The notes under the pieces: generated by a model
The model's input: the letters and a program-made list of their open reading frames with translations, nothing else
Database searches by the model: none
Told to the model about the DNA's origin: nothing
Shown: in pieces, positions 1-64,000 of the stretch
Layout of the letters: each line of letters opens with the position of its first letter
How positions within the stretch are numbered: position 1 is the stretch's first letter
Made by a program: the position numbers and the translations under genes
Assembly (NCBI RefSeq): GCF_900142515.1
Contig: NZ_FRBC01000002.1
Coordinates: 62,001 to 126,000 of the forward strand
Reading direction: 5' to 3'
Length of the DNA stretch: 64,000 nucleotides
DNA from: Pseudoselenomonas ruminantium
GTDB taxonomy: Bacteria > Bacillota > Negativicutes > Selenomonadales > Selenomonadaceae

Positions 1-226
1 CTTCCTTCTTGGCCTTCTTCAACAGGCGCAGCAGCACACGGAGCCCGGCACTGGAAATATAGACCACGCCGCTCATATCCAGGACAGTCTTCTCTTCACG
101 CTCCACAATTGCCTCACCGCTTTGGTAAACCGAGTCAGCAGTAGAAATGTCTATGCGGCCTTCAACGCTCCAGGCCAACCAGCCGTTTGCCAATTTCGTT
201 TCCTTCTGCACAATTTCGCTTGCCAT
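1..226 (-). CDS. STAS-domain protein (anti-sigma factor antagonist type), 3' end cut by window edge
   Basis: Read on the minus strand from ATG at 226, an open frame of 75 codons runs off the left edge. It contains the SpoIIAA-like signature LDMSGVVYISSAGLRVLL near residues 50-67, including the serine normally phosphorylated by an RsbW/SpoIIAB-type kinase. AGGAGG lies at 235-240, 8 nt before the ATG. STAS proteins of this kind take part in partner-switching control of sigma factors or of phosphatase and kinase modules; which one cannot be seen here. It has its own promoter at 275-302, inside a repeat shared with the far side of the RiPP island. Confidence 0.85.
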   Translation of the reverse strand, partial: MASEIVQKETKLANGWLAWSVEGRIDISTADSVYQSGEAIVEREEKTVLDMSGVVYISSAGLRVLLRLLKKAKKE

Positions 227-252
227 GATATTAACCTCCTAGCAATCCAAAA

Positions 253-420
253 CATCATACGCCCCAAAAACACATGTATAAAATCTCTACAGACACTGTC
301 AACAGGTAGGATTTATCTTGCCTTGACACAAGCAAATATCCTTATACCCCATTGTAATTCTACAAAAATAAACACAATTCCTGCCCAGCACCTGCATGTC
401 AGCTTACGTCTTCTCAGAAA
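253..420. repeat. 168-bp direct repeat, left copy, flanking the RiPP island
   Basis: Positions 253-420 match 19600-19766 in the same orientation. The last 93 nt (328-420 and 19674-19766) are identical and the first 75 nt have diverged. The two copies bracket the whole peptide-maturation and export island. This copy carries the promoter of the STAS gene. Confidence 0.9.
275..302 (-). promoter_or_regulatory. Sigma-70 type promoter of the STAS gene
   Basis: On the minus strand TTGACA (302-297) is followed after 16 nt by TATACA (280-275), about 50 nt before the start codon at 226. It lies inside the 253-420 repeat. The second copy of that repeat keeps TTGACA but has a changed -10 region. Confidence 0.6.
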
Positions 421-960
421 TTGGAGGACATCAAAAACAAAATATACAACCCCATGAATGATGTGCTCTTCAAATTTATCTTTGGGAGCGATGAAAACGT
501 AAGCTTGTTACTATCGACTTCCTCAATGCCGTCCTTGAGCGTGAGGATAAAGATGCTATCAAAGATATCCAGTTCTGTAACACTGAAATAATACCATTCA
601 ATGAAGAAGACAAACTAACCCGCCTCGACGTGTATTGCATCACTGAAAAAGGTGAACAGATTGACGTTGAGGTTCAGATTCTTAACAAGAAAAACATGAA
701 GAAACGGACACTCTTTTACTGGGCCCAAATGTACCTCACTACCCTGTCAAAATAAGGAAATGGCCATATTAGACTACGAGTCCGAAAAGGCAGCATGGAC
801 TGAGGAAGGTCGGAATGAAGAACGAACAGATGGCATAAAAAATCTAATTGCCACCATAAAAGAAATTTCTAATAGTCAGCCCCAAGCTGTAGAGCAGCTC
901 ATGAAGCGATACTCTCTTACCCAAGCTGAGGCCCAGGCTGCCGTCCAGGCTAACTGGTAA
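421..960 (+). pseudogene. Broken Rpn-family (PD-(D/E)XK) recombination-promoting nuclease
   Basis: Three pieces of one Rpn/transposase_31-like protein lie in register but in different frames. An N-terminal piece contains YNPMNDVLFKFIFGSDEN (441-495). A middle piece starts near 505 with TIDFLNAVLERED and holds the conserved RLDVYC and IDVEVQI strands that carry the nuclease residues; it ends at a TAA near 755. A C-terminal piece (760-960) begins with ILDYESEKAAWTEEGRNEE. At least two frameshifts or small losses separate them, so the gene is dead. These nucleases are common, fast-decaying passengers in Selenomonas-type genomes. It sits just inside the left island repeat. Confidence 0.8.
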
Positions 961-976
961 TCAACAACGTATCCCC

Positions 977-1003
977 AAGCCCACCACCTGGTGGGCTTTT
1001 TGT
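977..1003 (+). terminator. Rho-independent terminator after the Rpn remnant
   Basis: A 10-bp stem AAGCCCACCA / TGGTGGGCTT (977-986, 989-998) is followed by a T-rich run. Confidence 0.8.
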
Positions 1004-1034
1004 CTTAGGACACCAGTTAGACTGGAGAACTAAT

Positions 1035-1063
1035 ACAAAAAAACCTGGTTATTTCACCAGGCT
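1035..1063 (-). terminator. Terminator closing the RiPP island transcript
   Basis: On the minus strand GCCTGGT, a short loop and ACCAGG are followed by seven Ts, just past the stop of the HExxH gene at 1075. Confidence 0.75.
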
Positions 1064-1074
1064 TAAGACTCAAG

Positions 1075-1950
1075 CTAAAAAAGAGCATATCTTTGTTCTG
1101 TTGACGACAAGCGTTCGGCTATGCTCTTGCCGGCCAAGGAAACCAGGATTTCCCTGTCAGTTGCTTTTCTGGCCAGCATGACCTTTAGCTCACCAGCCAC
1201 CTCGTCAAGAACTTCGTTTACACGCGCATATACTTTAGGCCGTTCCTTCAAAGCTACCCTCTGACAGTAATAGGACAGTCTTCCTATACAGGTATCCCTG
1301 CCCTTCTCCAGGCCGAAAAACAAGCGCTGCCTGTCTGCATCAAAATCCCCAAAAGCAGCAATCTGCCCCAGACCATCTGCCAAAATCTCGTCCAAGGCGT
1401 GATTTCGCATGCCCCCCAGTAATCTCAAGGTTTCATAATGGGCACATTCATGACGGAGACGCAGACGCTGGGAACGCTCCAGCCATTCCTCAGTCGAAAG
1501 GCCCAAAGCCTCGGCGGGAATGTTGCTATAGGGCGCACGGTTCAGCAGCAGCAAGCGGTGGCGGTAAACAGGCTCTGCCCGTGCCTCAATGGTAAAGGCA
1601 TTGACGGTCGGGGGCAAATCCCTGCTTTGCTCCCGACCATTCAGCACCGCCTCCATGGCCCGAAAGTCTTCATGGCAGCCTGTGGCAAGCACCGGTAACA
1701 TGCCTACAAGTGTATGGGCAAAGGAAATCGAAAGGCTATCTATCTCCTGCCACACATAGTCATAGGCCGGCAGCTTCAGCTTGTCTGTGAGAAAATCCAG
1801 CACCTCACGGCCCTTTGCCTCCTGCCAGCTGGCCACAAAGGGTTCATCCGTCAGTGGCAGGGCTGGCATCTCCGCAGGAATCTTATAGGCATGCTGCAAG
1901 TATTCATCAGCGCTCTGCATCTGCTTCAGCCATGACATATCCATTTTCAT
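1075..1950 (-). CDS. HExxH-motif protein at the end of the RiPP island (putative metallopeptidase, function unknown)
   Basis: The protein has 291 residues and no signal peptide or membrane segment. A zincin-like HECAH motif lies at residues 167-171, followed 16 residues later by DEILAD (187-192), whose glutamate is placed like the third ligand of a gluzincin. The rest is helical and not recognised. The start has GGAGG 5 nt upstream of ATG at 1950. It is the last gene before the terminator at 1035-1063 and follows the decayed precursor/radical SAM cassette, so it may belong to peptide maturation, for example leader trimming, immunity or turnover. That role is inferred from position and motif only. 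Confidence 0.55.
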   Translation of the reverse strand: MKMDMSWLKQMQSADEYLQHAYKIPAEMPALPLTDEPFVASWQEAKGREVLDFLTDKLKLPAYDYVWQEIDSLSISFAHTLVGMLPVLATGCHEDFRAMEAVLNGREQSRDLPPTVNAFTIEARAEPVYRHRLLLLNRAPYSNIPAEALGLSTEEWLERSQRLRLRHECAHYETLRLLGGMRNHALDEILADGLGQIAAFGDFDADRQRLFFGLEKGRDTCIGRLSYYCQRVALKERPKVYARVNEVLDEVAGELKVMLARKATDREILVSLAGKSIAERLSSTEQRYALF

Positions 1951-2063
1951 TATGCCTCCATGCTCTGATAATCATTGACTTCATTTAGCCTCCGCTGCTG
2001 TTGCATCATGTTTACATTATTGTTGTATAAACGAGACTCTACGCATCATTGTTCCAATGAATT

Positions 2064-2092
2064 AAGGGTATGGAAAGATTTCACATACCCTT
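2064..2092 (-). terminator. Stem-loop at the 3' end of the truncated radical SAM gene
   Basis: A 9-bp inverted repeat AAGGGTATG / CATACCCTT overlaps the last codons of the pseudogene. There is no T-run after it, so it may be a weak terminator or an RNA-end stabiliser. Confidence 0.4.
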
Positions 2093-2753
2093 ATTCATGT
2101 AACCCGCAGACTTTACAATCTCTAATATTTCCTTCTGGCTGCGCGACTCCATCAGGATTTGGCGCTCCGCCTCCGTGAGGTGCGAGAGGAGTTCCGCCAA
2201 TGAGAGGGAAAGCTCATCCTCCTTCCCTTTCGCCCATGCTTCACCAGCAATACGCGGTGCCACAAAAGCGAAGATGTCCTTAATCTTGCCGCAGCTCTCC
2301 CGGAAATAACTGCCATGCTTGACGAAAGCGCGGGCGGCACAGCCTCCCCGGCAAACAAACACATAAGGACAAGCCTCGCAGGAAGGCATCAGGTCAGCAG
2401 TACGGGTACGCCACTTCGCCTTGGCGAAGTTCATCAGGAAACGTCCGCTTTGGCTATCAGTGAACCCCACGGCGGCATCCTCTACAGCGACCGTATCCCA
2501 GCAGGAGTAAATGCGCCCAAAGGGATCAACCACCAAGGTCCCCTGCTCCGCGCCACAGTAGGCTGTCGAAACCATGGGCATTATCTTCTTGCAGTCATAA
2601 GTAGGCATGATGACAAGACCGACACCGGATCTGGCGGGGAGCAGCCGATAAATGCGGCCCAGAAGCTTCAGGTCAGCGATTTCCTCCGCCTCCCTCTTCT
2701 CTGTCAGGTGGCCCAATCAACGGCAGAACAATTTCATAGGTACTCGTTCTCAT
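2081..2753 (-). pseudogene. Internally deleted radical SAM/SPASM maturase
   Basis: This is a second copy of the 522-residue maturase at 9763-11331 that has lost its catalytic core. From ATG at 2753 it begins RTSTYEIVLPLI, matching RISTYEILLPLM of the intact copy. About 70 codons are then missing and the frame shifts to GHLTEKREAEEIADLKLLGR. It reads on to IMPTYDC, the first cluster cysteine, and jumps straight to CGAEQGTLVVDPFG. This removes roughly 300 codons of the radical SAM barrel, including the second and third cysteines. The SPASM part is kept: KAKWRTRTADLM, then CEACPYVFVCRGGC. It cannot be a working radical SAM enzyme. The out-of-frame 5' end argues for decay, although an internal TTG at 2716 could still express the SPASM tail. 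Confidence 0.85.
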
Positions 2754-2844
2754 CGTTTCCCTCCGCAAGGAATGCCTCGTCCTCTTCCTTGGCCATCTCA
2801 AAGCCCTCGGCCCTGGCAAAGGCCATCAGCTCCTCGACAGTACA
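2734..2844 (-). pseudogene. Remnant of a Nif11-like precursor leader (no start, no core)
   Basis: Right after the stop of the precursor pseudogene the minus strand reads TVEELMAFARAEGFEMAKEE, then DEAFLAEG and a stop at 2734. This is the middle of a leader like those at 9452 and 7289. It lacks the start region, the GG cleavage site and the core. It looks like the scar of recombination between neighbouring leader copies. Its end overlaps the start codon of the truncated radical SAM gene. Confidence 0.7.
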
Positions 2845-3074
2845 TCATTTGTGGTTGCCCTTCCCGTGTAAACAACATCCGCCGCCCGCGACAGCTTCCA
2901 ATTTCTCGTCATCCAACTCAAAGTCGGTCATCTCTGCCATGTACGCCTCGGCCTCTTCCTTCGTCAGCTCAAAGCCTCGTTCTTGGCAACGTCCATCAGC
3001 TCCTCGACAGTCTTACATGCCATAGCCTTCTCGATTTGTTCCTTAGTAAGCTCGGTTTTGTTGATGTTTGTCAT
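2845..3074 (-). pseudogene. Nif11-like RiPP precursor with a frameshift
   Basis: An AAGGAG ribosome binding site precedes ATG at 3074. The leader reads TNINKTELTKEQIEKAMACK, then TVEELMDVAKNEA. A single missing base near 2968 then throws the frame into a TGA. Reading on in the other frame restores FELTKEEAEAYMAEMTDFEL, the cleavage motif LEAVAGG and a short core GCCLHGKGNHK. The architecture matches the two intact precursors downstream of the exporter. As it stands the core is not made unless the frame slips. Confidence 0.8.
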
Positions 3075-3190
3075 TTTGAAAACTCCTTTCTCTAATGAGT
3101 ACATACAATTAAGTTTTTTCACGGTGAAAATAATTGGTTTCTTACTTATGTAGACAAGATAAGCACTTCAAAAATGCCGCTCCCTGAAAA
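3071..3190 (-). promoter_or_regulatory. Conserved promoter block upstream of precursor cassette, copy A
   Basis: About 115 bp upstream of the precursor pseudogene are close to 80% identical to 11660-11775. Both copies share TTGTCTAyATAAGTAAGA and, 16 nt after TTGTCT, AATTAT, a plausible -35/-10 pair on the minus strand. Both also share GGCATTTTTGAAGTGC just upstream. Which promoter type applies (vegetative or the nearby ECF sigma) is not settled by the sequence. Confidence 0.55.
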
Positions 3191-3206
3191 TATTTCCCAG
3201 CACTAT

Positions 3207-4526
3207 TTACCCATTATAACTTTTGCTCCCTATCTTCCGATAACGCGCCAAGGTGTAGCCATCCAGATCGCTTTTCAGAGACATGCAGCCCCGTTCCCCT
3301 GCGACGCGCTTCCTGGGGCAGCCGCCAAGACAAAGGGGAAAGGCCTTGCAAGACATGCACTCCTTGTCCTCCTCCGGGAAAATGGTCTCGAAAAATCTGT
3401 CCATATTTTCAATGCCCTCTCCCGGCTCCTTAAACAAGCTGAAATTCCTCACATTTCCCATGACATACTCTTTGCGCCCCACCAACTCCAGGCATTTGTA
3501 CATATCTCCCACCTCATCTATGGCATAGCCATGAATATATTGGGCCTTGCAGTATAGCCTGCGAAAATTTACAGGGTTTCTGACATTCTTGACGGAGCGG
3601 GGACTGGCCAAATCCCCGTATTCGTCAATGGACAAAGCTGATTCCCTGATATGCTGGGGATTTTCCATGCTGCTGTCCATCTTGGCTGGATAGGCAGTGA
3701 TATTCACGCCTGTTTCCCTGGCTACAGCATCGATTTTGGCTGCCAGCTCCCCAAAATATGGCGCGTTTTCCCGATTCATGTTGTAGCGCATGACTACATT
3801 GGGGGCACTTGTCCCAGCATAGGGCCGCATCTTTTTTATGTTCTCCATGATGCGGGTAAAGCTGGAGCCTCCTCCTGCCTCACGTCGCAGATGATCGTTT
3901 GTCTCCGGGGAAGCCCCATCCAGAGTCAGCTGTATGGTGTTCACTTTTCTACGTTCCAAAAGGGCAAGGTTTTCCTCTGTCAAAAACCAGCCATTGGTGA
4001 AAATGCCAGCTTCATATCCGGCCCCAAGCTTTTGGCAGACCTCCATAAGCCTTGCCGAGAGGCTTTCGATGATATCCGGGCAAAGAAGCGGCTCACCGCC
4101 GAACCAGGTGACAGTCAAACGATTCAAAGCAAATTTTTCCATATTCGTCTGGGCAAAAGCCACGATACTATCCTGAACCTCCTGGCTCATACGCCCGCTT
4201 CTGGCTTGCTCAAAACAATAGGGACAGCGGAAATTGCAGGCAAGTGTCGGACAGATGGTCAGCCCCAGAGCCCTGCCTGAGCCGCCGGCGGTCAACATCT
4301 GCGTGCGCATATGCCTTAGCTCATCATAGTCCACGAGAAAGCCTCCCTGCCGGAGTCTTTTAATGGCCTTGGCTGCGGCGGGCAGCTCTGTGGCCTGATC
4401 AAAAACTGCTTTTTGCAGAGGTGACAGGCGAATGAGGGCACCTGTGCGGAAATTCACCAGAACAAAGGCCTCCTCGTCCGGAATTTTTACCAAGTGATTA
4501 TAACGTGAATATTTCAATTTCAACAT
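3207..4526 (-). CDS. Radical SAM/SPASM peptide maturase (third in the island)
   Basis: The protein has 439 residues. Residues 1-85 form a small winged-helix-like region of the PqqD/RRE kind that may bind the leader; this is inferred. The radical SAM cluster motif CNFRCPYC is at C97, C101 and C104, followed by WFGGEPLL and TNGWF, typical strands of the SAM-binding barrel. The C-terminal SPASM region carries the auxiliary-cluster cysteines, ending CMSCKAFPLCLGGCPRKR. The start has GGAGG 10 nt before ATG. Radical SAM/SPASM enzymes make thioether or carbon-carbon crosslinks in ribosomal peptides. It belongs to a different subfamily from the other two maturases. It follows the second maturase by 15 bp in the same operon. 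Confidence 0.9.
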   Translation of the reverse strand: MLKLKYSRYNHLVKIPDEEAFVLVNFRTGALIRLSPLQKAVFDQATELPAAAKAIKRLRQGGFLVDYDELRHMRTQMLTAGGSGRALGLTICPTLACNFRCPYCFEQARSGRMSQEVQDSIVAFAQTNMEKFALNRLTVTWFGGEPLLCPDIIESLSARLMEVCQKLGAGYEAGIFTNGWFLTEENLALLERRKVNTIQLTLDGASPETNDHLRREAGGGSSFTRIMENIKKMRPYAGTSAPNVVMRYNMNRENAPYFGELAAKIDAVARETGVNITAYPAKMDSSMENPQHIRESALSIDEYGDLASPRSVKNVRNPVNFRRLYCKAQYIHGYAIDEVGDMYKCLELVGRKEYVMGNVRNFSLFKEPGEGIENMDRFFETIFPEEDKECMSCKAFPLCLGGCPRKRVAGERGCMSLKSDLDGYTLARYRKIGSKSYNG

Positions 4527-4541
4527 CGATGCAAAGCCTCC

Positions 4542-6086
4542 TCATGCTATTCCATCAAAGAAGCCCAAAGCCAATAAAGTGGCAAAGATTTCCCTCCTGC
4601 TGTTAGTCGTTCGCAGCCTTTCCCTCTGGGCTGCTGTCATGCGGGAAAGCGGCCCGGCGTAAGACAGGGTAAGCTCCCCATCCCCCCGCCTTGCCCATTC
4701 GTCTGCTGACACACGGGAAGCGGTGTAGTTCCAAATCTCCCTTATATTGCCGCAATAATGCTGGAAGGGATTCCCCTCTGCCGCTCTGGCTCTCATGGCA
4801 CAGCCACCGCCGCAAAAAAATATATAAGGGCAGCTTTGACAGGGCTTCAGGACATCCCCCGTACGGGCATCCCACTTTGCCTTGCGAAAATTGTGCACAA
4901 AACGCCCTTCCTCCGCATCTACATAACCGATACTTTCTCCAGCCTCATCAAGAAGGTAGGCACAGGGAAAAATTTCACCATAAGGATCTATGATGGCCTT
5001 GCCCTTTATGGCGTTGCAATGGCCGGCAGTAAGATAGGGGAGCATTTTTTTCGTCATAGCCCGGCGCAATCCCACAGACGCATTCGCATACATGCTCTCA
5101 TGCTCCAAAGCTTTCAGCTCATCTTTTCCTGGCTCAGCCGCTATGATGGCCTTCAACACGTCCTCTTCTGTCATATGATTGGGTGAGGTATCCGCTTCTT
5201 CCACTGCCTTGAAACTGTACTCGAACTTTCCCCAACCCCTGAGCCTATTTTCCGAATCCATAAATCCCCGTGCTGCAAAATCCTCTGCCAGATTCTTTAT
5301 CTCGCCGACATTTTCCCTATTGATGTTTATGCGCAGCGTAACACCTACACCTTTTTCCAAGGCCAGCACAACATTTTCCATAATGCGTTCATAGGTGGCA
5401 AATCCGTTTTTGTGGCGGCGATGACGGTCATGGGCTGCCCCTACCCCGTCCACAGCTATTTTCAAATTTTTGAATTTATATTCGGCAATAAGTTCCAAAA
5501 AATAGTCTATTTCATAGCCATTGGTAATAGCGTTCAAAGGTATGCCCAGCTGCATTGCCCGCTGGCAGATTTCCCGCACGACGGCAAAATTATCTTTAAG
5601 GAAAGGCTCGCCCCCAAAGAGAGTACAGCTTTCTATATGCCGGCCCCTTTTTTGCTCCTGCTCCGCTGCCTTGAAGATGCTCTTCACCATGGCTGGCTCC
5701 ATACTCTTTTCCAGCCACTCCTTGCCATGCCGCAAGCGTTTTCTTTCAAAACAGTAAGGGCAGCGGAAATTACAGTCATAAGTGGGCATGACAAAGAGAA
5801 CAATGCGGGGATTGGTCACAAGCTTTGCGGTAAGGCGGGCGATAAGCAGGACATCTTCAAGCTCTGCCGCCTCGTCCTTGACAGTCAAATGTCCACGCTC
5901 CAGGAGGCGTTTCTGCAAGGAAGGCGGCAAGGATGATGTGTCATGGGCAGCGATTTGCCTCGCTGCCTCCTTCGACACCACATCAAAGGCCCCGTAAAGG
6001 CCGTTCACCAACAGCGCATGCTCCCGGCTCTCTGTGCCGCTGCGGTCTGTCAGGGGCAAAATAATCTCATAGGTACTTACTCGCAA
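4542..6086 (-). CDS. Radical SAM/SPASM peptide maturase (second in the island)
   Basis: I place the start at TTG 6086, giving 514 residues, because GGGGAGG lies 8 nt upstream and the paralogue at 9763 also starts with TTG before the same RxSTYEIxLPL sequence. Residues 1-95 hold a leader-recognition-like region. The cluster motif CNFRCPYC is at C105, C109 and C112, followed by LFGGEPFL and ITNGYEI. The SPASM segment includes CNAIKGKAIIDPYGEIFPC and CQSCPYIFFCGGGC. It is clearly paralogous to the 9763-11331 enzyme over its whole length, so duplicated maturases probably serve different precursors. It is coupled to the upstream 349-residue gene, whose stop lies 23 bp before this start. Confidence 0.9.
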   Translation of the reverse strand: MRVSTYEIILPLTDRSGTESREHALLVNGLYGAFDVVSKEAARQIAAHDTSSLPPSLQKRLLERGHLTVKDEAAELEDVLLIARLTAKLVTNPRIVLFVMPTYDCNFRCPYCFERKRLRHGKEWLEKSMEPAMVKSIFKAAEQEQKRGRHIESCTLFGGEPFLKDNFAVVREICQRAMQLGIPLNAITNGYEIDYFLELIAEYKFKNLKIAVDGVGAAHDRHRRHKNGFATYERIMENVVLALEKGVGVTLRININRENVGEIKNLAEDFAARGFMDSENRLRGWGKFEYSFKAVEEADTSPNHMTEEDVLKAIIAAEPGKDELKALEHESMYANASVGLRRAMTKKMLPYLTAGHCNAIKGKAIIDPYGEIFPCAYLLDEAGESIGYVDAEEGRFVHNFRKAKWDARTGDVLKPCQSCPYIFFCGGGCAMRARAAEGNPFQHYCGNIREIWNYTASRVSADEWARRGDGELTLSYAGPLSRMTAAQRERLRTTNSRREIFATLLALGFFDGIA

Positions 6087-6109
6087 ATTATACTGCCTCC
6101 CCTGTGGAT

Positions 6110-7159
6110 TCAATCATCCAAATATGACGATCTTGCCAAAAGATAGCCTTTTGATAAATAGGCTTTGCCTTTTTTAAAGCGAACTTTGATGCCATCCATT
6201 TGCACCACATCCCCCACCAGATGCCGCTTGCCTTCGCTTTTCACGATGCATTGTACGCCGTAGCAGGCACGATCCATTTGCCGCCAGCGGGAGTCAGCCA
6301 GCCCCAGGCTTTCCAGGTGACGCAGTTTTTCCCCGGCGTCTCCTTGCTCAAGGAATCCTGCCGCATTGCGGGGATCTACCTCCCTGCTGCCAAATGCCAA
6401 GGCAACCCCCAGGTTATCGCTGATGGTTCCATCGGGAAATAGGTTAAACTGCAAATCATATATCCAGCCACCCTCTGCCAAATAGCAAAGCAGTTCCCGT
6501 CCCTCCGCAGTAAACTCAAAGCCCATATACTCCTCAACATGCCTCAGGAATTCCTCCTGATGATCTGAATAATACAAGCAATCCTTTTTCATTATGGAAA
6601 AACCCAGCCTGGTAGGTGAGCCAGACCGCCCTGCCATATACCCAACATAGTGCGGATGCCACAGGGGAGGCGCAGAAGCAAAAGCAGCCATCACCTGGGG
6701 GATGCGCTCCTCACCTCCCAAATTTTTTAATAAGGCTGGCACATAATCTTCAGTGGGCTGCTCCAAAGGCGGAAGCAAATAGATGATGCCAGGGTCATCC
6801 GTTGCTGACGGTGCTGAGGAAAGATCCAGGGAAAAACCATAGGTATACTCTAAAAAAGCCTCGTTTTGTGCACAGGCATCAAAAAACTGCTGATAGAGCG
6901 GATTACTTTCCGCCACAAAGGACACTGGAGGATGAAGATCATTGCATTTGTACCCCACCAGCAAATCCATGCGCGGCTCCCCTATAAAGGGAAACTCAAA
7001 CCAAAAAATTGCCTTGCTGGCACCTTTTATTGCGTATTTCTCCAAGCCCTGGACGGCTTTTTCCAAAGTCCCCTCACCGAAAAGCGTTTCAGCGCGGCCA
7101 TCTGCGGCCACTCGTGCATACAGGCGGCGAAAAGCTTCTAATGTGTCCATACTGCCCAC
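6110..7159 (-). CDS. Stand-alone RiPP-associated protein, paralogue of the N-terminal domain of the 596-residue SPASM protein
   Basis: The most likely start is GTG at 7159 (AAAGGAG 10 nt upstream), giving 349 residues; the open frame extends further up into a hairpin and is unlikely to be coding. I do not recognise the family. Its middle and C-terminal parts line up with residues about 90-300 of the protein at 7619-9409: a VGYMAGRSGSPTRL strand (against IGTMTGRNEMDIMRL), YDLQFNLFPDGTISDNLG (against IAVNLDLGEEGILPKIG), LESLGLADSRW, and a final KVRFKKGKAYLSKGYL (against KLNYKDGKCAEAKAYL). The pair therefore forms a small family tied to this island. It has no signal peptide, and substrate or leader binding is a guess. 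Confidence 0.6.
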   Translation of the reverse strand: MGSMDTLEAFRRLYARVAADGRAETLFGEGTLEKAVQGLEKYAIKGASKAIFWFEFPFIGEPRMDLLVGYKCNDLHPPVSFVAESNPLYQQFFDACAQNEAFLEYTYGFSLDLSSAPSATDDPGIIYLLPPLEQPTEDYVPALLKNLGGEERIPQVMAAFASAPPLWHPHYVGYMAGRSGSPTRLGFSIMKKDCLYYSDHQEEFLRHVEEYMGFEFTAEGRELLCYLAEGGWIYDLQFNLFPDGTISDNLGVALAFGSREVDPRNAAGFLEQGDAGEKLRHLESLGLADSRWRQMDRACYGVQCIVKSEGKRHLVGDVVQMDGIKVRFKKGKAYLSKGYLLARSSYLDD

Positions 7160-7194
7160 GAAACTGCCACTCCTTTCATCCTTAAGCAGAATAA

Positions 7195-7237
7195 ATGATA
7201 AAGCCTTTCGAAACAATGGGCCGAAAGGCTTTATCAT
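7195..7237 (-). terminator. Perfect 16-bp stem-loop between precursor and downstream genes
   Basis: ATGATAAAGCCTTTCG (7195-7210) and its exact complement (7222-7237) flank an 11-nt loop, between the stop of the precursor at 7289 and the next start at 7159. No T-run follows, so partial termination or protection of the precursor mRNA end is more likely than full termination. Either would let the precursor be made in excess over the enzymes. Confidence 0.6.
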
Positions 7238-7288
7238 TCTCAAAGATTTGCTCCTACATATAGCTGCCCTCAAAGCAGCAACTATGTT

Positions 7289-7543
7289 TTAGTAGGTGCC
7301 GGGGCTGTGGCAGATTTCCCAGCAAATGCTGCTATCGCCGCCGCCAGCGACCTTTTCCAAGGCATCATCGGCGAGGTTCACATCAAAATTCTCCAGGTTC
7401 TCAAAAATCCTCTTCCCTTCTTCGGCGGTCAAATCGATGCCATTTTCCTTGGCAAGAGCGATAATGGCCTCCGGCGTCTCGCAAGCCATGGCCTTAGAGA
7501 GCATTTCCTTCGTCATGAGTTTCGGATCAAGCTTACCTTCCAT
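7289..7543 (-). CDS. Nif11-like RiPP precursor with core GDSSICWEICHSPGTY
   Basis: The start is ATG 7543 behind AAGGAGG, giving 84 residues. The leader keeps the family pattern: KLMTKEMLSKAMACETPEAI, ALAKENGIDLTAEEG, then LADDALEKVAGG. A double-glycine site for the C39 exporter follows, or AGGG if cleavage is one residue later. The core is about 16 residues with two cysteines, one tryptophan, a histidine and a C-terminal tyrosine, good candidates for radical SAM crosslinking. It lies between the degenerate SPASM protein and its stand-alone paralogue and is followed by the 16-bp stem-loop. Confidence 0.85.
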   Translation of the reverse strand: MEGKLDPKLMTKEMLSKAMACETPEAIIALAKENGIDLTAEEGKRIFENLENFDVNLADDALEKVAGGGDSSICWEICHSPGTY

Positions 7544-7618
7544 AAGTAAAACCTCCTTAAAAAAGATAAAAAACATATATGTTAAGCAATTATGCGCTAT
7601 GCGTCTAACTGCCTGACA

Positions 7619-9409
7619 TCAAAGCTGCAAAGGACATTTCTCTTTCACTGCCGGGCAGGGCAGGCAACGGCGCTCATAGGCGCAGCCATCGCAGGAAGGA
7701 TATGCCCGGGGAGCATCAGGGGTGCGGAGTTTTTGGAGCGTATCTGAGGTCTCCCAGTATTCGGCAAGAGAACTGTACTCCTCCCCGACCTTCAGGCAAA
7801 TGCAGGGAGCAAGCTTTCCCCTGGCAGTCACGCAAAAACGGTCACGTCCTGCGCCACAGCCACGCTCAATGCCCCGATTGCTATTTTTCGTTGGCTCTTC
7901 TCCGCCTAGAAAGGCGCGGAGAGCTGAGAAGCATGCATCCACCAATATCTTCATTTTGCCCTGGCGATAATTTCCCGGTTCAGCCTTCTCTTCATGTTTC
8001 TGCAAAAATTCTGCGGTTTTCTCCAACTGCTCACGGTTTGGGAAAGCGCCTGTTCCCGGCCTCATCCCTGTCAGGATAAGTTCCTCTACGCCATATGCCC
8101 CGGCCAGAAGGCTTGCTGTCTCCTCCAGCTTGCCAGCATTTTCTGAGTTCATGAACAACTTCACTCGTACTGCCGGGAATTCTAAGGTCTGCAGGATTTT
8201 TAGCGCCGACAAGTCTGCTTCAGCCGTATCAATCTCAATGATGAATGCCGCAGCTCCCGCCTCGATGGCTTTTTCCAGCCAGGTCATTGATTCTCTGCCG
8301 GTGAGCAGCACTTCTGCCTCAAGGCCGCCTGAATCACATTCCTCCAGAAGCCTGTCCAGATGTTCATAAGCAGTGCCGCCTATAAATTGCACCTTTCGCA
8401 CCCGATTGTCCTCACACTCATAGAGCCATCTGATGGCCTCACCCACAGTCAGGGTATCGGCTTCATCTTTAAGCTGCATCTGCATATAAACAGGACGATC
8501 ATAAGCGTCAAAGTAATAATGGTGGAAACATGGCACCTGCGCCAAATATGCCTTTGCTTCAGCGCACTTCCCATCCTTGTAGTTCAATTTGAAATGAACC
8601 AGCATCGTTTGGATGAGCGGGTCACCATCGGGACGAATTCTTATCCAGCGCCGCAGTGCGGCAGCTTTCCCCGGCAGGCACAAGCCAGCCTCTTCCAGCC
8701 TTGTTATCAATTTATCCACCAGCAGGGGATGCCGCCAGCAATGGAAGAGTTCTATCCCTATTTTGGGGAGGATGCCCTCTTCTCCCAGATCAAGGTTGAC
8801 GGCAATATACCTGGTGGCCTGCCAGGAAGAAAGTTCCTCCTGCAAGCGTGCCATATCTCCCGGCCAGCCAACGGCAGCAAGTCCCTGGGAAATACTTTCC
8901 CAGGAGGGGAACATAATGACCAGGCGCATAATATCCATCTCATTACGCCCTGTCATTGTGCCAATCTGCTTGATGTATGCACCTTTGGGCAATGCCGCCG
9001 TCGTGCGGTCAAGGGGAGCGCGAAGTTTTTTTGCTCGCTCCTCTCCCAAAAAAGACGGCAGAACCTTATCCCAGAATTCACCATAATTGCCGTTCTTGGC
9101 GTCCCGGCTGGTATCAACAAAAAGACAGGGCTTTATTGTCCCCCCTTTGGCATACTCTTCATAGTCCACCTCATGCCAAAGGGTCTCTACCAGAGGGATG
9201 CTCTGTTCATCTATTTCAATTATGTAGTCAGCATAACGCGCCTCCTCGCCGAGTCTCACCTCAAGCATCGTCATGTGAGTAATAGCATCGCCGTACTTTC
9301 CCTCTATATTGGACAGTGCGGCGATGCACTCATCCGAAATCAATTCCGGCATTGGATGGCGACGAAGATGCGAAAGATATTGTTTCACTGTAAGATTATG
9401 TACTTTCAT
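7619..9409 (-). CDS. SPASM-domain protein with a degenerate radical SAM barrel fused to an unknown N-terminal domain
   Basis: The protein has 596 residues. Residues about 1-300 match the 349-residue neighbour and are of unknown function. Residues about 310-450 look like a radical SAM barrel: a VQFIGGTAYEHLDRLLEE strand stands where VxFxGGEPLLH is usual, followed by AEVLLTG and ELILTGMRPGTG. The CxxxCxxC motif is absent; the only cysteine at that place is in QVPCFHHYYF. Residues about 470-590 are a full SPASM-like module: GCGAGRDRFCVTARGKLAPC, then CDGCAYERRCLPC. The auxiliary clusters may therefore be kept while SAM cleavage is lost. It may act as a scaffold or electron carrier for the active maturases. 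The start has GGAGG 6 nt before ATG. Confidence 0.7.
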   Translation of the reverse strand: MKVHNLTVKQYLSHLRRHPMPELISDECIAALSNIEGKYGDAITHMTMLEVRLGEEARYADYIIEIDEQSIPLVETLWHEVDYEEYAKGGTIKPCLFVDTSRDAKNGNYGEFWDKVLPSFLGEERAKKLRAPLDRTTAALPKGAYIKQIGTMTGRNEMDIMRLVIMFPSWESISQGLAAVGWPGDMARLQEELSSWQATRYIAVNLDLGEEGILPKIGIELFHCWRHPLLVDKLITRLEEAGLCLPGKAAALRRWIRIRPDGDPLIQTMLVHFKLNYKDGKCAEAKAYLAQVPCFHHYYFDAYDRPVYMQMQLKDEADTLTVGEAIRWLYECEDNRVRKVQFIGGTAYEHLDRLLEECDSGGLEAEVLLTGRESMTWLEKAIEAGAAAFIIEIDTAEADLSALKILQTLEFPAVRVKLFMNSENAGKLEETASLLAGAYGVEELILTGMRPGTGAFPNREQLEKTAEFLQKHEEKAEPGNYRQGKMKILVDACFSALRAFLGGEEPTKNSNRGIERGCGAGRDRFCVTARGKLAPCICLKVGEEYSSLAEYWETSDTLQKLRTPDAPRAYPSCDGCAYERRCLPCPAVKEKCPLQL

Positions 9410-9451
9410 ATTTCACCTCCATCCGATATGGTTAGCAAGGAAAAATCTTCA

Positions 9452-9679
9452 TCAATAACCTATGTACATGCAGCGGCTGTCCTTTTTCCCGCCTGCAATC
9501 TTCGCCAGGGTATCCTCGTCCAGTTCCCTATCTTCCTTCTCTGCCATAAAGGCTTCGGCTTCTTCCCGCGTAACCTCAAACCCTTCGGCCTTGGCTGCCT
9601 CAATCAGTTCATCAGCAGTCTTGCAGGCCATTGCCTTTTCGAGCTGTTCCTTGGTGATTGCGTTCTTGTCATTTGCCAT
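9452..9679 (-). CDS. Nif11-like RiPP precursor with core KKDSRCMYIGY
   Basis: The 75-residue peptide starts at ATG 9679, 8 nt behind AGGAGG. The leader is the cleanest in the island: AITKEQLEKAMACKTADELI, EAAKAEGFEVTREEAEAFMA, then LDEDTLAKIAGG, the double-glycine site read by C39-type exporters. Only 11 residues follow it, with one cysteine and two tyrosines. It directly follows the radical SAM enzyme at 9763 and precedes the 596-residue SPASM protein. The product could carry one crosslink at the cysteine or tyrosine; the type cannot be read from sequence. Confidence 0.88.
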   Translation of the reverse strand: MANDKNAITKEQLEKAMACKTADELIEAAKAEGFEVTREEAEAFMAEKEDRELDEDTLAKIAGGKKDSRCMYIGY

Positions 9680-9762
9680 TTTGAAAACCTCCTAAATTAA
9701 AAATTAAACACTTGCGTTTTAGGGCCGCCGCCCGAAATTATGCAAGATGCTCGGGACGATGC

Positions 9763-11331
9763 TCATAAAAGATTTGCCGCCTTTGCAATCTCGCTTATTT
9801 CCTTTGAGCTGCTGGATGTTTGCAGTTTTTCCCGCTGTGCCACGCTAAGGCGGGACAGGGGTTCGGCCAGGGAGAGTGAAAGTTCATTTTCCCTGGATTT
9901 CATCCAGACCTCCCCGGCTATGCGAGGGGCAATGAAATTGAAGGTTTCCCTGCTCTCGCCGCAATGTTCACGGAAATAGCTGCCATGCTCCCGGAAGGCA
10001 TGGCAGGCGCAGCCGCCCCGGCAAATAAATACATAAGGGCACGACTGGCAGGCTGTCATCAAGTCAGCGGTGCGAGTGCGCCACTTGGCCTTAGCAAGGT
10101 TCAGCATAAACTGTCTTGTCTCCACATCCATAAAGCCCACCTCGACCTTGTCCAGGGCGACAACATTCCAGCAAGGGTAAATGGTGCCAAAGGGGTCCAC
10201 CACAAACATGCCTTGCTCCGCACCGCAAAAGGCCGGAGAATACGCAGGCAGCGCTTCTTTCCTAAAAAGGCTGCGGAGAGTATCTGCAAGGGAGATATAC
10301 TGCAGCTGATGCTCCATGGCTTCCTCGGGAGAAAAGCCGATTCTCAGCAATTCCTCCATAATCATCTGTCCGGTAACATTATTTTCAGGATGACGATCGT
10401 CGGTGACAGACCTGAAGTAATAGCTGAACTTCCCTCGCCTGGTTTTCCCCTCCCCTTTGGCTTCCCGCAATTTCTGTTCCTCGGCGGCGCGCTCCTCTTC
10501 CTTTTCGATAAGGCCCCTCGCCCGTAAATCTTTCACCAAAGCCTCAAGGTGGGAAAAATTTTCCCGCCCCACATTTACACGCAGCAGGATGCCAATACCA
10601 CGCTGGAGGGCCAGTTCAATGTTCTGCATGATGCGGTCATAAGTGGGAAGGCCGTCTTTATGAATCCTGCGGCGATTATTCATATCCCCTACGCCATCCA
10701 GGGATATCTGCAGCCAGTCACAGCCATATTCTGACAAACTATCCAGATGGGCTTCCAAATCGTAGCCGTTAGTAATGACATTTATCTCCAGCCCCATAGC
10801 CCGGCAATGCGCCAAAATCTGCCGGACAATGGTCGTATTTTTGGCAAGCAGCGGCTCACCGCCATATAAGGTGCACTCCTTTATGATGCAGCCATGCTTC
10901 TTGTAATCTTTCAGGGCGTCAAAAACTGCTTCTGCCATTTTCTGGCTCATGGTATGTTCCAGCCACGCCTGTCCTTTTTTCAAGCGATGCTGTTCATAGC
11001 AGTAGGGACAGCGAAAGTTGCAGTCATAAGTGGGCATGATAGTAAGCCCCGCCACGGCCCTCCCGTGAACCATCCTGTGCAGACGGCCCAGCATTTTCAC
11101 ATCGGACAGTTCCTCTGCCTGGTTCTTTTGGGTAAGATGACCCCTGCGAAGAAGCCGCTCACGCAGGGCAAGAGGCAGAGCACCAAAATCCCCCGCTGAG
11201 ATTTTTTCTGCCTCCCCCTTTGCCACCACATCATAGGCACCGTAGAGGCCATTCACCAAAAGTGCTCTGTCCTTTATCTCTTCATCGCCATCCATAAGAG
11301 GCAGTAATATTTCATAAGTGCTGATTCGCAA
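9763..11331 (-). CDS. Radical SAM/SPASM peptide maturase (first in the island)
   Basis: The protein has 522 residues and starts at TTG 11331, with GGGAGG 11 nt upstream. An N-terminal region of about 95 residues may bind leaders. The cluster motif CNFRCPYC is at C104, C108 and C111, followed by LYGGEPLL and ITNGYDL. The SPASM part reads CGAEQGMFVVDPFGTIYPC, then CQSCPYVFICRGGCACH. The closest relative in the window is the deleted copy at 2081-2753, and the next is the 4542-6086 enzyme. It lies between the 73-residue leader-like gene (25 bp upstream) and the 75-residue precursor, so that precursor is its most likely substrate. Confidence 0.9.
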   Translation of the reverse strand: MRISTYEILLPLMDGDEEIKDRALLVNGLYGAYDVVAKGEAEKISAGDFGALPLALRERLLRRGHLTQKNQAEELSDVKMLGRLHRMVHGRAVAGLTIMPTYDCNFRCPYCYEQHRLKKGQAWLEHTMSQKMAEAVFDALKDYKKHGCIIKECTLYGGEPLLAKNTTIVRQILAHCRAMGLEINVITNGYDLEAHLDSLSEYGCDWLQISLDGVGDMNNRRRIHKDGLPTYDRIMQNIELALQRGIGILLRVNVGRENFSHLEALVKDLRARGLIEKEEERAAEEQKLREAKGEGKTRRGKFSYYFRSVTDDRHPENNVTGQMIMEELLRIGFSPEEAMEHQLQYISLADTLRSLFRKEALPAYSPAFCGAEQGMFVVDPFGTIYPCWNVVALDKVEVGFMDVETRQFMLNLAKAKWRTRTADLMTACQSCPYVFICRGGCACHAFREHGSYFREHCGESRETFNFIAPRIAGEVWMKSRENELSLSLAEPLSRLSVAQREKLQTSSSSKEISEIAKAANLL

Positions 11332-11356
11332 AATCTTTGCTGCCTCCCTTCTTCCT

Positions 11357-11578
11357 TTAAAGCTTCTTCATGAGGAAAATATTTCCTGCCGCCGCAAAGC
11401 GTGTCAGCTCCTCCTCCGAAAGTTCCCTGTCCTCATCAATGATTTTCAAAGGCTCCTGCTGACGCTGGGCTGCCTTTTCCTGCAGCCTTTGCCACAGACA
11501 CTCCTTCAGGCCGGGATTTTCGGCCACGAAGTCAGTTTCCCGAAAGAGCCTGTCCATTTTCTCTTCATATTCGTCCAC
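11357..11578 (-). CDS. Small leader-like protein, possible additional precursor
   Basis: The 73-residue frame starts with GTG at 11578 behind GGGAGGGG. The C-terminal part, RELSEEELTRFAAAGN, resembles the end of NHLP/Nif11-type leaders (LSDEELxxVAGG). This leaves a very short tail, NIFLMKKL, with no cysteine. The N-terminal part is acidic and helical. It could be a precursor with an AAG-type cleavage site, a leader-only helper, or a small regulator partnered with the ECF sigma factor upstream. I cannot choose between these from sequence. Confidence 0.5.
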   Translation of the reverse strand: MDEYEEKMDRLFRETDFVAENPGLKECLWQRLQEKAAQRQQEPLKIIDEDRELSEEELTRFAAAGNIFLMKKL

Positions 11579-11608
11579 GGCCGCCCCTCCCTTCGCTTCG
11601 TTACGCCT

Positions 11609-11659
11609 TTAGAATGCCTCGTCCCGCATTTTTTCCATCAGTTCGTTCATCTTTGCCAT
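11609..11659 (-). pseudogene. 16-residue remnant of a Nif11-like precursor start
   Basis: Behind AAAGGTGG and the same TTTCAAA-ATG context as the other precursors, a 16-codon frame reads AKMNELMEKMRDEAF and stops. Its last 12 nt, GACGAGGCATTC, recur in the leader remnant near 2770. It looks like a precursor whose leader middle, cleavage site and core were deleted. It might still serve as a short upstream frame. Confidence 0.5.
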
Positions 11660-11775
11660 TTTGAAACCACCTTTCTATAATAAGCACATACAACTAATAG
11701 ATGATGAAAATAATTCAGCTCTTACTTATATAGACAAGATAGGCACTTCAAAAATGCCACTCCATGAAAATTTTT
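11660..11775 (-). promoter_or_regulatory. Conserved promoter block upstream of precursor cassette, copy B
   Basis: This is the second copy of the block at 3071-3190. It carries the same TTGTCT, 16-nt spacer and AATTAT, and the same distance to a precursor-type start. It begins right after the ECF sigma factor gene, so the maturation half of the island can be transcribed apart from the exporter half. Confidence 0.55.
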
Positions 11776-12270
11776 TTATTTTTCCTCATCAATCCGGCGG
11801 CATTTGGCCAGCAAACGGCTGAACTTGTGACTTACGGCGTTGGGACTTGTCCCCAGGAGCCGCCCGATTTCCTCATTGGTCAGGCAGAGGCCGTAGCGCA
11901 GGGAGAGAAACTCCCGCTCCTCTGCCGTCAGTTTTTCGAGAATACGGCAAGTACGGAGGGAGGAAGGGCTCTCCAGGGTTCCTTCCTCCTGTACGCTGTC
12001 CTTACCGGGCCGCTCCGGCACTTCCCAGACGCTGACCTCATGGCGGCATCGGGCCCTCAGACGGTAATTCACCGCCATATTCCGGGCCATGGCAAAGAGC
12101 CAGGGGGCTTCCTTCCCCTCTGCCGGTCCACAGCGTTCAAGATTTTCCATAGCCGCCAGAAACACACTACCAGCCACATCCTCGGCGATCTCGCGGTGAA
12201 GGAACTGGCCGTAAAGGTAGTTATATATGCGCTTGTAATATTTGCTGTAGATATTTGCAAAATCTGTCAT
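11776..12270 (-). CDS. ECF-type RNA polymerase sigma factor
   Basis: The 164-residue protein has a sigma-70 region 2 (YKRIYNYLYGQFLHREIAED, then VFLAAMENLER) and a region 4 helix-turn-helix (CLTNEEIGRLLGTSPNAVSH). The length is normal for the ECF family. The start has GGAAGG upstream of ATG. It is the last gene of the exporter set and lies immediately before the conserved block of the maturation set. A role in switching on the precursor cassettes, and possibly a second unlinked cassette, is a reasonable inference. No anti-sigma gene with a membrane segment is next to it. Confidence 0.88.
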   Translation of the reverse strand: MTDFANIYSKYYKRIYNYLYGQFLHREIAEDVAGSVFLAAMENLERCGPAEGKEAPWLFAMARNMAVNYRLRARCRHEVSVWEVPERPGKDSVQEEGTLESPSSLRTCRILEKLTAEEREFLSLRYGLCLTNEEIGRLLGTSPNAVSHKFSRLLAKCRRIDEEK

Positions 12271-12291
12271 TACAGCTGTTCCTTCCTGTTC

Positions 12292-15000
12292 TCAGGCCAC
12301 CTGCCGCTTCACAAAGGAAGCAAAGAGACCGCCTTTTTCCACCAGCTCCTGGAAGCTGCCGGTTTCGGCAATGCGGCCTTTGTCCAAAACGATAATCCTG
12401 TCTGCATGACGGATGGTGGACAGGCGGTGAGCCACGATAATACGGGTGGCGTGGAGCTTGTCCAGGCTCTTGGTCACAATGGCCTGGGTGCGGTTGTCTA
12501 GGGCGCTGGTGGCCTCATCGCAGACGATGATGGAAGGCTTCAAGGCCAGTGCCCTGGCAATCAGGATGCGCTGGCGCTGCCCACCGGAAATATTGGTGCT
12601 GCCTTCGCTGACGATGGTGTTCATCTGCATGGGCATCTGGCGGATATCCTCAGCAATGCCTGCCGCTTCTGCCGCCTCCCAGGCATCATCAAGGGTAAGG
12701 TTATTCGTGCCGATAATGTTGTGCAGGATGTCGCCGCTCATGAGCTGCCCGTTCTGCAGTACCACGCCCATCTGGGAGCGCACCGAGGGCAGGGAAAGCT
12801 CCGAAAGGTCCTGGCCGTCATAGTAGACGGCTCCCTGCCGGGGCATCTCAAAGCCCAGCAGCAGGCGAATCAGGGTGGACTTGCCGCAGCCGGATTTTCC
12901 CACAATGGCCACCTGCTCTCCTGCAGCGATGCGAAAACTCACATCATCCAGCACCCTGCTCTCCGGCACATAGCCGAAGGTAAGGTTCCTCACCTCGATG
13001 GCCCCGGAAAGCACACCAGCCTCCTGCCTCTCCTCAGAGGTCTCAGGTACCTCCTCCAGAATGGGCAGGAGATTATCCAAGTAGGGCTTGATGACAGACA
13101 TGCCTTCCAAAATGGGCATGATAGCCACCAGAGAAGTGTTGAAAGCGGTGAAGGCAGACTGAAAGGCGATGAAAGTGGCTGCCGTCATGGGCTTGGCACC
13201 CAGGCCCAACGACTCGGCAGCAGCCCCGCCGCCGCTCTGGGAAGTGGCAAGCTCCAGCAGGCCATTATAATAAAGGATAAGTGTCAACAGCATGGGCTGC
13301 ATAGCCGCTATGACCGTGCTGATATTCTTCAGGCGGCGCGTCCGGATATTGTGGCCCAGCTCAATGGCAAACTGCTGGCCCCAGAGATGGTAAGCCTGCT
13401 CCTCTGTGCCCTTGGTGCGGAACTTGGCCAGGCCCGTGAAGATTTGGGCCAGAATGCCAGAAGTCTTGTTGCTGGCCGTGGTCATATCCCGCTGGGCCCT
13501 GGTCAACCGGTATAGCAGGAAAAAGGAAACCGCCAGGTAAACCAGCCAGACCAAAAGGGCCATGCCCGTAAGCTTCATGCTGTAATAGCACATCAGCCCC
13601 AGGCTCCAGAAGGAGCAGGCAAAGGAAAGCAGCGCCCCCACGGACTCGCTGGTAAGGAGCATGACAGACCTGTCCAGCCCCTGCATTCTCTCCGCCAGCT
13701 CTCCCGACTGGAAACGGCGGAAAAACCCCGGCGGCAGCTTCAGCAACCGCCCGAAAAGGGCCGCCTGCCCCCGCAGATTCCCCATAGCTGTCAGGCGCAG
13801 CACAGCCAGGGAGCGCACTGTAGTTAGCGCCGCTGTGGTAAAGCCCGCCACCAGCACCACCTGGGTCACCGTGGCCAGCCCCTTGCGGTCGAGAATGGGA
13901 ATGAGATCCTGGAACATGGTCTCCGTGACTATGGGCGTGAGCAGGGGGATAAGCCCCATAAAGAGCCCTGCCAGAAGGACGGCCTTCCAGTCCGTCTGCC
14001 AGGTATGGCGCGCCATAAAGCGCAGGAAGTCCAGCCGTCTCATTTTCCTGTCCGGCAATCCCGGATAGACCAGGAAAGCATCTCCTGAAACACTTTCGGC
14101 CATTTCGGAGGTGAGGGTCACCCCCTCCATATTTTCCCTGGTCACCAGCTTATAGCTGGAAGGTGATTCGGGCAGCAGGGCTGCCAGCTGTTTCTTCTCA
14201 CCGAAATACCCCAGCATGACCCCGCAGTCCCAGCCTTCCCAGCCCTTTTCCAGCCTTATCAGGCGCATCTCCATACCGCCCTTGGCCACCAGACGGCGCA
14301 GCACCCCCAAAGCATCCAGCTTTTCTGCCGTCTCCTTGTTCAGGGCAATGTCTTCCTCGGGCATGCCCAGATGATGGGCCACGGCCCGCACCAGGAAGAC
14401 GGCCTCTTCCAGTTTGGCGCTGCCCTGGCCACTGCCGGACACCGAGACCCAGTCCTCCCCCAAGAGATTGGCCACGGTCTCGTTCAGCAGACGGCGCTTG
14501 TGCCTCCTGCGGGCCATCAGACGTCGGGCCAGCCTTTCATCCTGGGCAACAAAGCGCACCCCTGCCAGCATGGCAAAAATGCCCTGGTTTTCTTCAAACT
14601 CCTCCAGCAGATTTTCTGTCTGCTGCCCCGCCTGCCTCAATACCGAACCATCCACCCAGGCTCTCAGGATTTCATCTCCCCGGTCGGCCAAAAGGCGCAG
14701 CCAGGGCAGACAGATAAGCTCCTTGAACCAGTGGCGCATCAGAGGCACTAATGTTCCTGCCTGCTCTTCCGCCAGGGACAGCTCCTCCAACGTTGCATCC
14801 TCCAGGGCATACACCTCTATGATAATCTCCCCGAATTCATCGGCAGAATGGAAAGCCGCTTCCCCCGGCTCCAGCTCCATCAGGAAGAGACGGTGGCCCC
14901 CCTCTTCCATCAGGGCATAAGCCTCTACCCTGCCCTGCTTCACCAGAAGAGCCCTGCCCGCCTCCATGAGCTTCGTGCGCTGACCTGCTAAAAGTTTCAT
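12292..15000 (-). CDS. NHLP/NHLM-type bacteriocin export ABC transporter, second (peptidase-less) ATPase/permease
   Basis: The protein has 902 residues. A long N-terminal part (about 1-320) is typical of the second ABC protein of NHLP systems and has no C39 motif. It is followed by a transmembrane exporter region of about 300 residues. The nucleotide-binding domain has Walker A GKSGCGKST, the signature NISGGQRQR and Walker B IIVCDEATSALD. It lies 30 bp downstream of the peptidase-bearing partner, with which it probably forms a heterodimer that moves cleaved peptides across the inner membrane. GGAG stands before ATG. Confidence 0.92.
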   Translation of the reverse strand: MKLLAGQRTKLMEAGRALLVKQGRVEAYALMEEGGHRLFLMELEPGEAAFHSADEFGEIIIEVYALEDATLEELSLAEEQAGTLVPLMRHWFKELICLPWLRLLADRGDEILRAWVDGSVLRQAGQQTENLLEEFEENQGIFAMLAGVRFVAQDERLARRLMARRRHKRRLLNETVANLLGEDWVSVSGSGQGSAKLEEAVFLVRAVAHHLGMPEEDIALNKETAEKLDALGVLRRLVAKGGMEMRLIRLEKGWEGWDCGVMLGYFGEKKQLAALLPESPSSYKLVTRENMEGVTLTSEMAESVSGDAFLVYPGLPDRKMRRLDFLRFMARHTWQTDWKAVLLAGLFMGLIPLLTPIVTETMFQDLIPILDRKGLATVTQVVLVAGFTTAALTTVRSLAVLRLTAMGNLRGQAALFGRLLKLPPGFFRRFQSGELAERMQGLDRSVMLLTSESVGALLSFACSFWSLGLMCYYSMKLTGMALLVWLVYLAVSFFLLYRLTRAQRDMTTASNKTSGILAQIFTGLAKFRTKGTEEQAYHLWGQQFAIELGHNIRTRRLKNISTVIAAMQPMLLTLILYYNGLLELATSQSGGGAAAESLGLGAKPMTAATFIAFQSAFTAFNTSLVAIMPILEGMSVIKPYLDNLLPILEEVPETSEERQEAGVLSGAIEVRNLTFGYVPESRVLDDVSFRIAAGEQVAIVGKSGCGKSTLIRLLLGFEMPRQGAVYYDGQDLSELSLPSVRSQMGVVLQNGQLMSGDILHNIIGTNNLTLDDAWEAAEAAGIAEDIRQMPMQMNTIVSEGSTNISGGQRQRILIARALALKPSIIVCDEATSALDNRTQAIVTKSLDKLHATRIIVAHRLSTIRHADRIIVLDKGRIAETGSFQELVEKGGLFASFVKRQVA

Positions 15001-15030
15001 CTATACCCTCAACTCCTCAAGGCTTCTTGG

Positions 15031-17256
15031 TTAGTCTAGAGACTCTGTATCTTCCTCTGCCTCACGCTCTTCCACCAGACGGCGGTAAGGACCATCTTGG
15101 ACTATAAGATCCCGGTGAGTGCCCCGCTGCACGATTTTGCCATACTCCAGCACGATGATCTCATCGGCCTCCCGAATGGTGGAAAGGCGGTGAGCCACCA
15201 GCAGGCAGGCGCAGCCTCTGCGGCGGATATTCTTCAGAATGACCTGCTCCGTCAATGGGTCGATGGCACTGGTGGCCTCGTCCAGAATCAACAGGGAGGG
15301 ATTTCCCGCCAGGGCCCGGGCGATTTCCAGCCGCTGCCGCTGCCCCCCGGAGAAGTTCAGCCCCCCCTCTGCCACTTGGGCCTCATAGCCCCCGTTCAGT
15401 TTCAGGATATCCTCATGGATGCAGGCATCCTGAGCCGCTTTCATGATGTCCTCCTTGGGCAAGGACTTGTCGAAAAAGGAAATATTCTCTGCCACAGTTC
15501 CCGTCATCTGGAACACATCCTGATCCACGATGGCCATAGAGCCGACGATGACTTCCCGGGGAATTTCCCGCCGCTTTTTGCCATCCAGCAACACCTCTCC
15601 AGACCATTCCTCATAGAGCCCTGCCACCACCTTGGCCAGTGTGGACTTGCCGCTGCCGGAGGAACCTACCACTGCCGCCCACTGCCCGGGGGACAGGGTG
15701 AGGTCAAAATGCTCCAGCAGGGGCGGTTCCAGAGGATTGTAGCCAAAGCTCAGGTCCTTCAGCTCCAGCTGACCTGTCAGACGTAGGCTCCCTTCTTCCA
15801 TGGGGACCGGCTTTTCAGGGTAGTTCAACCTGTCAATCCCATAGCGCCACACATCATCCAGGCGACGCATCTGCATTTCTGTGGTTTGCAGCACATTGCC
15901 GAAGGCCAGCAGCTTCTTCATGGGTTCCTGGAATTTGGGCAGAAGGCCGGAAACCGCCGTATACATACCGGCAGTCATGACCCCTTCCATAACAGAAAAG
16001 CCCCCCACGGCCATGACCATGGCGCTAGTAAGCCCCGACAGCAGAGTGGGCAGCAGCTTCACCTTCAGGGACCAGAACTGCATTTTCTGCATGGCCATGA
16101 GGCCTTTGGCCTGATAGCCTGCCCATTTGGCAAAGAAGTCCCCCTCTGTGCCGCTGGCCTTGATGCTCTCAATCATCATCAGTCCCGACATGAGGGTGCC
16201 GTACTCCTTGCCCTTTTCCTGCTGCATGTGCATCATGATGTCTGTCATATTGCGCCGCATGTAGAAAAAGACATAGACATTAACGGCGCTGATAGAAACG
16301 CCGATCAAGGTAAGAGGCACGCTGTAGGAGAGCAGGAGCAACAGGTAGAAAATGGCAATCAGGCAGTCCAGCAGGGAAGTTGCCGCCTGGTCGGAGAGCA
16401 CATCTGCGTTGCTCTCGTTGAACTGGATGCGGGAGGCAATCTCCCCGGCAAAGCGCTGCTGGAAAAAGGTTATGGGCAGCCGCAAGACATGCCAGAAGAA
16501 GGCGGAGGAATCCGCCAGGGTCAGCTTCTTCTGCCAGCCCAGCAGGACAGAGGCCCGCATGGCAGTCATGATGCCGTTCAGAAGAATCGCCCCGCCCATG
16601 GCCAGCAGCAGGTACTGGGTCCAGTCCGGATGCTTCATGGAAAAAATATCGTCAATAAAGATCTGGTTAAAGGCCGGCTCCGCCAGTCCAGGCAGCACCA
16701 TGCAAAGGCCCAGAATCAACAGAAAAAGCATCGCCCACTTGTCCTGCATGAGCTTTGAGGCCACAGCCTTGGCAATGCTGTATGGGTGTCCCTCCCGCTT
16801 GAAATCAGGGCCAGGGGCAATCTGCAGATACACTCCAGTGTATGAGGAAATAAAATCCTGCCATGCCACACTTCGCTTGCCCAGGGCTGGGTCATTTAAA
16901 AAGACAGTATTCCCTTTGAAGCCTTCCATAACCACAAAATGGTTGAACTCCCAGAAAAGAATCACGGGAAATTTCTGCTTCAGAAGGCCTTTGGCCCTTC
17001 CTGCCTTACCCTTGGCCTCACAGCCCAGCCTGCGGGCTGCCTTCAATATATTGGCGGCATTGCTGCCGTCCCGGGTAACCCCGCACTCCTGGCGCAAGCG
17101 CTCCAGAGGCAGCCATTTGCCGTAATAGGCCAGCACCATGGCAAGCGATGCCGCACCGCACTCCACCGCCTCCATCTGGAGCACTGTGGGGGTCTTGACC
17201 CGGCGGCCCTGGGGAAAGTATTTATTTTTCAAAGTCTCCCATGCTTTTATCCCCAT
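15031..17256 (-). CDS. NHLP/NHLM-type export ABC transporter with C39 peptidase domain
   Basis: The protein has 741 residues. The N-terminal C39 domain holds the catalytic cysteine in VECGAASLAMVLAYYG, the histidine in NHFVVMEG and the aspartate in FLNDPA. Membrane-spanning segments follow (about 160-450), then an ATPase with Walker A GSSGSGKST, signature NFSGGQRQR and Walker B LLILDEATSAID. Such proteins cut leaders after a double glycine and export the core, which fits the AGG sites of the precursors at 9452 and 7289. It starts 1 bp after the stop of the upstream HlyD gene, indicating tight coupling. Confidence 0.95.
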   Translation of the reverse strand: MGIKAWETLKNKYFPQGRRVKTPTVLQMEAVECGAASLAMVLAYYGKWLPLERLRQECGVTRDGSNAANILKAARRLGCEAKGKAGRAKGLLKQKFPVILFWEFNHFVVMEGFKGNTVFLNDPALGKRSVAWQDFISSYTGVYLQIAPGPDFKREGHPYSIAKAVASKLMQDKWAMLFLLILGLCMVLPGLAEPAFNQIFIDDIFSMKHPDWTQYLLLAMGGAILLNGIMTAMRASVLLGWQKKLTLADSSAFFWHVLRLPITFFQQRFAGEIASRIQFNESNADVLSDQAATSLLDCLIAIFYLLLLLSYSVPLTLIGVSISAVNVYVFFYMRRNMTDIMMHMQQEKGKEYGTLMSGLMMIESIKASGTEGDFFAKWAGYQAKGLMAMQKMQFWSLKVKLLPTLLSGLTSAMVMAVGGFSVMEGVMTAGMYTAVSGLLPKFQEPMKKLLAFGNVLQTTEMQMRRLDDVWRYGIDRLNYPEKPVPMEEGSLRLTGQLELKDLSFGYNPLEPPLLEHFDLTLSPGQWAAVVGSSGSGKSTLAKVVAGLYEEWSGEVLLDGKKRREIPREVIVGSMAIVDQDVFQMTGTVAENISFFDKSLPKEDIMKAAQDACIHEDILKLNGGYEAQVAEGGLNFSGGQRQRLEIARALAGNPSLLILDEATSAIDPLTEQVILKNIRRRGCACLLVAHRLSTIREADEIIVLEYGKIVQRGTHRDLIVQDGPYRRLVEEREAEEDTESLD

Positions 17257-17257
17257 G

Positions 17258-18235
17258 CTACCTGCTCCTTAGCCACTGGCTGATCTTGTAAAATACCTTC
17301 TCGATGGGCATCTGCCGCTCAATGACCACTGCCCCAGTGCAGTAGCTGCCCGGGGTGATGGGCGTATGTTTCCCCACCACGGAAGTCCAGAGATAGCCGG
17401 ATTCCGAGGAGGCATCCTTCACCAGGCTGAATTTCACCTCCACCGCTGCCCCGCCGTCTTTGGATAGCACATACTGGGCCAGCTGGGCATTGCCCAGACC
17501 CTTTTCGATGCCGGCGGAGGAAATGGGATATTGGGAGACACTCTCCACTACCCCCAGGAGGCTGCCGGTCTGGCTTACGTCCACCCCATTGGGAGCCAGC
17601 TGGATAGTCATGCCCGGCACCACCCGCTTGCCCTTGTCCACGGGAATGTAAAAAATCCCGGAAAGATCCTTGCGCTCCTCGGTGAGTCGCACCGTACAGA
17701 TGGGAGCCCCTGCTGAGAGTATCTGTCCCTCGGAGGCCATGACTTCGTCCACAATACCGTCATATTCGCAGTAGATGTCCTCATTGGCCGTCTGCTGCTG
17801 CCTTTTGGCATCGTACTGATAGACCCTGGACTGCACATCCCGATCGTTGGCCGCAAGGCCTGTGCCATACTGAGCCATGCGGGTATCCGCCGATTGTTCC
17901 GGCTGTTCCATATGGGCTATAAGCTGGCCCTCATGCACATGGCTGCCGGTTTTCACATAAATGTCCGTAATGCGGCCTGAGGCAGCATGGGAAACGCTCC
18001 TGACCCCGGAGACATCCATAATAAGCCCCATGCCCTCGGCCTTTTCTGTAAAGGAGCCGTAGATGGACCAGAGGACGATAGAGAAGCAGAGTATGCAGAC
18101 GGCTGCCAGCCCCATCCAGCCCATAGGCCCCGTAATATGCACCATGGTGTCCAGCTTCTCCGGGGAGCGCAGCTTGTCCAGGGCTGCCTGGCTGAAGAAA
18201 CTGCCTGCTGCCTGATTTTTCTCTTTATCTGACAT
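17258..18235 (-). CDS. NHLP-type secretion adaptor (HlyD family)
   Basis: The 325-residue protein has an N-terminal cytoplasmic segment, one membrane anchor (GLAAVCILCFSIVLWSIYG, about residues 58-76), a biotinyl-lipoyl-like half motif (GRITDIYVKTGSHVHEGQLI) and a short hairpin. This is the size and layout of the NHLP system membrane fusion protein. It bridges the ABC exporter to an outer-membrane channel. It overlaps the end of the upstream adaptor gene by 11 bp. Confidence 0.9.
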   Translation of the reverse strand: MSDKEKNQAAGSFFSQAALDKLRSPEKLDTMVHITGPMGWMGLAAVCILCFSIVLWSIYGSFTEKAEGMGLIMDVSGVRSVSHAASGRITDIYVKTGSHVHEGQLIAHMEQPEQSADTRMAQYGTGLAANDRDVQSRVYQYDAKRQQQTANEDIYCEYDGIVDEVMASEGQILSAGAPICTVRLTEERKDLSGIFYIPVDKGKRVVPGMTIQLAPNGVDVSQTGSLLGVVESVSQYPISSAGIEKGLGNAQLAQYVLSKDGGAAVEVKFSLVKDASSESGYLWTSVVGKHTPITPGSYCTGAVVIERQMPIEKVFYKISQWLRSR

Positions 18236-19385
18236 CCTGCTCCCCCCTCAGCTTTACTTCTGCCCTTAATCCATCCTGCAAATTCTCTGTGCCAAAAACA
18301 ATGACAATCTCCCCAGGCTCCAGCCCGCCAAGTATCTCGACATAATCCCCATCATCCCTGCCGGTGACAACAGCTCTGCGCTCAAGCTTTCCATCACGGT
18401 AGACAAAAACAGCCTGCCGGGTCTTGTCCGTAAGCGCGGAGAGGGGCACACAAAGAGCCTCTGTCCCCTGGGCCAGCTTCAAATAGGCCGTGCCGTAAGT
18501 CTGTGGTGTCAGGAGTCCCAAGGGATTATCTATCCGCCAGAGCAGGGTGCGGGCTGCGCCCGGCACCTCCAGGGGTGGGGCAATCTCCGTCAGCACACCA
18601 TGAAATGCCTGCTCTGCTCCCATGTCTCCGTGAGCCCCATCCAGATTCTTGAACTCCCTGCCGGGGAAGATAAACTCTGCCTCCTGTCCCACTTGCAACC
18701 TTTGGGCCTTGTCATCACTGACCTGATGGGAAAAATAAAGCTCGTTATAATCCCCCACTAGAGCCAGAGATGTGCCACTGGATACGTAGGTTCCAGGCTG
18801 CCGGTAAATAATGCGTACTGTCCCATCGATAGGTGCGCGAACCTCGCAGCGTGCCTGACTTACAAGCAGCATATCCCGCTTGGCCATCGCCGCCTGCAAA
18901 TTGGCCTGGGCAGCCACATAGGCAGCCTTGGCTTCATCGAACTGCTGGCTGGAGGCAGCATTTACCTCCAGCAGTTTGCTATAGCGGTCATAATTGTTGG
19001 TGGCACGGGCCAGTTCAGCATTGGCGCTCATGATGCTCGCCTCCGCCTCCTGAATAGAAAGGGCGATGTTATCATTTTCCAGCCTAAAAAGCAGATCACC
19101 CTTGCGAACATAGCTGTTTACAGAAGCATAAGCCTCCACAATCCGCCCTTCAGTAAGCGCCACAGCATCTGCCATGCTGGCAGTATATAGATTGACGGCA
19201 GAGAACTTCACCAGAGGATGGAACGCTCTCCGTGCTGCTTTCTCACCAATCAGCTCCGCTTGCCGTTCCTCCATGCGCAGGGCAATCTGGCTTTCTCCCC
19301 TTTCATTCAGATAAGCGCCATAAGCAACCACCAGCAGTGTCAAAGCCAGCACCAGCCCCAATCCCACGAAAAAATATTTTTTCAT
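18225..19385 (-). CDS. HlyD/RND-type periplasmic adaptor subunit
   Basis: The start is ATG 19385 behind GGGAG, giving 386 residues. There is one N-terminal anchor (YFFVGLGLVLALTLLVVAYG) and a lipoyl-type domain split by an alpha hairpin (SIQEAEASIMSANAELARAT, then a second helix). A beta-barrel and a membrane-proximal region (VFVYRDGKLERRAVVTGR) follow. It is a second adaptor of another subfamily, first in the exporter operon. A diderm host needs a path through the outer membrane, and this gene may supply the periplasmic part. No outer-membrane TolC-like gene is present in the island. Confidence 0.88.
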   Translation of the reverse strand: MKKYFFVGLGLVLALTLLVVAYGAYLNERGESQIALRMEERQAELIGEKAARRAFHPLVKFSAVNLYTASMADAVALTEGRIVEAYASVNSYVRKGDLLFRLENDNIALSIQEAEASIMSANAELARATNNYDRYSKLLEVNAASSQQFDEAKAAYVAAQANLQAAMAKRDMLLVSQARCEVRAPIDGTVRIIYRQPGTYVSSGTSLALVGDYNELYFSHQVSDDKAQRLQVGQEAEFIFPGREFKNLDGAHGDMGAEQAFHGVLTEIAPPLEVPGAARTLLWRIDNPLGLLTPQTYGTAYLKLAQGTEALCVPLSALTDKTRQAVFVYRDGKLERRAVVTGRDDGDYVEILGGLEPGEIVIVFGTENLQDGLRAEVKLRGEQDVR

Positions 19386-19541
19386 ACAGTCTCCCTCACA
19401 TTTCCCAAACGTCATACACCACCCGAGTACATGTGGGGGAGAGGGCACACTCTGTTCCCCATATCAGGAGCCTCGACGTATGTTGTCTAAAAGCTGCATT
19501 TATCTTTCAATTCACCTACAAATACCCTCATAACCCCTGGC

Positions 19542-19570
19542 ACGATAATAGGGCATTGCCAGAAGTGCAA
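19542..19570 (-). promoter_or_regulatory. Candidate promoter of the exporter operon
   Basis: On the minus strand TTGCAC (19570-19565) is followed after 17 nt by TATCGT (19547-19542), about 155 nt before the first adaptor start. A second option is the degraded promoter in the repeat at 19600-19766. Confidence 0.4.
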
Positions 19571-19599
19571 CAATGAGCGGGCATACCGAAGCAGACACA

Positions 19600-19766
19600 C
19601 ATCATACACCCCAAAAACACATATGTAAAGCCTCGACAGGCACTGTCAACATGTAGGATTTATCCTGCCATAAACAAGCAAATATCCTTATACCCCATTG
19701 TAATTCTACAAAAATAAACACAATTCCTGCCCAGCACCTGCATGTCAGCTTACGTCTTCTCAGAAA
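19600..19766. repeat. 168-bp direct repeat, right copy
   Basis: This copy matches 253-420, with the distal 93 nt identical. It keeps TTGACA at the equivalent place but not the TATACA of the left copy. The stretch 19386-19848 contains no gene. It holds the exporter promoter, this repeat and the terminator at 19774-19805. Confidence 0.9.
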
Positions 19767-19773
19767 CCTGAAA

Positions 19774-19805
19774 AATAAATATCCCCCGGCTGGGGGATAT
19801 TTATT
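19774..19805. terminator. Strong stem-loop terminator at the island border
   Basis: A 14-bp stem AATAAATATCCCCC with its exact complement and a 4-nt loop. It is A/T-flanked on both sides, so it can work in both directions. It ends the transcript of the small secreted protein. Confidence 0.8.
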
Positions 19806-19848
19806 CATGATATGTAGACATCACCCAAGAACTTCAGGGACTGGCACA

Positions 19849-20148
19849 CTAAATTATTATAGGTGCAATCGCCTTAAAGTAAATGGAATCATCATGATTG
19901 ATTTCCTTCGGTACAGACGAAGCCCCTGAAGATGTAGTGTCAAGCCCCTCAGGATAGGGTATAATCGCTGTTCCGGGTACTTCAACCTTCACTTCCCTGC
20001 AGCTGATGTCCTTTGTCTTATCCAGTTCCGCTTTGGCAACATCACTCGCAGCAATAGAAATATTTATGGTCATACCAAGCGATAACACTGTCATCATCAG
20101 GATTTTCTTTTGTTTTTGTAGGCAGTAAAACAACTTTTGGGCTAACAT
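19849..20148 (-). CDS. Small secreted protein of unknown function
   Basis: The best start is ATG 20148 behind GGAGGGAG, giving 99 residues. A basic start (QKLFYCLQKQKK) precedes a hydrophobic stretch (MMTVLSLGMTINISIAA) that looks like a signal peptide with cleavage near residue 38. The mature part is short, with one cysteine and a proline-rich middle (VPGTAIIPYPEG). I do not recognise a family. Confidence 0.5.
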   Translation of the reverse strand: MLAQKLFYCLQKQKKILMMTVLSLGMTINISIAASDVAKAELDKTKDISCREVKVEVPGTAIIPYPEGLDTTSSGASSVPKEINHDDSIYFKAIAPIII

Positions 20149-20182
20149 AATTTGCTCCCTCCAGTTCAATTTCCTTGTCAAT

Positions 20183-20543
20183 CTAACAAGAAAAGTTCAT
20201 CCTCTCGCATTCGGCTTCATAGCAATTTCTCACATAGTCCCTAAACCGTGCCGCTTTCTTGGTCAGCACCAAAGAAGAAAAATCAATTTGCAGTTCCCCT
20301 ACCTTGTGCAAGACCATGAGTTCGTGGTCACAGCATATGGGTCTCCAGCCGGTAAAGAAGTATCCTTTTTGGCAAAGTAGCTCATAAGCCGCCACAGCCT
20401 TTGCCTCACTGATATTCAAAAAGACGTTGAATGTTTGAAGCGGCTTGTTATATCGTGATTCTATGGTCTTCAGGCCTTCTGCCAAATCCGTTCCGCTTTC
20501 GTCCACCCAGACGGTGCAGCTAAGTTGCCCTTCGTCCTGCTGC
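20183..20543 (-). pseudogene. C-terminal fragment of a larger protein, cut by the IS607-family element
   Basis: An open frame of about 120 codons begins exactly where the transposon right end stops (QDEGQLSCTVWVDESG) and runs to a normal stop. It contains GYFFTGWRPICCDHELMVL, which resembles the last third of GNAT-like or anti-sigma-factor-associated proteins. The N-terminal part is not found on the other side of the element. The identification is weak; the truncation is clear. Confidence 0.45.
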
Positions 20544-20800
20544 TACTAAAAACATAGACAAAAGTGTATATGTCTTAGAAAAATTCCTTGTTCATCGTGC
20601 CCGCTCTCGCTATCCCGAAAGATGAGCTACTGACGTTTGTATAGCACTCCAAAGGCGTTGACATCACACTCCTTGCTTTCGCAAGGAGGTAAGTCTGTTC
20701 CCGACTAGCCATCGGTACATATATCGGAACTTTTGTTGTTAAGCTACCCGATATTTTTCAGCATCCCGCAAATTCAAGGAAGCGTTGTAGTCCCTGTCCG
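20544..20800 (-). ncRNA. Candidate omega RNA of the dead IS607 element
   Basis: The stretch from the tnpB 3' end to the right end of the element holds stable hairpins, for example CTCCTTGC-gaaa-GCAAGGAG near 20670-20690 on the minus strand. TnpB guide RNAs occupy this position. With a broken tnpB it probably has no nuclease partner here unless the TnpB at 26964 accepts it. Confidence 0.4.
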
Positions 20801-21663
20801 CTGTATAGCCACATTCAGGGCAAACATATACTCTGTCTTTGATTTTCAGACCTTTATGTATATGCCCGCAAGAGTGGCAAGTTTTGGAGCTTGGATAGAA
20901 CCTGTCAACAGTTCTAAACTCTATGCCAATGATTTCTGCTTTGCGCTTCAACTTGGACAGCAAGGAGAAGAATCTCTGCGCTGCCACAGCTTTTGCCAGA
21001 TGCCTATTCTTCATCATGCCTTTGACATTCAAGTCTTCCACCGTAATAAAGCGTGGTTTTTGCTTCACTATCTCATGGACAGTCTTGTTCTCATAATCCT
21101 TGCGGATATTGTCAATGCGTTGATGAAGTTTCTGTACCTTTAACAAACCGTCCAGCCACATAAGCTACTGTACCATTGGTAACTTTCGCGCCCACAGGCA
21201 AATAGCCAAATTCTTTCAGCCTGACCTGCTTTAGCGTAGGTATCATCAGCTTGTGCCGCCATATCTTCCAGTCACCTGTGTTGTTCTTCGGAAAATACAG
21301 TTTCACATCCTGATTAGCTTTCTTTTTGAAGTTCGGAAAACCCGACACGCCATCAAAGAACCGCCTGAACGCCTGTTCGGCGTTAACTAAGGCTTTTTTG
21401 CGCGTCTTAGAACCGCACTGGTCAATCCAAGGTAATCCTATCTTCAGCTCATGGTTAACATACTTATCGAAGTCGTTGGCAGTAACAAAATGTTTCTGTT
21501 TTTCATCAAGCTGACCGCGCTGATACATCTTGTAAAGACGGCGATTGTAAGCTATGTACTGATTGTACAGGAATCTTGCCACGCCAATAGAACGGATAAT
21601 TTTCACTCTCTGCTCTTTAGTTGGGGCTATCTCCGTTTTGAACGCCTTTAGCAATCGTCTCAT
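20739..21663 (-). pseudogene. tnpB: tnpB with central deletion
   Basis: The start ATG 21663 overlaps tnpA. The N-terminal part (RRLLKAFKTEIAPTKEQRVK to VAYVA) and the C-terminal part (KVQKLHQRIDNIRKDYENK to the end) are both present but in different frames. The join near 21135-21160 removes about 100 codons, including the first RuvC aspartate. The second motif VEDLNVKGM and the zinc-finger CHSCG/CPECG remain. No active nuclease can be made. Confidence 0.9.
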
Positions 21664-22162
21664 CCCCTTCAATTTGTTTTTTATATTTCCGCAGACCATA
21701 CAATCTGCAAGAAAATACATGAAGAATACTTACTATATCTTGCACAAGCTCTTCGTGTGAAGATAGTTTTTCGTTTTTGACAACCACTATCTCTACGTTG
21801 AACTTGTTACAGAATTTTTCAAACCAGTCAAAGCCAAATCAAACAAATCTATCCTTGTGTGATACAAGAATCATTTTGATTTTGTTTTCCATGACTTCGT
21901 TTAGAAGCTGATTCCATTTCTTGCGGTTATAATTAAGACCACTTCCATAATCTCTGACAATGTCATCAGCTATAAGCCCTTTGGCGTTGACATACTGCTG
22001 AAGAAAATCAACTTGATTCTCAAGGTCGTCAGTTTGATTTCTGGTCGATACCCTTGTATAAATGACTATCTTTCGAGAGTCAGTATCTCTGCCAATCCCT
22101 TTGAACTGTAAATACTGGTCGTAAGTATAATACCTTCGGTTAGTCGGGGTTCTGTTTGCTAC
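21617..22162 (-). pseudogene. tnpA: IS607-type serine recombinase tnpA, truncated and with a nonsense codon
   Basis: The frame from 22162 reads RTPTNRRYYTYDQYLQFKG, then KIVIYTRVSTRNQTDDLENQ, the catalytic serine region of IS607 resolvases. It continues with VRDYGSGLNYNRKKWNQLL and KDRFV, an in-frame TGA, and FGFDWFEKFCNKFNVEIVVV. The last part, LYGLRKYKKQIEG, overlaps the tnpB start. The N-terminal DNA-binding helix-turn-helix is missing. The TGA replaces a single codon, most simply CGA. Confidence 0.9.
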
Positions 22163-22185
22163 AAGTGTTTTTTAAACTTTCCTCC

Positions 22186-24717
22186 CTAGAATTTCCACAT
22201 CAGGCCCACCTTGCCCGCAGCTCCTCGTTGCTTGCCGCAAGCTGCAGTCACGCCAAGGTTCAGCGTGAAATTGCTATTTTTCGGCTGATGCAGCCAGCCG
22301 ATTTCCAATATACCGCTGTTGCCTTTTAGGCTTGGTGTGGCTGTGCTGTATCCGGCCACGGCAGCCTTGGCATCGCCGTCAAATTCATGTTCGAAGTAAG
22401 CGCCCAAATAGCCTTTGCCTTCCGCATTGAAGGCATGAGTCAGCTTGGCCCCCAGTCTTACCCGATGACTGCTGACGGCAGCAAAATCATAGGTCTCACC
22501 TGTGCTCAAACGGGCAGAATCACTGCCTGTATGGCTGTAAAAATAGCGGAAGGAAACATCCAATTCATTGTTCTGCCTGAGGCTCATGATCTTCCCCAGC
22601 CCCAGATGCGCCCCCCAGTAATGGCTGTTGGTATCATAACCAACAGCCATGCCTGCATATCCCGTAAAATCCTGGGAGCTGTAATCTGCCTTGGTTTTGC
22701 CGGCGCGGAGACTGCCCTCGTAATACATGCCTTCATTATCCTTTTGCCGGACAAAGAGCGCAGCCCCGGCATAATCACTATCCCCTTTGCCGTGCAGATT
22801 AGCGCAATAGCTGTCATATCTGCCTTTGCCATATTCCCCGGCCAGACCATAAAGGAGTCTGCCGTTTTTATTGCTAACCTCCCTGGCTATGCCCAAGATG
22901 GCGCTGCCTCCACGGCTGTCCACATGAGAACCGGTCTGATAGCGATACTTGCCGCCCTGGGTGGCAAAAAATGGCGACCATTCGCCCGCGGAAGCAGTGC
23001 CATCGATCCGGGATGCCTTCTCTGCCTGATACAGGCCATCTGCCGCCAGCAGATCTGCCCCCTGGTTCAGAAAGCCTGCCTGCGCCGCACGGGTCTCCAC
23101 CAGGGATTTTGTCTCCGGATTGACCTCTGCCTCCCCCAAAACTGCCTGCAGATTGTGGGAATCATTCACGAGGGTATAGCCGTAATTGAGGGAGATTCCC
23201 TGCTTCAGCGTGCCGGTATTCTGACCGTCATAAAGAATGTTTCCTTGGGTGGAAATGAGATTTATGGTTTGGCCCCGTGCGATAGCGGCACCTCCTGCTG
23301 CGGACAAAACCAGTTTTGTACCCTTCAGGTCCGTATCAACGGTACCGGTTATGGTCAGCATATTGCTACCGGGTTGATAAGATGTGGGCAAATGGAACGC
23401 CACCGTCTCGAAATTGTAGATATTATTGGCGCTTATCCCTGACGAGGCAAGATAAAGCGCATTGCCCGTGCGCAGGTCACCGCCATTTGTGATGTTATAA
23501 CCAAAGCCGTCCGTGCTATTCCCTGTCAGATACACACCACCGCAGACATCCATCAGTTTCGCCGGAATGTAAATGGCAATCTTATTGCCGGTGGCATTGC
23601 CCGTGCTGCTCATGGTCATACCGCCATGCAGGTATACCTCCCCGTTCCCGGAGCCGCCCAGGAGATTTATGGTATTGCCCGAGGCATTCCCGGCAGCAGC
23701 GAATCCGCCGATCAATGTCAGCTTGCTCGCTGCACTGCCGCCAAAGACATTGATCGTATTATCGTTGGCATTGCCCGTGCGGGAATAGCCGCCGTAGACC
23801 AGCCCTGTGCCGCTGGTGGAAATGGAGCCGCCGCTGATATTGACCGTGTTGCTGATGGCATTCCCATTAAGGGTGTAGCCGCCATAGAATTCAGCATCAC
23901 CTGGCTCGTACTCGGTGAAAGTCTCTTTATAGATGCTTTCACTGGAAGCCAGGTCAGCCACTGCCCCTCCCGCAAGATTTACCGTATTGCTGCGCGCATC
24001 GCCATCATCGGCCTTGCCGCCCCAGATGAACGCCCGGTAGCCGCCAATGGTGCCACCCTTTACTGTTACCGTATTATTGTCGGTATTGCCTGTGCTATAA
24101 GCGCGTGCCCCAAAAAGGTAAACGCCCTTTTCGAATGTACCGTCATTGACTGTGACACGATTGTCTGTGGCATCGCTGCCTCTATTGCCAAGGCCTGCGG
24201 CAATGAAGGTCTGCCCCTCAAAACTACCCCCATTCACCGTAACGTAGTTATCCGAGGCAGCATATCCCTTATCCATGGCATTGCCGGCATAAATGCCAGC
24301 CGATTGCTTTGTTCCGGATTTATTGACGAAATTGCCGTCATTGATGATAATACCATTGCCAATGGCACTGCCATTATTCCGCGTGAATCCGCCGTAAAAG
24401 TAGTTAGAGTATTTACCCGAGCCAGCGGAGGTATCCCCATCGACTGTGTAAGTCCCCCCATTTATCGTCAAGGTGCTGTTTGAAACTGTCCCCTCCTGGG
24501 TATAGGCATTGAAAAACCACTGATGGCCGCCGTAATGATCGTAATCCTGATCCAAAACCCAGTTCACATCGGATATATTCCCTGTATTGCTGCCATCTCC
24601 CCAGCCATAATAAGTCTGATCCTCTGCGGCAGCAAAGCCGGGAGCCGACAGCCAGCCTGCCACAGCAATGGCCAGCCAGGCCATTTTCTTGTTACGCATT
24701 TTGTTACACATTTTCAT
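22186..24717 (-). CDS. Classical autotransporter with beta-solenoid passenger
   Basis: The best start is ATG 24717, which overlaps the stop of the upstream gene as ATGA; the protein has about 843 residues. The signal peptide is MAWLAIAVAGWLSAPGFAAA. The passenger (about 40-480) is built of repeats of roughly 40-45 residues with the pattern NTVTVxGG...GGxxxxGNAxxN, as in secreted beta-helix proteins. A helical linker (VETRAAQAGFLNQGADLLAA) leads into a C-terminal barrel of about 260 residues ending VGLMWKF, with the terminal phenylalanine recognised by the BAM machinery. This proves a host with an outer membrane. The function of the passenger is unknown; an adhesin role is possible. Confidence 0.9.
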   Translation of the reverse strand: MKMCNKMRNKKMAWLAIAVAGWLSAPGFAAAEDQTYYGWGDGSNTGNISDVNWVLDQDYDHYGGHQWFFNAYTQEGTVSNSTLTINGGTYTVDGDTSAGSGKYSNYFYGGFTRNNGSAIGNGIIINDGNFVNKSGTKQSAGIYAGNAMDKGYAASDNYVTVNGGSFEGQTFIAAGLGNRGSDATDNRVTVNDGTFEKGVYLFGARAYSTGNTDNNTVTVKGGTIGGYRAFIWGGKADDGDARSNTVNLAGGAVADLASSESIYKETFTEYEPGDAEFYGGYTLNGNAISNTVNISGGSISTSGTGLVYGGYSRTGNANDNTINVFGGSAASKLTLIGGFAAAGNASGNTINLLGGSGNGEVYLHGGMTMSSTGNATGNKIAIYIPAKLMDVCGGVYLTGNSTDGFGYNITNGGDLRTGNALYLASSGISANNIYNFETVAFHLPTSYQPGSNMLTITGTVDTDLKGTKLVLSAAGGAAIARGQTINLISTQGNILYDGQNTGTLKQGISLNYGYTLVNDSHNLQAVLGEAEVNPETKSLVETRAAQAGFLNQGADLLAADGLYQAEKASRIDGTASAGEWSPFFATQGGKYRYQTGSHVDSRGGSAILGIAREVSNKNGRLLYGLAGEYGKGRYDSYCANLHGKGDSDYAGAALFVRQKDNEGMYYEGSLRAGKTKADYSSQDFTGYAGMAVGYDTNSHYWGAHLGLGKIMSLRQNNELDVSFRYFYSHTGSDSARLSTGETYDFAAVSSHRVRLGAKLTHAFNAEGKGYLGAYFEHEFDGDAKAAVAGYSTATPSLKGNSGILEIGWLHQPKNSNFTLNLGVTAACGKQRGAAGKVGLMWKF

Positions 24718-26090
24718 GGGAAACACCTGCCAATCGAAGTCATGCCATCAATGGTCGCAATGCCTTTGCCATTTTGGAAAGTCATATCAGAAATAAGAAC
24801 CTGACGGATGTAATGCTTTTGGGCCTTACCGCCTAAGAAGGTGAAATAGCTGCTGGCAGAGTGAATCGCCAAGGGTGTGCCTCTATCATCTTTACCAAGA
24901 TAAAGCATCACATGGCCCGGCTTGAAGAGCAGCGCCCCCACAGGAGCCTCTGCTGTTTTTTGATAGCGGGCCGCGGTATCGAGACCGTTCAGGGATACAG
25001 AATGCTTCATCGCCAGTTCCTGCTGGTCGGCATCGCGAGGGAGCAAAATCCCCATGGAACGATAGACATCCTGCACATAGGAGGAGCAGTCAACGCTTTC
25101 CTCCATGCCGCCCCAACCGTAGACATCGTCTAAAAATTTCAGGGACTGACGCACGAAATTGTTGGGCGTGCAGGGAAGATAGCCGGGATTTACCGTGCTA
25201 TCCGCCTTGATGAGAACTGGGGCTTCCGAAAGGTGACCGTTGATTTCCACAGGAATAATGGCCTGATAGGCCCCCTTTCGCATTTTGGGTGATTTCAGCG
25301 GAATGACGCTGCCCATCTGGAAAAGGACATCCCATGTGCCACCCACATGAACTTTTTTCTTATGATCCGTCACCACGAGAAAGTTTTTCGGCGACACATA
25401 TTTTTCCCAGTTTTTCCGCTCTGTAAAGCCAATGGCACCCAGACTTACCCAGCCCTTGTAGTACCGGCCAATGGCAAAAGCAAAGGCACCGTCCTTGCTC
25501 GTATGCAGCACAAGCAACGGTTCGCAAGGGTCAAGAGCCGTGCCCTGCAGGTCATCATAATGCTGAAAGGACTTGTCATCGAAATAATATTGGGTTGTGG
25601 GCAAAAGCCGCATATCGGTGCGCATGGTAACTACGCCGTAGCGGACAGCGGCACTCGCTGGTACAGCATCCAGATTGCAGTTGTCCTGTGCCGCATTGTA
25701 ATCTTCCTGAGAGATCATCATGCCGCCCTTGTCGTAATGCTCGCCGGGTTCTTTTTCCCCACGGAAATCCTGCTGCGCGCTAAGGATCAACTCTTTCACC
25801 TCTGCACCACCAACCGTCTGCGGATAGTTCAGCAAATCCGTCAAACTTGACGTTTTCTCCCGCATCGCCTGATTGACGGAGCTAATCTCCTCCTGTGTCA
25901 AATACAGTGCATCACCGTCCGGATTTCTTGCTGTCCAATAACCATCCGTGGCTCTGTCATCATGAATCGCAATCGAAGCCTGTGATATGCCGCCAACCCC
26001 AAGCAAAGCCAGAAGCACTGCGATTGACACCAAGATAATATTCTTTTCCCAGGTTGTCTTTCGCTTATCTGAAAAAGGATATTGCTGCAT
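24714..26090 (-). CDS. Exported SH3/NlpC-P60 (C40) cell-wall hydrolase
   Basis: I choose ATG 26090 (GGGGG 7 nt upstream) over ATG 26108; this gives 458 residues. An N-terminal membrane or signal segment (IILVSIAVLLALLGVGGISQA) is followed by an SH3-like region (GRYYKGWVSLGAIGF, DVLFQMGSVIPL). The C-terminal C40 domain has catalytic cysteine in ESVDCSSYVQDVYRSMG, histidine in KPGHVMLYLG and a second histidine in LAIHSASSY. Such enzymes cut peptide stems of peptidoglycan. The 4-bp ATGA overlap couples it to the autotransporter, so it may open the wall for the passenger or modify the surface alongside it. Confidence 0.9.
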   Translation of the reverse strand: MQQYPFSDKRKTTWEKNIILVSIAVLLALLGVGGISQASIAIHDDRATDGYWTARNPDGDALYLTQEEISSVNQAMREKTSSLTDLLNYPQTVGGAEVKELILSAQQDFRGEKEPGEHYDKGGMMISQEDYNAAQDNCNLDAVPASAAVRYGVVTMRTDMRLLPTTQYYFDDKSFQHYDDLQGTALDPCEPLLVLHTSKDGAFAFAIGRYYKGWVSLGAIGFTERKNWEKYVSPKNFLVVTDHKKKVHVGGTWDVLFQMGSVIPLKSPKMRKGAYQAIIPVEINGHLSEAPVLIKADSTVNPGYLPCTPNNFVRQSLKFLDDVYGWGGMEESVDCSSYVQDVYRSMGILLPRDADQQELAMKHSVSLNGLDTAARYQKTAEAPVGALLFKPGHVMLYLGKDDRGTPLAIHSASSYFTFLGGKAQKHYIRQVLISDMTFQNGKGIATIDGMTSIGRCFP

Positions 26091-26245
26091 ATGATTTCCC
26101 CCTTCCATCCTGCAATTTTATCCAAAAATAAAAATATTCACGGAATTATATTTCTACATCTGCTCATGGACTTCCTGCTGTATGGTATTTTTCCTATCAT
26201 CTTTGGAAAAAGCTGGTGGCGAATAATAAAAATGGGCAAAGAAAA

Positions 26246-26266
26246 GGCAGGCGGGGTGCGCCTGCC
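26246..26266 (-). terminator. Terminator downstream of toxN
   Basis: An 8-bp stem GGCAGGCG / CGCCTGCC with a 5-nt loop, followed on the minus strand by TTTTCTTT. Confidence 0.75.
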
Positions 26267-26282
26267 GATTTTGCTTATCAGG

Positions 26283-26312
26283 GGCTGTGAGGGAGGTCCG
26301 GGGGGACTTGCG
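26283..26312. repeat. Short direct repeat, left of the toxIN locus
   Basis: GGCTGTGAGGGAGGTCCGGG followed by GGACTTG recurs in the same orientation with few changes at 29164-29197. The two copies bracket the toxin-antitoxin locus with its IStron. Confidence 0.65.
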
Positions 26313-26338
26313 CCTCTCCAGTCTGGGTATATCTACAT

Positions 26339-26695
26339 TCAACAATGACCCTCGTCCCATTTTTTGCATAACTCCTCCAGTGAACCAAAATCATTGCATC
26401 TTTTCGCCAGTGGAGTGTTGTTTCCATTCTGCTGCTTATGGTGATACAGTTGTCCGGCTCTCTTTCTTATCTTATCCTGCATTTGCTTGATGATACGATA
26501 TTCAGCCATCAATAAGTCTTTGTATACCTTGTTTGCAATCGCTGAAAAATCAACATAATGACATTCTTTTTCAGGTGCGGGAAACATGTTGTTCAGATTT
26601 ATAACTGCGTACCGGCCGACCTTCAAAAAATCCATGCTCTCTTTCATCTTTTCGTGCTTTTGCTTGAATGATGACAACGGAGCGAAATAGTCCAT
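26339..26695 (-). CDS. toxN: toxN 3' exon: ToxN/AbiQ-family type III toxin, residues 48-165
   Basis: 118 codons beginning MDYFAPLSSFKQKHEKMKES complete the 47-codon piece at 28825-28965. The joined protein reads LRVNG-MDYFAPLSS across the junction, the strand that carries the active-site PLSS of ToxN/AbiQ endoribonucleases. Downstream GRYAVINLNNMFPAP is the second family signature. The total of 165 residues is close to the usual size of about 170. This half has no ribosome binding site of its own and lies directly against the IStron right end, so it should be translated only from spliced RNA or from DNA that has lost the element. Confidence 0.9.
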   Translation of the reverse strand: MDYFAPLSSFKQKHEKMKESMDFLKVGRYAVINLNNMFPAPEKECHYVDFSAIANKVYKDLLMAEYRIIKQMQDKIRKRAGQLYHHKQQNGNNTPLAKRCNDFGSLEELCKKWDEGHC

Positions 26696-26697
26696 CC

Positions 26698-26985
26698 GCT
26701 ACGATAAATATGTACAAATCTATACAGAATTACACATATCTACGCTGTGATAACCTCTCGGTTTATCTTCCTGATTCATTGCGTCCGATTTTGTCGTTCC
26801 GAAGAACAGGCTACTCTCGTTTGATGTAACGCTCCACAGGCTTAAATTCCCTAGTAGCGATAGGTACATGCTTAAAGTTTCCTCTCGGTGAAATTCTTTA
26901 AGCTGCTTTATGACAGGCTTTGCCTGTCGAAACGCCAATTGGAAGTTTTGCCTTCGGCAAAACCTAAACAACGGCGTTATAGTTT
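26698..26985 (-). ncRNA. Candidate omega (guide) RNA of the IStron TnpB
   Basis: Between the end of tnpB and the element right end lie several hairpins, such as GTTTTGCC-gaa-GGCAAAAC (26945-26964) and GACAGGC-aaa-GCCTGTC (26911-26928) on the minus strand. By analogy with IS605/IS607 systems this RNA ends in a guide copied from the flanking DNA, here beginning GGATGGACTATTTCGC inside toxN. The exact 5' end is not determined. Confidence 0.6.
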
Positions 26986-28136
26986 GCTAAGTTAATGGCA
27001 GCATTCAAATCCCTGTCCAACTTGGCTCCACACACGGGGCAGACGTAGATGCGGTCTGAGAGTTTCAAGTCTGTCTTGATATGACCGCAATGGCTACAAG
27101 TCTTGGAGCTTGCATAGAACCGATTTACCTCTACGACCTTTATGCCATACATTTCAGCCTTATACTTAATCTGTCGCTTAAATTCGTAGAATTTCTGCTT
27201 GGCTATAGCTTCTGCCAGATGTTTGTTCTTCATCATCCCCTTGACATTCAAATCTTCCATGACTATCTGAGATGGCTTGGTTTTCACTATCTCAGCCGTT
27301 GTCTGATGGAGATAATTTGTGCGAATGTCGGTTAGCCGTTTATAAAGAAGCTGGATTCTTCTGTTCTGCCTTTGGAGGTTTCTGCACTCTCGAAGCGGTC
27401 TTTTCCATATCGGACGGTGTTTTTTATCATGGCTCTTGGTATTGGCTTCCAACTTGCGGGATACTTTACGTTGCTCTCGCTTCAGTTTCTTTTCCAAACG
27501 CCTGACTTCGGCAGATTTATTGATGTTCTTGTAGAACCTCGTCCTGCTTGCGTCTTGGTTGGAAACAACAGCCAGTTCCTTCACGCCAAGGTCAATCCCG
27601 AGACTATCGCCTGTCAGTTCAAACTCTTCTTGCTCTACCTCGTAGCCAATAGACAAATACCAATGTTTGCCGTCAAATGAGATATGAGGGTTTGCATACT
27701 TCTTGTTCTTGGCTATTTTCGGCAGTGCCGAAGCAGTTTTTACAATACCAATCTTCTCGCCTTGAAAGCCGTTCTCAGTTCGTTTCAAGCTCTCGTAGTT
27801 GACGTAGAAACTGATTTTGCTTTTTCTGCGGCTCTTGAACTTAGGCTTGCCCGCTATGCCTTTGATATATCTCTGGAGGGCCAATGCCGCATCTTTAACG
27901 CCCTGTTTCATGACATTGCTACCGACTTCTTTCAGCCACGTATGCGTTGTCTTTTTCAGCACATTATTGATGTACTTCCTGACCTCGCCCTCGGTAATAC
28001 GCCGTCCTTCCTTGTATGCCTCTTCATTCGTATCGAGGAAGTAGTTGTATGCCCAACGGGCAGTCCCGGCACTTTTCCAGAATAAAATTTCCTGCTCCTT
28101 AGTCGGCAGAAGCCTTATCTTTATTGCTCTCTGCAT
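26964..28136 (-). CDS. tnpB: TnpB RNA-guided nuclease, intact
   Basis: 390 residues, full length. The three RuvC motifs are present: D182 in LGIDLGVKEL, E294 in IVMEDLNVKGM and DRDLNAAINLA (374-384). The zinc ribbon is C347/C350 and C366/C369. No frameshift or stop is seen, unlike the copy at 20739. TnpB cuts DNA matching its omega RNA next to a transposon-specific motif and so helps the element to be kept or copied. Its ribosome binding site AAAGGTGG is paired in the hairpin at 28147-28185. The gene lies inside the intron in the same orientation as toxN. Confidence 0.95.
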   Translation of the reverse strand: MQRAIKIRLLPTKEQEILFWKSAGTARWAYNYFLDTNEEAYKEGRRITEGEVRKYINNVLKKTTHTWLKEVGSNVMKQGVKDAALALQRYIKGIAGKPKFKSRRKSKISFYVNYESLKRTENGFQGEKIGIVKTASALPKIAKNKKYANPHISFDGKHWYLSIGYEVEQEEFELTGDSLGIDLGVKELAVVSNQDASRTRFYKNINKSAEVRRLEKKLKREQRKVSRKLEANTKSHDKKHRPIWKRPLRECRNLQRQNRRIQLLYKRLTDIRTNYLHQTTAEIVKTKPSQIVMEDLNVKGMMKNKHLAEAIAKQKFYEFKRQIKYKAEMYGIKVVEVNRFYASSKTCSHCGHIKTDLKLSDRIYVCPVCGAKLDRDLNAAINLANYNAVV

Positions 28137-28146
28137 TTTTCATCTC

Positions 28147-28185
28147 ACCACCTTTCTTATGATAAATTATATCATGAAAGGTGGT
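28147..28185 (-). promoter_or_regulatory. Hairpin masking the tnpB ribosome binding site
   Basis: On the minus strand ACCACCTTTC-ATGAT pairs with ATCAT-aa-GAAAGGTGGT just before the tnpB start. The GGTGG ribosome binding site is buried in a stem of about 15 bp with a 2-nt bulge. This would keep TnpB translation low. Confidence 0.65.
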
Positions 28186-28299
28186 ATTGGAGCATTTATA
28201 CTTAGCAATTTAGGGAATTTTCTTGTAAATATGCGATATTCTGTTTTTGATTTGCATATATTTATCTTCTTCACGCTAGAACGCAACTTCTAACGCAGT

Positions 28300-28824
28300 C
28301 TTGCTAGTCCCTTTAGGGATCACCAGCAGACCTCTGACACTTTCATGTCAGCGGAGACTATATCTTCACCCTGCCTTAGCAGGGGCAGTATTTTTCTTCC
28401 ACCTTGCCCTTTCCCATACGAAGTATGGGGTGACAGGCTGCTTGTGGCTTTACTCTCCCTCAAGGAGATAGTCGTTGAGGGTCTCCCATGCTCCGTAGAG
28501 TTTAGGGCTTTCCCTGCTAAACACCCATTGTCAATAGCACTTAGGACATACGTTTTCGGAAGGTCACTACTTTATTCATCCAACACTGATATGTTTTTAT
28601 TTCACCTTATGCCATCCTTACGTTTTTTCTGCTTTCGCACCTTGGGATGTTCCCCAGCTAATCCTTTCGGATTACTGTTTAGGTGTAAGGCTCTTAGGGA
28701 TTAAAAGCATTTAACACTGAGTTTGCACCGATTGCTCGATACAAAGGGTATTCTGTTCGATTAAATCTATACTTCTGTATATATTTATACAGATTTGTTC
28801 AGATTTTTTGTAACAGTTTTGTTA
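28300..28824 (-). ncRNA. Group I self-splicing intron core
   Basis: On the minus strand the diagnostic segments are present in order: TCAACGACTATCTCC (near 28478-28464, the R segment) and GAAGATATAGTCTCC (near 28368-28354, the S segment). Their GACTAT and ATAGTC strands form P7. The peripheral stems CCCATAC-ttc-GTATGGG, CTCCTTGAGGGAG and TGACA-tgaaag-TGTCA lie where P8, P6- and P9-type elements are expected. The same segment sequences occur in phage T4 group I introns. The 5' splice site should lie at or next to 28824-28828 and the 3' splice site at or next to 26698, so the intron spans the whole element. Confidence 0.88.
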
Positions 28825-28965
28825 CCCATTAACCCTAAGCACTATTCCCAGATATTTCCTGGTATTTGCTTGCTCCCTCTTACTGTTATGAAACAGATGA
28901 GGAGCATGAGGGGACAAAAAATCGACATAGGACTCACTTATCTCATAAAACTTAATATTATCCAT
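28825..28965 (-). CDS. toxN: toxN 5' exon: ToxN/AbiQ-family type III toxin, residues 1-47
   Basis: ATG 28965 follows GGAGGAG. The 47 codons read DNIKFYEISESYVDFLSPHA, then SKREQANTRKYLGIVLRVNG, the normal N-terminal half of ToxN/AbiQ toxins. Directly after GGG the frame meets TAA, which is the first codon of the IStron. Without splicing only a harmless 47-residue peptide would be made. It sits just behind the antitoxin terminator, the standard layout toxI - terminator - toxN. Confidence 0.9.
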
Positions 28966-28978
28966 TTTCTCCTCCAAA

Positions 28979-29013
28979 CAGCAGGAGGCGGACTAAAAGC
29001 CCGCCTCCTGCTG
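28979..29013 (-). terminator. Attenuating terminator between toxI and toxN
   Basis: A 13-bp GC-rich stem CAGCAGGAGGCGG with its exact complement, a 9-nt loop, and a short TTT before the toxN ribosome binding site. Type III loci use such a leaky terminator to make antitoxin RNA in excess over toxin mRNA. Confidence 0.8.
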
Positions 29014-29126
29014 TACTCGCACTTAGAGTAGCGAAACACTCGCTGTTAAATCTCTTGAATTGAGCCAAGAGAAGCTCACTCGTAAAATCTCTCAATTAAG
29101 GCTGAGATACACCTCTTCATAATTTA
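29014..29126 (-). ncRNA. toxI: toxI antitoxin RNA with degenerate tandem repeats
   Basis: Between the promoter and the terminator, two imperfect units of about 36 and 43 nt can be aligned. One starts TCTCAGCCTTAATTGAGAGA and the other TCTCTTGGCTCAATTCAAGA. Each is followed by an AGATTTwAC...CGAGTG segment, and a partial third unit follows. ToxI RNAs are tandem pseudoknot repeats cut by and bound to ToxN. The repeat number is low and the units are uneven. Confidence 0.65.
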
Positions 29127-29155
29127 ATTCTAGCATACTATACCTATTTTTTCAA
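29127..29155 (-). promoter_or_regulatory. Promoter of the toxIN locus
   Basis: TTGAAA (29155-29150), exactly 17 nt, then TAGAAT (29132-29127) on the minus strand, close to the sigma-70 consensus. Confidence 0.75.
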
Positions 29156-29163
29156 TACTTGTC

Positions 29164-29197
29164 AGTGGCTGTGAGGGATGTCCGGGGAGGGACTTGG
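29164..29197. repeat. Short direct repeat, right of the toxIN locus
   Basis: GGCTGTGAGGGATGTCCGGG followed by GAGGGACTTGG matches the copy at 26283-26312. Together with a complementary CTCACAGCC just beyond, it also forms a stem that can terminate the tpsA transcript. Confidence 0.65.
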
Positions 29198-29236
29198 CTC
29201 ACAGCCTCTTTTGCTTGTGGGTTGTTATGCGGTTAC

Positions 29237-32200
29237 CTAGTATTGAGTGCCCTGCCTCTCAGCAAGTTTCTGCTGTACAAGATGGTCAAGCTGTGCCTTG
29301 TCCGCCACTGCGTTCTGCGCAATCTGCGTCTCAATCTCCTTAACAGAACGAGTCGATTTGACTACGACATTCTTGTCATAATATTTATTAAACTGATTGA
29401 CGATAGATGTCATTTTATCGGGCTCCTTCGCTTCAGCATATTCCTTCAGGAGGCGTGCCTCTTCCGCAGTATAGCCATGCTCCATAAAGTACTTATCAGG
29501 AAGCAGTTCCGCTTTTAACTCAGAATCACGCTTCTGAAGTTTTTCCACTTGATATTTTAGTGACGTTGACATATCGATGGCAGTAAGCTTCTGTAGCATT
29601 AAAAGGACATCTGCATATTCATCTATTTCTTCTTTTATCCTATTCTTTCTACTCTGCCCCTCTTCACTTTCAAGATATTGGAAGTATTCTTCCAGAGCCG
29701 CTGCGTACTTATCAATAGCCTCCTTTTTGATTTCCTCTACCACCGCTTCACGTTCTGCTTTTGCCTTTGCTTCCCGTGCTGCAATTCTCTCCGCTTTTTG
29801 TGCTGCATCAGGCTCTATCACTTTCCCAATCACGAGGTCACCGCCCACGCCTATAAGGTCCACGTTGCCCTCATAGGCTTCTGCATTCACCACAGCACCA
29901 TTTGCGAGGATACGGATTCCTTCGATGTCGCCCCGTGCCGTGTAGAGATCTATCAAGCGTCCTGCGTTGATGTAGCCCCTATTCATGCCATAGCCATTAT
30001 ACATGCGAATACCATTTTCAGCGCGCAGATACGCATCCATACCTGCTGCTGCCGAAAGCAGGTAGAGCGGCAAATTGCCGTTCTGGTGGACATAAAGGGA
30101 CTTGCCGCTGTTTGCCATAAGCCAGCCGTTGATCATGATCTCCAGGAACTTATCCTTGGCACCGATGTTGCCTGCACCGGAGAAAATGGTAAGGTTCCTG
30201 CCACGAAGCAGCGTGCCGTCAGCAATGGTCACACCCTTGCCTGCGGAAAGGCGAATATCCCCATCGGTGTCGATACCGCCCTTGATGTTCAGGGCAGAAT
30301 CTTGCGTGGCGCTGACATAGACATTATTCTTGCCCGTCAGCTGCACGATGCCGCCGTCCCTTATTTTAAGGGTGACGGGCACCTGCCGCCTGATGGTGAC
30401 GCCGTTCTCGTCCCAGGTGAGGTCGCCAGCTTTGGCACTGGCCAGCAGTTTCATATTGGCCGCCTTGGTAAGGTCAGCATTCTTGATGTAGATTGCCGCC
30501 TCATCATAGCCAATACCGCCATTTCTGGCAATCAGGGTGATATTTTTGCCGATGATATTGGGGTTGTTCACGATGTCAAAGGTGCCTGGCTGGGCGTTGA
30601 CGATGCCATCCTGAATAGCGTAGAGCAGTTCGTTCTTGCTCCAGCCGTAGTTCTCGCTGACGGAAAGATCGCCGTAGTCAATGATGGCTTTCTGTTCATC
30701 GGCTGAGAAGCCCTTGCCTTTGAAGTAGGCATCCTTGACCGCCTGGAGTCTCGCCCGCGCTGCATCCTTTTCTGCATCAGTGGTGGCCGCCTGCATGGCG
30801 GAGATATATTCCTGCTTGGCCTTGACAATGCCCGCATCCTTGGCATAGGCAGCAGCAGCGGATTTGTAGGCCTCAACCCGTGAAGCATTCAGCGTGAGAA
30901 CACCATTATTTTCGGTGGCAGCCAGCTGTTTGAAACGGCCTTCGATGGCCGACAGTTTCCTTTCCTTGGAAGCTTTGGCTGCCGCCGTACGGCTGTCATC
31001 GCTGTCAGCATCGGAAATCATGCCCAGTTCTTTCCAGCGGGCTATCCGTTCCTCTGCCGAGGAGTCGATGGTATCTACGCCGCCATTGGCGTCCACGATG
31101 CTGCCGTTTTTCGCTTCAAGTGTTACATCACCTTCCTTGCTTTCGATTCTGGCCACACGCATATCCCCGGCCTGCTGCTGGATGTTGATATCCTTTTTGG
31201 CCGTGGCGGTAAGGCTGGAGTTCAGACGATTCGAGGAAGTAACAGACGTTCCTGCCTGTACTCGCAGAGAATCCTTGGTGCCGATACCGCCATTTACACT
31301 GGTAAGCGTTATGGCTGGAGCCTCGATAAGCGTCGCCAAATCGACGCGAATAAGTTCTCTCTTTTCATTAAAGACAGCAATATTCTCGTACGGATAAATT
31401 TCGATATTGCCATCAGCGGTAATGTTGATTTTCCCGTTATCCGGCGCATTCGTAATCTTTACCTGACGAATTTTCAGATTCCCTTTATCCGAATCAAAGT
31501 TAATGTTGCCGCCTCTGGCCGTAAGCTGTACTACCGAATCCGTTTCTACCGCCCTATGCTTGATATCAAGGGAATTGCCTGTGGCTTCGAGCCTTCCCGT
31601 AATAAGCCTTGCGCCGTCCAGCGTCTTGATATTGCCCTTGGCTGTAGCAATAATTTCACTCCTATCGGTTTTTCCGCTCTGGAGATTGGCCACATTTTCC
31701 ACATTGTCCCGGAAGTAAAGGTTGCCACCGCTGTCTAGGTTTATCAGGCCATTATTCCTTGCCTGGGCAAAGGTATAGTAGATAGGCTTGGCCGCATTGA
31801 TGGCGGTAATCGTGGTTGTACTGTTCCCCGATGTTTCCGTCCAGCTGTAATCTACGTAACCTTTGGTATGCGCCCAGTTCGTATAATGCATCTCTGAAGC
31901 ATTGACCTTTCCTTTCGTGGTGTTCCCAACAATGTAGGAATTAGCGAAAACATACACACCATCGGGGTTATCCACCAGATTTTGCCAACTCCAATTTCTC
32001 ATAACTACGCCCTGTGCCATCTTGCCACTGATATCGGTGGCGCGTGCTGTGCTGCGGACACTACTGATATCTGAACCAATCTGCTTGATGAGATCATCGG
32101 TAGAGCCAGTTTCCCAAAGTTTGAAGAGGCCAAAGAAGGATGCATATTCTTTTCTGTAATACTTATCCACCACTTTCTGACCGGACGTGCCACCTGTCCA

Positions 32201-35200
32201 GCTGATTGTCATATGGCTTGCAGGCTTGTAGCCATTGCGCTTACCCATCACCCACGGAGTTGTGGCAGAATCGCCGGGTTTATAGACCCGATGCATGGTA
32301 CTCGTACTCTCGTCAATCCCAAAGTTGCCCCAGAGATCAGTGATTCGTATGAAGCCTTCCCGGTCATTGTTCGTGATGCGTCCCATATAGAGGTCGGCCG
32401 AGGCGCCACTGGTATCAATATTGATGTCCGCCACACCGTCCGCCACAATAATGCGCCCACCGCCGGTGCTGGCTATACGCCCCCGGATGTCTACACGCCC
32501 GCCACGCACATCAATGTCATCGGTCAGCAGGTGTCCTGTGGCAGGATTGTAATAAATCGGTACGGCATAGTCATACATCTTCGTCGTGTCGTTCCAGATC
32601 ATTCCCTTCTGCCCCACCTGATACCTGCTGTTGCCAATCACATCATCATCGGCCATTTTGTACCCGCTGGCTGAGGCGGCGACTTTTTGAATATCGCTGC
32701 TGCTAACGCTGTTCCTGTAGTTCGTATATCCGCTCTGAATCAGGCCGTTGATATTCACATCTTTGGCATTGATGGAGATATTTCCCCCGGAGATAATGCC
32801 TTTTTTCTCCGATTCATCCGTGTAGGCAACCTCGGAACTGCTAAGATTGGCTCCATTTTTCACCCAATTCAGATAGTCATTATAGTTGGTGAAAAATTTC
32901 GAACCGCTACTATTGTCAGCCTTATTATACTGACTGGTCAACCATTTCAAAAAAGCAACAACGTCGAGGTTATAATTCGGTATGTTAAGCCAGCCGGATT
33001 TAGCAAAATCTAAGGTGATAAAGGCCTGAATCTTATCCGCTGTTTTTTGGTCGAACATGTATTTGGCAATGGGATCGCCACCCACGTTTACGAAACCATC
33101 GGGCTGGGACAGATAGACACCGCCCTTATCGGCATTGATGGAGATGGTTTTGCCATTCACCGAGCCATTGATGACAAGGTCATAGTTTTGGTTGGTGAGG
33201 TTGACGGCGCCGGAGTCGTTATCCACATTGCCGGAGATGGAAATACTCGGCCGGGAAATCTTATCCTTGTCCTCCTTGCCCGTAGATTTGATATTGATGG
33301 CAGATTCACCGGAAGCATCTTTAAGGATTTGGTCATTCTGGTAAATCCTGCCGCCACCATCTTCAATCTTCACATCATTCAGCAACATATAGGCGTTGCC
33401 GCTGTTGGTGATGTTGATATGGGCCGAGCCATTGGCCACAATATTCTTGTCGCCGGAAAGCGTCGCGGCGTTTACGAAGACATTGCCGCCGGATACATTG
33501 ATGTTTGGCAGTTCAAGCCCTGCCATGGGAATTTCCCGCAGGATGGCCTTGTTCCCCTGAGAATCCTTGTAAAGGAAGTTCTCTTGTTCCATGGCGGACA
33601 GGACGTTATTCAGTTCGTCTTCCAACAGCTTGTACTCGGTGCTGTCCGGGTTATAATCCGTCATGGCATAGCGCAGTTCGTCATAACGGTCAATATAGGG
33701 ATTTTTCTTCGTGATGGACTTGATGGCACTTGACGTGTCAAACCAGCCCTGCTTTGCCGTCACCTTCACGCCGCTGGTATCAAGCTCGTTATTGCTATTG
33801 AGCTTGAAGTCCCCCGTGATGTCAATATCCAGCTGGTTATGGGTGCCGGCCGTAACCTTCCCCTGCACATCCACCTTGGCGGTCTTGTTCTGGGAAACCT
33901 CATTGTCCCCCAGAGCCGTAGAGGTGAGACGGCGCTTGCCGGTCTCCCCCTGCCCCCAGATTTTGAACTGACGAGCCGATTCCTCGATATAGGAAGTGCC
34001 CTCATCAGCCCGCAGATAAGTATGGCGAATGGAGGTGGTATTGGCACCACTGCCCACCGTCACGCCCCTATCAAGAGTCAGCGTCTCATTGATGGTAGGC
34101 GAAGTCTCAGCGGGTATAAAGGTGGCATTATGGGCATTGGCATAAGTCAAAAGACGCAGGTTGGAGGGAGTCTTGTTTTCATCGGCCCCTGCGAGCAGCA
34201 TCAGGTCATGGCCGCTGGCCAGTTTCGAGCTGCCGGTAATGTCAACCTTGTCCCGACGGGTGAGCTTGTTGGTGTTCTTCACCGTGGTAACGCCAGCAGC
34301 GCCGCCTTCGTCCACGGATTCTGCTTCCAGGTCATGGTCAATATCGCTGGTGGCAGCCAGGGAAATATCGCCGTTTTCCGTGGAGAGGTTGGCATTTTTC
34401 ACCGTAACCCGGTCGGTAAAGGACGTATCGCTGTCACTGCTTCCCACCAGGATCTGGACAACACCTGCCCCTTCCACATTGTTCTTGCTTACAATCTTGC
34501 TGTCGGTCTTGGCCTGCGCCCGCAGGGAGGATTCATCCAGCCCCTTGAGGGTGCCGCCGGTGATATTCACATCGGCAGTGGCATTGATGGTATTCTTCAC
34601 GGCAGAATCACTGCCCGTGACGCCGCCATAGCTGCCGGCCTTCTGGGTATCCTTGTAGTCAATATTGTTGTCGGCATTGTAGCCCTGGATGAAATTCGTC
34701 CTGATATTGGCATTATTCACATTGATGGCCGTGGTGTGGGTAGCCGTATTGGTGATGCCTACGCCGCTGCCGCCGGCAATGGCTGCCCTTGTAGCATCGG
34801 TGGTAAAGTCATGCTTATCCGTAAGTTCCGCTCCTGCCGCAAAGAGGGATGCGTTCCAGTTGCCGCTTACATTGGTCTTGGTATTGGTGGTCAGGCTGTT
34901 TTCCAGTTTGGCGGCATAGGGGGAGATGTCCACTGCGGCACCGCCATCCCCGTCAGCTCTGGCCGTATTGTCCTCGGAAGCCGTGCTAAGGAGCAGGGCG
35001 ATTTGCAGCTGCTTGTCATTGGTGCCATTGGCATTGATGGCAGAATTCAGCACGCTGTCGCTCTTGGCCACATTGGTGCCGGAAGCCACCAGTCCGGCAG
35101 CGCTGACACCAGCAGCCTTGATATCCTTGGTCACATTGGTATTGCTCATGGCCATCAGAATGCCACGTTCCTGAACATTTACTTTACCAAGGTTAATCTG

Positions 35201-38200
35201 AGAATTGCCATAAGCATCTGCCCGGCCGGTATTGACCTGGGCCGCCACATAACCGGAGATGCCCAGGCCTTTCATGTCGGTGGTAAGACCGATTTCGTTC
35301 TGGGCGAGGATTTCCGTCTCATCGGCCAAAAGGCTGGTGCCATCGCCGATATCCACGGTGCTCTTCACCGGTGCAGACTTCGTCCCGGCAGAGGAATCCG
35401 CCACCGTTACGGCACCGCTGACCAACAGGGAAGCGGCGGCAGACTTGGTCTCCGTTTTTACATTTGGGGAGTTCAGGGCAGTAATGCCGATGGTGCCTGC
35501 ACTCAGGCTGTTGGCATTCTTGTTTTTTGCTGTATTCAGGGTTACTGCCGTCTCGCTGGCGTCATGAGCCGTGGCAGAGATCCCCGTACCGGCTACACCA
35601 ATAGCAGCGGAAACAGCCTGGGTGGTTACCTCAGCGGTTTTCTGGCCATCCTTTTCCGGCCCACGGGAAGCGGCCACCAGCAGCGAATCTTCAGCTTTCA
35701 TGGTGTTGCCGCCCTGCAGCGCCACGGATACCTTGCCCTTGTTTTCCACCTCGCCAATCAGGACATTCACGGAACCGGCTATGGCCCCGGAAGCACCCAA
35801 AGCGTCAATCTTGGCACGGCTTTCATCACCGGCAACTACCGCGATATTTTTGGCATTCATCGTATTGCCGGAAAGCTGCAGATCCGTAAGGCCACCCTTG
35901 CTGACCTTGCCATAGGCTCCGGACAGGGCCAGCGTGCCGCTGAGGGAACCCTGCTTGACTTCCAGCTCGGAAAGACCGCCCTGATAGGAGGCAATGGTAA
36001 TATCACCGGAATTGGCCGTTATGGCAGAGTTACGCACTTCCCCTACGGAGTTGCCTGCCACATCCAGCACAGCTACTGTGCCGCTGATGGCCGCACTGCC
36101 CCCTGCGGTAGCCACTACGCTCTTCATCTCGGCATTGGTCTTGGCGTCTGCCTCAAGGGTCACATCCCCAGCAGAATCCAGAGTGCTGCCCATAACCGTA
36201 AGGCCGGAGGCAGAATCCTTCTTCTTTGCTGTCATGGTCACGGTGTCACGGGTATTGGTGATATTTTTCCCGTCACTATCCACCACGCCATGGGATTCTT
36301 CTTTCGAGAGGTTGCCAGCCTTCATCGCATCGTTTATATCCGTAAAGACATTGCTGACGTTCATCTTGGTCTTGCCGTCACCGGCATCATAGGTTGAGGA
36401 AATATCCTTGCCCACATTGGTCACCATGACATTGAGGCCCATGGCAGAGCCGCCTACGGAGGCATTGCCCGCAGTCTGCCAGATGTCCTTGTTGTCGCTG
36501 GCTCCGGCATTGATGGCTCCGGCGTAGACTTTGCTGTTTTCGATATTCACATTGGTGGTGCTGTCCAGCTTGTTGACGGAAACGCCCACGCCTACACCGG
36601 CTGCCCCGGCGGAGCCCACACCGGCCTTCTGGTCGAGGATCAGCTGGTTATTGGCGGTGATATTGGCATTCTTCGCCCGTTTGCTGCTCGTGCCAATGGT
36701 GCTGTTTTTGAGCTGAGCCTTGGCGGTGCTGTTCGCTTCCGAAACGCCGATGGAACCGGCCAGACCTGCGCCGATACCGGCCAGACCTACCCCCACTTCC
36801 GTGTAGTTGACCTTCATCTCATTATTGGCTTTGACATTCAGGTCACCCTTCTTGTTGGCAGCATATTCCACATGGATGTTTTCTGCCGTAGCTTCGGTAG
36901 TGCCCGTATCCGACACATAGCCCACGGCAATGCTCAGGCCTGCGCCAATGCCTGCGCCAGTGAACACCGTACCGATAAGATGGGAACGTGAAAGATGATC
37001 TGCCGTCAGGGAAATATTGCCGGCATTCTTGATGTTCACATTCTTGAGGAAGGCATTGGTGGTGCCATCCAGCAGAGTCACGCCAGAGGCGGCGTTGACC
37101 GCTGCCCCCTCACCGGCAAAGGAAGCGCCGGCAGCAAAGGAACCTACGCCCTGACGAGATTTGGCTTCGATATTGACATCATTGGCATACAAATCGTATT
37201 TAGCGGAGGGGCCAATCAGGGAGGCTTCCGTGGTGCGGGTAATCTTATTGGTGTCAGAACCAAGGCCCACAGCGCCCCCTTCCATGGCGATGTTCACCGT
37301 ACCCACGCCCCCTGCACTATTGGCATAGTCGTGGGCAATGACATTCACATTGCTCTTATTGGCGGAAGCATTATTTATCTTGGCATCCGTAATGCGAGCC
37401 TTGGTGGAGCCGCCAATCAGGTTCACATCCACCGTGCCATTTACGGCCGCACCTGTACCCGTGCCGCCGGCATTCACCAGGAAGGATTTCATGGTATGGG
37501 TGCCGGAGGCATCCACCAGTAAGCCCGTGTAGCTCTTGGCCGTGCGGGCATCCTTCAGGCTATCGGAGGATTTGAAGAGATCCTGATCCGCATATTTGTC
37601 GAGGATAGCGTCATCGCTGACGGTATCCTTGACAGAATGGGTTGCATCCCCTGTGGATTTAATGACCGTATTTGCCCCTTCAACAGCCGCTTCCGTCTCA
37701 CTGTCAATCTCGTTGACGCTGACAGAAGCCCCGATGGCTGCCCCCTGAGAAGAAACAGAGAGTGCCCCTACATAGTTGGCAATCTTCTCATCGCTGATGG
37801 CCGTGATAGCCGGGGACTTGGCGCTGATATTGGCACCATTGTTGACGAGGGCCTTGGTCTCCGTGTCGATCAGGTTCACGGTGGCCGAACCGGCCAGGCC
37901 CAGACCGCTGCCGTAATTTACGCCGCCGCCTACGCCTACCGTGGTGATGTCTGCATGGCTGGCTGCGCCCAGGTCAAAATCATTGCCGGTGAAGCTGCCG
38001 CCGGAGAATTTGGCCGTGGTATGGGTTTCGTCACGGGTGACGCCCACGCCTACGCCAATGGCTGCGGACTCGCCCACTGCGGCCACGGCGGCATTGGTGC
38101 TGAAATCATCATCGGTGCTGGCCTTGACGGAAATGTTGCCCGTAGAGTTCTTGACATTCGTATTGACCACTTGGGCAGTCACATCGGCAGACTTCAGCCC

Positions 38201-41200
38201 TACGGCGGCGGCGCCGTTCACTGCCGGGGAACCGTTGGCCAGCCCCACGCCAAAGCCAATGGTGGTCAGGCCGGAGTTATCCGTAGCCGTGACACTTATC
38301 TTGGAGGTATTATGGTCAATGGTGGTGCCACTGATCGTGGCGCTGTTGACCTGACGGTCCGTATCGCCAATGGCATTATAAGCCACAGCACCGCCAATGG
38401 CCGTACCCTGGGACAGGGTAAAGCCGCCGGCTACCGCCAGTTTCTTCGTATCGTCTTCGGAGGCAACGGAAATGCTCGTGGCATTCTTCACCGTGCCGCC
38501 GGAAAGTTCTGCCTTGATATCATCCGCACCGCTGTTTACCGCTACGGCACCATTGGCGGCCAGCTTCTCCCGGGAAGCGGCCACACCTGCGGTCACAGCA
38601 TAAACCCGGCCTTCATTCTGGGCACCAATGGCAATGGTTTTCGCCGTATTATCTGCAAACTGCGAATTCTGCACATAAGCGCCGGTGGTGTTTTCCAGAC
38701 GGTTGTAAGCCCCAGCCAGCCCCGTGGCCACATTGCCCACGGAGACCTGGCCTGCCACATTGATATCCTTAGCGGCGGTGCTGGCGTTAACGATATTGCC
38801 GACCATATTCTTGATATTGGAGCCGCTGATTTCAGCCCGCACATCATTGCTGTCGGTCTGCCAGCTGAAGGAGCCTGCCCCGCCAAAGCCGTCAGAAGTG
38901 CCGCTGCCCCCGGCGGCTGCACCGATGGCCAGCGTCTTGCTGTCGGCCTTGACATTGAGCATACCGCTGCCGGTGATGTCGCTGCCATTTTTGATGGCCG
39001 CCGTAAAGTCATTGTCCACTTCGCTGATGGAAAGGGCTGCATCCACGGAGGCGGAGCCGCTTTCCCCCACAGAGGCCGCAACAGACAGAGCTGCCCCGAC
39101 GATGACATTGCCACCCTCAGAGGAGATATTGGCCTTGCCTTCGTCATCCAGGGCATCCTCAATGGCTTTTGCATAGGATGTGCCATCGGCATCCAGACCC
39201 CTATCCTTGATATAAGTATCGTATTGCTTGGAAACATCCTTGGTGTCCCGGGCATCCACCGTCACATTTTTGGCCGTGATCTTGGTGCCGTCCAGGACAG
39301 CATTGGCCGTATTCTTCAGGCTGTTATAGGCAACAGCGCCCTCAAAGCCATAGGACTTGGCACCGCTGCCGGAGGAAGCGGCCACAGCCAGGCCCACTGC
39401 GCCCCCTACTTCGGTAATGCCGGTGCTGACCGTATTGGTAAGATTCCCCATCAGGGCATAGTTTCCCCCGGTAATCAGGGCATCCAGATTGTTGTCGATA
39501 CGGTTGTAGACCACACTGCCCCCTACTGCGGCGCTCTTGGATTTGCCGGAGGCAATGGAGGCATTGACGCCGCCGGTTACTAAAGTGTCCGAATCCGTCA
39601 CGGTATTCGTGACGCTGGCGGCAGTTGCCGTGTTGTTCAAAAGTTCTGCTTTCACAGTATTGTCAATATCCGCCACAGAGACAGAAGCCGCCCCTGTATA
39701 GCTGGAGCCGCCGGCTGCCGCCCCGGAAGTGGCCACAGCCAGGCCAAGGCCTGCCGAGACCACGGCACCGCTGCGCTCTGCCTCATTGGTAATGTCAGCA
39801 GCATTCGTGATCTTGCTGTTGCGGATAGCGGAAACCGTATCGATGTCCAGATCAGACCAGCCCACAGAACCTGCCACACCCACATTGGTGCTGTTCTCGT
39901 TCTGGCCACCCAGCTTGCGGGTATTGAAGGTCAGGCCTGCGGCTCCGGCCCAGGCCCCGGTAAAGCCGGAATCTGTAGCAGAAAGCGCAATATTACGGTC
40001 GCCACTTCCCAGAGTGATGGTTGCCCCGTCAATAATGGTATGGGTAGTCCTGTCCAGCAGGTTGATGGCCACACTGCCGGCACCGGCCACGCTGATATCG
40101 GAAAGCTTCTTGTTGGCGGTGGGGTTCTTGGTCACGTTGTCCGTCTTGAGTTTCTTGTTTTCCTTGATGTCTGCGGCCTTTTTGACAATATCCGGCACGA
40201 TGGAGTTGAGTTTGTCATTGGCCGAACGCCAGACGTTCATCACCTTGTTCTTGCTGTTGGTGATTTTGGCCGTGAGCTTGCCCATTTTCCCTGCTTCGTC
40301 ATCATCGGAAGCTGCGGCAATGCCGCCGGCTACGGCCACGGAGTTGATCTTGCCATCCAGATTGGTAGTTGCTTTCAGACTGCCCGCATTAATCGTAGCC
40401 TTGCCCACGTTGACAATGCTGTTCACTTCCATATCGTTCAAGGCCAAAGATGCCCCTACCCCTGTAGCGGCACCAAAGCCGAAGGAACCGGCAATATTCA
40501 TGAGGTTGGCGGTGTTGTTGCCGGTGATATCCATGGCGCCAGTGGATTTGAGCGCAGTATTCCCGGCAATATCCACTTTAGCCGTATTATCTCCCATGAC
40601 ATAGGTGATCATGCCCTTGACGCCGCTATCGCCGCCCATACTGGCCCCCGTGGCCAGATCCACATGGGTGGTGGTGCTGTCAGCGTTCACGGACAAGGTA
40701 TTTCCTGCAAGCGCCGAGCCTTCTGCTACGGTGACTTCGGCATTGCGGTCAGGCTTGAAGAAGGAGACCACGCCACCAACGGCATTCTGGTCGCCGGTCT
40801 GCAAACCTAAGTTGCCGTTCAGGGAGGTATCGGCACGTTCCAGCCCGGCCTTGATGGTGGTTGCGCCCGTACCTTTGATATCCGCATACTTGCCCAGGCT
40901 AACCTTGGCGCTGTCATCCGTCAGGGCCACGTCCACAGCACCGGCAATAGCCAGCTTCGCATTATCCTTGGACAGGTCACGGGTGGGATTGTAGGAAGGA
41001 TTCTTGTCGCTGCCGCCTTCCGTTGCCGAGGAAACGGAGAAATTGGCATAGTTCTCCAGCTTCAGGAAGGCCGTAACCTTCGAGGCGATGGAGGTGTAGG
41101 CAGAGGGGTATTTTTTCAGGGCGTCCAGCACGGCCATGGCTGCAGGCGCAATATCCCCCACCGTGGCCGCATCCGTCCGGTAATTGTTGAACACCAGGAC

Positions 41201-43648
41201 AAGATTTGTCCAAGCTGTCGTAAGTTCTGCATCATCCAGTTTTTCGATGGCTTCCTTGCTGTCGTCAAAGGCTTTCTTCAGCTCGTCAATGACATGGGTG
41301 AATTTGCTGGTGGAGGTAACGGTCACATCTTTGCCGCTGATTTTGGCGTGTTTTGCCGCATCGCCTTCCTCCACCACCACCTGAGCAGAGCTATCCAGGT
41401 CAGCCACCAGCACCGAGGCCTGTATCTTCACCTTCTGGACGCTTTCCTTGTTGTCCTTGTCAATCTTCTTCTGGGCAGCATTGCCCATGGAGCCGGAGGC
41501 ATACATATGGGTGCTGTCTGCTGCCAGGTCACTGGTGACTTTCACATTGCCGGCAGCCTGAATATCTGCATTTTTCGTCAGGGTAGTCTTGGCCGTATTG
41601 GTCTCGGAGGCCACCGCTACGCTGGCTCCGGCGTTAAAGAGGGACTTGGTCTCCTCAAAGAGGGATTCTCCCTGCTCAGGGGAGCCCATCTTGAAGAACT
41701 TCTTGACTACTCCGTCTATAATGGAGTTCCCGATATTGCTGATATACTTGCTGCTGTTGGTAAAGAGGCTCTGTTCTATATTCTCAGCACTTTGAGTGGA
41801 AGCGCCGATGGAATTGGAGGCGTTGATCTTGTTGGAATTGACGGTGTTCTTGGAAGACAGATTGACCTCACCACCGGCATGGATGGCCGTATCCACCTTG
41901 AGGTCGGCAGAGGAGTCATAGTCCATTACCGCCACAGCCGTCCCGGCCATGGCATTGGACGTGGCTTTTGCGCCTGCCGTAAGGGAGACTTTTTCCGTGG
42001 ACTCTGCCGAAGCATCAAAACTCTTAGCAATATTCTGTATATTTGCCGTATCCTTCAGATTGACTTCGCTGGTATTCTCCCCTACCAGCACACCGATGCC
42101 CAGCGCCAACGTGACATTGTCGGTCTTGCTCAGGGATTCCTTGGCACTGACGGTGGGCGAAGCCGAGGCATTGGAAGCGACTTTAGCGCCGCCCTGGTCG
42201 GTCTGCAGGGTGCCTTCCACATTCACCACGGCCTTGTTGTCCAGCTTGGCCACCGCCACAGAGGTGCTCTGGGCTCCCTGACGCAGCTTCAGGTGACGGT
42301 CATTGACCAGATCCAGAATCCCGCCTACAATGCCGTCGGGGCTGGTGGCCATGCCCGCCGTAAGGGTGCTGTCGGCAGTAATGGACAGAGCTTTCCCGTC
42401 CGCAGGATCTGCACCAGTGGCCTTGATGACCGCATTCTTGCCGATATTGGTCTCGGCCTTTACATGGTGAATGGCCAGCACCGTATCCACATCAATGAGG
42501 CGCAGTACATCGGCGCCTGCTCCCAGGACATCATAGCTGCCGCTGCCGGTAAAGAGCTTATGCAGAGAAGCCGCATGGTCGCCACCATTGGTCACGAAAA
42601 CATCCTCCGCCTTGGCAGCAATATTCACGTTTTTACCCGTGATTTCGCCGTTGGCGTTGACGGTAGCTTCAACCGTTCCCAGGGCAAAGGCTTCCTCGTT
42701 CTTGGCCGTAGCCGTAACGGACACGTCCCCTGTGGTGCTGACGGTTGCTCCCTCTGCCACAGTGACCGTAGGTTTCAGTTCAATCCTTGTCCAGTCGCTG
42801 GTGGTGCCGCTGTTTCCCACAGCCGCCAGCACGATTTTCCCGTTGTCACTGGATTTTTGCAGGGAGAGATTCCCCGCAAGGCCCGCACTTGTCCCGGAAA
42901 TATTGACCAGACTGGAAAAGTCAAGGCTGTCCTTGCTCACAACGCTGGCACCGCTCTCCAGGTTGACATTGCCGCCCCGGAGGCTTGCCCCATCCACCGT
43001 ATTGATCTTACCGGCCACTTTGATGGTGGCATCGGCATTCAGGGCAATGGAGCCGTCCTGTATCTTGCTCCACCGCTGGGAGAAGCCTGTATCCTTGACA
43101 CCGTTGTCCCCCACCATGGCATTGTATTCCGACTGGGAAGGTGCCATAAGGTGTACGCTGCCCGCATTGATCACGCCAGTAGAGCCTACCACCACGCCAT
43201 TGGGCGAAAGGAAATAGAGGTTGCCGCCAATGCCGCCGTTCTTCACCGCATTGACCGTACCGCTGATATTGGCCTGATTATTGACAAAGTTTACCAGACT
43301 GCTTGCATTCGTACTGCCCGGAGCAGTGCCCATATGCATATTCGCAATATTCCCTGCATCCAGTTTAAAGTTCTTGAAAGCATTGACTGCAACAGAATTC
43401 ACCAGTTTATCTGCATAGATATTGTTGACCGTGTCGTTGAACTTCGCACCGCTGACTTTTTCAATATCCTGCGCCGCAGCCAATGACGGCATGGCAGCTG
43501 AAGCCAGCATAGCCCCACCTAAGAGGACAGGTGCTACCCGCGCCAGGACACTTCTCGTATTGTTCTTACCGTGGCTCTTGGCATATTCGGAAACCACCAC
43601 ATAACACTTCCGCACATGGCTCCAGATAATCTTATATGTCTTATTCAC
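29237..43648 (-). CDS. Giant two-partner-secretion exoprotein (TpsA, LktA-like filamentous adhesin)
   Basis: 4,803 residues from GTG 43648 behind AAGGGGAG. The N-terminus is an extended signal peptide of the ESPR type (NKTYKIIWSHVRKCYVVVSE) ending near SLAAA. The TPS secretion domain follows with NLYFLSPNGVVVGSTGVINA. Most of the protein is a beta-helix of loose 70-80-residue units rich in glycine, alanine, serine and asparagine, often AVGGSVxYNxIDNxxxAxI. The region from about residue 3900 on contains helical segments, and the last 230 residues are strongly helical (AERIAAREAKAKAEREAVVE). No metal- or haem-binding motif is seen. It should be exported by the TpsB encoded upstream. Surface adhesion or contact-dependent activity is inferred from the family. 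Confidence 0.92.
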   Translation of the reverse strand: MNKTYKIIWSHVRKCYVVVSEYAKSHGKNNTRSVLARVAPVLLGGAMLASAAMPSLAAAQDIEKVSGAKFNDTVNNIYADKLVNSVAVNAFKNFKLDAGNIANMHMGTAPGSTNASSLVNFVNNQANISGTVNAVKNGGIGGNLYFLSPNGVVVGSTGVINAGSVHLMAPSQSEYNAMVGDNGVKDTGFSQRWSKIQDGSIALNADATIKVAGKINTVDGASLRGGNVNLESGASVVSKDSLDFSSLVNISGTSAGLAGNLSLQKSSDNGKIVLAAVGNSGTTSDWTRIELKPTVTVAEGATVSTTGDVSVTATAKNEEAFALGTVEATVNANGEITGKNVNIAAKAEDVFVTNGGDHAASLHKLFTGSGSYDVLGAGADVLRLIDVDTVLAIHHVKAETNIGKNAVIKATGADPADGKALSITADSTLTAGMATSPDGIVGGILDLVNDRHLKLRQGAQSTSVAVAKLDNKAVVNVEGTLQTDQGGAKVASNASASPTVSAKESLSKTDNVTLALGIGVLVGENTSEVNLKDTANIQNIAKSFDASAESTEKVSLTAGAKATSNAMAGTAVAVMDYDSSADLKVDTAIHAGGEVNLSSKNTVNSNKINASNSIGASTQSAENIEQSLFTNSSKYISNIGNSIIDGVVKKFFKMGSPEQGESLFEETKSLFNAGASVAVASETNTAKTTLTKNADIQAAGNVKVTSDLAADSTHMYASGSMGNAAQKKIDKDNKESVQKVKIQASVLVADLDSSAQVVVEEGDAAKHAKISGKDVTVTSTSKFTHVIDELKKAFDDSKEAIEKLDDAELTTAWTNLVLVFNNYRTDAATVGDIAPAAMAVLDALKKYPSAYTSIASKVTAFLKLENYANFSVSSATEGGSDKNPSYNPTRDLSKDNAKLAIAGAVDVALTDDSAKVSLGKYADIKGTGATTIKAGLERADTSLNGNLGLQTGDQNAVGGVVSFFKPDRNAEVTVAEGSALAGNTLSVNADSTTTHVDLATGASMGGDSGVKGMITYVMGDNTAKVDIAGNTALKSTGAMDITGNNTANLMNIAGSFGFGAATGVGASLALNDMEVNSIVNVGKATINAGSLKATTNLDGKINSVAVAGGIAAASDDDEAGKMGKLTAKITNSKNKVMNVWRSANDKLNSIVPDIVKKAADIKENKKLKTDNVTKNPTANKKLSDISVAGAGSVAINLLDRTTHTIIDGATITLGSGDRNIALSATDSGFTGAWAGAAGLTFNTRKLGGQNENSTNVGVAGSVGWSDLDIDTVSAIRNSKITNAADITNEAERSGAVVSAGLGLAVATSGAAAGGSSYTGAASVSVADIDNTVKAELLNNTATAASVTNTVTDSDTLVTGGVNASIASGKSKSAAVGGSVVYNRIDNNLDALITGGNYALMGNLTNTVSTGITEVGGAVGLAVAASSGSGAKSYGFEGAVAYNSLKNTANAVLDGTKITAKNVTVDARDTKDVSKQYDTYIKDRGLDADGTSYAKAIEDALDDEGKANISSEGGNVIVGAALSVAASVGESGSASVDAALSISEVDNDFTAAIKNGSDITGSGMLNVKADSKTLAIGAAAGGSGTSDGFGGAGSFSWQTDSNDVRAEISGSNIKNMVGNIVNASTAAKDINVAGQVSVGNVATGLAGAYNRLENTTGAYVQNSQFADNTAKTIAIGAQNEGRVYAVTAGVAASREKLAANGAVAVNSGADDIKAELSGGTVKNATSISVASEDDTKKLAVAGGFTLSQGTAIGGAVAYNAIGDTDRQVNSATISGTTIDHNTSKISVTATDNSGLTTIGFGVGLANGSPAVNGAAAVGLKSADVTAQVVNTNVKNSTGNISVKASTDDDFSTNAAVAAVGESAAIGVGVGVTRDETHTTAKFSGGSFTGNDFDLGAASHADITTVGVGGGVNYGSGLGLAGSATVNLIDTETKALVNNGANISAKSPAITAISDEKIANYVGALSVSSQGAAIGASVSVNEIDSETEAAVEGANTVIKSTGDATHSVKDTVSDDAILDKYADQDLFKSSDSLKDARTAKSYTGLLVDASGTHTMKSFLVNAGGTGTGAAVNGTVDVNLIGGSTKARITDAKINNASANKSNVNVIAHDYANSAGGVGTVNIAMEGGAVGLGSDTNKITRTTEASLIGPSAKYDLYANDVNIEAKSRQGVGSFAAGASFAGEGAAVNAASGVTLLDGTTNAFLKNVNIKNAGNISLTADHLSRSHLIGTVFTGAGIGAGLSIAVGYVSDTGTTEATAENIHVEYAANKKGDLNVKANNEMKVNYTEVGVGLAGIGAGLAGSIGVSEANSTAKAQLKNSTIGTSSKRAKNANITANNQLILDQKAGVGSAGAAGVGVGVSVNKLDSTTNVNIENSKVYAGAINAGASDNKDIWQTAGNASVGGSAMGLNVMVTNVGKDISSTYDAGDGKTKMNVSNVFTDINDAMKAGNLSKEESHGVVDSDGKNITNTRDTVTMTAKKKDSASGLTVMGSTLDSAGDVTLEADAKTNAEMKSVVATAGGSAAISGTVAVLDVAGNSVGEVRNSAITANSGDITIASYQGGLSELEVKQGSLSGTLALSGAYGKVSKGGLTDLQLSGNTMNAKNIAVVAGDESRAKIDALGASGAIAGSVNVLIGEVENKGKVSVALQGGNTMKAEDSLLVAASRGPEKDGQKTAEVTTQAVSAAIGVAGTGISATAHDASETAVTLNTAKNKNANSLSAGTIGITALNSPNVKTETKSAAASLLVSGAVTVADSSAGTKSAPVKSTVDIGDGTSLLADETEILAQNEIGLTTDMKGLGISGYVAAQVNTGRADAYGNSQINLGKVNVQERGILMAMSNTNVTKDIKAAGVSAAGLVASGTNVAKSDSVLNSAINANGTNDKQLQIALLLSTASEDNTARADGDGGAAVDISPYAAKLENSLTTNTKTNVSGNWNASLFAAGAELTDKHDFTTDATRAAIAGGSGVGITNTATHTTAINVNNANIRTNFIQGYNADNNIDYKDTQKAGSYGGVTGSDSAVKNTINATADVNITGGTLKGLDESSLRAQAKTDSKIVSKNNVEGAGVVQILVGSSDSDTSFTDRVTVKNANLSTENGDISLAATSDIDHDLEAESVDEGGAAGVTTVKNTNKLTRRDKVDITGSSKLASGHDLMLLAGADENKTPSNLRLLTYANAHNATFIPAETSPTINETLTLDRGVTVGSGANTTSIRHTYLRADEGTSYIEESARQFKIWGQGETGKRRLTSTALGDNEVSQNKTAKVDVQGKVTAGTHNQLDIDITGDFKLNSNNELDTSGVKVTAKQGWFDTSSAIKSITKKNPYIDRYDELRYAMTDYNPDSTEYKLLEDELNNVLSAMEQENFLYKDSQGNKAILREIPMAGLELPNINVSGGNVFVNAATLSGDKNIVANGSAHINITNSGNAYMLLNDVKIEDGGGRIYQNDQILKDASGESAINIKSTGKEDKDKISRPSISISGNVDNDSGAVNLTNQNYDLVINGSVNGKTISINADKGGVYLSQPDGFVNVGGDPIAKYMFDQKTADKIQAFITLDFAKSGWLNIPNYNLDVVAFLKWLTSQYNKADNSSGSKFFTNYNDYLNWVKNGANLSSSEVAYTDESEKKGIISGGNISINAKDVNINGLIQSGYTNYRNSVSSSDIQKVAASASGYKMADDDVIGNSRYQVGQKGMIWNDTTKMYDYAVPIYYNPATGHLLTDDIDVRGGRVDIRGRIASTGGGRIIVADGVADINIDTSGASADLYMGRITNNDREGFIRITDLWGNFGIDESTSTMHRVYKPGDSATTPWVMGKRNGYKPASHMTISWTGGTSGQKVVDKYYRKEYASFFGLFKLWETGSTDDLIKQIGSDISSVRSTARATDISGKMAQGVVMRNWSWQNLVDNPDGVYVFANSYIVGNTTKGKVNASEMHYTNWAHTKGYVDYSWTETSGNSTTTITAINAAKPIYYTFAQARNNGLINLDSGGNLYFRDNVENVANLQSGKTDRSEIIATAKGNIKTLDGARLITGRLEATGNSLDIKHRAVETDSVVQLTARGGNINFDSDKGNLKIRQVKITNAPDNGKINITADGNIEIYPYENIAVFNEKRELIRVDLATLIEAPAITLTSVNGGIGTKDSLRVQAGTSVTSSNRLNSSLTATAKKDINIQQQAGDMRVARIESKEGDVTLEAKNGSIVDANGGVDTIDSSAEERIARWKELGMISDADSDDSRTAAAKASKERKLSAIEGRFKQLAATENNGVLTLNASRVEAYKSAAAAYAKDAGIVKAKQEYISAMQAATTDAEKDAARARLQAVKDAYFKGKGFSADEQKAIIDYGDLSVSENYGWSKNELLYAIQDGIVNAQPGTFDIVNNPNIIGKNITLIARNGGIGYDEAAIYIKNADLTKAANMKLLASAKAGDLTWDENGVTIRRQVPVTLKIRDGGIVQLTGKNNVYVSATQDSALNIKGGIDTDGDIRLSAGKGVTIADGTLLRGRNLTIFSGAGNIGAKDKFLEIMINGWLMANSGKSLYVHQNGNLPLYLLSAAAGMDAYLRAENGIRMYNGYGMNRGYINAGRLIDLYTARGDIEGIRILANGAVVNAEAYEGNVDLIGVGGDLVIGKVIEPDAAQKAERIAAREAKAKAEREAVVEEIKKEAIDKYAAALEEYFQYLESEEGQSRKNRIKEEIDEYADVLLMLQKLTAIDMSTSLKYQVEKLQKRDSELKAELLPDKYFMEHGYTAEEARLLKEYAEAKEPDKMTSIVNQFNKYYDKNVVVKSTRSVKEIETQIAQNAVADKAQLDHLVQQKLAERQGTQY

Positions 43649-43682
43649 GGTATTTCTCCCCTTTCAATCTATCTCTAATCCG

Positions 43683-43742
43683 TTAGAATTGCGCATTCAT
43701 ACCAACTTGAATCCTTATCTTGGATATAAAGTGCGATTTGCT
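43683..43742 (-). pseudogene. Orphan copy of the tpsB 3' end
   Basis: After the pyrophosphatase stop, the frame ending at 43683 reads ESKSHFISKIRIQVGMNAQF and stops. The true TpsB ends SQVSKTRIHFGMNAQF. Similarity continues past the stop (GATAGATTGA in both). This is a scar of duplication at the tpsB-tpsA junction, with the pyrophosphatase gene between the two copies. Confidence 0.75.
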
Positions 43743-43750
43743 TTCACCGT

Positions 43751-44839
43751 TTATTTCCCTTGAGTTGCCGCCCACTTTTCGATTTGCGGCTGAAGAAGAC
43801 GAACTACCTTTTTTCTGGAAATATTTTTTCCCAGGATAATTTTGTTTCCGTCCACGGTTGCAAAGGCTTTTGCAGCGCACCCCACGGAACCAGGACCGTA
43901 GCAGGATATGGTTGCCGAATAGGTTTCTAAATCGTGAATTTTCAAAAAGAGCATATCCATTTTTTGCGTGTTAAAATTTTTCATTACCCAGTCGCCAAGT
44001 CGCTGCTCCAAAGCCTGTCTTTTTTCCGGCGTTAATGCGACGACCGTGGCGCAACCATAGGAAATGCCATTTACGGTAAATTCCTTGTAATCGGAATAGA
44101 AAACATCCTTGTCCGACATATTTCGATAAGCAGCAAATTCTTCTTCCATGGCGAGGAAATAGGCGGTTCTGTCTTTGACATTCGCTTTTTTCACGAGGTC
44201 GGCTGCCGCCTGCCGATCCAAGTCCGTGGTGGTGGTGCTTTGCAAATTGTCCGTATCTGACAGGATAGCGGAAAGCATCATTCCGGCCATGCCTTTTTCA
44301 ATGGGAACATTGGCTTCACGATATTCCAACCACACGATGGTGGAAGTGCAGCCTATGGGCAAATTGCGGTAATAAGCGGGAGCTGCCGTTTTGACGTCAC
44401 CAATGAAGTTGTGATGGTCGATGATTTCCAGTATGTTGGCCTTGTCCATCCCAGAAACTGCCTGGGCAAAGCTGTTATGGTCTACGAGTATGATATTTTT
44501 ACTGGCGGCATTATCCAGCAGCGGTGGTTCCTGGAAATCAAAATATTTTAAGGCGTAGGCGGTTTCCGCATTTATCGCCGAAGTAATTCTGGCCTCGGCG
44601 TTTATACCCAGCTTCCGTTTCAAGTTTGCGTAGGCGATTGCCGTACATACGCTATCGGAGTCGGGAGGCCTATGTCCGATGACATAAATCGGGCCATTGC
44701 CGTAATCAATCCCCTGCATATAAGCAGGATAGTTAATCTTGTCATTGCGATCGGCGCCTTCAACGGAAGTGTACGGAATAAAAAACCAGATAAGAAAAAG
44801 GACACAGTACAGCAGTACGGATTGATGTTGCTTTTTCAT
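43751..44839 (-). CDS. Exported family II (DHH) inorganic pyrophosphatase-like protein
   Basis: 362 residues. Residues 1-30 form a signal peptide (LLYCVLFLIWFFIPYTSVEG). The rest matches manganese-dependent pyrophosphatases: IGHRPPDSDSVCTAIAYA, ILVDHNSF, EIIDHHNFIGD, SDTDNLQS, and a C-terminal DHHA2-like part (ISCYGPGSVGCAAKAFATV). The usual DTDS is DSDS here. These enzymes are normally cytoplasmic and lack signals; a periplasmic form inside a secretion operon is unusual. It may hydrolyse pyrophosphate or another phosphoanhydride outside the membrane. It is flanked by tpsB and its duplicated tail. Confidence 0.85.
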   Translation of the reverse strand: MKKQHQSVLLYCVLFLIWFFIPYTSVEGADRNDKINYPAYMQGIDYGNGPIYVIGHRPPDSDSVCTAIAYANLKRKLGINAEARITSAINAETAYALKYFDFQEPPLLDNAASKNIILVDHNSFAQAVSGMDKANILEIIDHHNFIGDVKTAAPAYYRNLPIGCTSTIVWLEYREANVPIEKGMAGMMLSAILSDTDNLQSTTTTDLDRQAAADLVKKANVKDRTAYFLAMEEEFAAYRNMSDKDVFYSDYKEFTVNGISYGCATVVALTPEKRQALEQRLGDWVMKNFNTQKMDMLFLKIHDLETYSATISCYGPGSVGCAAKAFATVDGNKIILGKNISRKKVVRLLQPQIEKWAATQGK

Positions 44840-44903
44840 GAAAATTTCCTCACTTTCACGTTAAGATTAATGACCGTAATCGCCTCAATCTATCGCCAAT
44901 ACT

Positions 44904-46592
44904 TTAAAATTGCGCATTCATGCCAAAGTGAATCCTCGTCTTGGACACCTGGCTGCCGTTCAGATCCTTTTCCAGTGGGAAACCGATGGAAAGATCCATA
45001 TAGACCGTCTGCTTGATATTGGCCTTCAGTCCCAAACCGACACTTTTCAGCAGATGATCCTCATAAGCGGTATCCCCCAAAATGTCGCCATAGTCAAAAA
45101 AGCCATAGACGGAGGCCGTCCGTTTCCGGTTCAGCGGGATGGCATATTCTGCACTGTAGGTAACGCCGCTATCGCCACTGATCAGATCCCGTTTATAACC
45201 CCGCACGCTGTTAAGGCCCCCCAGGAAAAACTGTTCTGCCGAGGGCAGATTGTGTACGCCGCTCCATTGCAGGTTCAAGCGGCCCGTAAATGTATGGCCG
45301 TTGGGCCAGCTTTCCTGATACATACTGTTCAGCCGGTAGAGGGAATAATCCTTGGTGGCATAGGTGCCGTCATTGGCCTGATAGGCCTGGGAATGACCGA
45401 CTCCGTAATAATGCTGATGGTAGAATGCCCAGGTCTTCCCATAACGTGTCGTGGCAATGGACAGATAAAGGTTGTTGGCCCGGCTGTCCAGCCAGGGAAC
45501 AGAGCCATCCATCATATCCGTCTGGGAGTTCTGCCGGTAAACGCCGATCTTCGCTTCCGTACGGGTGGTCTGGTTCAGGACCAATGGATGGAGATATGCT
45601 GCCCCCAGATACCAGCCATGACCATGGCTTTTGAAATGACGCGTGGAGCTTTCGATCAATTCGTTGGTGGAGGTGCTGTAATCGAAAAGCACCTTTGCCC
45701 CCTGCCTGCCCACAGGAGTCACGTAATTGAGGCCCACGGTATTCAGGCCCTTTGCCCGGACATAGCTGGCGGTCAGACTGTCCCGCCGCCCCGACAGGCT
45801 GCGGTTCGTGTAATAGAAGCCCTCACGCCATTCGCCATTGCTGCTGCCGCCGCTGTTATCCGCCGACAGGGTGAAGACATCATTCTTCGGTTCCTGCAGC
45901 ACGATCTCATAGTCCGTTGTGCCAGGCTCCTTCCCTGCCTTCACCGTAATCCCCAGCCGGGCATCATTGGTGGCATTGAAACGGAAGAGCTTTTTGTTCA
46001 GCTCATTGAAGTTCTGTACCGTGCCATTACGCAGAGGCAGGCGGTTCCGGATATAGCTCTCCTTCGTATGCTTGTTGCCGGAAAGGGTGACTTCCCCGGT
46101 CTTGCCCTCGATCAGGGCGATATGCACATGACCATTTTCAATGGTCTGCTGGGGCAGGTATGCCTTGCAGGTGGCATAACCCTCAGCCGCATAGAGCCCA
46201 TTGATCTTCTCTATGATAGCAGTGAGGTCGGCCAGCGATACCTCTTTGCCCAGATAAGGTTCCGTGATCTCGTTGAATTTGTCAGCCTTGATGACAGCCG
46301 ATTCATCTATGGTGACTTTGTTCAGGACAAACTTCACCTCAGCTTCCCCTGCACTGGCAGGCGTTTCTGTATTGCCCTGGACTTTCTCGTCCTGCTTTTT
46401 CCGGTCTTCCTCCATCTGCTGGCGCAGACGCTCACGCTCAGCCTCCTCACGCTGACGGCGCATCTCCAGGCCGGCATCATCCCGGGGATTTACCGGTGGC
46501 GGCGGCGGTGCGGCCAAAGCAACGGTGCCACCACTGAAGCATAATGCTGCCATCAACATAACGGTCAATTTTCTTTCCCTTGTATCGAACAT
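44904..46592 (-). CDS. TpsB outer-membrane transporter (ShlB/FhaC/HecB family)
   Basis: The best start is ATG 46592 behind GGGAGG, giving 562 residues. Signal peptide: LTVMLMAALCFSGGTVALAA. A proline-rich, then charged linker (residues about 30-75) is followed by two POTRA domains (VKFVLNKVTIDESAVI; GEVTLSGNKHTKESYIRNRL). A 16-strand barrel follows with the conserved FLGGLNSVRGY loop motif and a terminal GMNAQF. It exports the TpsA encoded downstream. The pyrophosphatase gene separates the pair. Promoter and tandem repeats lie upstream. Confidence 0.93.
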   Translation of the reverse strand: MFDTRERKLTVMLMAALCFSGGTVALAAPPPPPVNPRDDAGLEMRRQREEAERERLRQQMEEDRKKQDEKVQGNTETPASAGEAEVKFVLNKVTIDESAVIKADKFNEITEPYLGKEVSLADLTAIIEKINGLYAAEGYATCKAYLPQQTIENGHVHIALIEGKTGEVTLSGNKHTKESYIRNRLPLRNGTVQNFNELNKKLFRFNATNDARLGITVKAGKEPGTTDYEIVLQEPKNDVFTLSADNSGGSSNGEWREGFYYTNRSLSGRRDSLTASYVRAKGLNTVGLNYVTPVGRQGAKVLFDYSTSTNELIESSTRHFKSHGHGWYLGAAYLHPLVLNQTTRTEAKIGVYRQNSQTDMMDGSVPWLDSRANNLYLSIATTRYGKTWAFYHQHYYGVGHSQAYQANDGTYATKDYSLYRLNSMYQESWPNGHTFTGRLNLQWSGVHNLPSAEQFFLGGLNSVRGYKRDLISGDSGVTYSAEYAIPLNRKRTASVYGFFDYGDILGDTAYEDHLLKSVGLGLKANIKQTVYMDLSIGFPLEKDLNGSQVSKTRIHFGMNAQF

Positions 46593-46641
46593 AGTCCTGC
46601 CTCCCAAAAGCATGATGAATTTCAATAAATGTGTTGTATTT

Positions 46642-46685
46642 AATTCGTCAAAGTATAAAAAATTCCTGCTATACTCAGTCTATTC
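46642..46685. repeat. 44-bp direct repeat 1 upstream of tpsB
   Basis: AATTCGTCAAAGTATAAAAA to TATACTCAGTCTATTC, repeated with about five changes at 46753-46796. It contains an inverted repeat AGTATA...TATACT. It lies about 50 bp upstream of the tpsB start. Confidence 0.85.
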
Positions 46686-46752
46686 AAGGGTGTATTGTCG
46701 ACAAATCCAAGCTTTATCTATATTGTATATCGAAGGATTTCGGAAAAGATTA

Positions 46753-46796
46753 AATTCGTCAAGGTATAGAAAATACCTGCTATACTCAGCCTATTC
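46753..46796. repeat. 44-bp direct repeat 2 upstream of tpsB
   Basis: Second copy, offset by 111 bp, with the inverted repeat GTATAG...CTATAC kept although the flanking bases changed. Conservation of the palindrome suggests a protein-binding site or duplicated promoter. The rest of 46593-46834 shows no gene. Confidence 0.85.
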
Positions 46797-46834
46797 TCCA
46801 CTTCTTCACTATAGCAGCAGTTTTAGCTTATTTT

Positions 46835-46863
46835 TTGCCAAAACCATGATTTTGCGGTAAAAT
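46835..46863 (+). promoter_or_regulatory. Promoter of the LptA-like gene
   Basis: TTGCCA (46835-46840), 17 nt, TAAAAT (46858-46863), then about 33 nt to the start codon. Confidence 0.7.
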
Positions 46864-46896
46864 ATAAGTAAACTAAGCGCAGAAGGAGCGGATTCT

Positions 46897-47433
46897 ATGG
46901 GAAAAATACGCATTCCTCAACTGATAATCGCCTTATTCTTACTTTTGATATATCCCTGCCTCGTAAACGCCGGAACTCCCGGCCATACCATCAATACGGA
47001 CATGGCCCAAAGCAAGTACCAGCCTGTGGTCACTGCCGACCGCAGTACCTATAACGAAGAAAGCGGTCTCTATAACCTCTCAGGCAATGTCCGCATTCAA
47101 TGTGACGGGCGCCTGATTACCGCCAACAATGCAAAAATAAACCCCAACACCCTGCAGGTATGGGCTGATGGGCGTGCCACCATCACAGAGGGAGAACTGA
47201 CCTTCACCAGTGACGCCCTCTATGCCGAACTTTCCGGCAATACCGCCTGGTTCTTCGGCAACCGCTGCGGCGTGGAACGGCCAGGGCTGATGATCCACGG
47301 CGACAATATGCAATACGACTGGAAAACTCATATCGTGATTTTCGACGGACATGTAATGTGGGTACATAAGGGAAAAAGCAATACCACCACTCACCTGGAA
47401 TTCGATTTAGAGAAAGACGATATCGCCAGATAA
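46897..47433 (+). CDS. LptA/OstA-like periplasmic protein
   Basis: 178 residues with a signal peptide (LIIALFLLLIYPCLVNAG). The mature part has the beta-jellyroll repeats of the LptA/OstA-N family: YNLSGNVRIQCDGRLITANN, GRATITEGELTFTSDALYAE, and MIHGDNMQYDWKTHIVIFDG. Such proteins carry lipopolysaccharide across the periplasm. AAGGAG lies 8 nt before ATG. It is transcribed alone, away from other lpt genes, so it may be a paralogue rather than the main LptA. Confidence 0.8.
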   Translation: MGKIRIPQLIIALFLLLIYPCLVNAGTPGHTINTDMAQSKYQPVVTADRSTYNEESGLYNLSGNVRIQCDGRLITANNAKINPNTLQVWADGRATITEGELTFTSDALYAELSGNTAWFFGNRCGVERPGLMIHGDNMQYDWKTHIVIFDGHVMWVHKGKSNTTTHLEFDLEKDDIAR

Positions 47434-47439
47434 TGACTG

Positions 47440-47516
47440 AAAAGCCCGGTGCAACTATTTCTTCCGCTGAGACGCTTACGCGCCAAACGCTTCAGAAATA
47501 GCCGCACCGGGCTTTT
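47440..47516. terminator. Bidirectional terminator between convergent genes
   Basis: AAAAGCCCGGTGC (47440-47452) pairs with GCACCGGGCTTTT (47504-47516). An inner stem CTATTTCT / AGAAATAG extends it. Poly-T or poly-A on each side serves both the LptA-like gene and the convergent symporter gene. Confidence 0.8.
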
Positions 47517-47548
47517 ATTGTTCATTTTTTATTTTCTCATTCCGTTTT

Positions 47549-48970
47549 TTACTCGGATTCACAGGTCAGATCTACGACTTCTCCCTTCTTTTCCTTCACG
47601 ACCACTTCGCGCTGGAATTCGAAGCATTCGTCAGCGATATCCTTATTGAGCCAGAGCAGGCAGATGAGGTTTGGAATCGCCATCAGGCCGTTCATGGTAT
47701 CAGAGAAATTCCAGACCACTTCGAGGGCTGTGGTAGCACCCACAAAGGTCACAAGACCGAAGAGGATGCGATAACCCATGATGACCGGGCGTTTCTTGAT
47801 GAGATATTCCAGTGCCTTTTCGCCATAATACTCCCAGCCCAGGATGGTGGAGAACGCAAAGAGACTCAAGGAAATCGAGATGATCAGCTTGCCGTATTCG
47901 CCAAACACCGTGCTGAAGGCGGCAATCGTGAGCTCTGCTCCGGAGAGCAGTTCCCCGGTTTCCGGATTCACCATGCCCAGCATGCCGGAGGACGCGATGA
48001 CCAGACCGGTCAGCATGCAGACAATCATGGTGTCAAAGAACGTACCAGTCATATTGACATATCCCTGACGGGAAGCATGATCCGTGCGGGCAGCCGCTGC
48101 CGCAATGGGAGCCGAGCCAAGACCTGCCTCATTGGAGAACACGCCGCGGGCCACGCCCCAGCGCATGGAGGTCAGCATGGTGGCCACAATAGAGCCGCCT
48201 ACGCCACCAGCCACAGAATCAAAAGAGAAGGCCATGCGGAACATTTCCGCCACGCCAGCAGGCACAGCCGCAAAGTTAGCTGCAATCACAATAGCCGCCG
48301 TCACAAAGTAAAAGGCTGCCATGGCCGGTACCACCACACTGGATACCTTGCCGATGCTGCGGATGCCCCGGATAAGTACCGACAACGACAGAACCATGAT
48401 CACAGCACCCGTGACATACGTGGGCACATCATAACTATGGGACAGGGCCGCCGCAATGGAATTGGCCTGCGTCATATTGCCGATGCCGAAAGAAGCCAGC
48501 ACCACAAACAGGGCAAACAGGAAAGCCAGCGTCCGGCCGATATATTTATTCTTGATGCCATACTTCATGGCGTACATGGGGCCGCCGGACATTTCCCCTA
48601 CGGAGTTGGTTTCCCGGTATTTCACGGCCAGCACCGACTCAGCATATTTGGTGGACAGGCCGAAAGCGGCACTGATCCACATCCAGACCAGAGCACCGGG
48701 GCCGCCTAATACCATAGCGGTAGCCACACCGACAATGTTACCGGTACCCACGGTAGCCGAAAGCGCCGTCATCAATGACTGGAAGGGCGAGATATCCCCT
48801 TCATGTTCATTCCGATGACGGAAAATCATGCGAATGGCATAAACCAGATTCCGCCAGGGCAAAAATTTCAATCTCACGGTCAGGAACACCCCTGTTCCCA
48901 CCAGAAGGGCCAGCATCACAGGCCCCCAAACAAAGTTATTGATGTCAGCCATTAAAGTTGCAAAGTCCAT
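47549..48970 (-). CDS. Sodium:alanine/glycine symporter (AGCS family)
   Basis: 473 residues with about ten membrane spans. Family signatures: FQSLMTALSATVGTGNIVGV near residue 62, GGPMYAMKYGIKNKYIGRTL, and RGVFSNEAGLGSAPIAAAAA (residues about 275-294). It imports small neutral amino acids with sodium. The C-terminal tail (KEKKGEVVDLTCESE) is cytoplasmic. It has its own promoter downstream of purD and a hairpin in its leader. Confidence 0.92.
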   Translation of the reverse strand: MDFATLMADINNFVWGPVMLALLVGTGVFLTVRLKFLPWRNLVYAIRMIFRHRNEHEGDISPFQSLMTALSATVGTGNIVGVATAMVLGGPGALVWMWISAAFGLSTKYAESVLAVKYRETNSVGEMSGGPMYAMKYGIKNKYIGRTLAFLFALFVVLASFGIGNMTQANSIAAALSHSYDVPTYVTGAVIMVLSLSVLIRGIRSIGKVSSVVVPAMAAFYFVTAAIVIAANFAAVPAGVAEMFRMAFSFDSVAGGVGGSIVATMLTSMRWGVARGVFSNEAGLGSAPIAAAAARTDHASRQGYVNMTGTFFDTMIVCMLTGLVIASSGMLGMVNPETGELLSGAELTIAAFSTVFGEYGKLIISISLSLFAFSTILGWEYYGEKALEYLIKKRPVIMGYRILFGLVTFVGATTALEVVWNFSDTMNGLMAIPNLICLLWLNKDIADECFEFQREVVVKEKKGEVVDLTCESE

Positions 48971-49008
48971 ATTCTCACATCCCTTTTTTTAACATATAAC
49001 ATAAGAAA

Positions 49009-49037
49009 ACTCTTCTGCTATGAATCCCGCAGAAGAG
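49009..49037 (-). terminator. Stem-loop with T-tract in the symporter leader
   Basis: CTCTTCTGC / GCAGAAGAG, followed by TTTTCTT on the minus strand. It lies after the promoter at 49065-49093 and so in the symporter mRNA leader. It may end purD transcripts, attenuate the symporter, or both. Confidence 0.7.
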
Positions 49038-49064
49038 CGTCCTTCGTTGACGTCTATGTGTAGT

Positions 49065-49093
49065 ATTATAATAGACTTGCATTAAGTTGTAAA
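49065..49093 (-). promoter_or_regulatory. Promoter of the AGCS symporter gene
   Basis: TTTACA (49093-49088), 17 nt, TATAAT (49070-49065) on the minus strand. A transcript from here meets the stem-loop at 49009-49037 about 20 nt later. Confidence 0.75.
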
Positions 49094-49110
49094 TAAAAAA
49101 TTATGTATAC

Positions 49111-50382
49111 TTAACGCTCCAAAGCCCTATGGGCAATATCCTTGCGATAGAAGGCATCCTTGAAGGAGATTTTCGCTACGCCGGCATAGGCCTTGTCCAC
49201 AGCCGCCCGCACCGTATCTGCCTTGGCCACTACGCCCAGCACACGGCCACCGTCCGTGACAATCTGCCCATCCTTATGCGCTGTGCCCGCATGGAAAATC
49301 AATGCACCGGCAGCCTTGGCCTCATCCAGACCAGTAATGGCGTCGCCCTTGTTGTAGGCCTTGGGATAACCGCCAGCGGCCATAACCACGCAGACGGCAG
49401 CTTCTTTCGACCACTCAATATCATGGCCAGCCAAAGTACCATCAGCGCAGGCCAGCATGATATCCACCAAATCGCTGTTCAGCAGCGGCAGTACCACCTG
49501 AGTTTCGGGGTCGCCAAAGCGGGCGTTGAATTCCACCACTTTGGGGCCTTCTACCGTAATCATCAGGCCAGCATAGAGACAGCCTTTGTAGGGCTTGCCT
49601 TCCTGCTCCATGGCCTTGATGGTCGGCACGAGAATCTTATCATAAGCCTCCTGCACCATTTTATCCGTCATGACCGGCGCCGGTGCATAGGTGCCCATGC
49701 CGCCAGTGTTAGGGCCCTTGTCCCCATCATAAGCACGTTTGTGGTCCTGCGAGCTGATCATGGGGCAGATGGTCTTGCCATCGGTAAAGCAGAGAAGCGA
49801 CGCCTCCTCACCTTCCATAAATTCCTCGATAACCACGCGGGAACCAGCATTGCCGAACTCCTTGTCTTCCATGATATCCGCGATGGCCTGCAAGGCTTCC
49901 TCTTCCGACATGGCCACGATAACACCCTTGCCTGCAGCGAGACCATCCGCCTTGATGACGATAGGAGCCCCTTCCTGACGAATGTACTCCCGGGCCGCAT
50001 CTGCCTCAGTGAACACTTCGTACTTGGCTGTGGGAATCCCATATTTTTTCATCAGGGATTTGGAGAAAGCCTTGGAACCTTCAATCTGGGCAGCTGCCTG
50101 CGTGGGGCCAAAGGCCTTGATGCCAGCCGCCGTCACGGCATCCACGAGCCCATTGGTCAGCGGCACTTCCGGGCCGACGACCACAAGGCCGATGCCATGT
50201 TTCTGCGCAAAGGCCACAATGGCTTCATTATCCGTAATGGCAATGCCTTCCACGCACATAGCCACATCAGCCATGCCGGGATTGCCCGGCAGAGCATAGA
50301 TTTTTTCCGCTTTGGGTGACTGGGAAAGTTTCCACGCTAAGGTATGTTCCCGGCCGCCGCTGCCGATTACTAAGATATTCAT
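49111..50382 (-). CDS. purD: Phosphoribosylamine-glycine ligase
   Basis: 423 residues, normal length. It starts MNILVIGSGGREHTLAWKL, the PurD N-terminal signature. The ATP-grasp core includes IKADGLAAGKGVIVAMS and EFNARFGDPETQ (residues about 290-301). It joins glycine to 5-phosphoribosylamine, the second step of purine synthesis. It is the last gene of the pur run, 11 bp after purH'. Confidence 0.96.
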   Translation of the reverse strand: MNILVIGSGGREHTLAWKLSQSPKAEKIYALPGNPGMADVAMCVEGIAITDNEAIVAFAQKHGIGLVVVGPEVPLTNGLVDAVTAAGIKAFGPTQAAAQIEGSKAFSKSLMKKYGIPTAKYEVFTEADAAREYIRQEGAPIVIKADGLAAGKGVIVAMSEEEALQAIADIMEDKEFGNAGSRVVIEEFMEGEEASLLCFTDGKTICPMISSQDHKRAYDGDKGPNTGGMGTYAPAPVMTDKMVQEAYDKILVPTIKAMEQEGKPYKGCLYAGLMITVEGPKVVEFNARFGDPETQVVLPLLNSDLVDIMLACADGTLAGHDIEWSKEAAVCVVMAAGGYPKAYNKGDAITGLDEAKAAGALIFHAGTAHKDGQIVTDGGRVLGVVAKADTVRAAVDKAYAGVAKISFKDAFYRKDIAHRALER

Positions 50383-50393
50383 ACGCTCGCCCC

Positions 50394-50987
50394 TTATTTT
50401 GTCAACTGCTTGGCCAGATAGTCCTGAATCATCGTGTCATAAGCCGCCGTATGGGCAAAGGCTTCCTGGGCCAGCTCCATGCGGGTACGGTCATTCACAC
50501 CGCCATTTTCCTTGATTTGCGCGATTACTTCGTCATATTTGGCAGGATTGGTGACGATGGTGACGAACTTGAAGTTCTTGGCCGAAGCACGCACCATGGC
50601 CGGGCCGCCGATATCGATGTTCTCAATGGCTTCTGCCAGCGTCACATCGGGCTTGGCAATGGTTTCCTTGAAGGGATAGAGATTGACAGCCACGAGGTCA
50701 ATGCCCTTGATGCCATGCTTTTCCATCTGCGCCACATGTTCCTCATTGTCCCGCACAGCGAGGATGCCGCCGTGGATATAGGGATTCAAGGTCTTTACGC
50801 GGCCGTCCATGATTTCGGGGAAGCCCGTCACATCGCTGACATAGGTCACAGGGATACCAGCCTCTTTGATGGCCTTCATGGTACCGCCCGTGGAGATGAT
50901 TTCCACCCCAGCTTCATGGAGCTGGCGGGCGAACTCAACTACGCCTTCTTTATTGGATACGCTAATCAGGGCACGCTTAATCTGCAT
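50394..50987 (-). CDS. purH: IMP cyclohydrolase (N-terminal half of PurH only)
   Basis: 197 residues, against about 510 for the usual bifunctional PurH. It has the MGS-like cyclohydrolase domain: [55 protein letters not shown], and [18 protein letters not shown]. It then ends after [15 protein letters not shown], exactly where the AICAR transformylase domain would begin. A normal stop and purD 11 bp away show no broken remainder. The formyltransferase step must be encoded elsewhere, as a separate transformylase or a PurP-type enzyme. Confidence 0.93.
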
Positions 50988-51010
50988 TATATCTTTTCTC
51001 CTTCAGCTTC

Positions 51011-51628
51011 TCATTCTAAAATCGTCACTTTGCGGCCATCTACCTGCAATTTACCTTCGCAGTAGAGCCGGATACATTCGGGATAAATCCGGTGTTCCTC
51101 TTTGAGCACCCGGGCGCCCAGAGTTTCTTCCGTATCATCATCCAGCACTGGCACTGCCGCCTGCATGATGATGGGGCCGGAATCCGTGCCTTCATCGACG
51201 AAATGCACGGTACAGCCGCTGACCTTCACGCCGTAGGCCAACACATCCCGATGTGCATGCGCCCCCGGGAAGCTGGGCAGCAAGGCCGGATGGATATTCA
51301 TGATGCGCCCGGCAAAATGGCCCACGAAATACGGCGTCAGGATACGCATGAAGCCTGCCAGCACCACGAGAGTGACACCAGCGGCTTCGAGCTTTTCAAT
51401 CAAGGCCTTTTCAAAGGGCTCACGACCATCAAACTGCTTGCGGTCAACGCATACTGCCTCGATGCCGGCCTTTCTGGCCCGTTCCAACGCGTATGCTTCC
51501 TTATCCGTCAGCACGATGGCGATTTCGGCCAGAACCTTGCCCACCTTAATGGCATCGATAATAGACTGCAAATCCGTGCCGCGGCCGGAACAAAGAACAC
51601 CTAATTTTTCCTTAGCCAACGAACACAC
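51011..51628 (-). CDS. purN: Phosphoribosylglycinamide formyltransferase
   Basis: About 205 residues. Signatures: [20 protein letters not shown], the formyl-transfer motif [20 protein letters not shown] and the catalytic aspartate in [12 protein letters not shown]. The start is GTG 51628 or a TTG 12 nt later. Both overlap the end of purM, so translation is coupled. Confidence 0.95.
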
Positions 51629-52664
51629 CGCCCTGCAACGTTACATCATGATTACCTTTGACCACCTTGCCGATTTCATAGACCGTCTCATCAGCAGACT
51701 GCAGATGTGCCTTGACGGCTTCTGCTTCTTCCGCAGACACAATCAGGATCATGCCGATACCCATATTGAAGGTGCGGTACATTTCCGGCCAGTCCACATT
51801 GCCCCACTGCTGCAAGAGACGGAAGATGGCAGGCATTTCCCATTTGCTCGTGTCGATTTCCACAGCCAAATCTTCCGGCAGGGCACGGGGAATATTCTCA
51901 TAGAAACCGCCGCCCGTGATATGCACCATGCCGTGGATGTCAAATTTCTCAATCAGGGGCAGGCAGGATTTCGGATAAAGCCGGGTCGGCGTCAGAAGTT
52001 CCTCGCCAATGGTCTTGCCCAGCTCTTCCATGTATTCGTCGCCTTTGAAGCCCTTGTGGTCAAAGACAATGCGGCGCACGAGGGAATAGCCGTTGGAATG
52101 CACGCCGGAGGACGGCAGACCGAGAATCACATCGCCCTCTTTTACCTTGGCACTGGTAATCAGCTTGCTCTTTTCCACCACACCTACAGCAAAGCCGGCG
52201 ATATCATACTCCCCTTCCGGGTAGAAGCCGTTCATCTCCGCCGTCTCGCCGCCAATCAAAGCACAGCCGGACTCCTTGCAGGCACCAGCCACGCCAGTCA
52301 CCACATCAGCCACCTGTTCCGGCAGCAATTTGCCCACGGCCAGATAATCCAGGAAGAACAGGGGTTCCGCCCCCTGCACCAGAATATCGTTGACGCACAT
52401 GGCCACGGCGTCCTGACCGATGGTATCATGCTTGTCCAGCATGAAGGCCAGCTTGAGCTTCGTGCCCACGCCGTCGGTGCCAGAAACCAGCACCGGCTCC
52501 TTGTACTTGCCGCTGTTCAGGGCAAAGAGGCCGCCAAAGCCGCCCAAATCCCCAAGCACTTCCGGGCGGTAGGTAGCCCGGACGCTGTTCTTGATGAGCT
52601 CTACAGAACGGTTGCCCGCATCAATATCCACACCGGCATCTTTATAGGTAAGTTTTTCCGTCAT
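51612..52664 (-). CDS. purM: Phosphoribosylformylglycinamidine cyclo-ligase (AIR synthetase)
   Basis: 350 residues from ATG 52664. It carries [56 protein letters not shown] and the C-terminal [17 protein letters not shown]. It closes the imidazole ring in the fifth step of purine synthesis. It follows purF by 21 bp. Confidence 0.96.
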
Positions 52665-52685
52665 GTTCCTCTTGTTCCTCACTTT

Positions 52686-54128
52686 TTACTTTGCCTTGGG
52701 TTGTTCAAACACGTATTTGCTGTCGCCAGCCGGCTTTTCCCCTTCAGCGATAGGATAAGCACTGTTGAAGCAGGCGTAGCACATATCGTCCGCATTGACT
52801 GCCGATACGCAGGATTTCAGGCCTTCCAGCGACAGGAAGTGCAGGCTGTCCGCACCGATGAACTGGCGGATTTCCTCCACGCTCTTGGTGGCGGCAATCA
52901 GTTCCTTGCGCACGGAAGTGTCGATGCCGTAATAGCAGGGATAGCCAATCGGCGGGCTGCTGATGCACATATGCACTTCTTTGGCCCCGGCCTGCCGCAG
53001 CATCTTGACAATCTTGCCGCTGGTGGTGCCGCGCACGATGGAGTCATCCACCATGATGACCGACTTTCCTTCCACCACGGAGCGGATGGCGTTGAGCTTG
53101 AGCTTCACGCTGGTATCGCGCTTCTTCTGGGTGGGCTGGATGAAGGTACGGCCAATGTAGCGGTTCTTGATGAGCCCTTCCACAAAGGGAATCCCGGACT
53201 CATAAGCAAAACCCGTAGCCGCCGTGGTACCGGAGTCCGGCACGGAAATCACGATATCACCCTTGAAGCCGGACTCTCTGGCCAGCACCCGGCCCATCAT
53301 AAAACGGGCGTCATGGACGCTCTGACCGTCAATCACCGAATCCGGACGGGCAAAGTAAATGTATTCGAAAATGCAGGAAGCCTTCTTCTCATCCATGGCA
53401 AACGGATAGGATTTTACCCCATTATCATCGATAACCACCATCTCGCCCGGCGCAATATCCCGGACGAACTCGGCACCAGCCACATCAAGGCCGCAGCTTT
53501 CCGAAGACAGGATATAGCTGCCTTCTTCCGTCTTGCCCAGGCATAAGGGGCGGAAGCCTTGCGGGTCACGGGCACCGATAAGCTTGTCCTCCGTCATGAT
53601 GGTCAGGCAGTAGGCACCCTTGATTTTCTTCAGGCTCTCGATGATTTTTTCCTCAACGGTTTCCTTGCGGGAACGGGCAATAAGGTTCACGAACACTTCA
53701 GAGTCAATGGAAGTCTGGAAAATCGTGCCCTGCTGCTCCAAGTCATGGCGAATTTCGGCCGCATTGGTCAGGTTGCCGTTATGGGCCAGTGCAATCTTGC
53801 CGCCTGCATAATTGACCATCAAAGGCTGGGTGTTGCACAGGAGGCTCGACCCCGTGGTGGAATAGCGTACATGGCCGATGGCAATGCACTGATTTTCCAT
53901 ATGGGGCACCTGATGGCGGAACACCTCATTGACAAGGCCCATGCCTCTGGTCACGTCCATCCAGGCACCATCCGTCAGGGCGATGCCCGCACTTTCCTGC
54001 CCGCGGTGCTGCAAGGCATAGAGCCCCAGATAGGTCAGCCCGGACACATCCTCGGTGCGGGAGAACACTCCGTAAACACCGCACTCCTCTTTCCATTTCG
54101 GTTCTAAGTTATAGCCATTTTCATACAT
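52686..54128 (-). CDS. purF: Amidophosphoribosyltransferase
   Basis: 480 residues. A 16-residue propeptide precedes the glutaminase nucleophile in EECGVYGVFS. The phosphoribosyltransferase motif is VIMVDDSIVRGTTSG. The C-terminal cysteines (KSCVSAVNADDMCYACFNSA) match the iron-sulfur type known from Bacillus. It is the committed enzyme of purine synthesis and normally subject to nucleotide feedback. Confidence 0.96.
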   Translation of the reverse strand: MYENGYNLEPKWKEECGVYGVFSRTEDVSGLTYLGLYALQHRGQESAGIALTDGAWMDVTRGMGLVNEVFRHQVPHMENQCIAIGHVRYSTTGSSLLCNTQPLMVNYAGGKIALAHNGNLTNAAEIRHDLEQQGTIFQTSIDSEVFVNLIARSRKETVEEKIIESLKKIKGAYCLTIMTEDKLIGARDPQGFRPLCLGKTEEGSYILSSESCGLDVAGAEFVRDIAPGEMVVIDDNGVKSYPFAMDEKKASCIFEYIYFARPDSVIDGQSVHDARFMMGRVLARESGFKGDIVISVPDSGTTAATGFAYESGIPFVEGLIKNRYIGRTFIQPTQKKRDTSVKLKLNAIRSVVEGKSVIMVDDSIVRGTTSGKIVKMLRQAGAKEVHMCISSPPIGYPCYYGIDTSVRKELIAATKSVEEIRQFIGADSLHFLSLEGLKSCVSAVNADDMCYACFNSAYPIAEGEKPAGDSKYVFEQPKAK

Positions 54129-54194
54129 GGTTATGTTTATCTCTCACTTTTATCTCTAATTCGCACAAGAAAAGCAGTCCGCAAAGCGCGCAGG

Positions 54195-54680
54195 TCAAAG
54201 CTGCGCAGCAACGCGGGCTGCCTTCTTCTCCACATCTTCTACCATCTTCTCGCGGTAAGCCGCAAGCTTGCCAGCCAGTTCCTGATTGGACACGGCAAAA
54301 ATCTGCACGGCAAAAATCGCCGCGTTCTTCGCGCCGTTGATGGCCATAGTAGCCACAGGAACCCCCGATGGCATCTGTACCGTGCTCAGCAGGGCATCCA
54401 TACCATTCAAAGCCGTAGCATTGATGGGCACACCAATAACCGGCAGAGTAGTATAGCTGGCCACCACACCTGCCAAATGCGCAGCCGCACCTGCCGCCAC
54501 GATAAATACACCAATGCCCTTCTCCGGTGCAGACAGTACAAACTCACGCACCTTGGCCGGCGTACGATGTGCAGACGCCACCACGACCTCAGCCTCGATG
54601 CCAAACTGCTTCAAAATATCCGCCGCCGGCTTCAGGATCGGCCAATCCGAATCGCTGCCCATAATGATTGCTGCTTTCAT
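54195..54680 (-). CDS. purE: N5-carboxyaminoimidazole ribonucleotide mutase
   Basis: 161 residues, class I PurE. Signatures: [47 protein letters not shown], and [20 protein letters not shown]. No purK is next to it in this window. Confidence 0.95.
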
Positions 54681-54717
54681 TAAAATACTTGCTCCTTTCC
54701 TAAAATACTGCTTGTAT

Positions 54718-54766
54718 AACCTCTTCCGTCACGCTTCGCGTGCCACCTTCCCCAAAGGGGAAGGCT
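54718..54766. repeat. REP-like double hairpin between purE and purC
   Basis: CACGC-ttc-GCGTG followed by CCTTCCCC-aaa-GGGGAAGG. Such paired short palindromes occur as dispersed repeats in many Firmicutes genomes. It splits purC from the rest of the run and could reduce or protect transcripts. No other copy is in this window. Confidence 0.55.
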
Positions 54767-54830
54767 CCGGAATACCTCGAAACAATAAAGCGAACCCGTA
54801 GCCCAGCGCCAAAGAAAAGGACGGCCTAGC

Positions 54831-55700
54831 TTATAATTCTTTACCAGTAAGAAGCGTATACGCTTCTTTGTATTTAGCAATCGTCTTATCAATAACATCC
54901 TGCGGCAAATTGAAGTCGCTGTCCGGATTAGCCTTCAGCCAATCACGCACGAACTGCTTGTCATAGGACGGCTGACTCTTGCCTGCCTCATAACCTTCCA
55001 GCGGCCAGAAACGGGAGCTGTCCGGCGTCAATACCTCATCACCCAGTACGATATTGCCTTCTTCATCCACACCGAACTCAAACTTCGTATCAGCAATGAT
55101 GATGCCCTTGGTCAATGCATACTCAGCGCACTTCTTGTAGATGGCAATAGTGTAATCGCGAATCTTTTCCGCGTATTCCATGCCATGACCCGGGAATTCC
55201 TTTTCCAAAACCTTAGCGCCCTGTTCCAGGGAGACGTTCTCATCGTGGTCGCCCAGTTCAGCCTTGGTGCTCGGCGTGAAAATCGGTTCCGGCAGTTTCT
55301 GGGATTCCTGCAGGCCTTCCGGCAGCTTGATACCGCAGATAGTGCCGTTTTCCTTGTAGCTTTCCCAGCCGCTGCCCGTGATGTAGCCACGCACGATGCA
55401 TTCCATCGGAATCATGTGCAGCTTCTTGCACTTCATGCTGCTCCCGAGGAACTCTTCCTGCTGGAAGAACTCCGGCATATCGGCATTGTCCACCGACAGC
55501 ATATGGTTCGGAATGATGTCCTTCGTGAAATCAAACCAGAACTTGGACATCTGGGTAAGCACTGCGCCCTTATCCGTGATCTTGTTCTTCAGTATGTGGT
55601 CAAAAGCCGAAATACGGTCTGTTGCCACCATAATGATGCTGTCATCAGCCTCATAGACTTCACGAACTTTACCGGATTTGAAAGGTTTGTAGGTTTTCAT
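54831..55700 (-). CDS. purC: SAICAR synthetase
   Basis: 289 residues, the longer PurC form. Signatures: KSGKVREVYEADDSIIMVAT, DRISAFDHILKNKITDKGAV, IPMECIVRGYITGSGWESY and LGDEVLTPDSSRFWP. It is the first gene of the run, with its own promoter. It adds aspartate to CAIR. Confidence 0.96.
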   Translation of the reverse strand: MKTYKPFKSGKVREVYEADDSIIMVATDRISAFDHILKNKITDKGAVLTQMSKFWFDFTKDIIPNHMLSVDNADMPEFFQQEEFLGSSMKCKKLHMIPMECIVRGYITGSGWESYKENGTICGIKLPEGLQESQKLPEPIFTPSTKAELGDHDENVSLEQGAKVLEKEFPGHGMEYAEKIRDYTIAIYKKCAEYALTKGIIIADTKFEFGVDEEGNIVLGDEVLTPDSSRFWPLEGYEAGKSQPSYDKQFVRDWLKANPDSDFNLPQDVIDKTIAKYKEAYTLLTGKEL

Positions 55701-55770
55701 GGATTTTATCGTCTCCCATAAAAATATAAAGATGTTGCGGAACTTTGAAAAGTTCCCTTCCGACTATTCC

Positions 55771-55799
55771 ATAATAACGAGATTTTTTTGACCTGTCAA
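55771..55799 (-). promoter_or_regulatory. Promoter of the purine gene run
   Basis: TTGACA (55799-55794), 17 nt, TATTAT (55776-55771) on the minus strand, about 70 nt before purC. I see no purine riboswitch fold in the short leader. The rest of 55701-55944 is the divergent control region of purC and the fic gene. Confidence 0.75.
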
Positions 55800-55944
55800 T
55801 GATTTTTAGGACATGTGTCCTTGATTTATGTTTTGCTTGTTTGTCGTGAAATCTATGCTATAATTTATACAACCTCAATTTTCGCGATTTTTGAGGTTGA
55901 AAAATTTTATCTCCTCAAAAATAAAACTTTTGGAGGGTTTAATC

Positions 55945-57144
55945 ATGGATTATGAATCACTGCATCATATATATTACAAACGCAACCAGGAATGGGAAGA
56001 CACCTATCAGCAAAGGCTAAACAGTCCTTCCGCCCGAAAGCTCTCTCTGTCCATCAAGCAATATGGCCGCTCCCGCAGCAATCCTGCCTTCTTTTGCTAT
56101 ACAGAGGAAATCGCTGTCCTGCAGGATAAGATCATGAGCGCCTTCCGCAGCTTCTTTGACATTGCCCATAAGCTTCCAGCCTTTGCCATGCCTCATTATC
56201 TGCGTGCCAGTCTCATTGAAGAGATAAAATCCACCAACGACATCGAGGGCGTCCGCAGCACCCGCAAAGAAATACTGACTGCCCTGAATCTCCCAACTTC
56301 TGCCCGCAGCAATTACCGCTTAGGCAGTCTGGTAGACAAATACGAACAAATCATCCGTGGCGAACAGCTGGTACTGAACTGCAGTCCGGACATCCGCCAG
56401 CTTTTCGATGAACTGATGGCTGATGAAATCAACCGGGACAATCCTCACAATCTCCCCGACGGCAAAATCTTCCGCCAAAGCAGTGTGGATGTCGTATCCG
56501 CTTCCCAAAAGACTGTTCATCGTGGCATTTTCCCCGAAGATGAAATCATCTGTCATATGGATACAGCCTTGGCAATTCTGAACGACCACACCATTCCCAT
56601 ATTTATCCGGGTGGCCATCTTCCATTACTTTTTCGGTTATATTCATCCCTTCTATGACGGCAATGGCCGCCTCTCCCGCTTCATCACGGCCTATTTTCTT
56701 GCCCAAAAGCTGCATCCGGCCGTTGCCCTGCAACTTTCCGTGCTATTAAAATCCCAGCGAAAAAAATACTATGAACTTTTTACCATTACCGACTCTGACA
56801 TCAACCGCGGCGACCTGACCCCCTTTATCATCGGCATGCTGGAATTCACACAAACTGCTATCATCCATACCACCAACAGCCTGCAGGATAAATACCAGCG
56901 CTATTGCGAAGCTACTGCCCAGCTGTCTCTGCTTGGTCTTACCAACAAGACTACACTTTCCCTCTGTGACCTGCTGCTGCAGGCCACCATCTTCGCTCCT
57001 AACGGCATTGCCATGACGGATATTACCCAAACCCTGCATAAAAGCGAAAACACCATCTATACCCACCTAAAAAAACTGCCTGCCGACTTGTTGATTGTCG
57101 ACAGACAGGAAAAAACACATTATTATCGTTTGAAACTCGAATAA
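55945..57144 (+). CDS. Fic-family protein (probable AMP-transferase) with N-terminal inhibitory motif
   Basis: The start is ATG 55945 behind GGAGGG; 399 residues. The Fic active site HPFYDGNGRLSR is complete (residues about 234-245), including histidine and the Asp/Gly/Asn/Gly/Arg set. The inhibitory motif STNDIEGVRS lies N-terminal (about residues 92-101), typical of class II Fic proteins that hold themselves inactive. A C-terminal winged helix (GIAMTDITQTLHKSENTIYT) suggests DNA binding. Fic enzymes transfer AMP from ATP to target proteins. No separate antitoxin gene is adjacent. It is divergent from purC. Confidence 0.92.
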   Translation: MDYESLHHIYYKRNQEWEDTYQQRLNSPSARKLSLSIKQYGRSRSNPAFFCYTEEIAVLQDKIMSAFRSFFDIAHKLPAFAMPHYLRASLIEEIKSTNDIEGVRSTRKEILTALNLPTSARSNYRLGSLVDKYEQIIRGEQLVLNCSPDIRQLFDELMADEINRDNPHNLPDGKIFRQSSVDVVSASQKTVHRGIFPEDEIICHMDTALAILNDHTIPIFIRVAIFHYFFGYIHPFYDGNGRLSRFITAYFLAQKLHPAVALQLSVLLKSQRKKYYELFTITDSDINRGDLTPFIIGMLEFTQTAIIHTTNSLQDKYQRYCEATAQLSLLGLTNKTTLSLCDLLLQATIFAPNGIAMTDITQTLHKSENTIYTHLKKLPADLLIVDRQEKTHYYRLKLE

Positions 57145-57229
57145 GGCGAATGAGAAATCTTTTTTCATCTTCATACTTTTAACATTTACTCAGGAGTGTG
57201 CATTACCAATTCTATTTCTTTGAACCTGC

Positions 57230-57742
57230 TTACCTTTTGTAATAGGCTACATTGTTAATGACTATTCTAGGAGTTTGCGTACCATCGGAAAAAGTTTCAT
57301 TTCCCGCCTCTGGACTTATTTGCACGCTAACCCTCAATTTACGCGCCCCTTCTGCTTCGTCCAAATACAAGTCAGTACCAAAATTACTGCCACCACCGGC
57401 CACTTCGCCAACATCAAGTATACGACAGCCATTGAAGTAATTATTCTTGACGCTTATACATGTACCCTTTTTATTATACCAATCCCCTTGCATCTGCCTT
57501 ACTACCATTTTAAAACTATTCTTAGTTTCCGGCGCTGGAGACATTATTGGGCGAAAGAAGTGTTTTCCCCCTTGCGAACAGTTTTCTTTGCCCTTGCCTT
57601 CTGCTATCAATTCTCTATCATTATATTGAACATCGCATTTTGTACATACCAAAGTTGCTGCACTTGCAACAGCTCCCCCAGAAATAGATATAACACCTAA
57701 TAGTAACATGACGTTCATAAAAATACATACCACGCTCTTCAT
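57230..57742 (-). CDS. Secreted protein of unknown function
   Basis: 170 residues. AGGAGG lies 9 nt before ATG 57742. The signal peptide is VCIFMNVMLLLGVISISGGA. The mature part begins with a CTKC pair and a third cysteine about 25 residues on (KENCSQGG), possibly a small metal site. The rest is polar beta-type sequence (GGGSNFGTDLYLDEAEGARK). No family is recognised. 57743-57952 holds the divergent control regions of this gene and the next; no gene is seen there. Confidence 0.6.
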   Translation of the reverse strand: MKSVVCIFMNVMLLLGVISISGGAVASAATLVCTKCDVQYNDRELIAEGKGKENCSQGGKHFFRPIMSPAPETKNSFKMVVRQMQGDWYNKKGTCISVKNNYFNGCRILDVGEVAGGGSNFGTDLYLDEAEGARKLRVSVQISPEAGNETFSDGTQTPRIVINNVAYYKR

Positions 57743-57952
57743 AACCTGACACCTCCTAAATCACTGAACTACCCACTCCCAAATAAACGGATTCCACAAA
57801 ATAATTTTCCCACCATTCATTTTGTTCAGTTTTTTCGCATAATATCCAGCATCACTACGAATAGTATAAAACGTTTTGTTTTAAAAATCAATATAACATT
57901 CTGTTTTAGTTATACTTTCCTTATCAAAAAGCACTAGACAGGATGATACACT

Positions 57953-58189
57953 ATGACCTATCCTCGTATACGCGCCCTTCGTGAGGACAAAGATTTAAAA
58001 CAGCGAGAACTGGCCGAATACCTGCACTGCTCTCAGGTATCATATTCTTACTACGAGACTGGTTCGCGCGATATTCCCACCGAAGTCCTCATTCAACTAG
58101 CAGAATTCCATCATACAAGCATAGATTACCTTTTGGGCATCACAGATGACCCATGTCCATATCCCCCCACAAAAACAAAAAGGGAATGA
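57953..58189 (+). CDS. XRE-family helix-turn-helix regulator
   Basis: 78 residues. A full HTH_3 domain: RIRALREDKDLKQRELAEYL, then CSQVSYSYYETGSRDIPTEV, then LAEFHHTSIDYLLGITD. Upstream, TTTTGTTTTA and TTCTGTTTTA are repeated near the probable promoter and could be its own operator. The stop lies inside the terminator stem. Target genes are unknown. Confidence 0.9.
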   Translation: MTYPRIRALREDKDLKQRELAEYLHCSQVSYSYYETGSRDIPTEVLIQLAEFHHTSIDYLLGITDDPCPYPPTKTKRE

Positions 58190-58219
58190 CAAGACCAGCG
58201 GCCTGTCATTCCCTTTTTC
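58176..58219. terminator. Bidirectional terminator between the regulator and the convergent ArsC-like gene
   Basis: AAAAAGGGAATGACA pairs with TGTCATTCCCTTTTT around a loop of about 11 nt. Confidence 0.85.
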
Positions 58220-58238
58220 TAACATCAATTTGTCAATA

Positions 58239-58595
58239 TTACAGCTTTTCCAGCCACTCTTTTTCCCTGAAGCCCACCAGCACAAAATTATCCCCAACCA
58301 ATATAGGTCTCTTTACCAGCATGCCATCTGTGGCCAATAACTTGTACTGCTCGTCCTCGCTCATGGCGGGCAACTTATCTTTTAAGGCCAGTTCCTTGTA
58401 CTTCAGGCCACTGGTATTGAAGAAGCGTTTCAATGGCAAGCCGCTTAGCTGATGCCACTTACGCAGTTCTGCTTCTGTGGGGTTGTTTTCCTTTATGTCC
58501 CGGACATCAATGGCAATCCCCTTCTCCATCAGCCATTTCTGTGCCTTTTGACAGGTAGTACAGCGAGGATAACATACAAAGGTCAGCTTTTTCAT
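58239..58595 (-). CDS. ArsC/Spx-family protein
   Basis: The start ATG 58595 has AAGGAG 8 nt upstream; about 118 residues. A thioredoxin-like fold with the CxxC-type site YPRCTTCQKAQKWL at the N-terminus, then RDIKENNPTEAELRKW, PLKRFFNTSGLKYKEL and LVKRPILVG. It fits the arsenate-reductase-like/MgsR branch. The true role (regulator or reductase) is not decided by sequence. Confidence 0.88.
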   Translation of the reverse strand: MKKLTFVCYPRCTTCQKAQKWLMEKGIAIDVRDIKENNPTEAELRKWHQLSGLPLKRFFNTSGLKYKELALKDKLPAMSEDEQYKLLATDGMLVKRPILVGDNFVLVGFREKEWLEKL

Positions 58596-58623
58596 CTTCT
58601 TCACTCCTTAATGCAGATACACG

Positions 58624-58653
58624 ATTGACCAGTCAAAAATCTGACTGGTCAAT
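58624..58653. terminator. 12-bp stem-loop after the activase gene
   Basis: ATTGACCAGTCA / TGACTGGTCAAT with a 6-nt loop. The T-run (TGTTTTTTAA) is on the plus-strand side only. On the minus strand it is a stem without a T-tract. Confidence 0.5.
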
Positions 58654-58660
58654 CTGTTTT

Positions 58661-61600
58661 TTAATGGCTTAACGCCTCTTTATGTTCTTTCTTCTCCTGC
58701 TGAGGGCCGCGTTCCTTAGCCACGGCCAGCATGAGTTTGATGCGGTTGAGCTGGTTGACTTCACTGGAACCGGCATCGCAGTCGATAGCGGTGATGTTGG
58801 CGCCCTTGTAGGCGTTGCGCAATTCGTGCATGACGCCTTTGCCCGTGATATGGTTGGGCAGGCAGCCGAAGGGCTGCAGGCAGACCACATTGGGCACACC
58901 TTCGTCGATAAGCTTGACCATCTCGCCGGTCAGGAACCAGCCTTCGCCGGCCATATTGCCCAGGCTTACATGGCGGGAAGCCAGTTTCGCCGTGTCATAA
59001 ATGGATTGGGGCGGCAGGAAGTGTTTGCTTTCCCGCAAAGCTTTCTTCATGGGACGGCGGAAGAATTCAATCATCTTGATGAACATCTTGCCGAATACCT
59101 CTTCCTTGTAAGAGCCCGCCAGCAGATTCCGCTTGGCAATGGCATCATAGGCAGAATAAAGGAAGAAGTCCACAAAGTCCGGCATAACCACTTCGGCCCC
59201 TTCATCCATGAGTACCTTCTCGATATGGTTATTGGCCACAGGATGATACTTCACGAGGATTTCCCCCACGATGCCCACCTTGGGCTTCCAGAGGTCTTCC
59301 TGCACGGGCAGATGGTCGAATTCCCTGACCATGGCCTTGATATTGTTGCGGAAGCGGAAGTAATTGCCCCGCACGATTTCTTCCTTGGCCCGTTCCATCC
59401 ACTTGTCAAAGAGTGCCTTGGTAGAACCTTTGGTGATCTCATAAGGCATGGTGCGGTTGCGCACATTCATCAGCGTATCACCATACACTGCTGCCTTGAT
59501 GGCATCCACCAGCATGCTCCGGCCCATATGGAAGGAATCCGTTTCCTCCTTGAGGCCGTGGACGGCGAATACCGGCACCTGCGGGAAACCGGCATGCTTC
59601 AATGCCTGCCGCAGGACGCTGAGATAGTTCGTGGCCCGGCAGGCACCGCAGGTCTGGAACAGCATGATGCTGGTATGGTCGGGGTCGCAAAGGCCATCCT
59701 TCAAGGCGGAAATCAGCTGGCCGATAACCACGATAGCGGGATAGCACATATCGTTATGCACATACCGCAGGCCTGTATCAATGGCATGCTTATCCGGCAT
59801 AGGCGGAATCACAGCCTTGAGACCATGCTTCTGCAGCACCGTCTTGAACAGCTCGAAGTGGATAGGCGCCATCTGGGGAGCCAATACCGTATGCGTCTTC
59901 TTGCACTCCTCGTTGAAATGCGGGCGCTCAATCTCCGCCACAGCCCGATAGGCCACAGGCTTCTTGCGAGCCAACGCCGCCATCAGGGAACGCAGGCGGA
60001 TACGGGCTGCGCCGAGGTTGGATACTTCATCGAGCTTGATCATGGTGTAGATGCGCTGATGTTTCTCCAGGATATCCTTGACCTGCTCCGTGGTCAGGGC
60101 ATCGAGGCCGCAGCCAAAGGAGCTGAACTGAATCAGGGTAAGGTTCGGATGCTCCGCCACGAACTGCGCCGCATGATACAGGCGGGCATGGTAACTCCAC
60201 TGATTGACCACCTGCAAGCGCTGGGCCTTGACCGGCAGATGATAGACCGCATCTTCCGACAGGATAGGCAGCTTGTAGGACTGAATCATCTCGGGAATGC
60301 CATGGTTGATTTCCGGGTCCACATGATAGGGACGCCCCACCAGCATGATAGCCTGCTGGCCGGTGCGTTCGATATGCTCCAGAATCTTCTTGCCGTATTC
60401 CCGCACATCATCCCGGTAATGGGCGATTTCCACATAACCTGCTTCCACCGCGCCAGCGATTTCCTGCCTGCTGATGCCTTCTTTTTTGCCCAATTCTTCA
60501 TACAGGCGGGCAATCAGGCGCTTCTTATCGTGAATGGGAACAAAGGGCTGGATGAAGTCAATGTTTTCCTGCCGCAGCACATCCATATTGCCCCGGATAT
60601 TTTCAGCATAGGACGCCACAATCGGGCAGTTGAAATGATTGTCCGAATCATGCACCTCGTCCTCCATATTGTAAGGAGCACAGGGATAGAATATCTTCTT
60701 GATGCCCTTCTCTACCAAATCCATGATATGACCATGGGTAATCTTGGCAGGATAGCAAAGGGAATCCGAGGGCACGGTGGCCATGCCCTTATAATACATC
60801 TTTGCACTGGATTTACCCGACAGTTCCACCCGATACCCCAGGAAGGTCAGGAACGTGAACCAGAAGGGATAATCCTCATACATATTGAGCACGCGCGGGA
60901 TGCCGATGGTGCCCCGGCTCGGATGTTCCAACGGCCGGTAGTATTTGAAGACTCGCTTGTACTTATAGGCATAGATATTGGGTGTCTCTTCCTCGGTCTG
61001 CTTCTGGCCGCCAATGCCCCGCTCACAGCGGTTGCCCGTGAAGTATTTGCCCCCATCGGGGAATTTCTGCATGGTGATCAGGCAGCTGTTGCCGCAGCCC
61101 TTGCAACGGTAAGAGCTGGTGTCCACATGGAATTCCTGCAATTTGTCAAAGGGCAGGATAGCCGATCGCTCCTGACCGCTTTCCAACGCCAGGATAGCAG
61201 CACCATAAGCCCCCATAAGGCCGGCGATATCGGGACGGATAACCTCCCTGTCCAGCAGCTTTTCCATACAGCGCAGCACGGCATCATTATAGAACGTGCC
61301 CCCCTGCACAACGATATGGTCGCCGAGTTCCCGCACATCCTTGAGCTGCATGACCTTGAACAGCGCATTCTTGATGACGGAAAAGGCGATACCAGCGGAG
61401 ATATCCGCCACCTCAGCGCCTTCCTTCTGGGCTTGCTTGACCTTGGAATTCATGAACACCGTACAGCGGGTGCCCAAATCCACCGGTGCCTTGGACTTCA
61501 ATGCCTTCTTGGCAAACTCTGCCGGTGTCATGGACAAGCCCTCGGCAAAGTTCTGGATAAAGGAACCGCAGCCCGCCGAGCAGGCTTCGTTCAGCGTGAT

Positions 61601-62914
61601 ATTGCCGATACTGCCGTCCTTGACGAAGAAGCACTTCATATCCTGACCGCCGATATCCAGCACGAAGGTAACCTCCGGACAGAATTCCTGCGCCGCCCGC
61701 AGATGGGCAAAGGTCTCTACCTCGCCGCCGTCCGCATGGAACGCAGCCTTAACAATGGCCTCGCCATACCCCGTGGTCATGGTGCTGGCAATATAGGCAG
61801 AGTCCGGCATAGCCTGATAGAGGGCCTGCATCTCCCGCACCACGGTGGAGAGCGGCGACCCCTGATTGCTGCCATAGGAGGTATAAAGAATCTCCTTGTC
61901 TTTGCCAATAGCAGTTATCTTGGTGGTGGTGGAACCTGCATCAATGCCCACATAGACCGGGCCCTGATAATTCTGGAAATCCCCCCGCTTTACCTGATCC
62001 CTGTCGTGACGGGCCTTGAATTCCGCGTATTCCGCCTCGCTGGCAAACAGGGTAAAATCCGCTTTACGGGTTTCGCCAGCCGCCGCAGCCTTGGCCTGAG
62101 CAATGCCCTGTTCCAGACGGGCCACGTCGATTTCCTGCGCTTCCTCAGACAGAGCCGCACCCATGGCCACGAAATAATTGCCATAATCCACGCTGACCAC
62201 ATGGCCATTATCTAATTTGAGTGTTTCGATAAAACGTTTGCGCAATTCGGGCAAAAAATGCAACGGGCCGCCCAAGAATGCCACATGCCCATCAATCGGA
62301 CGCCCCTGCGCCAGATTGCCAATGGTCTGGTTGACCACGGCCTGGAAGATGGACAGGGCAATATCGGCCTTTTCCGCACCATCGTTCATCAAAGCCTGGA
62401 TATCCGTCTTGGCAAAAACGCCGCAGCGGGAAGCAATGGTATAGATCTGCCTGCCTTTCGCCGCCAGCTCGTTAAGGCCAGTGGCATCTGTCGAAAGCAG
62501 GGAAGCCATATGGTCGATAAAAGAACCGGTGCCCCCGGCACATACGCCATTCATGCGCTGTTCCGGCGCCTCGCCGAAGTAGGTGATCTTGGCATCCTCG
62601 CCGCCCAATTCCACCACGGTATCCGTCTGCGGAATGAGATTCTTCACCGCCGCCGCACAGGCAATAACCTCTTGCACAAAGGGCAGGCCAATACGCTGTG
62701 CAATGCCCATGCCGGCTGAACCCGTAAGCGCAAAGGTGAATTTCTTCTCGCCTACCAAGGACTTCAACTGCGTCAGGTTCTCCTGCAGCGCATTGCCAAT
62801 TTCTGAAAAATGCCGGGCATAGTTCTTGTAGAGAATATTCTTCTCATGGTCCAGCACTACCAACTTGATGGTCGTGGAGCCCACATCTATACCCACATTC
62901 AAAAGGGACTTCAT
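58661..62914 (-). CDS. Giant 2-hydroxyacyl-CoA dehydratase activase-type protein (tandem BadF ATPase, HgdB-like C-terminus)
   Basis: 1,417 residues. Two BadF/HgdC-type ATPase domains: GIDVGSTTIKLVVLD with GVCAGGTGSFIDHMA (1-260), and GIDAGSTTTKITAIG with EACSAGCGSFIQNFA (about 320-580). The cysteines in these segments would hold the bridging iron-sulfur cluster. A cysteine-rich segment (CKGCGNSCLIT) follows. The last 750 residues resemble DUF2229 and the HgdB-type dehydratase subunit (PCAPYNMEDEV, SSFGCGLDALTTEQV). Such proteins drive ATP-dependent low-potential electron transfer; the substrate of this large form is not known. It has its own promoter. Confidence 0.9.
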   Translation of the reverse strand: MKSLLNVGIDVGSTTIKLVVLDHEKNILYKNYARHFSEIGNALQENLTQLKSLVGEKKFTFALTGSAGMGIAQRIGLPFVQEVIACAAAVKNLIPQTDTVVELGGEDAKITYFGEAPEQRMNGVCAGGTGSFIDHMASLLSTDATGLNELAAKGRQIYTIASRCGVFAKTDIQALMNDGAEKADIALSIFQAVVNQTIGNLAQGRPIDGHVAFLGGPLHFLPELRKRFIETLKLDNGHVVSVDYGNYFVAMGAALSEEAQEIDVARLEQGIAQAKAAAAGETRKADFTLFASEAEYAEFKARHDRDQVKRGDFQNYQGPVYVGIDAGSTTTKITAIGKDKEILYTSYGSNQGSPLSTVVREMQALYQAMPDSAYIASTMTTGYGEAIVKAAFHADGGEVETFAHLRAAQEFCPEVTFVLDIGGQDMKCFFVKDGSIGNITLNEACSAGCGSFIQNFAEGLSMTPAEFAKKALKSKAPVDLGTRCTVFMNSKVKQAQKEGAEVADISAGIAFSVIKNALFKVMQLKDVRELGDHIVVQGGTFYNDAVLRCMEKLLDREVIRPDIAGLMGAYGAAILALESGQERSAILPFDKLQEFHVDTSSYRCKGCGNSCLITMQKFPDGGKYFTGNRCERGIGGQKQTEEETPNIYAYKYKRVFKYYRPLEHPSRGTIGIPRVLNMYEDYPFWFTFLTFLGYRVELSGKSSAKMYYKGMATVPSDSLCYPAKITHGHIMDLVEKGIKKIFYPCAPYNMEDEVHDSDNHFNCPIVASYAENIRGNMDVLRQENIDFIQPFVPIHDKKRLIARLYEELGKKEGISRQEIAGAVEAGYVEIAHYRDDVREYGKKILEHIERTGQQAIMLVGRPYHVDPEINHGIPEMIQSYKLPILSEDAVYHLPVKAQRLQVVNQWSYHARLYHAAQFVAEHPNLTLIQFSSFGCGLDALTTEQVKDILEKHQRIYTMIKLDEVSNLGAARIRLRSLMAALARKKPVAYRAVAEIERPHFNEECKKTHTVLAPQMAPIHFELFKTVLQKHGLKAVIPPMPDKHAIDTGLRYVHNDMCYPAIVVIGQLISALKDGLCDPDHTSIMLFQTCGACRATNYLSVLRQALKHAGFPQVPVFAVHGLKEETDSFHMGRSMLVDAIKAAVYGDTLMNVRNRTMPYEITKGSTKALFDKWMERAKEEIVRGNYFRFRNNIKAMVREFDHLPVQEDLWKPKVGIVGEILVKYHPVANNHIEKVLMDEGAEVVMPDFVDFFLYSAYDAIAKRNLLAGSYKEEVFGKMFIKMIEFFRRPMKKALRESKHFLPPQSIYDTAKLASRHVSLGNMAGEGWFLTGEMVKLIDEGVPNVVCLQPFGCLPNHITGKGVMHELRNAYKGANITAIDCDAGSSEVNQLNRIKLMLAVAKERGPQQEKKEHKEALSH

Positions 62915-62943
62915 AGTTTCACCACCTGAGATGTTTACATAAA

Positions 62944-62963
62944 AGAACCTCTTTTTCAGGTTC
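62944..62963 (-). promoter_or_regulatory. 5'-end stem-loop of the activase mRNA
   Basis: GAACCT-gaaaaag-AGGTTC followed by TTTTATG, beginning almost at the predicted transcript start. It may be an attenuator or a stabiliser. Confidence 0.5.
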
Positions 62964-62970
62964 CTTTCAT

Positions 62971-62999
62971 ATTATATAAAATTCAACCCCTTGGCGCAA
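62971..62999 (-). promoter_or_regulatory. Promoter of the activase gene
   Basis: TTGCGC (62999-62994), 17 nt, TATAAT (62976-62971) on the minus strand. Confidence 0.65.
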
Positions 63000-63020
63000 G
63001 AAAATTAAACAATTATTACA

Positions 63021-63046
63021 AAAGAGGACTGCTTCCACAGTCCTCC
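63021..63046 (-). terminator. Terminator after the chemotaxis receptor gene
   Basis: GAGGACTG / CAGTCCTC with a 6-nt loop, followed by TTTT on the minus strand. Confidence 0.8.
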
Positions 63047-63057
63047 TCCCGTACCAT

Positions 63058-64000
63058 TTATACCTTGAATTTCGCGACATGTTGCTTGAGATTTTCTGCT
63101 CCCTGATGGGATATATTCATCTTCTCCAGAATCTCATTGGCCTTATTGGCTACCACCGTAACCTTTTCGGCCACAGTGGAATTGCCGATAGCACCTTCAT
63201 GGGTGGCTTTGGCAATCTCTTCCATGGCCTTGCTGATGACCTCCACCGCCTCACTTAATTGCTGGGCAGTCGTGCTGCTCTTGCGGGCGAATTCATTGAC
63301 ATAGCTGGCATCATTCCGATATTGCACAGCTGTCTTATTGAGCATTTCATAGTCATGATTCACATTATTATCCATAAAGTTCAGTAAGTTGAACGCTCCA
63401 TCGGAAAGACTCTGCACAGAGCCCGTCACCTGACCGGTCAGGGTATGGATTTTCTCCGCAGTATCGTGGGACTGCTCAGCCAATTTGCGCACTTCGTCAG
63501 CCACTACCGCAAATCCCCGACCATATTCGCCTGCCCGGGCCGCTTCAATCGCAGCATTCAGCGCCAACAAATTGGTCTGTTCCGCGATATCGGTGATTTC
63601 CTGCGTCAGGGATGTGATGTTATCTACCACCTTTGCCGACTCGATGGCTTCTTCCAAAGAAGTCTTGGTATCGGCATAGATGCGGCGGGCTTCACTGCTG
63701 GAATGCTCCACTGCGGCTTTGAGCTCATTGGCCCGGCTGGTGATTTCTTCCGTGTACTTTTCACTGTTCTGCGCTTCATCCGCGCTTTCATGAATCCGGT
63801 TTCGCAGCTTGTCGCTGAGATTCTGCAGGTTGCTGGTAGAAGCAGCCGTTTCTTCCATGCCTGCTGACATCTCCTCGGTAACTGCTGACATATCATAGGC
63901 ACTGTTATTGAGATCCCCCACCAGCTGCTGGACTTCCGTCACCATATCCACACTGTTCTCAGCTTCCACGGTGACATTCTTCAAAAGTCCCCGCAAGGAT
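63058..64000 (-). CDS. Methyl-accepting chemotaxis protein, C-terminal part (N-terminus beyond window)
   Basis: The open frame enters from the right edge. It holds the signalling domain: the hairpin tip [20 protein letters not shown] and [12 protein letters not shown], flanked by long coiled coils ([20 protein letters not shown] on the approach, [20 protein letters not shown] on the return). The tip contacts CheA and CheW. The sensor and membrane parts are not in the window. A terminator follows the stop. Confidence 0.93.

What the first reader, a model, noticed from the sequence alone, without database searches (positions are those of the whole stretch)
26339..28965. An IStron (group I intron + TnpB transposon) splits a type III toxin gene that should be rebuilt by RNA splicing
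Seen: a 47-codon ToxN N-terminal half ends ...LRVNG at 28825. A 118-codon C-terminal half begins MDYFAPLSS at 26695. The 2.1 kb between them carries group I intron segments (TCAACGACTAT and GAAGATATAGTC) at its 5' side and an intact tnpB after it. Joining the halves gives a continuous 165-residue ToxN/AbiQ protein. Known: IStrons splice out of host transcripts. Inference: toxin production here depends on ribozyme splicing. The element can then live in a toxin gene at no cost, and the toxin gains a new layer of control. If the canonical U / terminal-G rule is used exactly, the junction could instead read VNRMDY, which is also in frame.
Basis: partly seen in the sequence, partly recalled or inferred. 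Interest (0 to 1): 0.95.

Follow-up and report, generated by a model that had tools for sequence, protein, structure and literature searches.

The report
Ribozyme-bearing transposon inside a toxin gene
In a relative of Selenomonas ruminantium, a jumping element that carries a group I (self-splicing-type) intron and a TnpB gene sits inside the toxin gene of a predicted toxin-antitoxin pair, so the intact toxin would likely be made only after the intron RNA cuts itself out; such elements are a known kind, and the new part is the gene it landed in.

Summary
Confirmed, with corrections. The minus strand carries a type III toxin-antitoxin locus (ToxI-like repeats, hairpin, toxN). After codon 47, toxN is interrupted by a 2,129-bp group B IStron (28824..26696): group I intron, IS607-type tnpB and its RAGATH-18 guide RNA, no tnpA. 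Its intron DNA is 83% identical to SrISt1 copies of S. ruminantium TAM6421. The fold is supported by covariation in seven copies, helix P7 included. The toxN pieces map, apart and without loss, onto a natural uninterrupted 165-residue toxin (46/47 and 118/118 identical). This fixes the boundary: codon GGG belongs to the host. Splicing was not observed. Support is indirect: BcISt1 of the same group splices in vivo (published), and a related copy lies just inside the only L10 gene found in another genome. Against: no RNA data, a sub-threshold Rfam score, and 12 base changes of its own. The element is of a known kind; the host gene class was not found in the papers searched. A gain of toxin control is speculative.

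The parts
29127..29155 (-). promoter-like site upstream of the antitoxin (TTGAAA, 17 nt, TAGAAT)
   Evidence: 10 of 12 consensus matches; 3 sites found in the stretch against 1.5 expected, so weak on its own
29012..29113 (-). ToxI-like antitoxin RNA, between two and three repeats of about 37 nt
   Evidence: repeat with 37-nt spacing; array conserved upstream of toxN in L063, L046 and, in part, L141; by eye one stem pair is changed on both sides in L063. No Rfam match
28978..29014 (-). hairpin between antitoxin and toxin (terminator position of type III systems), 17-nt arms
   Evidence: inverted repeat I1, 94% complementary; not called as a terminator by the pattern scan
28825..28965 (-). toxN 5' piece (predicted exon 1), 47 codons ending in GGG
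   Evidence: PF13958 positions 2-41; 46 of 47 residues as in P0001
26696..28824 (-). whole group B IStron, 2,129 bp, TAAC... to ...TAGCGG
   Evidence: ends shared with copies elsewhere; boundary fixed by P0001
28746..28748 (-). CCC of the predicted internal guide sequence, able to pair with host GGG (P1); invariant in 7 of 7 introns aligned
   Evidence: the pairing is inferred
28285..28824 (-). group I intron part aligned with six other copies
28334..28598 (-). group I catalytic intron match (RF00028, model 1-253)
28468..28473 (-). P7 5' strand GACTAT
28356..28361 (-). P7 3' strand ATAGTC
26964..28136 (-). tnpB (RNA-guided nuclease family), 390 codons
   Evidence: best solved relative 8iaz, E 9e-71
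26768..26840 (-). RAGATH-18 RNA, scaffold of the TnpB guide RNA; the guide would be read from toxN exon 2
   Evidence: role of the family from PMC11061315 (passages)
26339..26695 (-). toxN 3' piece (predicted exon 2), 118 codons and stop
   Evidence: PF13958 positions 44-159; 118 of 118 residues as in P0001

Best explanation
A group B IStron of the SrISt1 kind lies in the toxin gene of a predicted type III (ToxIN/AbiQ-like) toxin-antitoxin locus, and the toxN transcript is likely spliced by its group I intron, after the host codon GGG and after the element's terminal CGG, to give an intact 165-residue toxin message. Shown: the locus, the split, the element's ends, the intron fold, and a natural uninterrupted allele with the same two pieces. 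Inferred: unspliced mRNA stops at the UAA that opens the intron and gives a 47-residue peptide without the Ser-Ser-x-Lys part of the active site, so toxin output equals readthrough past the antitoxin hairpin times splicing yield. The antitoxin RNA lies upstream of the element and would be made either way. TnpB with its RAGATH-18 guide would recognise the uninterrupted toxN site and so help to keep the element in place (inferred from published IS607 TnpB work). The element has no tnpA and would move only with help in trans.
For: Group I model over full length, E 4.1e-7. Seven aligned introns: 125 pairs, 97.8% of cells paired, 49 pairs with changes on both sides, at most 8 when partners are slid. 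P7 changes from GACTAT/ATAGTC to GATCAT/ATGATC in L055. Named relative: S. ruminantium TAM6421 plasmid NC_017078.1, the subspecies in which SrISt1 was described (PMC4227781 Table 1). Ends: the 15 left ends seen in the 18 loci all read T-GGG; the 11 right ends seen in the 13 sources all read TAGCGG, before 11 different sequences. Natural allele P0001. One residue lies between the pieces in the five loci where both pieces aligned near the junction (L036, L037, L041, L045, L046). In 5 of 7 intron-bearing copies with both ends fetched, a long downstream frame is in phase with the upstream coding frame although element lengths differ modulo 3. L057: element two bases after an inferred GTG start of the only L10 gene found in G077, below an L10 leader. 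BcISt1 of the same group splices in vivo after G (PMC4227781 section 18). Active site split: Lys33, Thr52, Ser53 and Lys55 of solved ToxN align with Arg36 in the N piece and Ser55, Ser56 and Lys58 in the C piece (P0001 against 2xd0).
Against: No RNA data; splicing untested. The Rfam score is under the gathering score here and in the four other copies that matched at E 0.01; one intron-bearing locus of five given, L055, did not match at all. The window's intron has its own base at 12 of the 255 columns that are invariant in the other six copies; three of them (132-134) lie where the alignment seems shifted, and one (28354) lies just after P7; it also has 46 extra letters of its own, mainly stretches of 32 and 13 nt. 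Its four non-standard pairs are all in one peripheral helix, in the shifted stretch. The motif GAACAA before the IS part reads GAAGAA here. In L052 and L053 the in-phase downstream frame is short (24 and 10 codons) and another frame is longer. The uninterrupted allele differs by one residue, so the insertion is probably recent and intact frames say little about selection since; its source column is blank, so its origin is not known. A toxin gene can be lost without harm while the antitoxin stays, so insertion here, unlike in rplJ, does not itself argue for splicing.
Confidence: 0.78

Rival explanations
1. The IStron is a plain knock-out: its intron no longer splices well, toxN is dead, and only the antitoxin RNA is still made.
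For: Own bases at 12 of 255 columns otherwise invariant, one next to P7; GAACAA motif changed; losing a toxin is tolerable; a second toxN in this genome (C52:21124-21492) is already broken.
Against: Outside one peripheral helix every scored pair of the window is standard, P7 included; the copy in rplJ (L057), which should be functional, has more own-only changes (20); 164 of 165 residues agree with the uninterrupted allele.
Confidence: 0.17
2. Splicing uses the ordinary U rule, U^GGG and GUAG^CGG, so that a codon of the element (Arg) takes the place of the host Gly.
For: [quoted passage not shown] frame and length would be kept.
Against: Group B IStrons splice after G by RT-PCR of BcISt1; P0001 has Gly; no Arg among the 73 loci counted.
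Confidence: 0.04
3. The C piece is translated by itself from its ATG and acts as a shortened toxin or RNA-binding protein.
For: It opens with ATG and keeps 118 codons.
Against: No ribosome-binding site is seen before the ATG, which follows the element's fixed end TAGCGG; the piece lacks the counterpart of active-site Lys33.
Confidence: 0.03

Closest known systems
SrISt1, group B IStron of Selenomonas ruminantium subsp. lactilytica (PMC4227781)
   Same: Intron DNA 83% identical over 511 of 531 query bases (G144); same left end, right end TAGCGG, insertion after TGGG, tnpB and RAGATH-18 RNA
   Different: The G144 copies (2,578 bp) carry a second frame of 213 codons, annotated as IS607 transposase in the named plasmid record; the window's element (2,129 bp) has none, and its host gene is toxN
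BcISt1, group B IStron of the Bacillus cereus group (PMC4227781)
   Same: GG-ending target, CGG end, group I intron; reported to splice in vivo after G
   Different: Not compared by sequence here; other hosts and genes
CdISt1, group A IStron of Clostridioides difficile (PMC4227781)
   Same: Intron plus IS with ORF B; splices
   Different: TTGAT-type target, U at the 5' splice site, IS200/IS605 ORF A
ToxIN / AbiQ type III toxin-antitoxin systems (PMC5086642, PMC8860590)
   Same: Repeat antitoxin RNA, hairpin, then a PF13958 toxin; solved relatives 4ato, 2xd0, 7d8o, 4glk (through P0001)
   Different: Toxin gene interrupted by an intron-bearing transposon
IS607 TnpB with RAGATH-18-derived guide RNA, ISFba1 (PMC11061315)
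   Same: TnpB of 390 against 387 residues, RAGATH-18 downstream, G-rich sequence next to the target
   Different: Published motifs are AGGAG or GAGGG, here TGGG by position only; 'group I intron' occurs 0 times in that text

Membership tests
Group B IStron | group I intron at the 5' side | tested here: met
   (score under the gathering score)
Group B IStron | inserted after a GG-ending site (AGGG, TGGG, GAGG) | tested here: met
   host TGGG
Group B IStron | 3' end CGG, variable 3' flank | tested here: met
Group B IStron | IS607-type IS part with ORF A and/or ORF B | tested here: met
   tnpB and RAGATH-18 present; ORF A absent, as in a published group B element with ORF B only (CsISt1)
Group B IStron | IS part follows a GAACAA-like motif after P9.2 | tested here: inconclusive
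   GAAGAA in the window; GAACAA in L008 and in the six other rows
Group B IStron | intron class IA2 (P7.1, P7.2, P9.0-P9.2) | not tested
   class taken from the survey for SrISt1
Group B IStron | splices in vivo | not testable with these tools
   needs RNA
Type III toxin-antitoxin system, ToxN family | ToxN/AbiQ toxin homology | tested here: met
   (4ato TOXN, E 2.4e-11 with the C piece)
Type III toxin-antitoxin system, ToxN family | tandem-repeat antitoxin RNA upstream | tested here: met
   two to three units of about 37 nt
Type III toxin-antitoxin system, ToxN family | terminator hairpin between antitoxin and toxin | tested here: inconclusive
   17-nt hairpin in place, not called as a terminator by the scan
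Type III toxin-antitoxin system, ToxN family | toxin is an active endoribonuclease neutralised by the RNA | not testable with these tools
   needs assay

The most novel reading that the evidence does not exclude
A splicing-gated toxin: in this toxin-antitoxin locus the antitoxin RNA is free, but the toxin can be made only through a guanosine-dependent ribozyme, so toxin dose follows splicing yield (and perhaps GTP supply or toxin cleavage of its own intron), while TnpB guided to the intact toxin gene protects the arrangement.
Probability: 0.2. Interest if true: 0.85.

Novelty: new member of a known kind. Interest (0 to 1): 0.5.

Why it matters
IStrons are thought to be tolerated because they splice. 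A toxin gene whose antitoxin lies outside the element is a place where the cell can afford poor splicing, whereas rplJ (L057) is one where it should not; comparing the two makes the splicing claim directly testable. If splicing sets toxin level, it would be a control step that our literature searches did not find described for type III systems. The case also gives an independent sign, through a natural uninterrupted allele, that group B elements leave the host GGG codon in place.

Tried and rejected
Element boundary T^GGG: first taken from shared ends, rejected when homologues showed one residue between the pieces and P0001 showed Gly. Arg junction: rejected. dN/dS as proof of selection: synonymous sites are saturated against L063, and the comparison mostly predates the insertion; not used. 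dnaE in G186 as a second essential host gene: the contig begins inside the IStron (L061) and the missing half was not found; the PHP match on C150 is another frame (C65 was fetched but only compared with the element), so this is only suggestive. Covariation between intron base 1 (T or C) and the invariant ACCC: none seen. Viral contigs: 2 loci encode relatives of the C piece, not examined further. Plasmids: 12 records with ToxN relatives, all under 60% identity. Literature: eight searches. Listings were capped (30 of 43; 20 of 97; 15 of 51; 10 of 31; 10 of 12), complete in 49 (2), 76 (4) and 77 (2). No listing that I saw reports an intron or IStron in a type III toxin gene, and in the survey PMC4227781 the word 'toxin' does not occur. 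Only open-licence papers are held; a 2024 paper that I recall, on conflict between IStron introns and guide RNAs, was not in the listings, so absence is weak evidence.

Full report
Observation. On the minus strand, a 47-codon toxN piece (28965-28825) is followed at once by TAA, and a 118-codon piece begins at 26695. Both match PF13958 ToxN, at profile positions 2-41 and 44-159. Between them lie a group I intron match (RF00028, E 4.1e-7, full model, under the gathering score), an open tnpB, and a RAGATH-18 RNA. This is far more than chance.

[quoted passage not shown] Upstream of toxN are a promoter-like site, an array with a repeat at 37-nt spacing, and a hairpin with 17-nt arms, then a GGAGG before the ATG. 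The array is conserved in front of toxN in L063 (S. ruminantium MAG) and L046, and in part in L141. In L063 one stem pair differs on both sides, by eye. Rfam has no match there, and the terminator scan did not call the hairpin.

The element. Of 18 loci scanned, 15 show a left end and all 15 read T-GGG before it; the pattern contained GGG but allowed three differences. Of 13 sources, 11 show a right end, all TAGCGG, before 11 different sequences. The window's intron is 83% identical to three copies in G144 (18 of 189 genomes of the family matched). G144's contig C10 has the length of the S. ruminantium TAM6421 plasmid NC_017078.1, and the element lies at the same place in both. That subspecies is where SrISt1 was described as a group B IStron (PMC4227781; outline and abstract, passages, sections 14, 15, 18 and part 1 of section 20 seen). 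The survey says that group B IStrons insert after GG-ending sites, end in CGG, and splice after a G, shown by RT-PCR for BcISt1. It also says that most IStrons begin with a stop triplet, so that an in-frame insertion puts a stop at the junction; here it is TAA.

Boundary. In five loci where both pieces aligned near the junction, one residue lies between them. In 73 of 80 loci the frame is open for at least 40 codons upstream of the C piece; the residue there is G in 47, D in 13, N in 5, H in 3, E in 2, and S, Q and A once each, never R. The other seven have a shorter frame, one of them at a contig edge. Among 683 proteins found with the C piece (120 listed), the best, P0001, has 165 residues, is identical over the C piece (118 of 118) and differs from the N piece at one residue, number 44 (46 of 47). 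It is a natural uninterrupted allele (14 members, 9 contigs); its source column is blank, so its origin is unknown. So GGG is host sequence, and the element is 28824..26696, 2,129 bp.

The ribozyme. Seven introns were aligned. On a structure from RNAalifold plus P7, 97.8% of cells pair and 49 of 125 pairs have changes on both sides. No shuffle of 500 reaches these values; 19 of 500 reach the number of pair types. Slid versions reach at most 8 such pairs. The structure was derived from the same alignment, which favours it. P7, which RNAalifold did not give, changes in a compensatory way at two pairs in one of seven copies, L055. Against: the window has its own base at 12 of 255 columns invariant in the other six, three of them in a stretch that looks shifted, and 46 letters of its own, mainly runs of 32 and 13. 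By the same count the rplJ copy L057 has 20, L056 19, L055 13, L014 3, and the two near-identical G144 copies 1 each. Rfam's intron model found L052, L054, L056 and L057 under the gathering score and did not find L055 at E 0.01.

Does it splice? Not observed. In 5 of 7 intron-bearing copies with both ends fetched (window, L054, L055, L056, L057) a long downstream frame is in phase with the upstream coding frame, although element lengths differ modulo 3; in L057 the upstream part is only an inferred start codon. In L052 and L053 the in-phase downstream frame is short (24 and 10 codons) and not the longest. Host genes include a histidine kinase (L054), a terminase (L055) and ribosomal protein L10 (L057). 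In L057 an L10 leader (RF00557) is followed by GGAGG, GTG, GG and the element, and L10 resumes after it. It is the only PF00466 match in G077, a genome given as 94% complete. L10 there would seem to need splicing; the GTG start is my inference.

Consequences, inferred. The active-site residues of solved ToxN, Lys33, Thr52, Ser53 and Lys55 (PMC8860590 and PMC5086642, passages only), align in P0001 with Arg36, Ser55, Ser56 and Lys58, the first in the N piece, the others in the C piece; Arg at the Lys33 place is reported in some ToxN clusters. Neither piece alone should be a nuclease. The antitoxin is outside the element. TnpB with a guide read from exon 2 would recognise the uninterrupted toxN, in line with published IS607 TnpB work (PMC11061315, passages only), though the motif there is AGGAG or GAGGG. 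The window's element lacks tnpA; a 236-codon open relative of the G144 second frame lies elsewhere in the genome (C27:92599-93189, 52% identity).

Verdict. A new member of a known kind, in a host gene class that our searches did not find in print (listings, several of them capped). The regulatory reading stays open and testable.

Noticed in passing
L057:2324-4973 (G077): A related IStron sits two bases after the inferred GTG start of rplJ (ribosomal protein L10), below an L10 leader, the only L10 gene found in that genome.
   Followed up: partly
L008:2199-3766 (own genome, C32): An element with the same ends and a similar tnpB and RAGATH-18 RNA but without the intron core, at the 3' end of an exonuclease-like frame; [quoted passage not shown]
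   Followed up: partly
window:20584-22150: A second IS607-type element with a broken tnpB (202 and 140 codon frames), a RAGATH-18 RNA and a tnpA relative with a stop inside.
   Followed up: no
L009:2616-2993 (own genome, C52): A second toxN, broken (a stop inside the match), with no intron match there in the search of the own genome.
   Followed up: no
L055:1-4046 (G065): A terminase gene that appears to hold both an intein-like insert with a LAGLIDADG homing endonuclease and, a few codons further, an IStron.
   Followed up: no
L061:1-3500 (G186): A contig starts inside an IStron whose right end opens into dnaE; the other half was not found.
   Followed up: partly
L059:2415-2728 (G061): A 0.3-kb element with both IStron-type ends and no room for tnpB.
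   Followed up: no
window:29237-43648: A very long open frame of 4,803 codons, adhesin-like by eye, next to the toxin locus.
   Followed up: no
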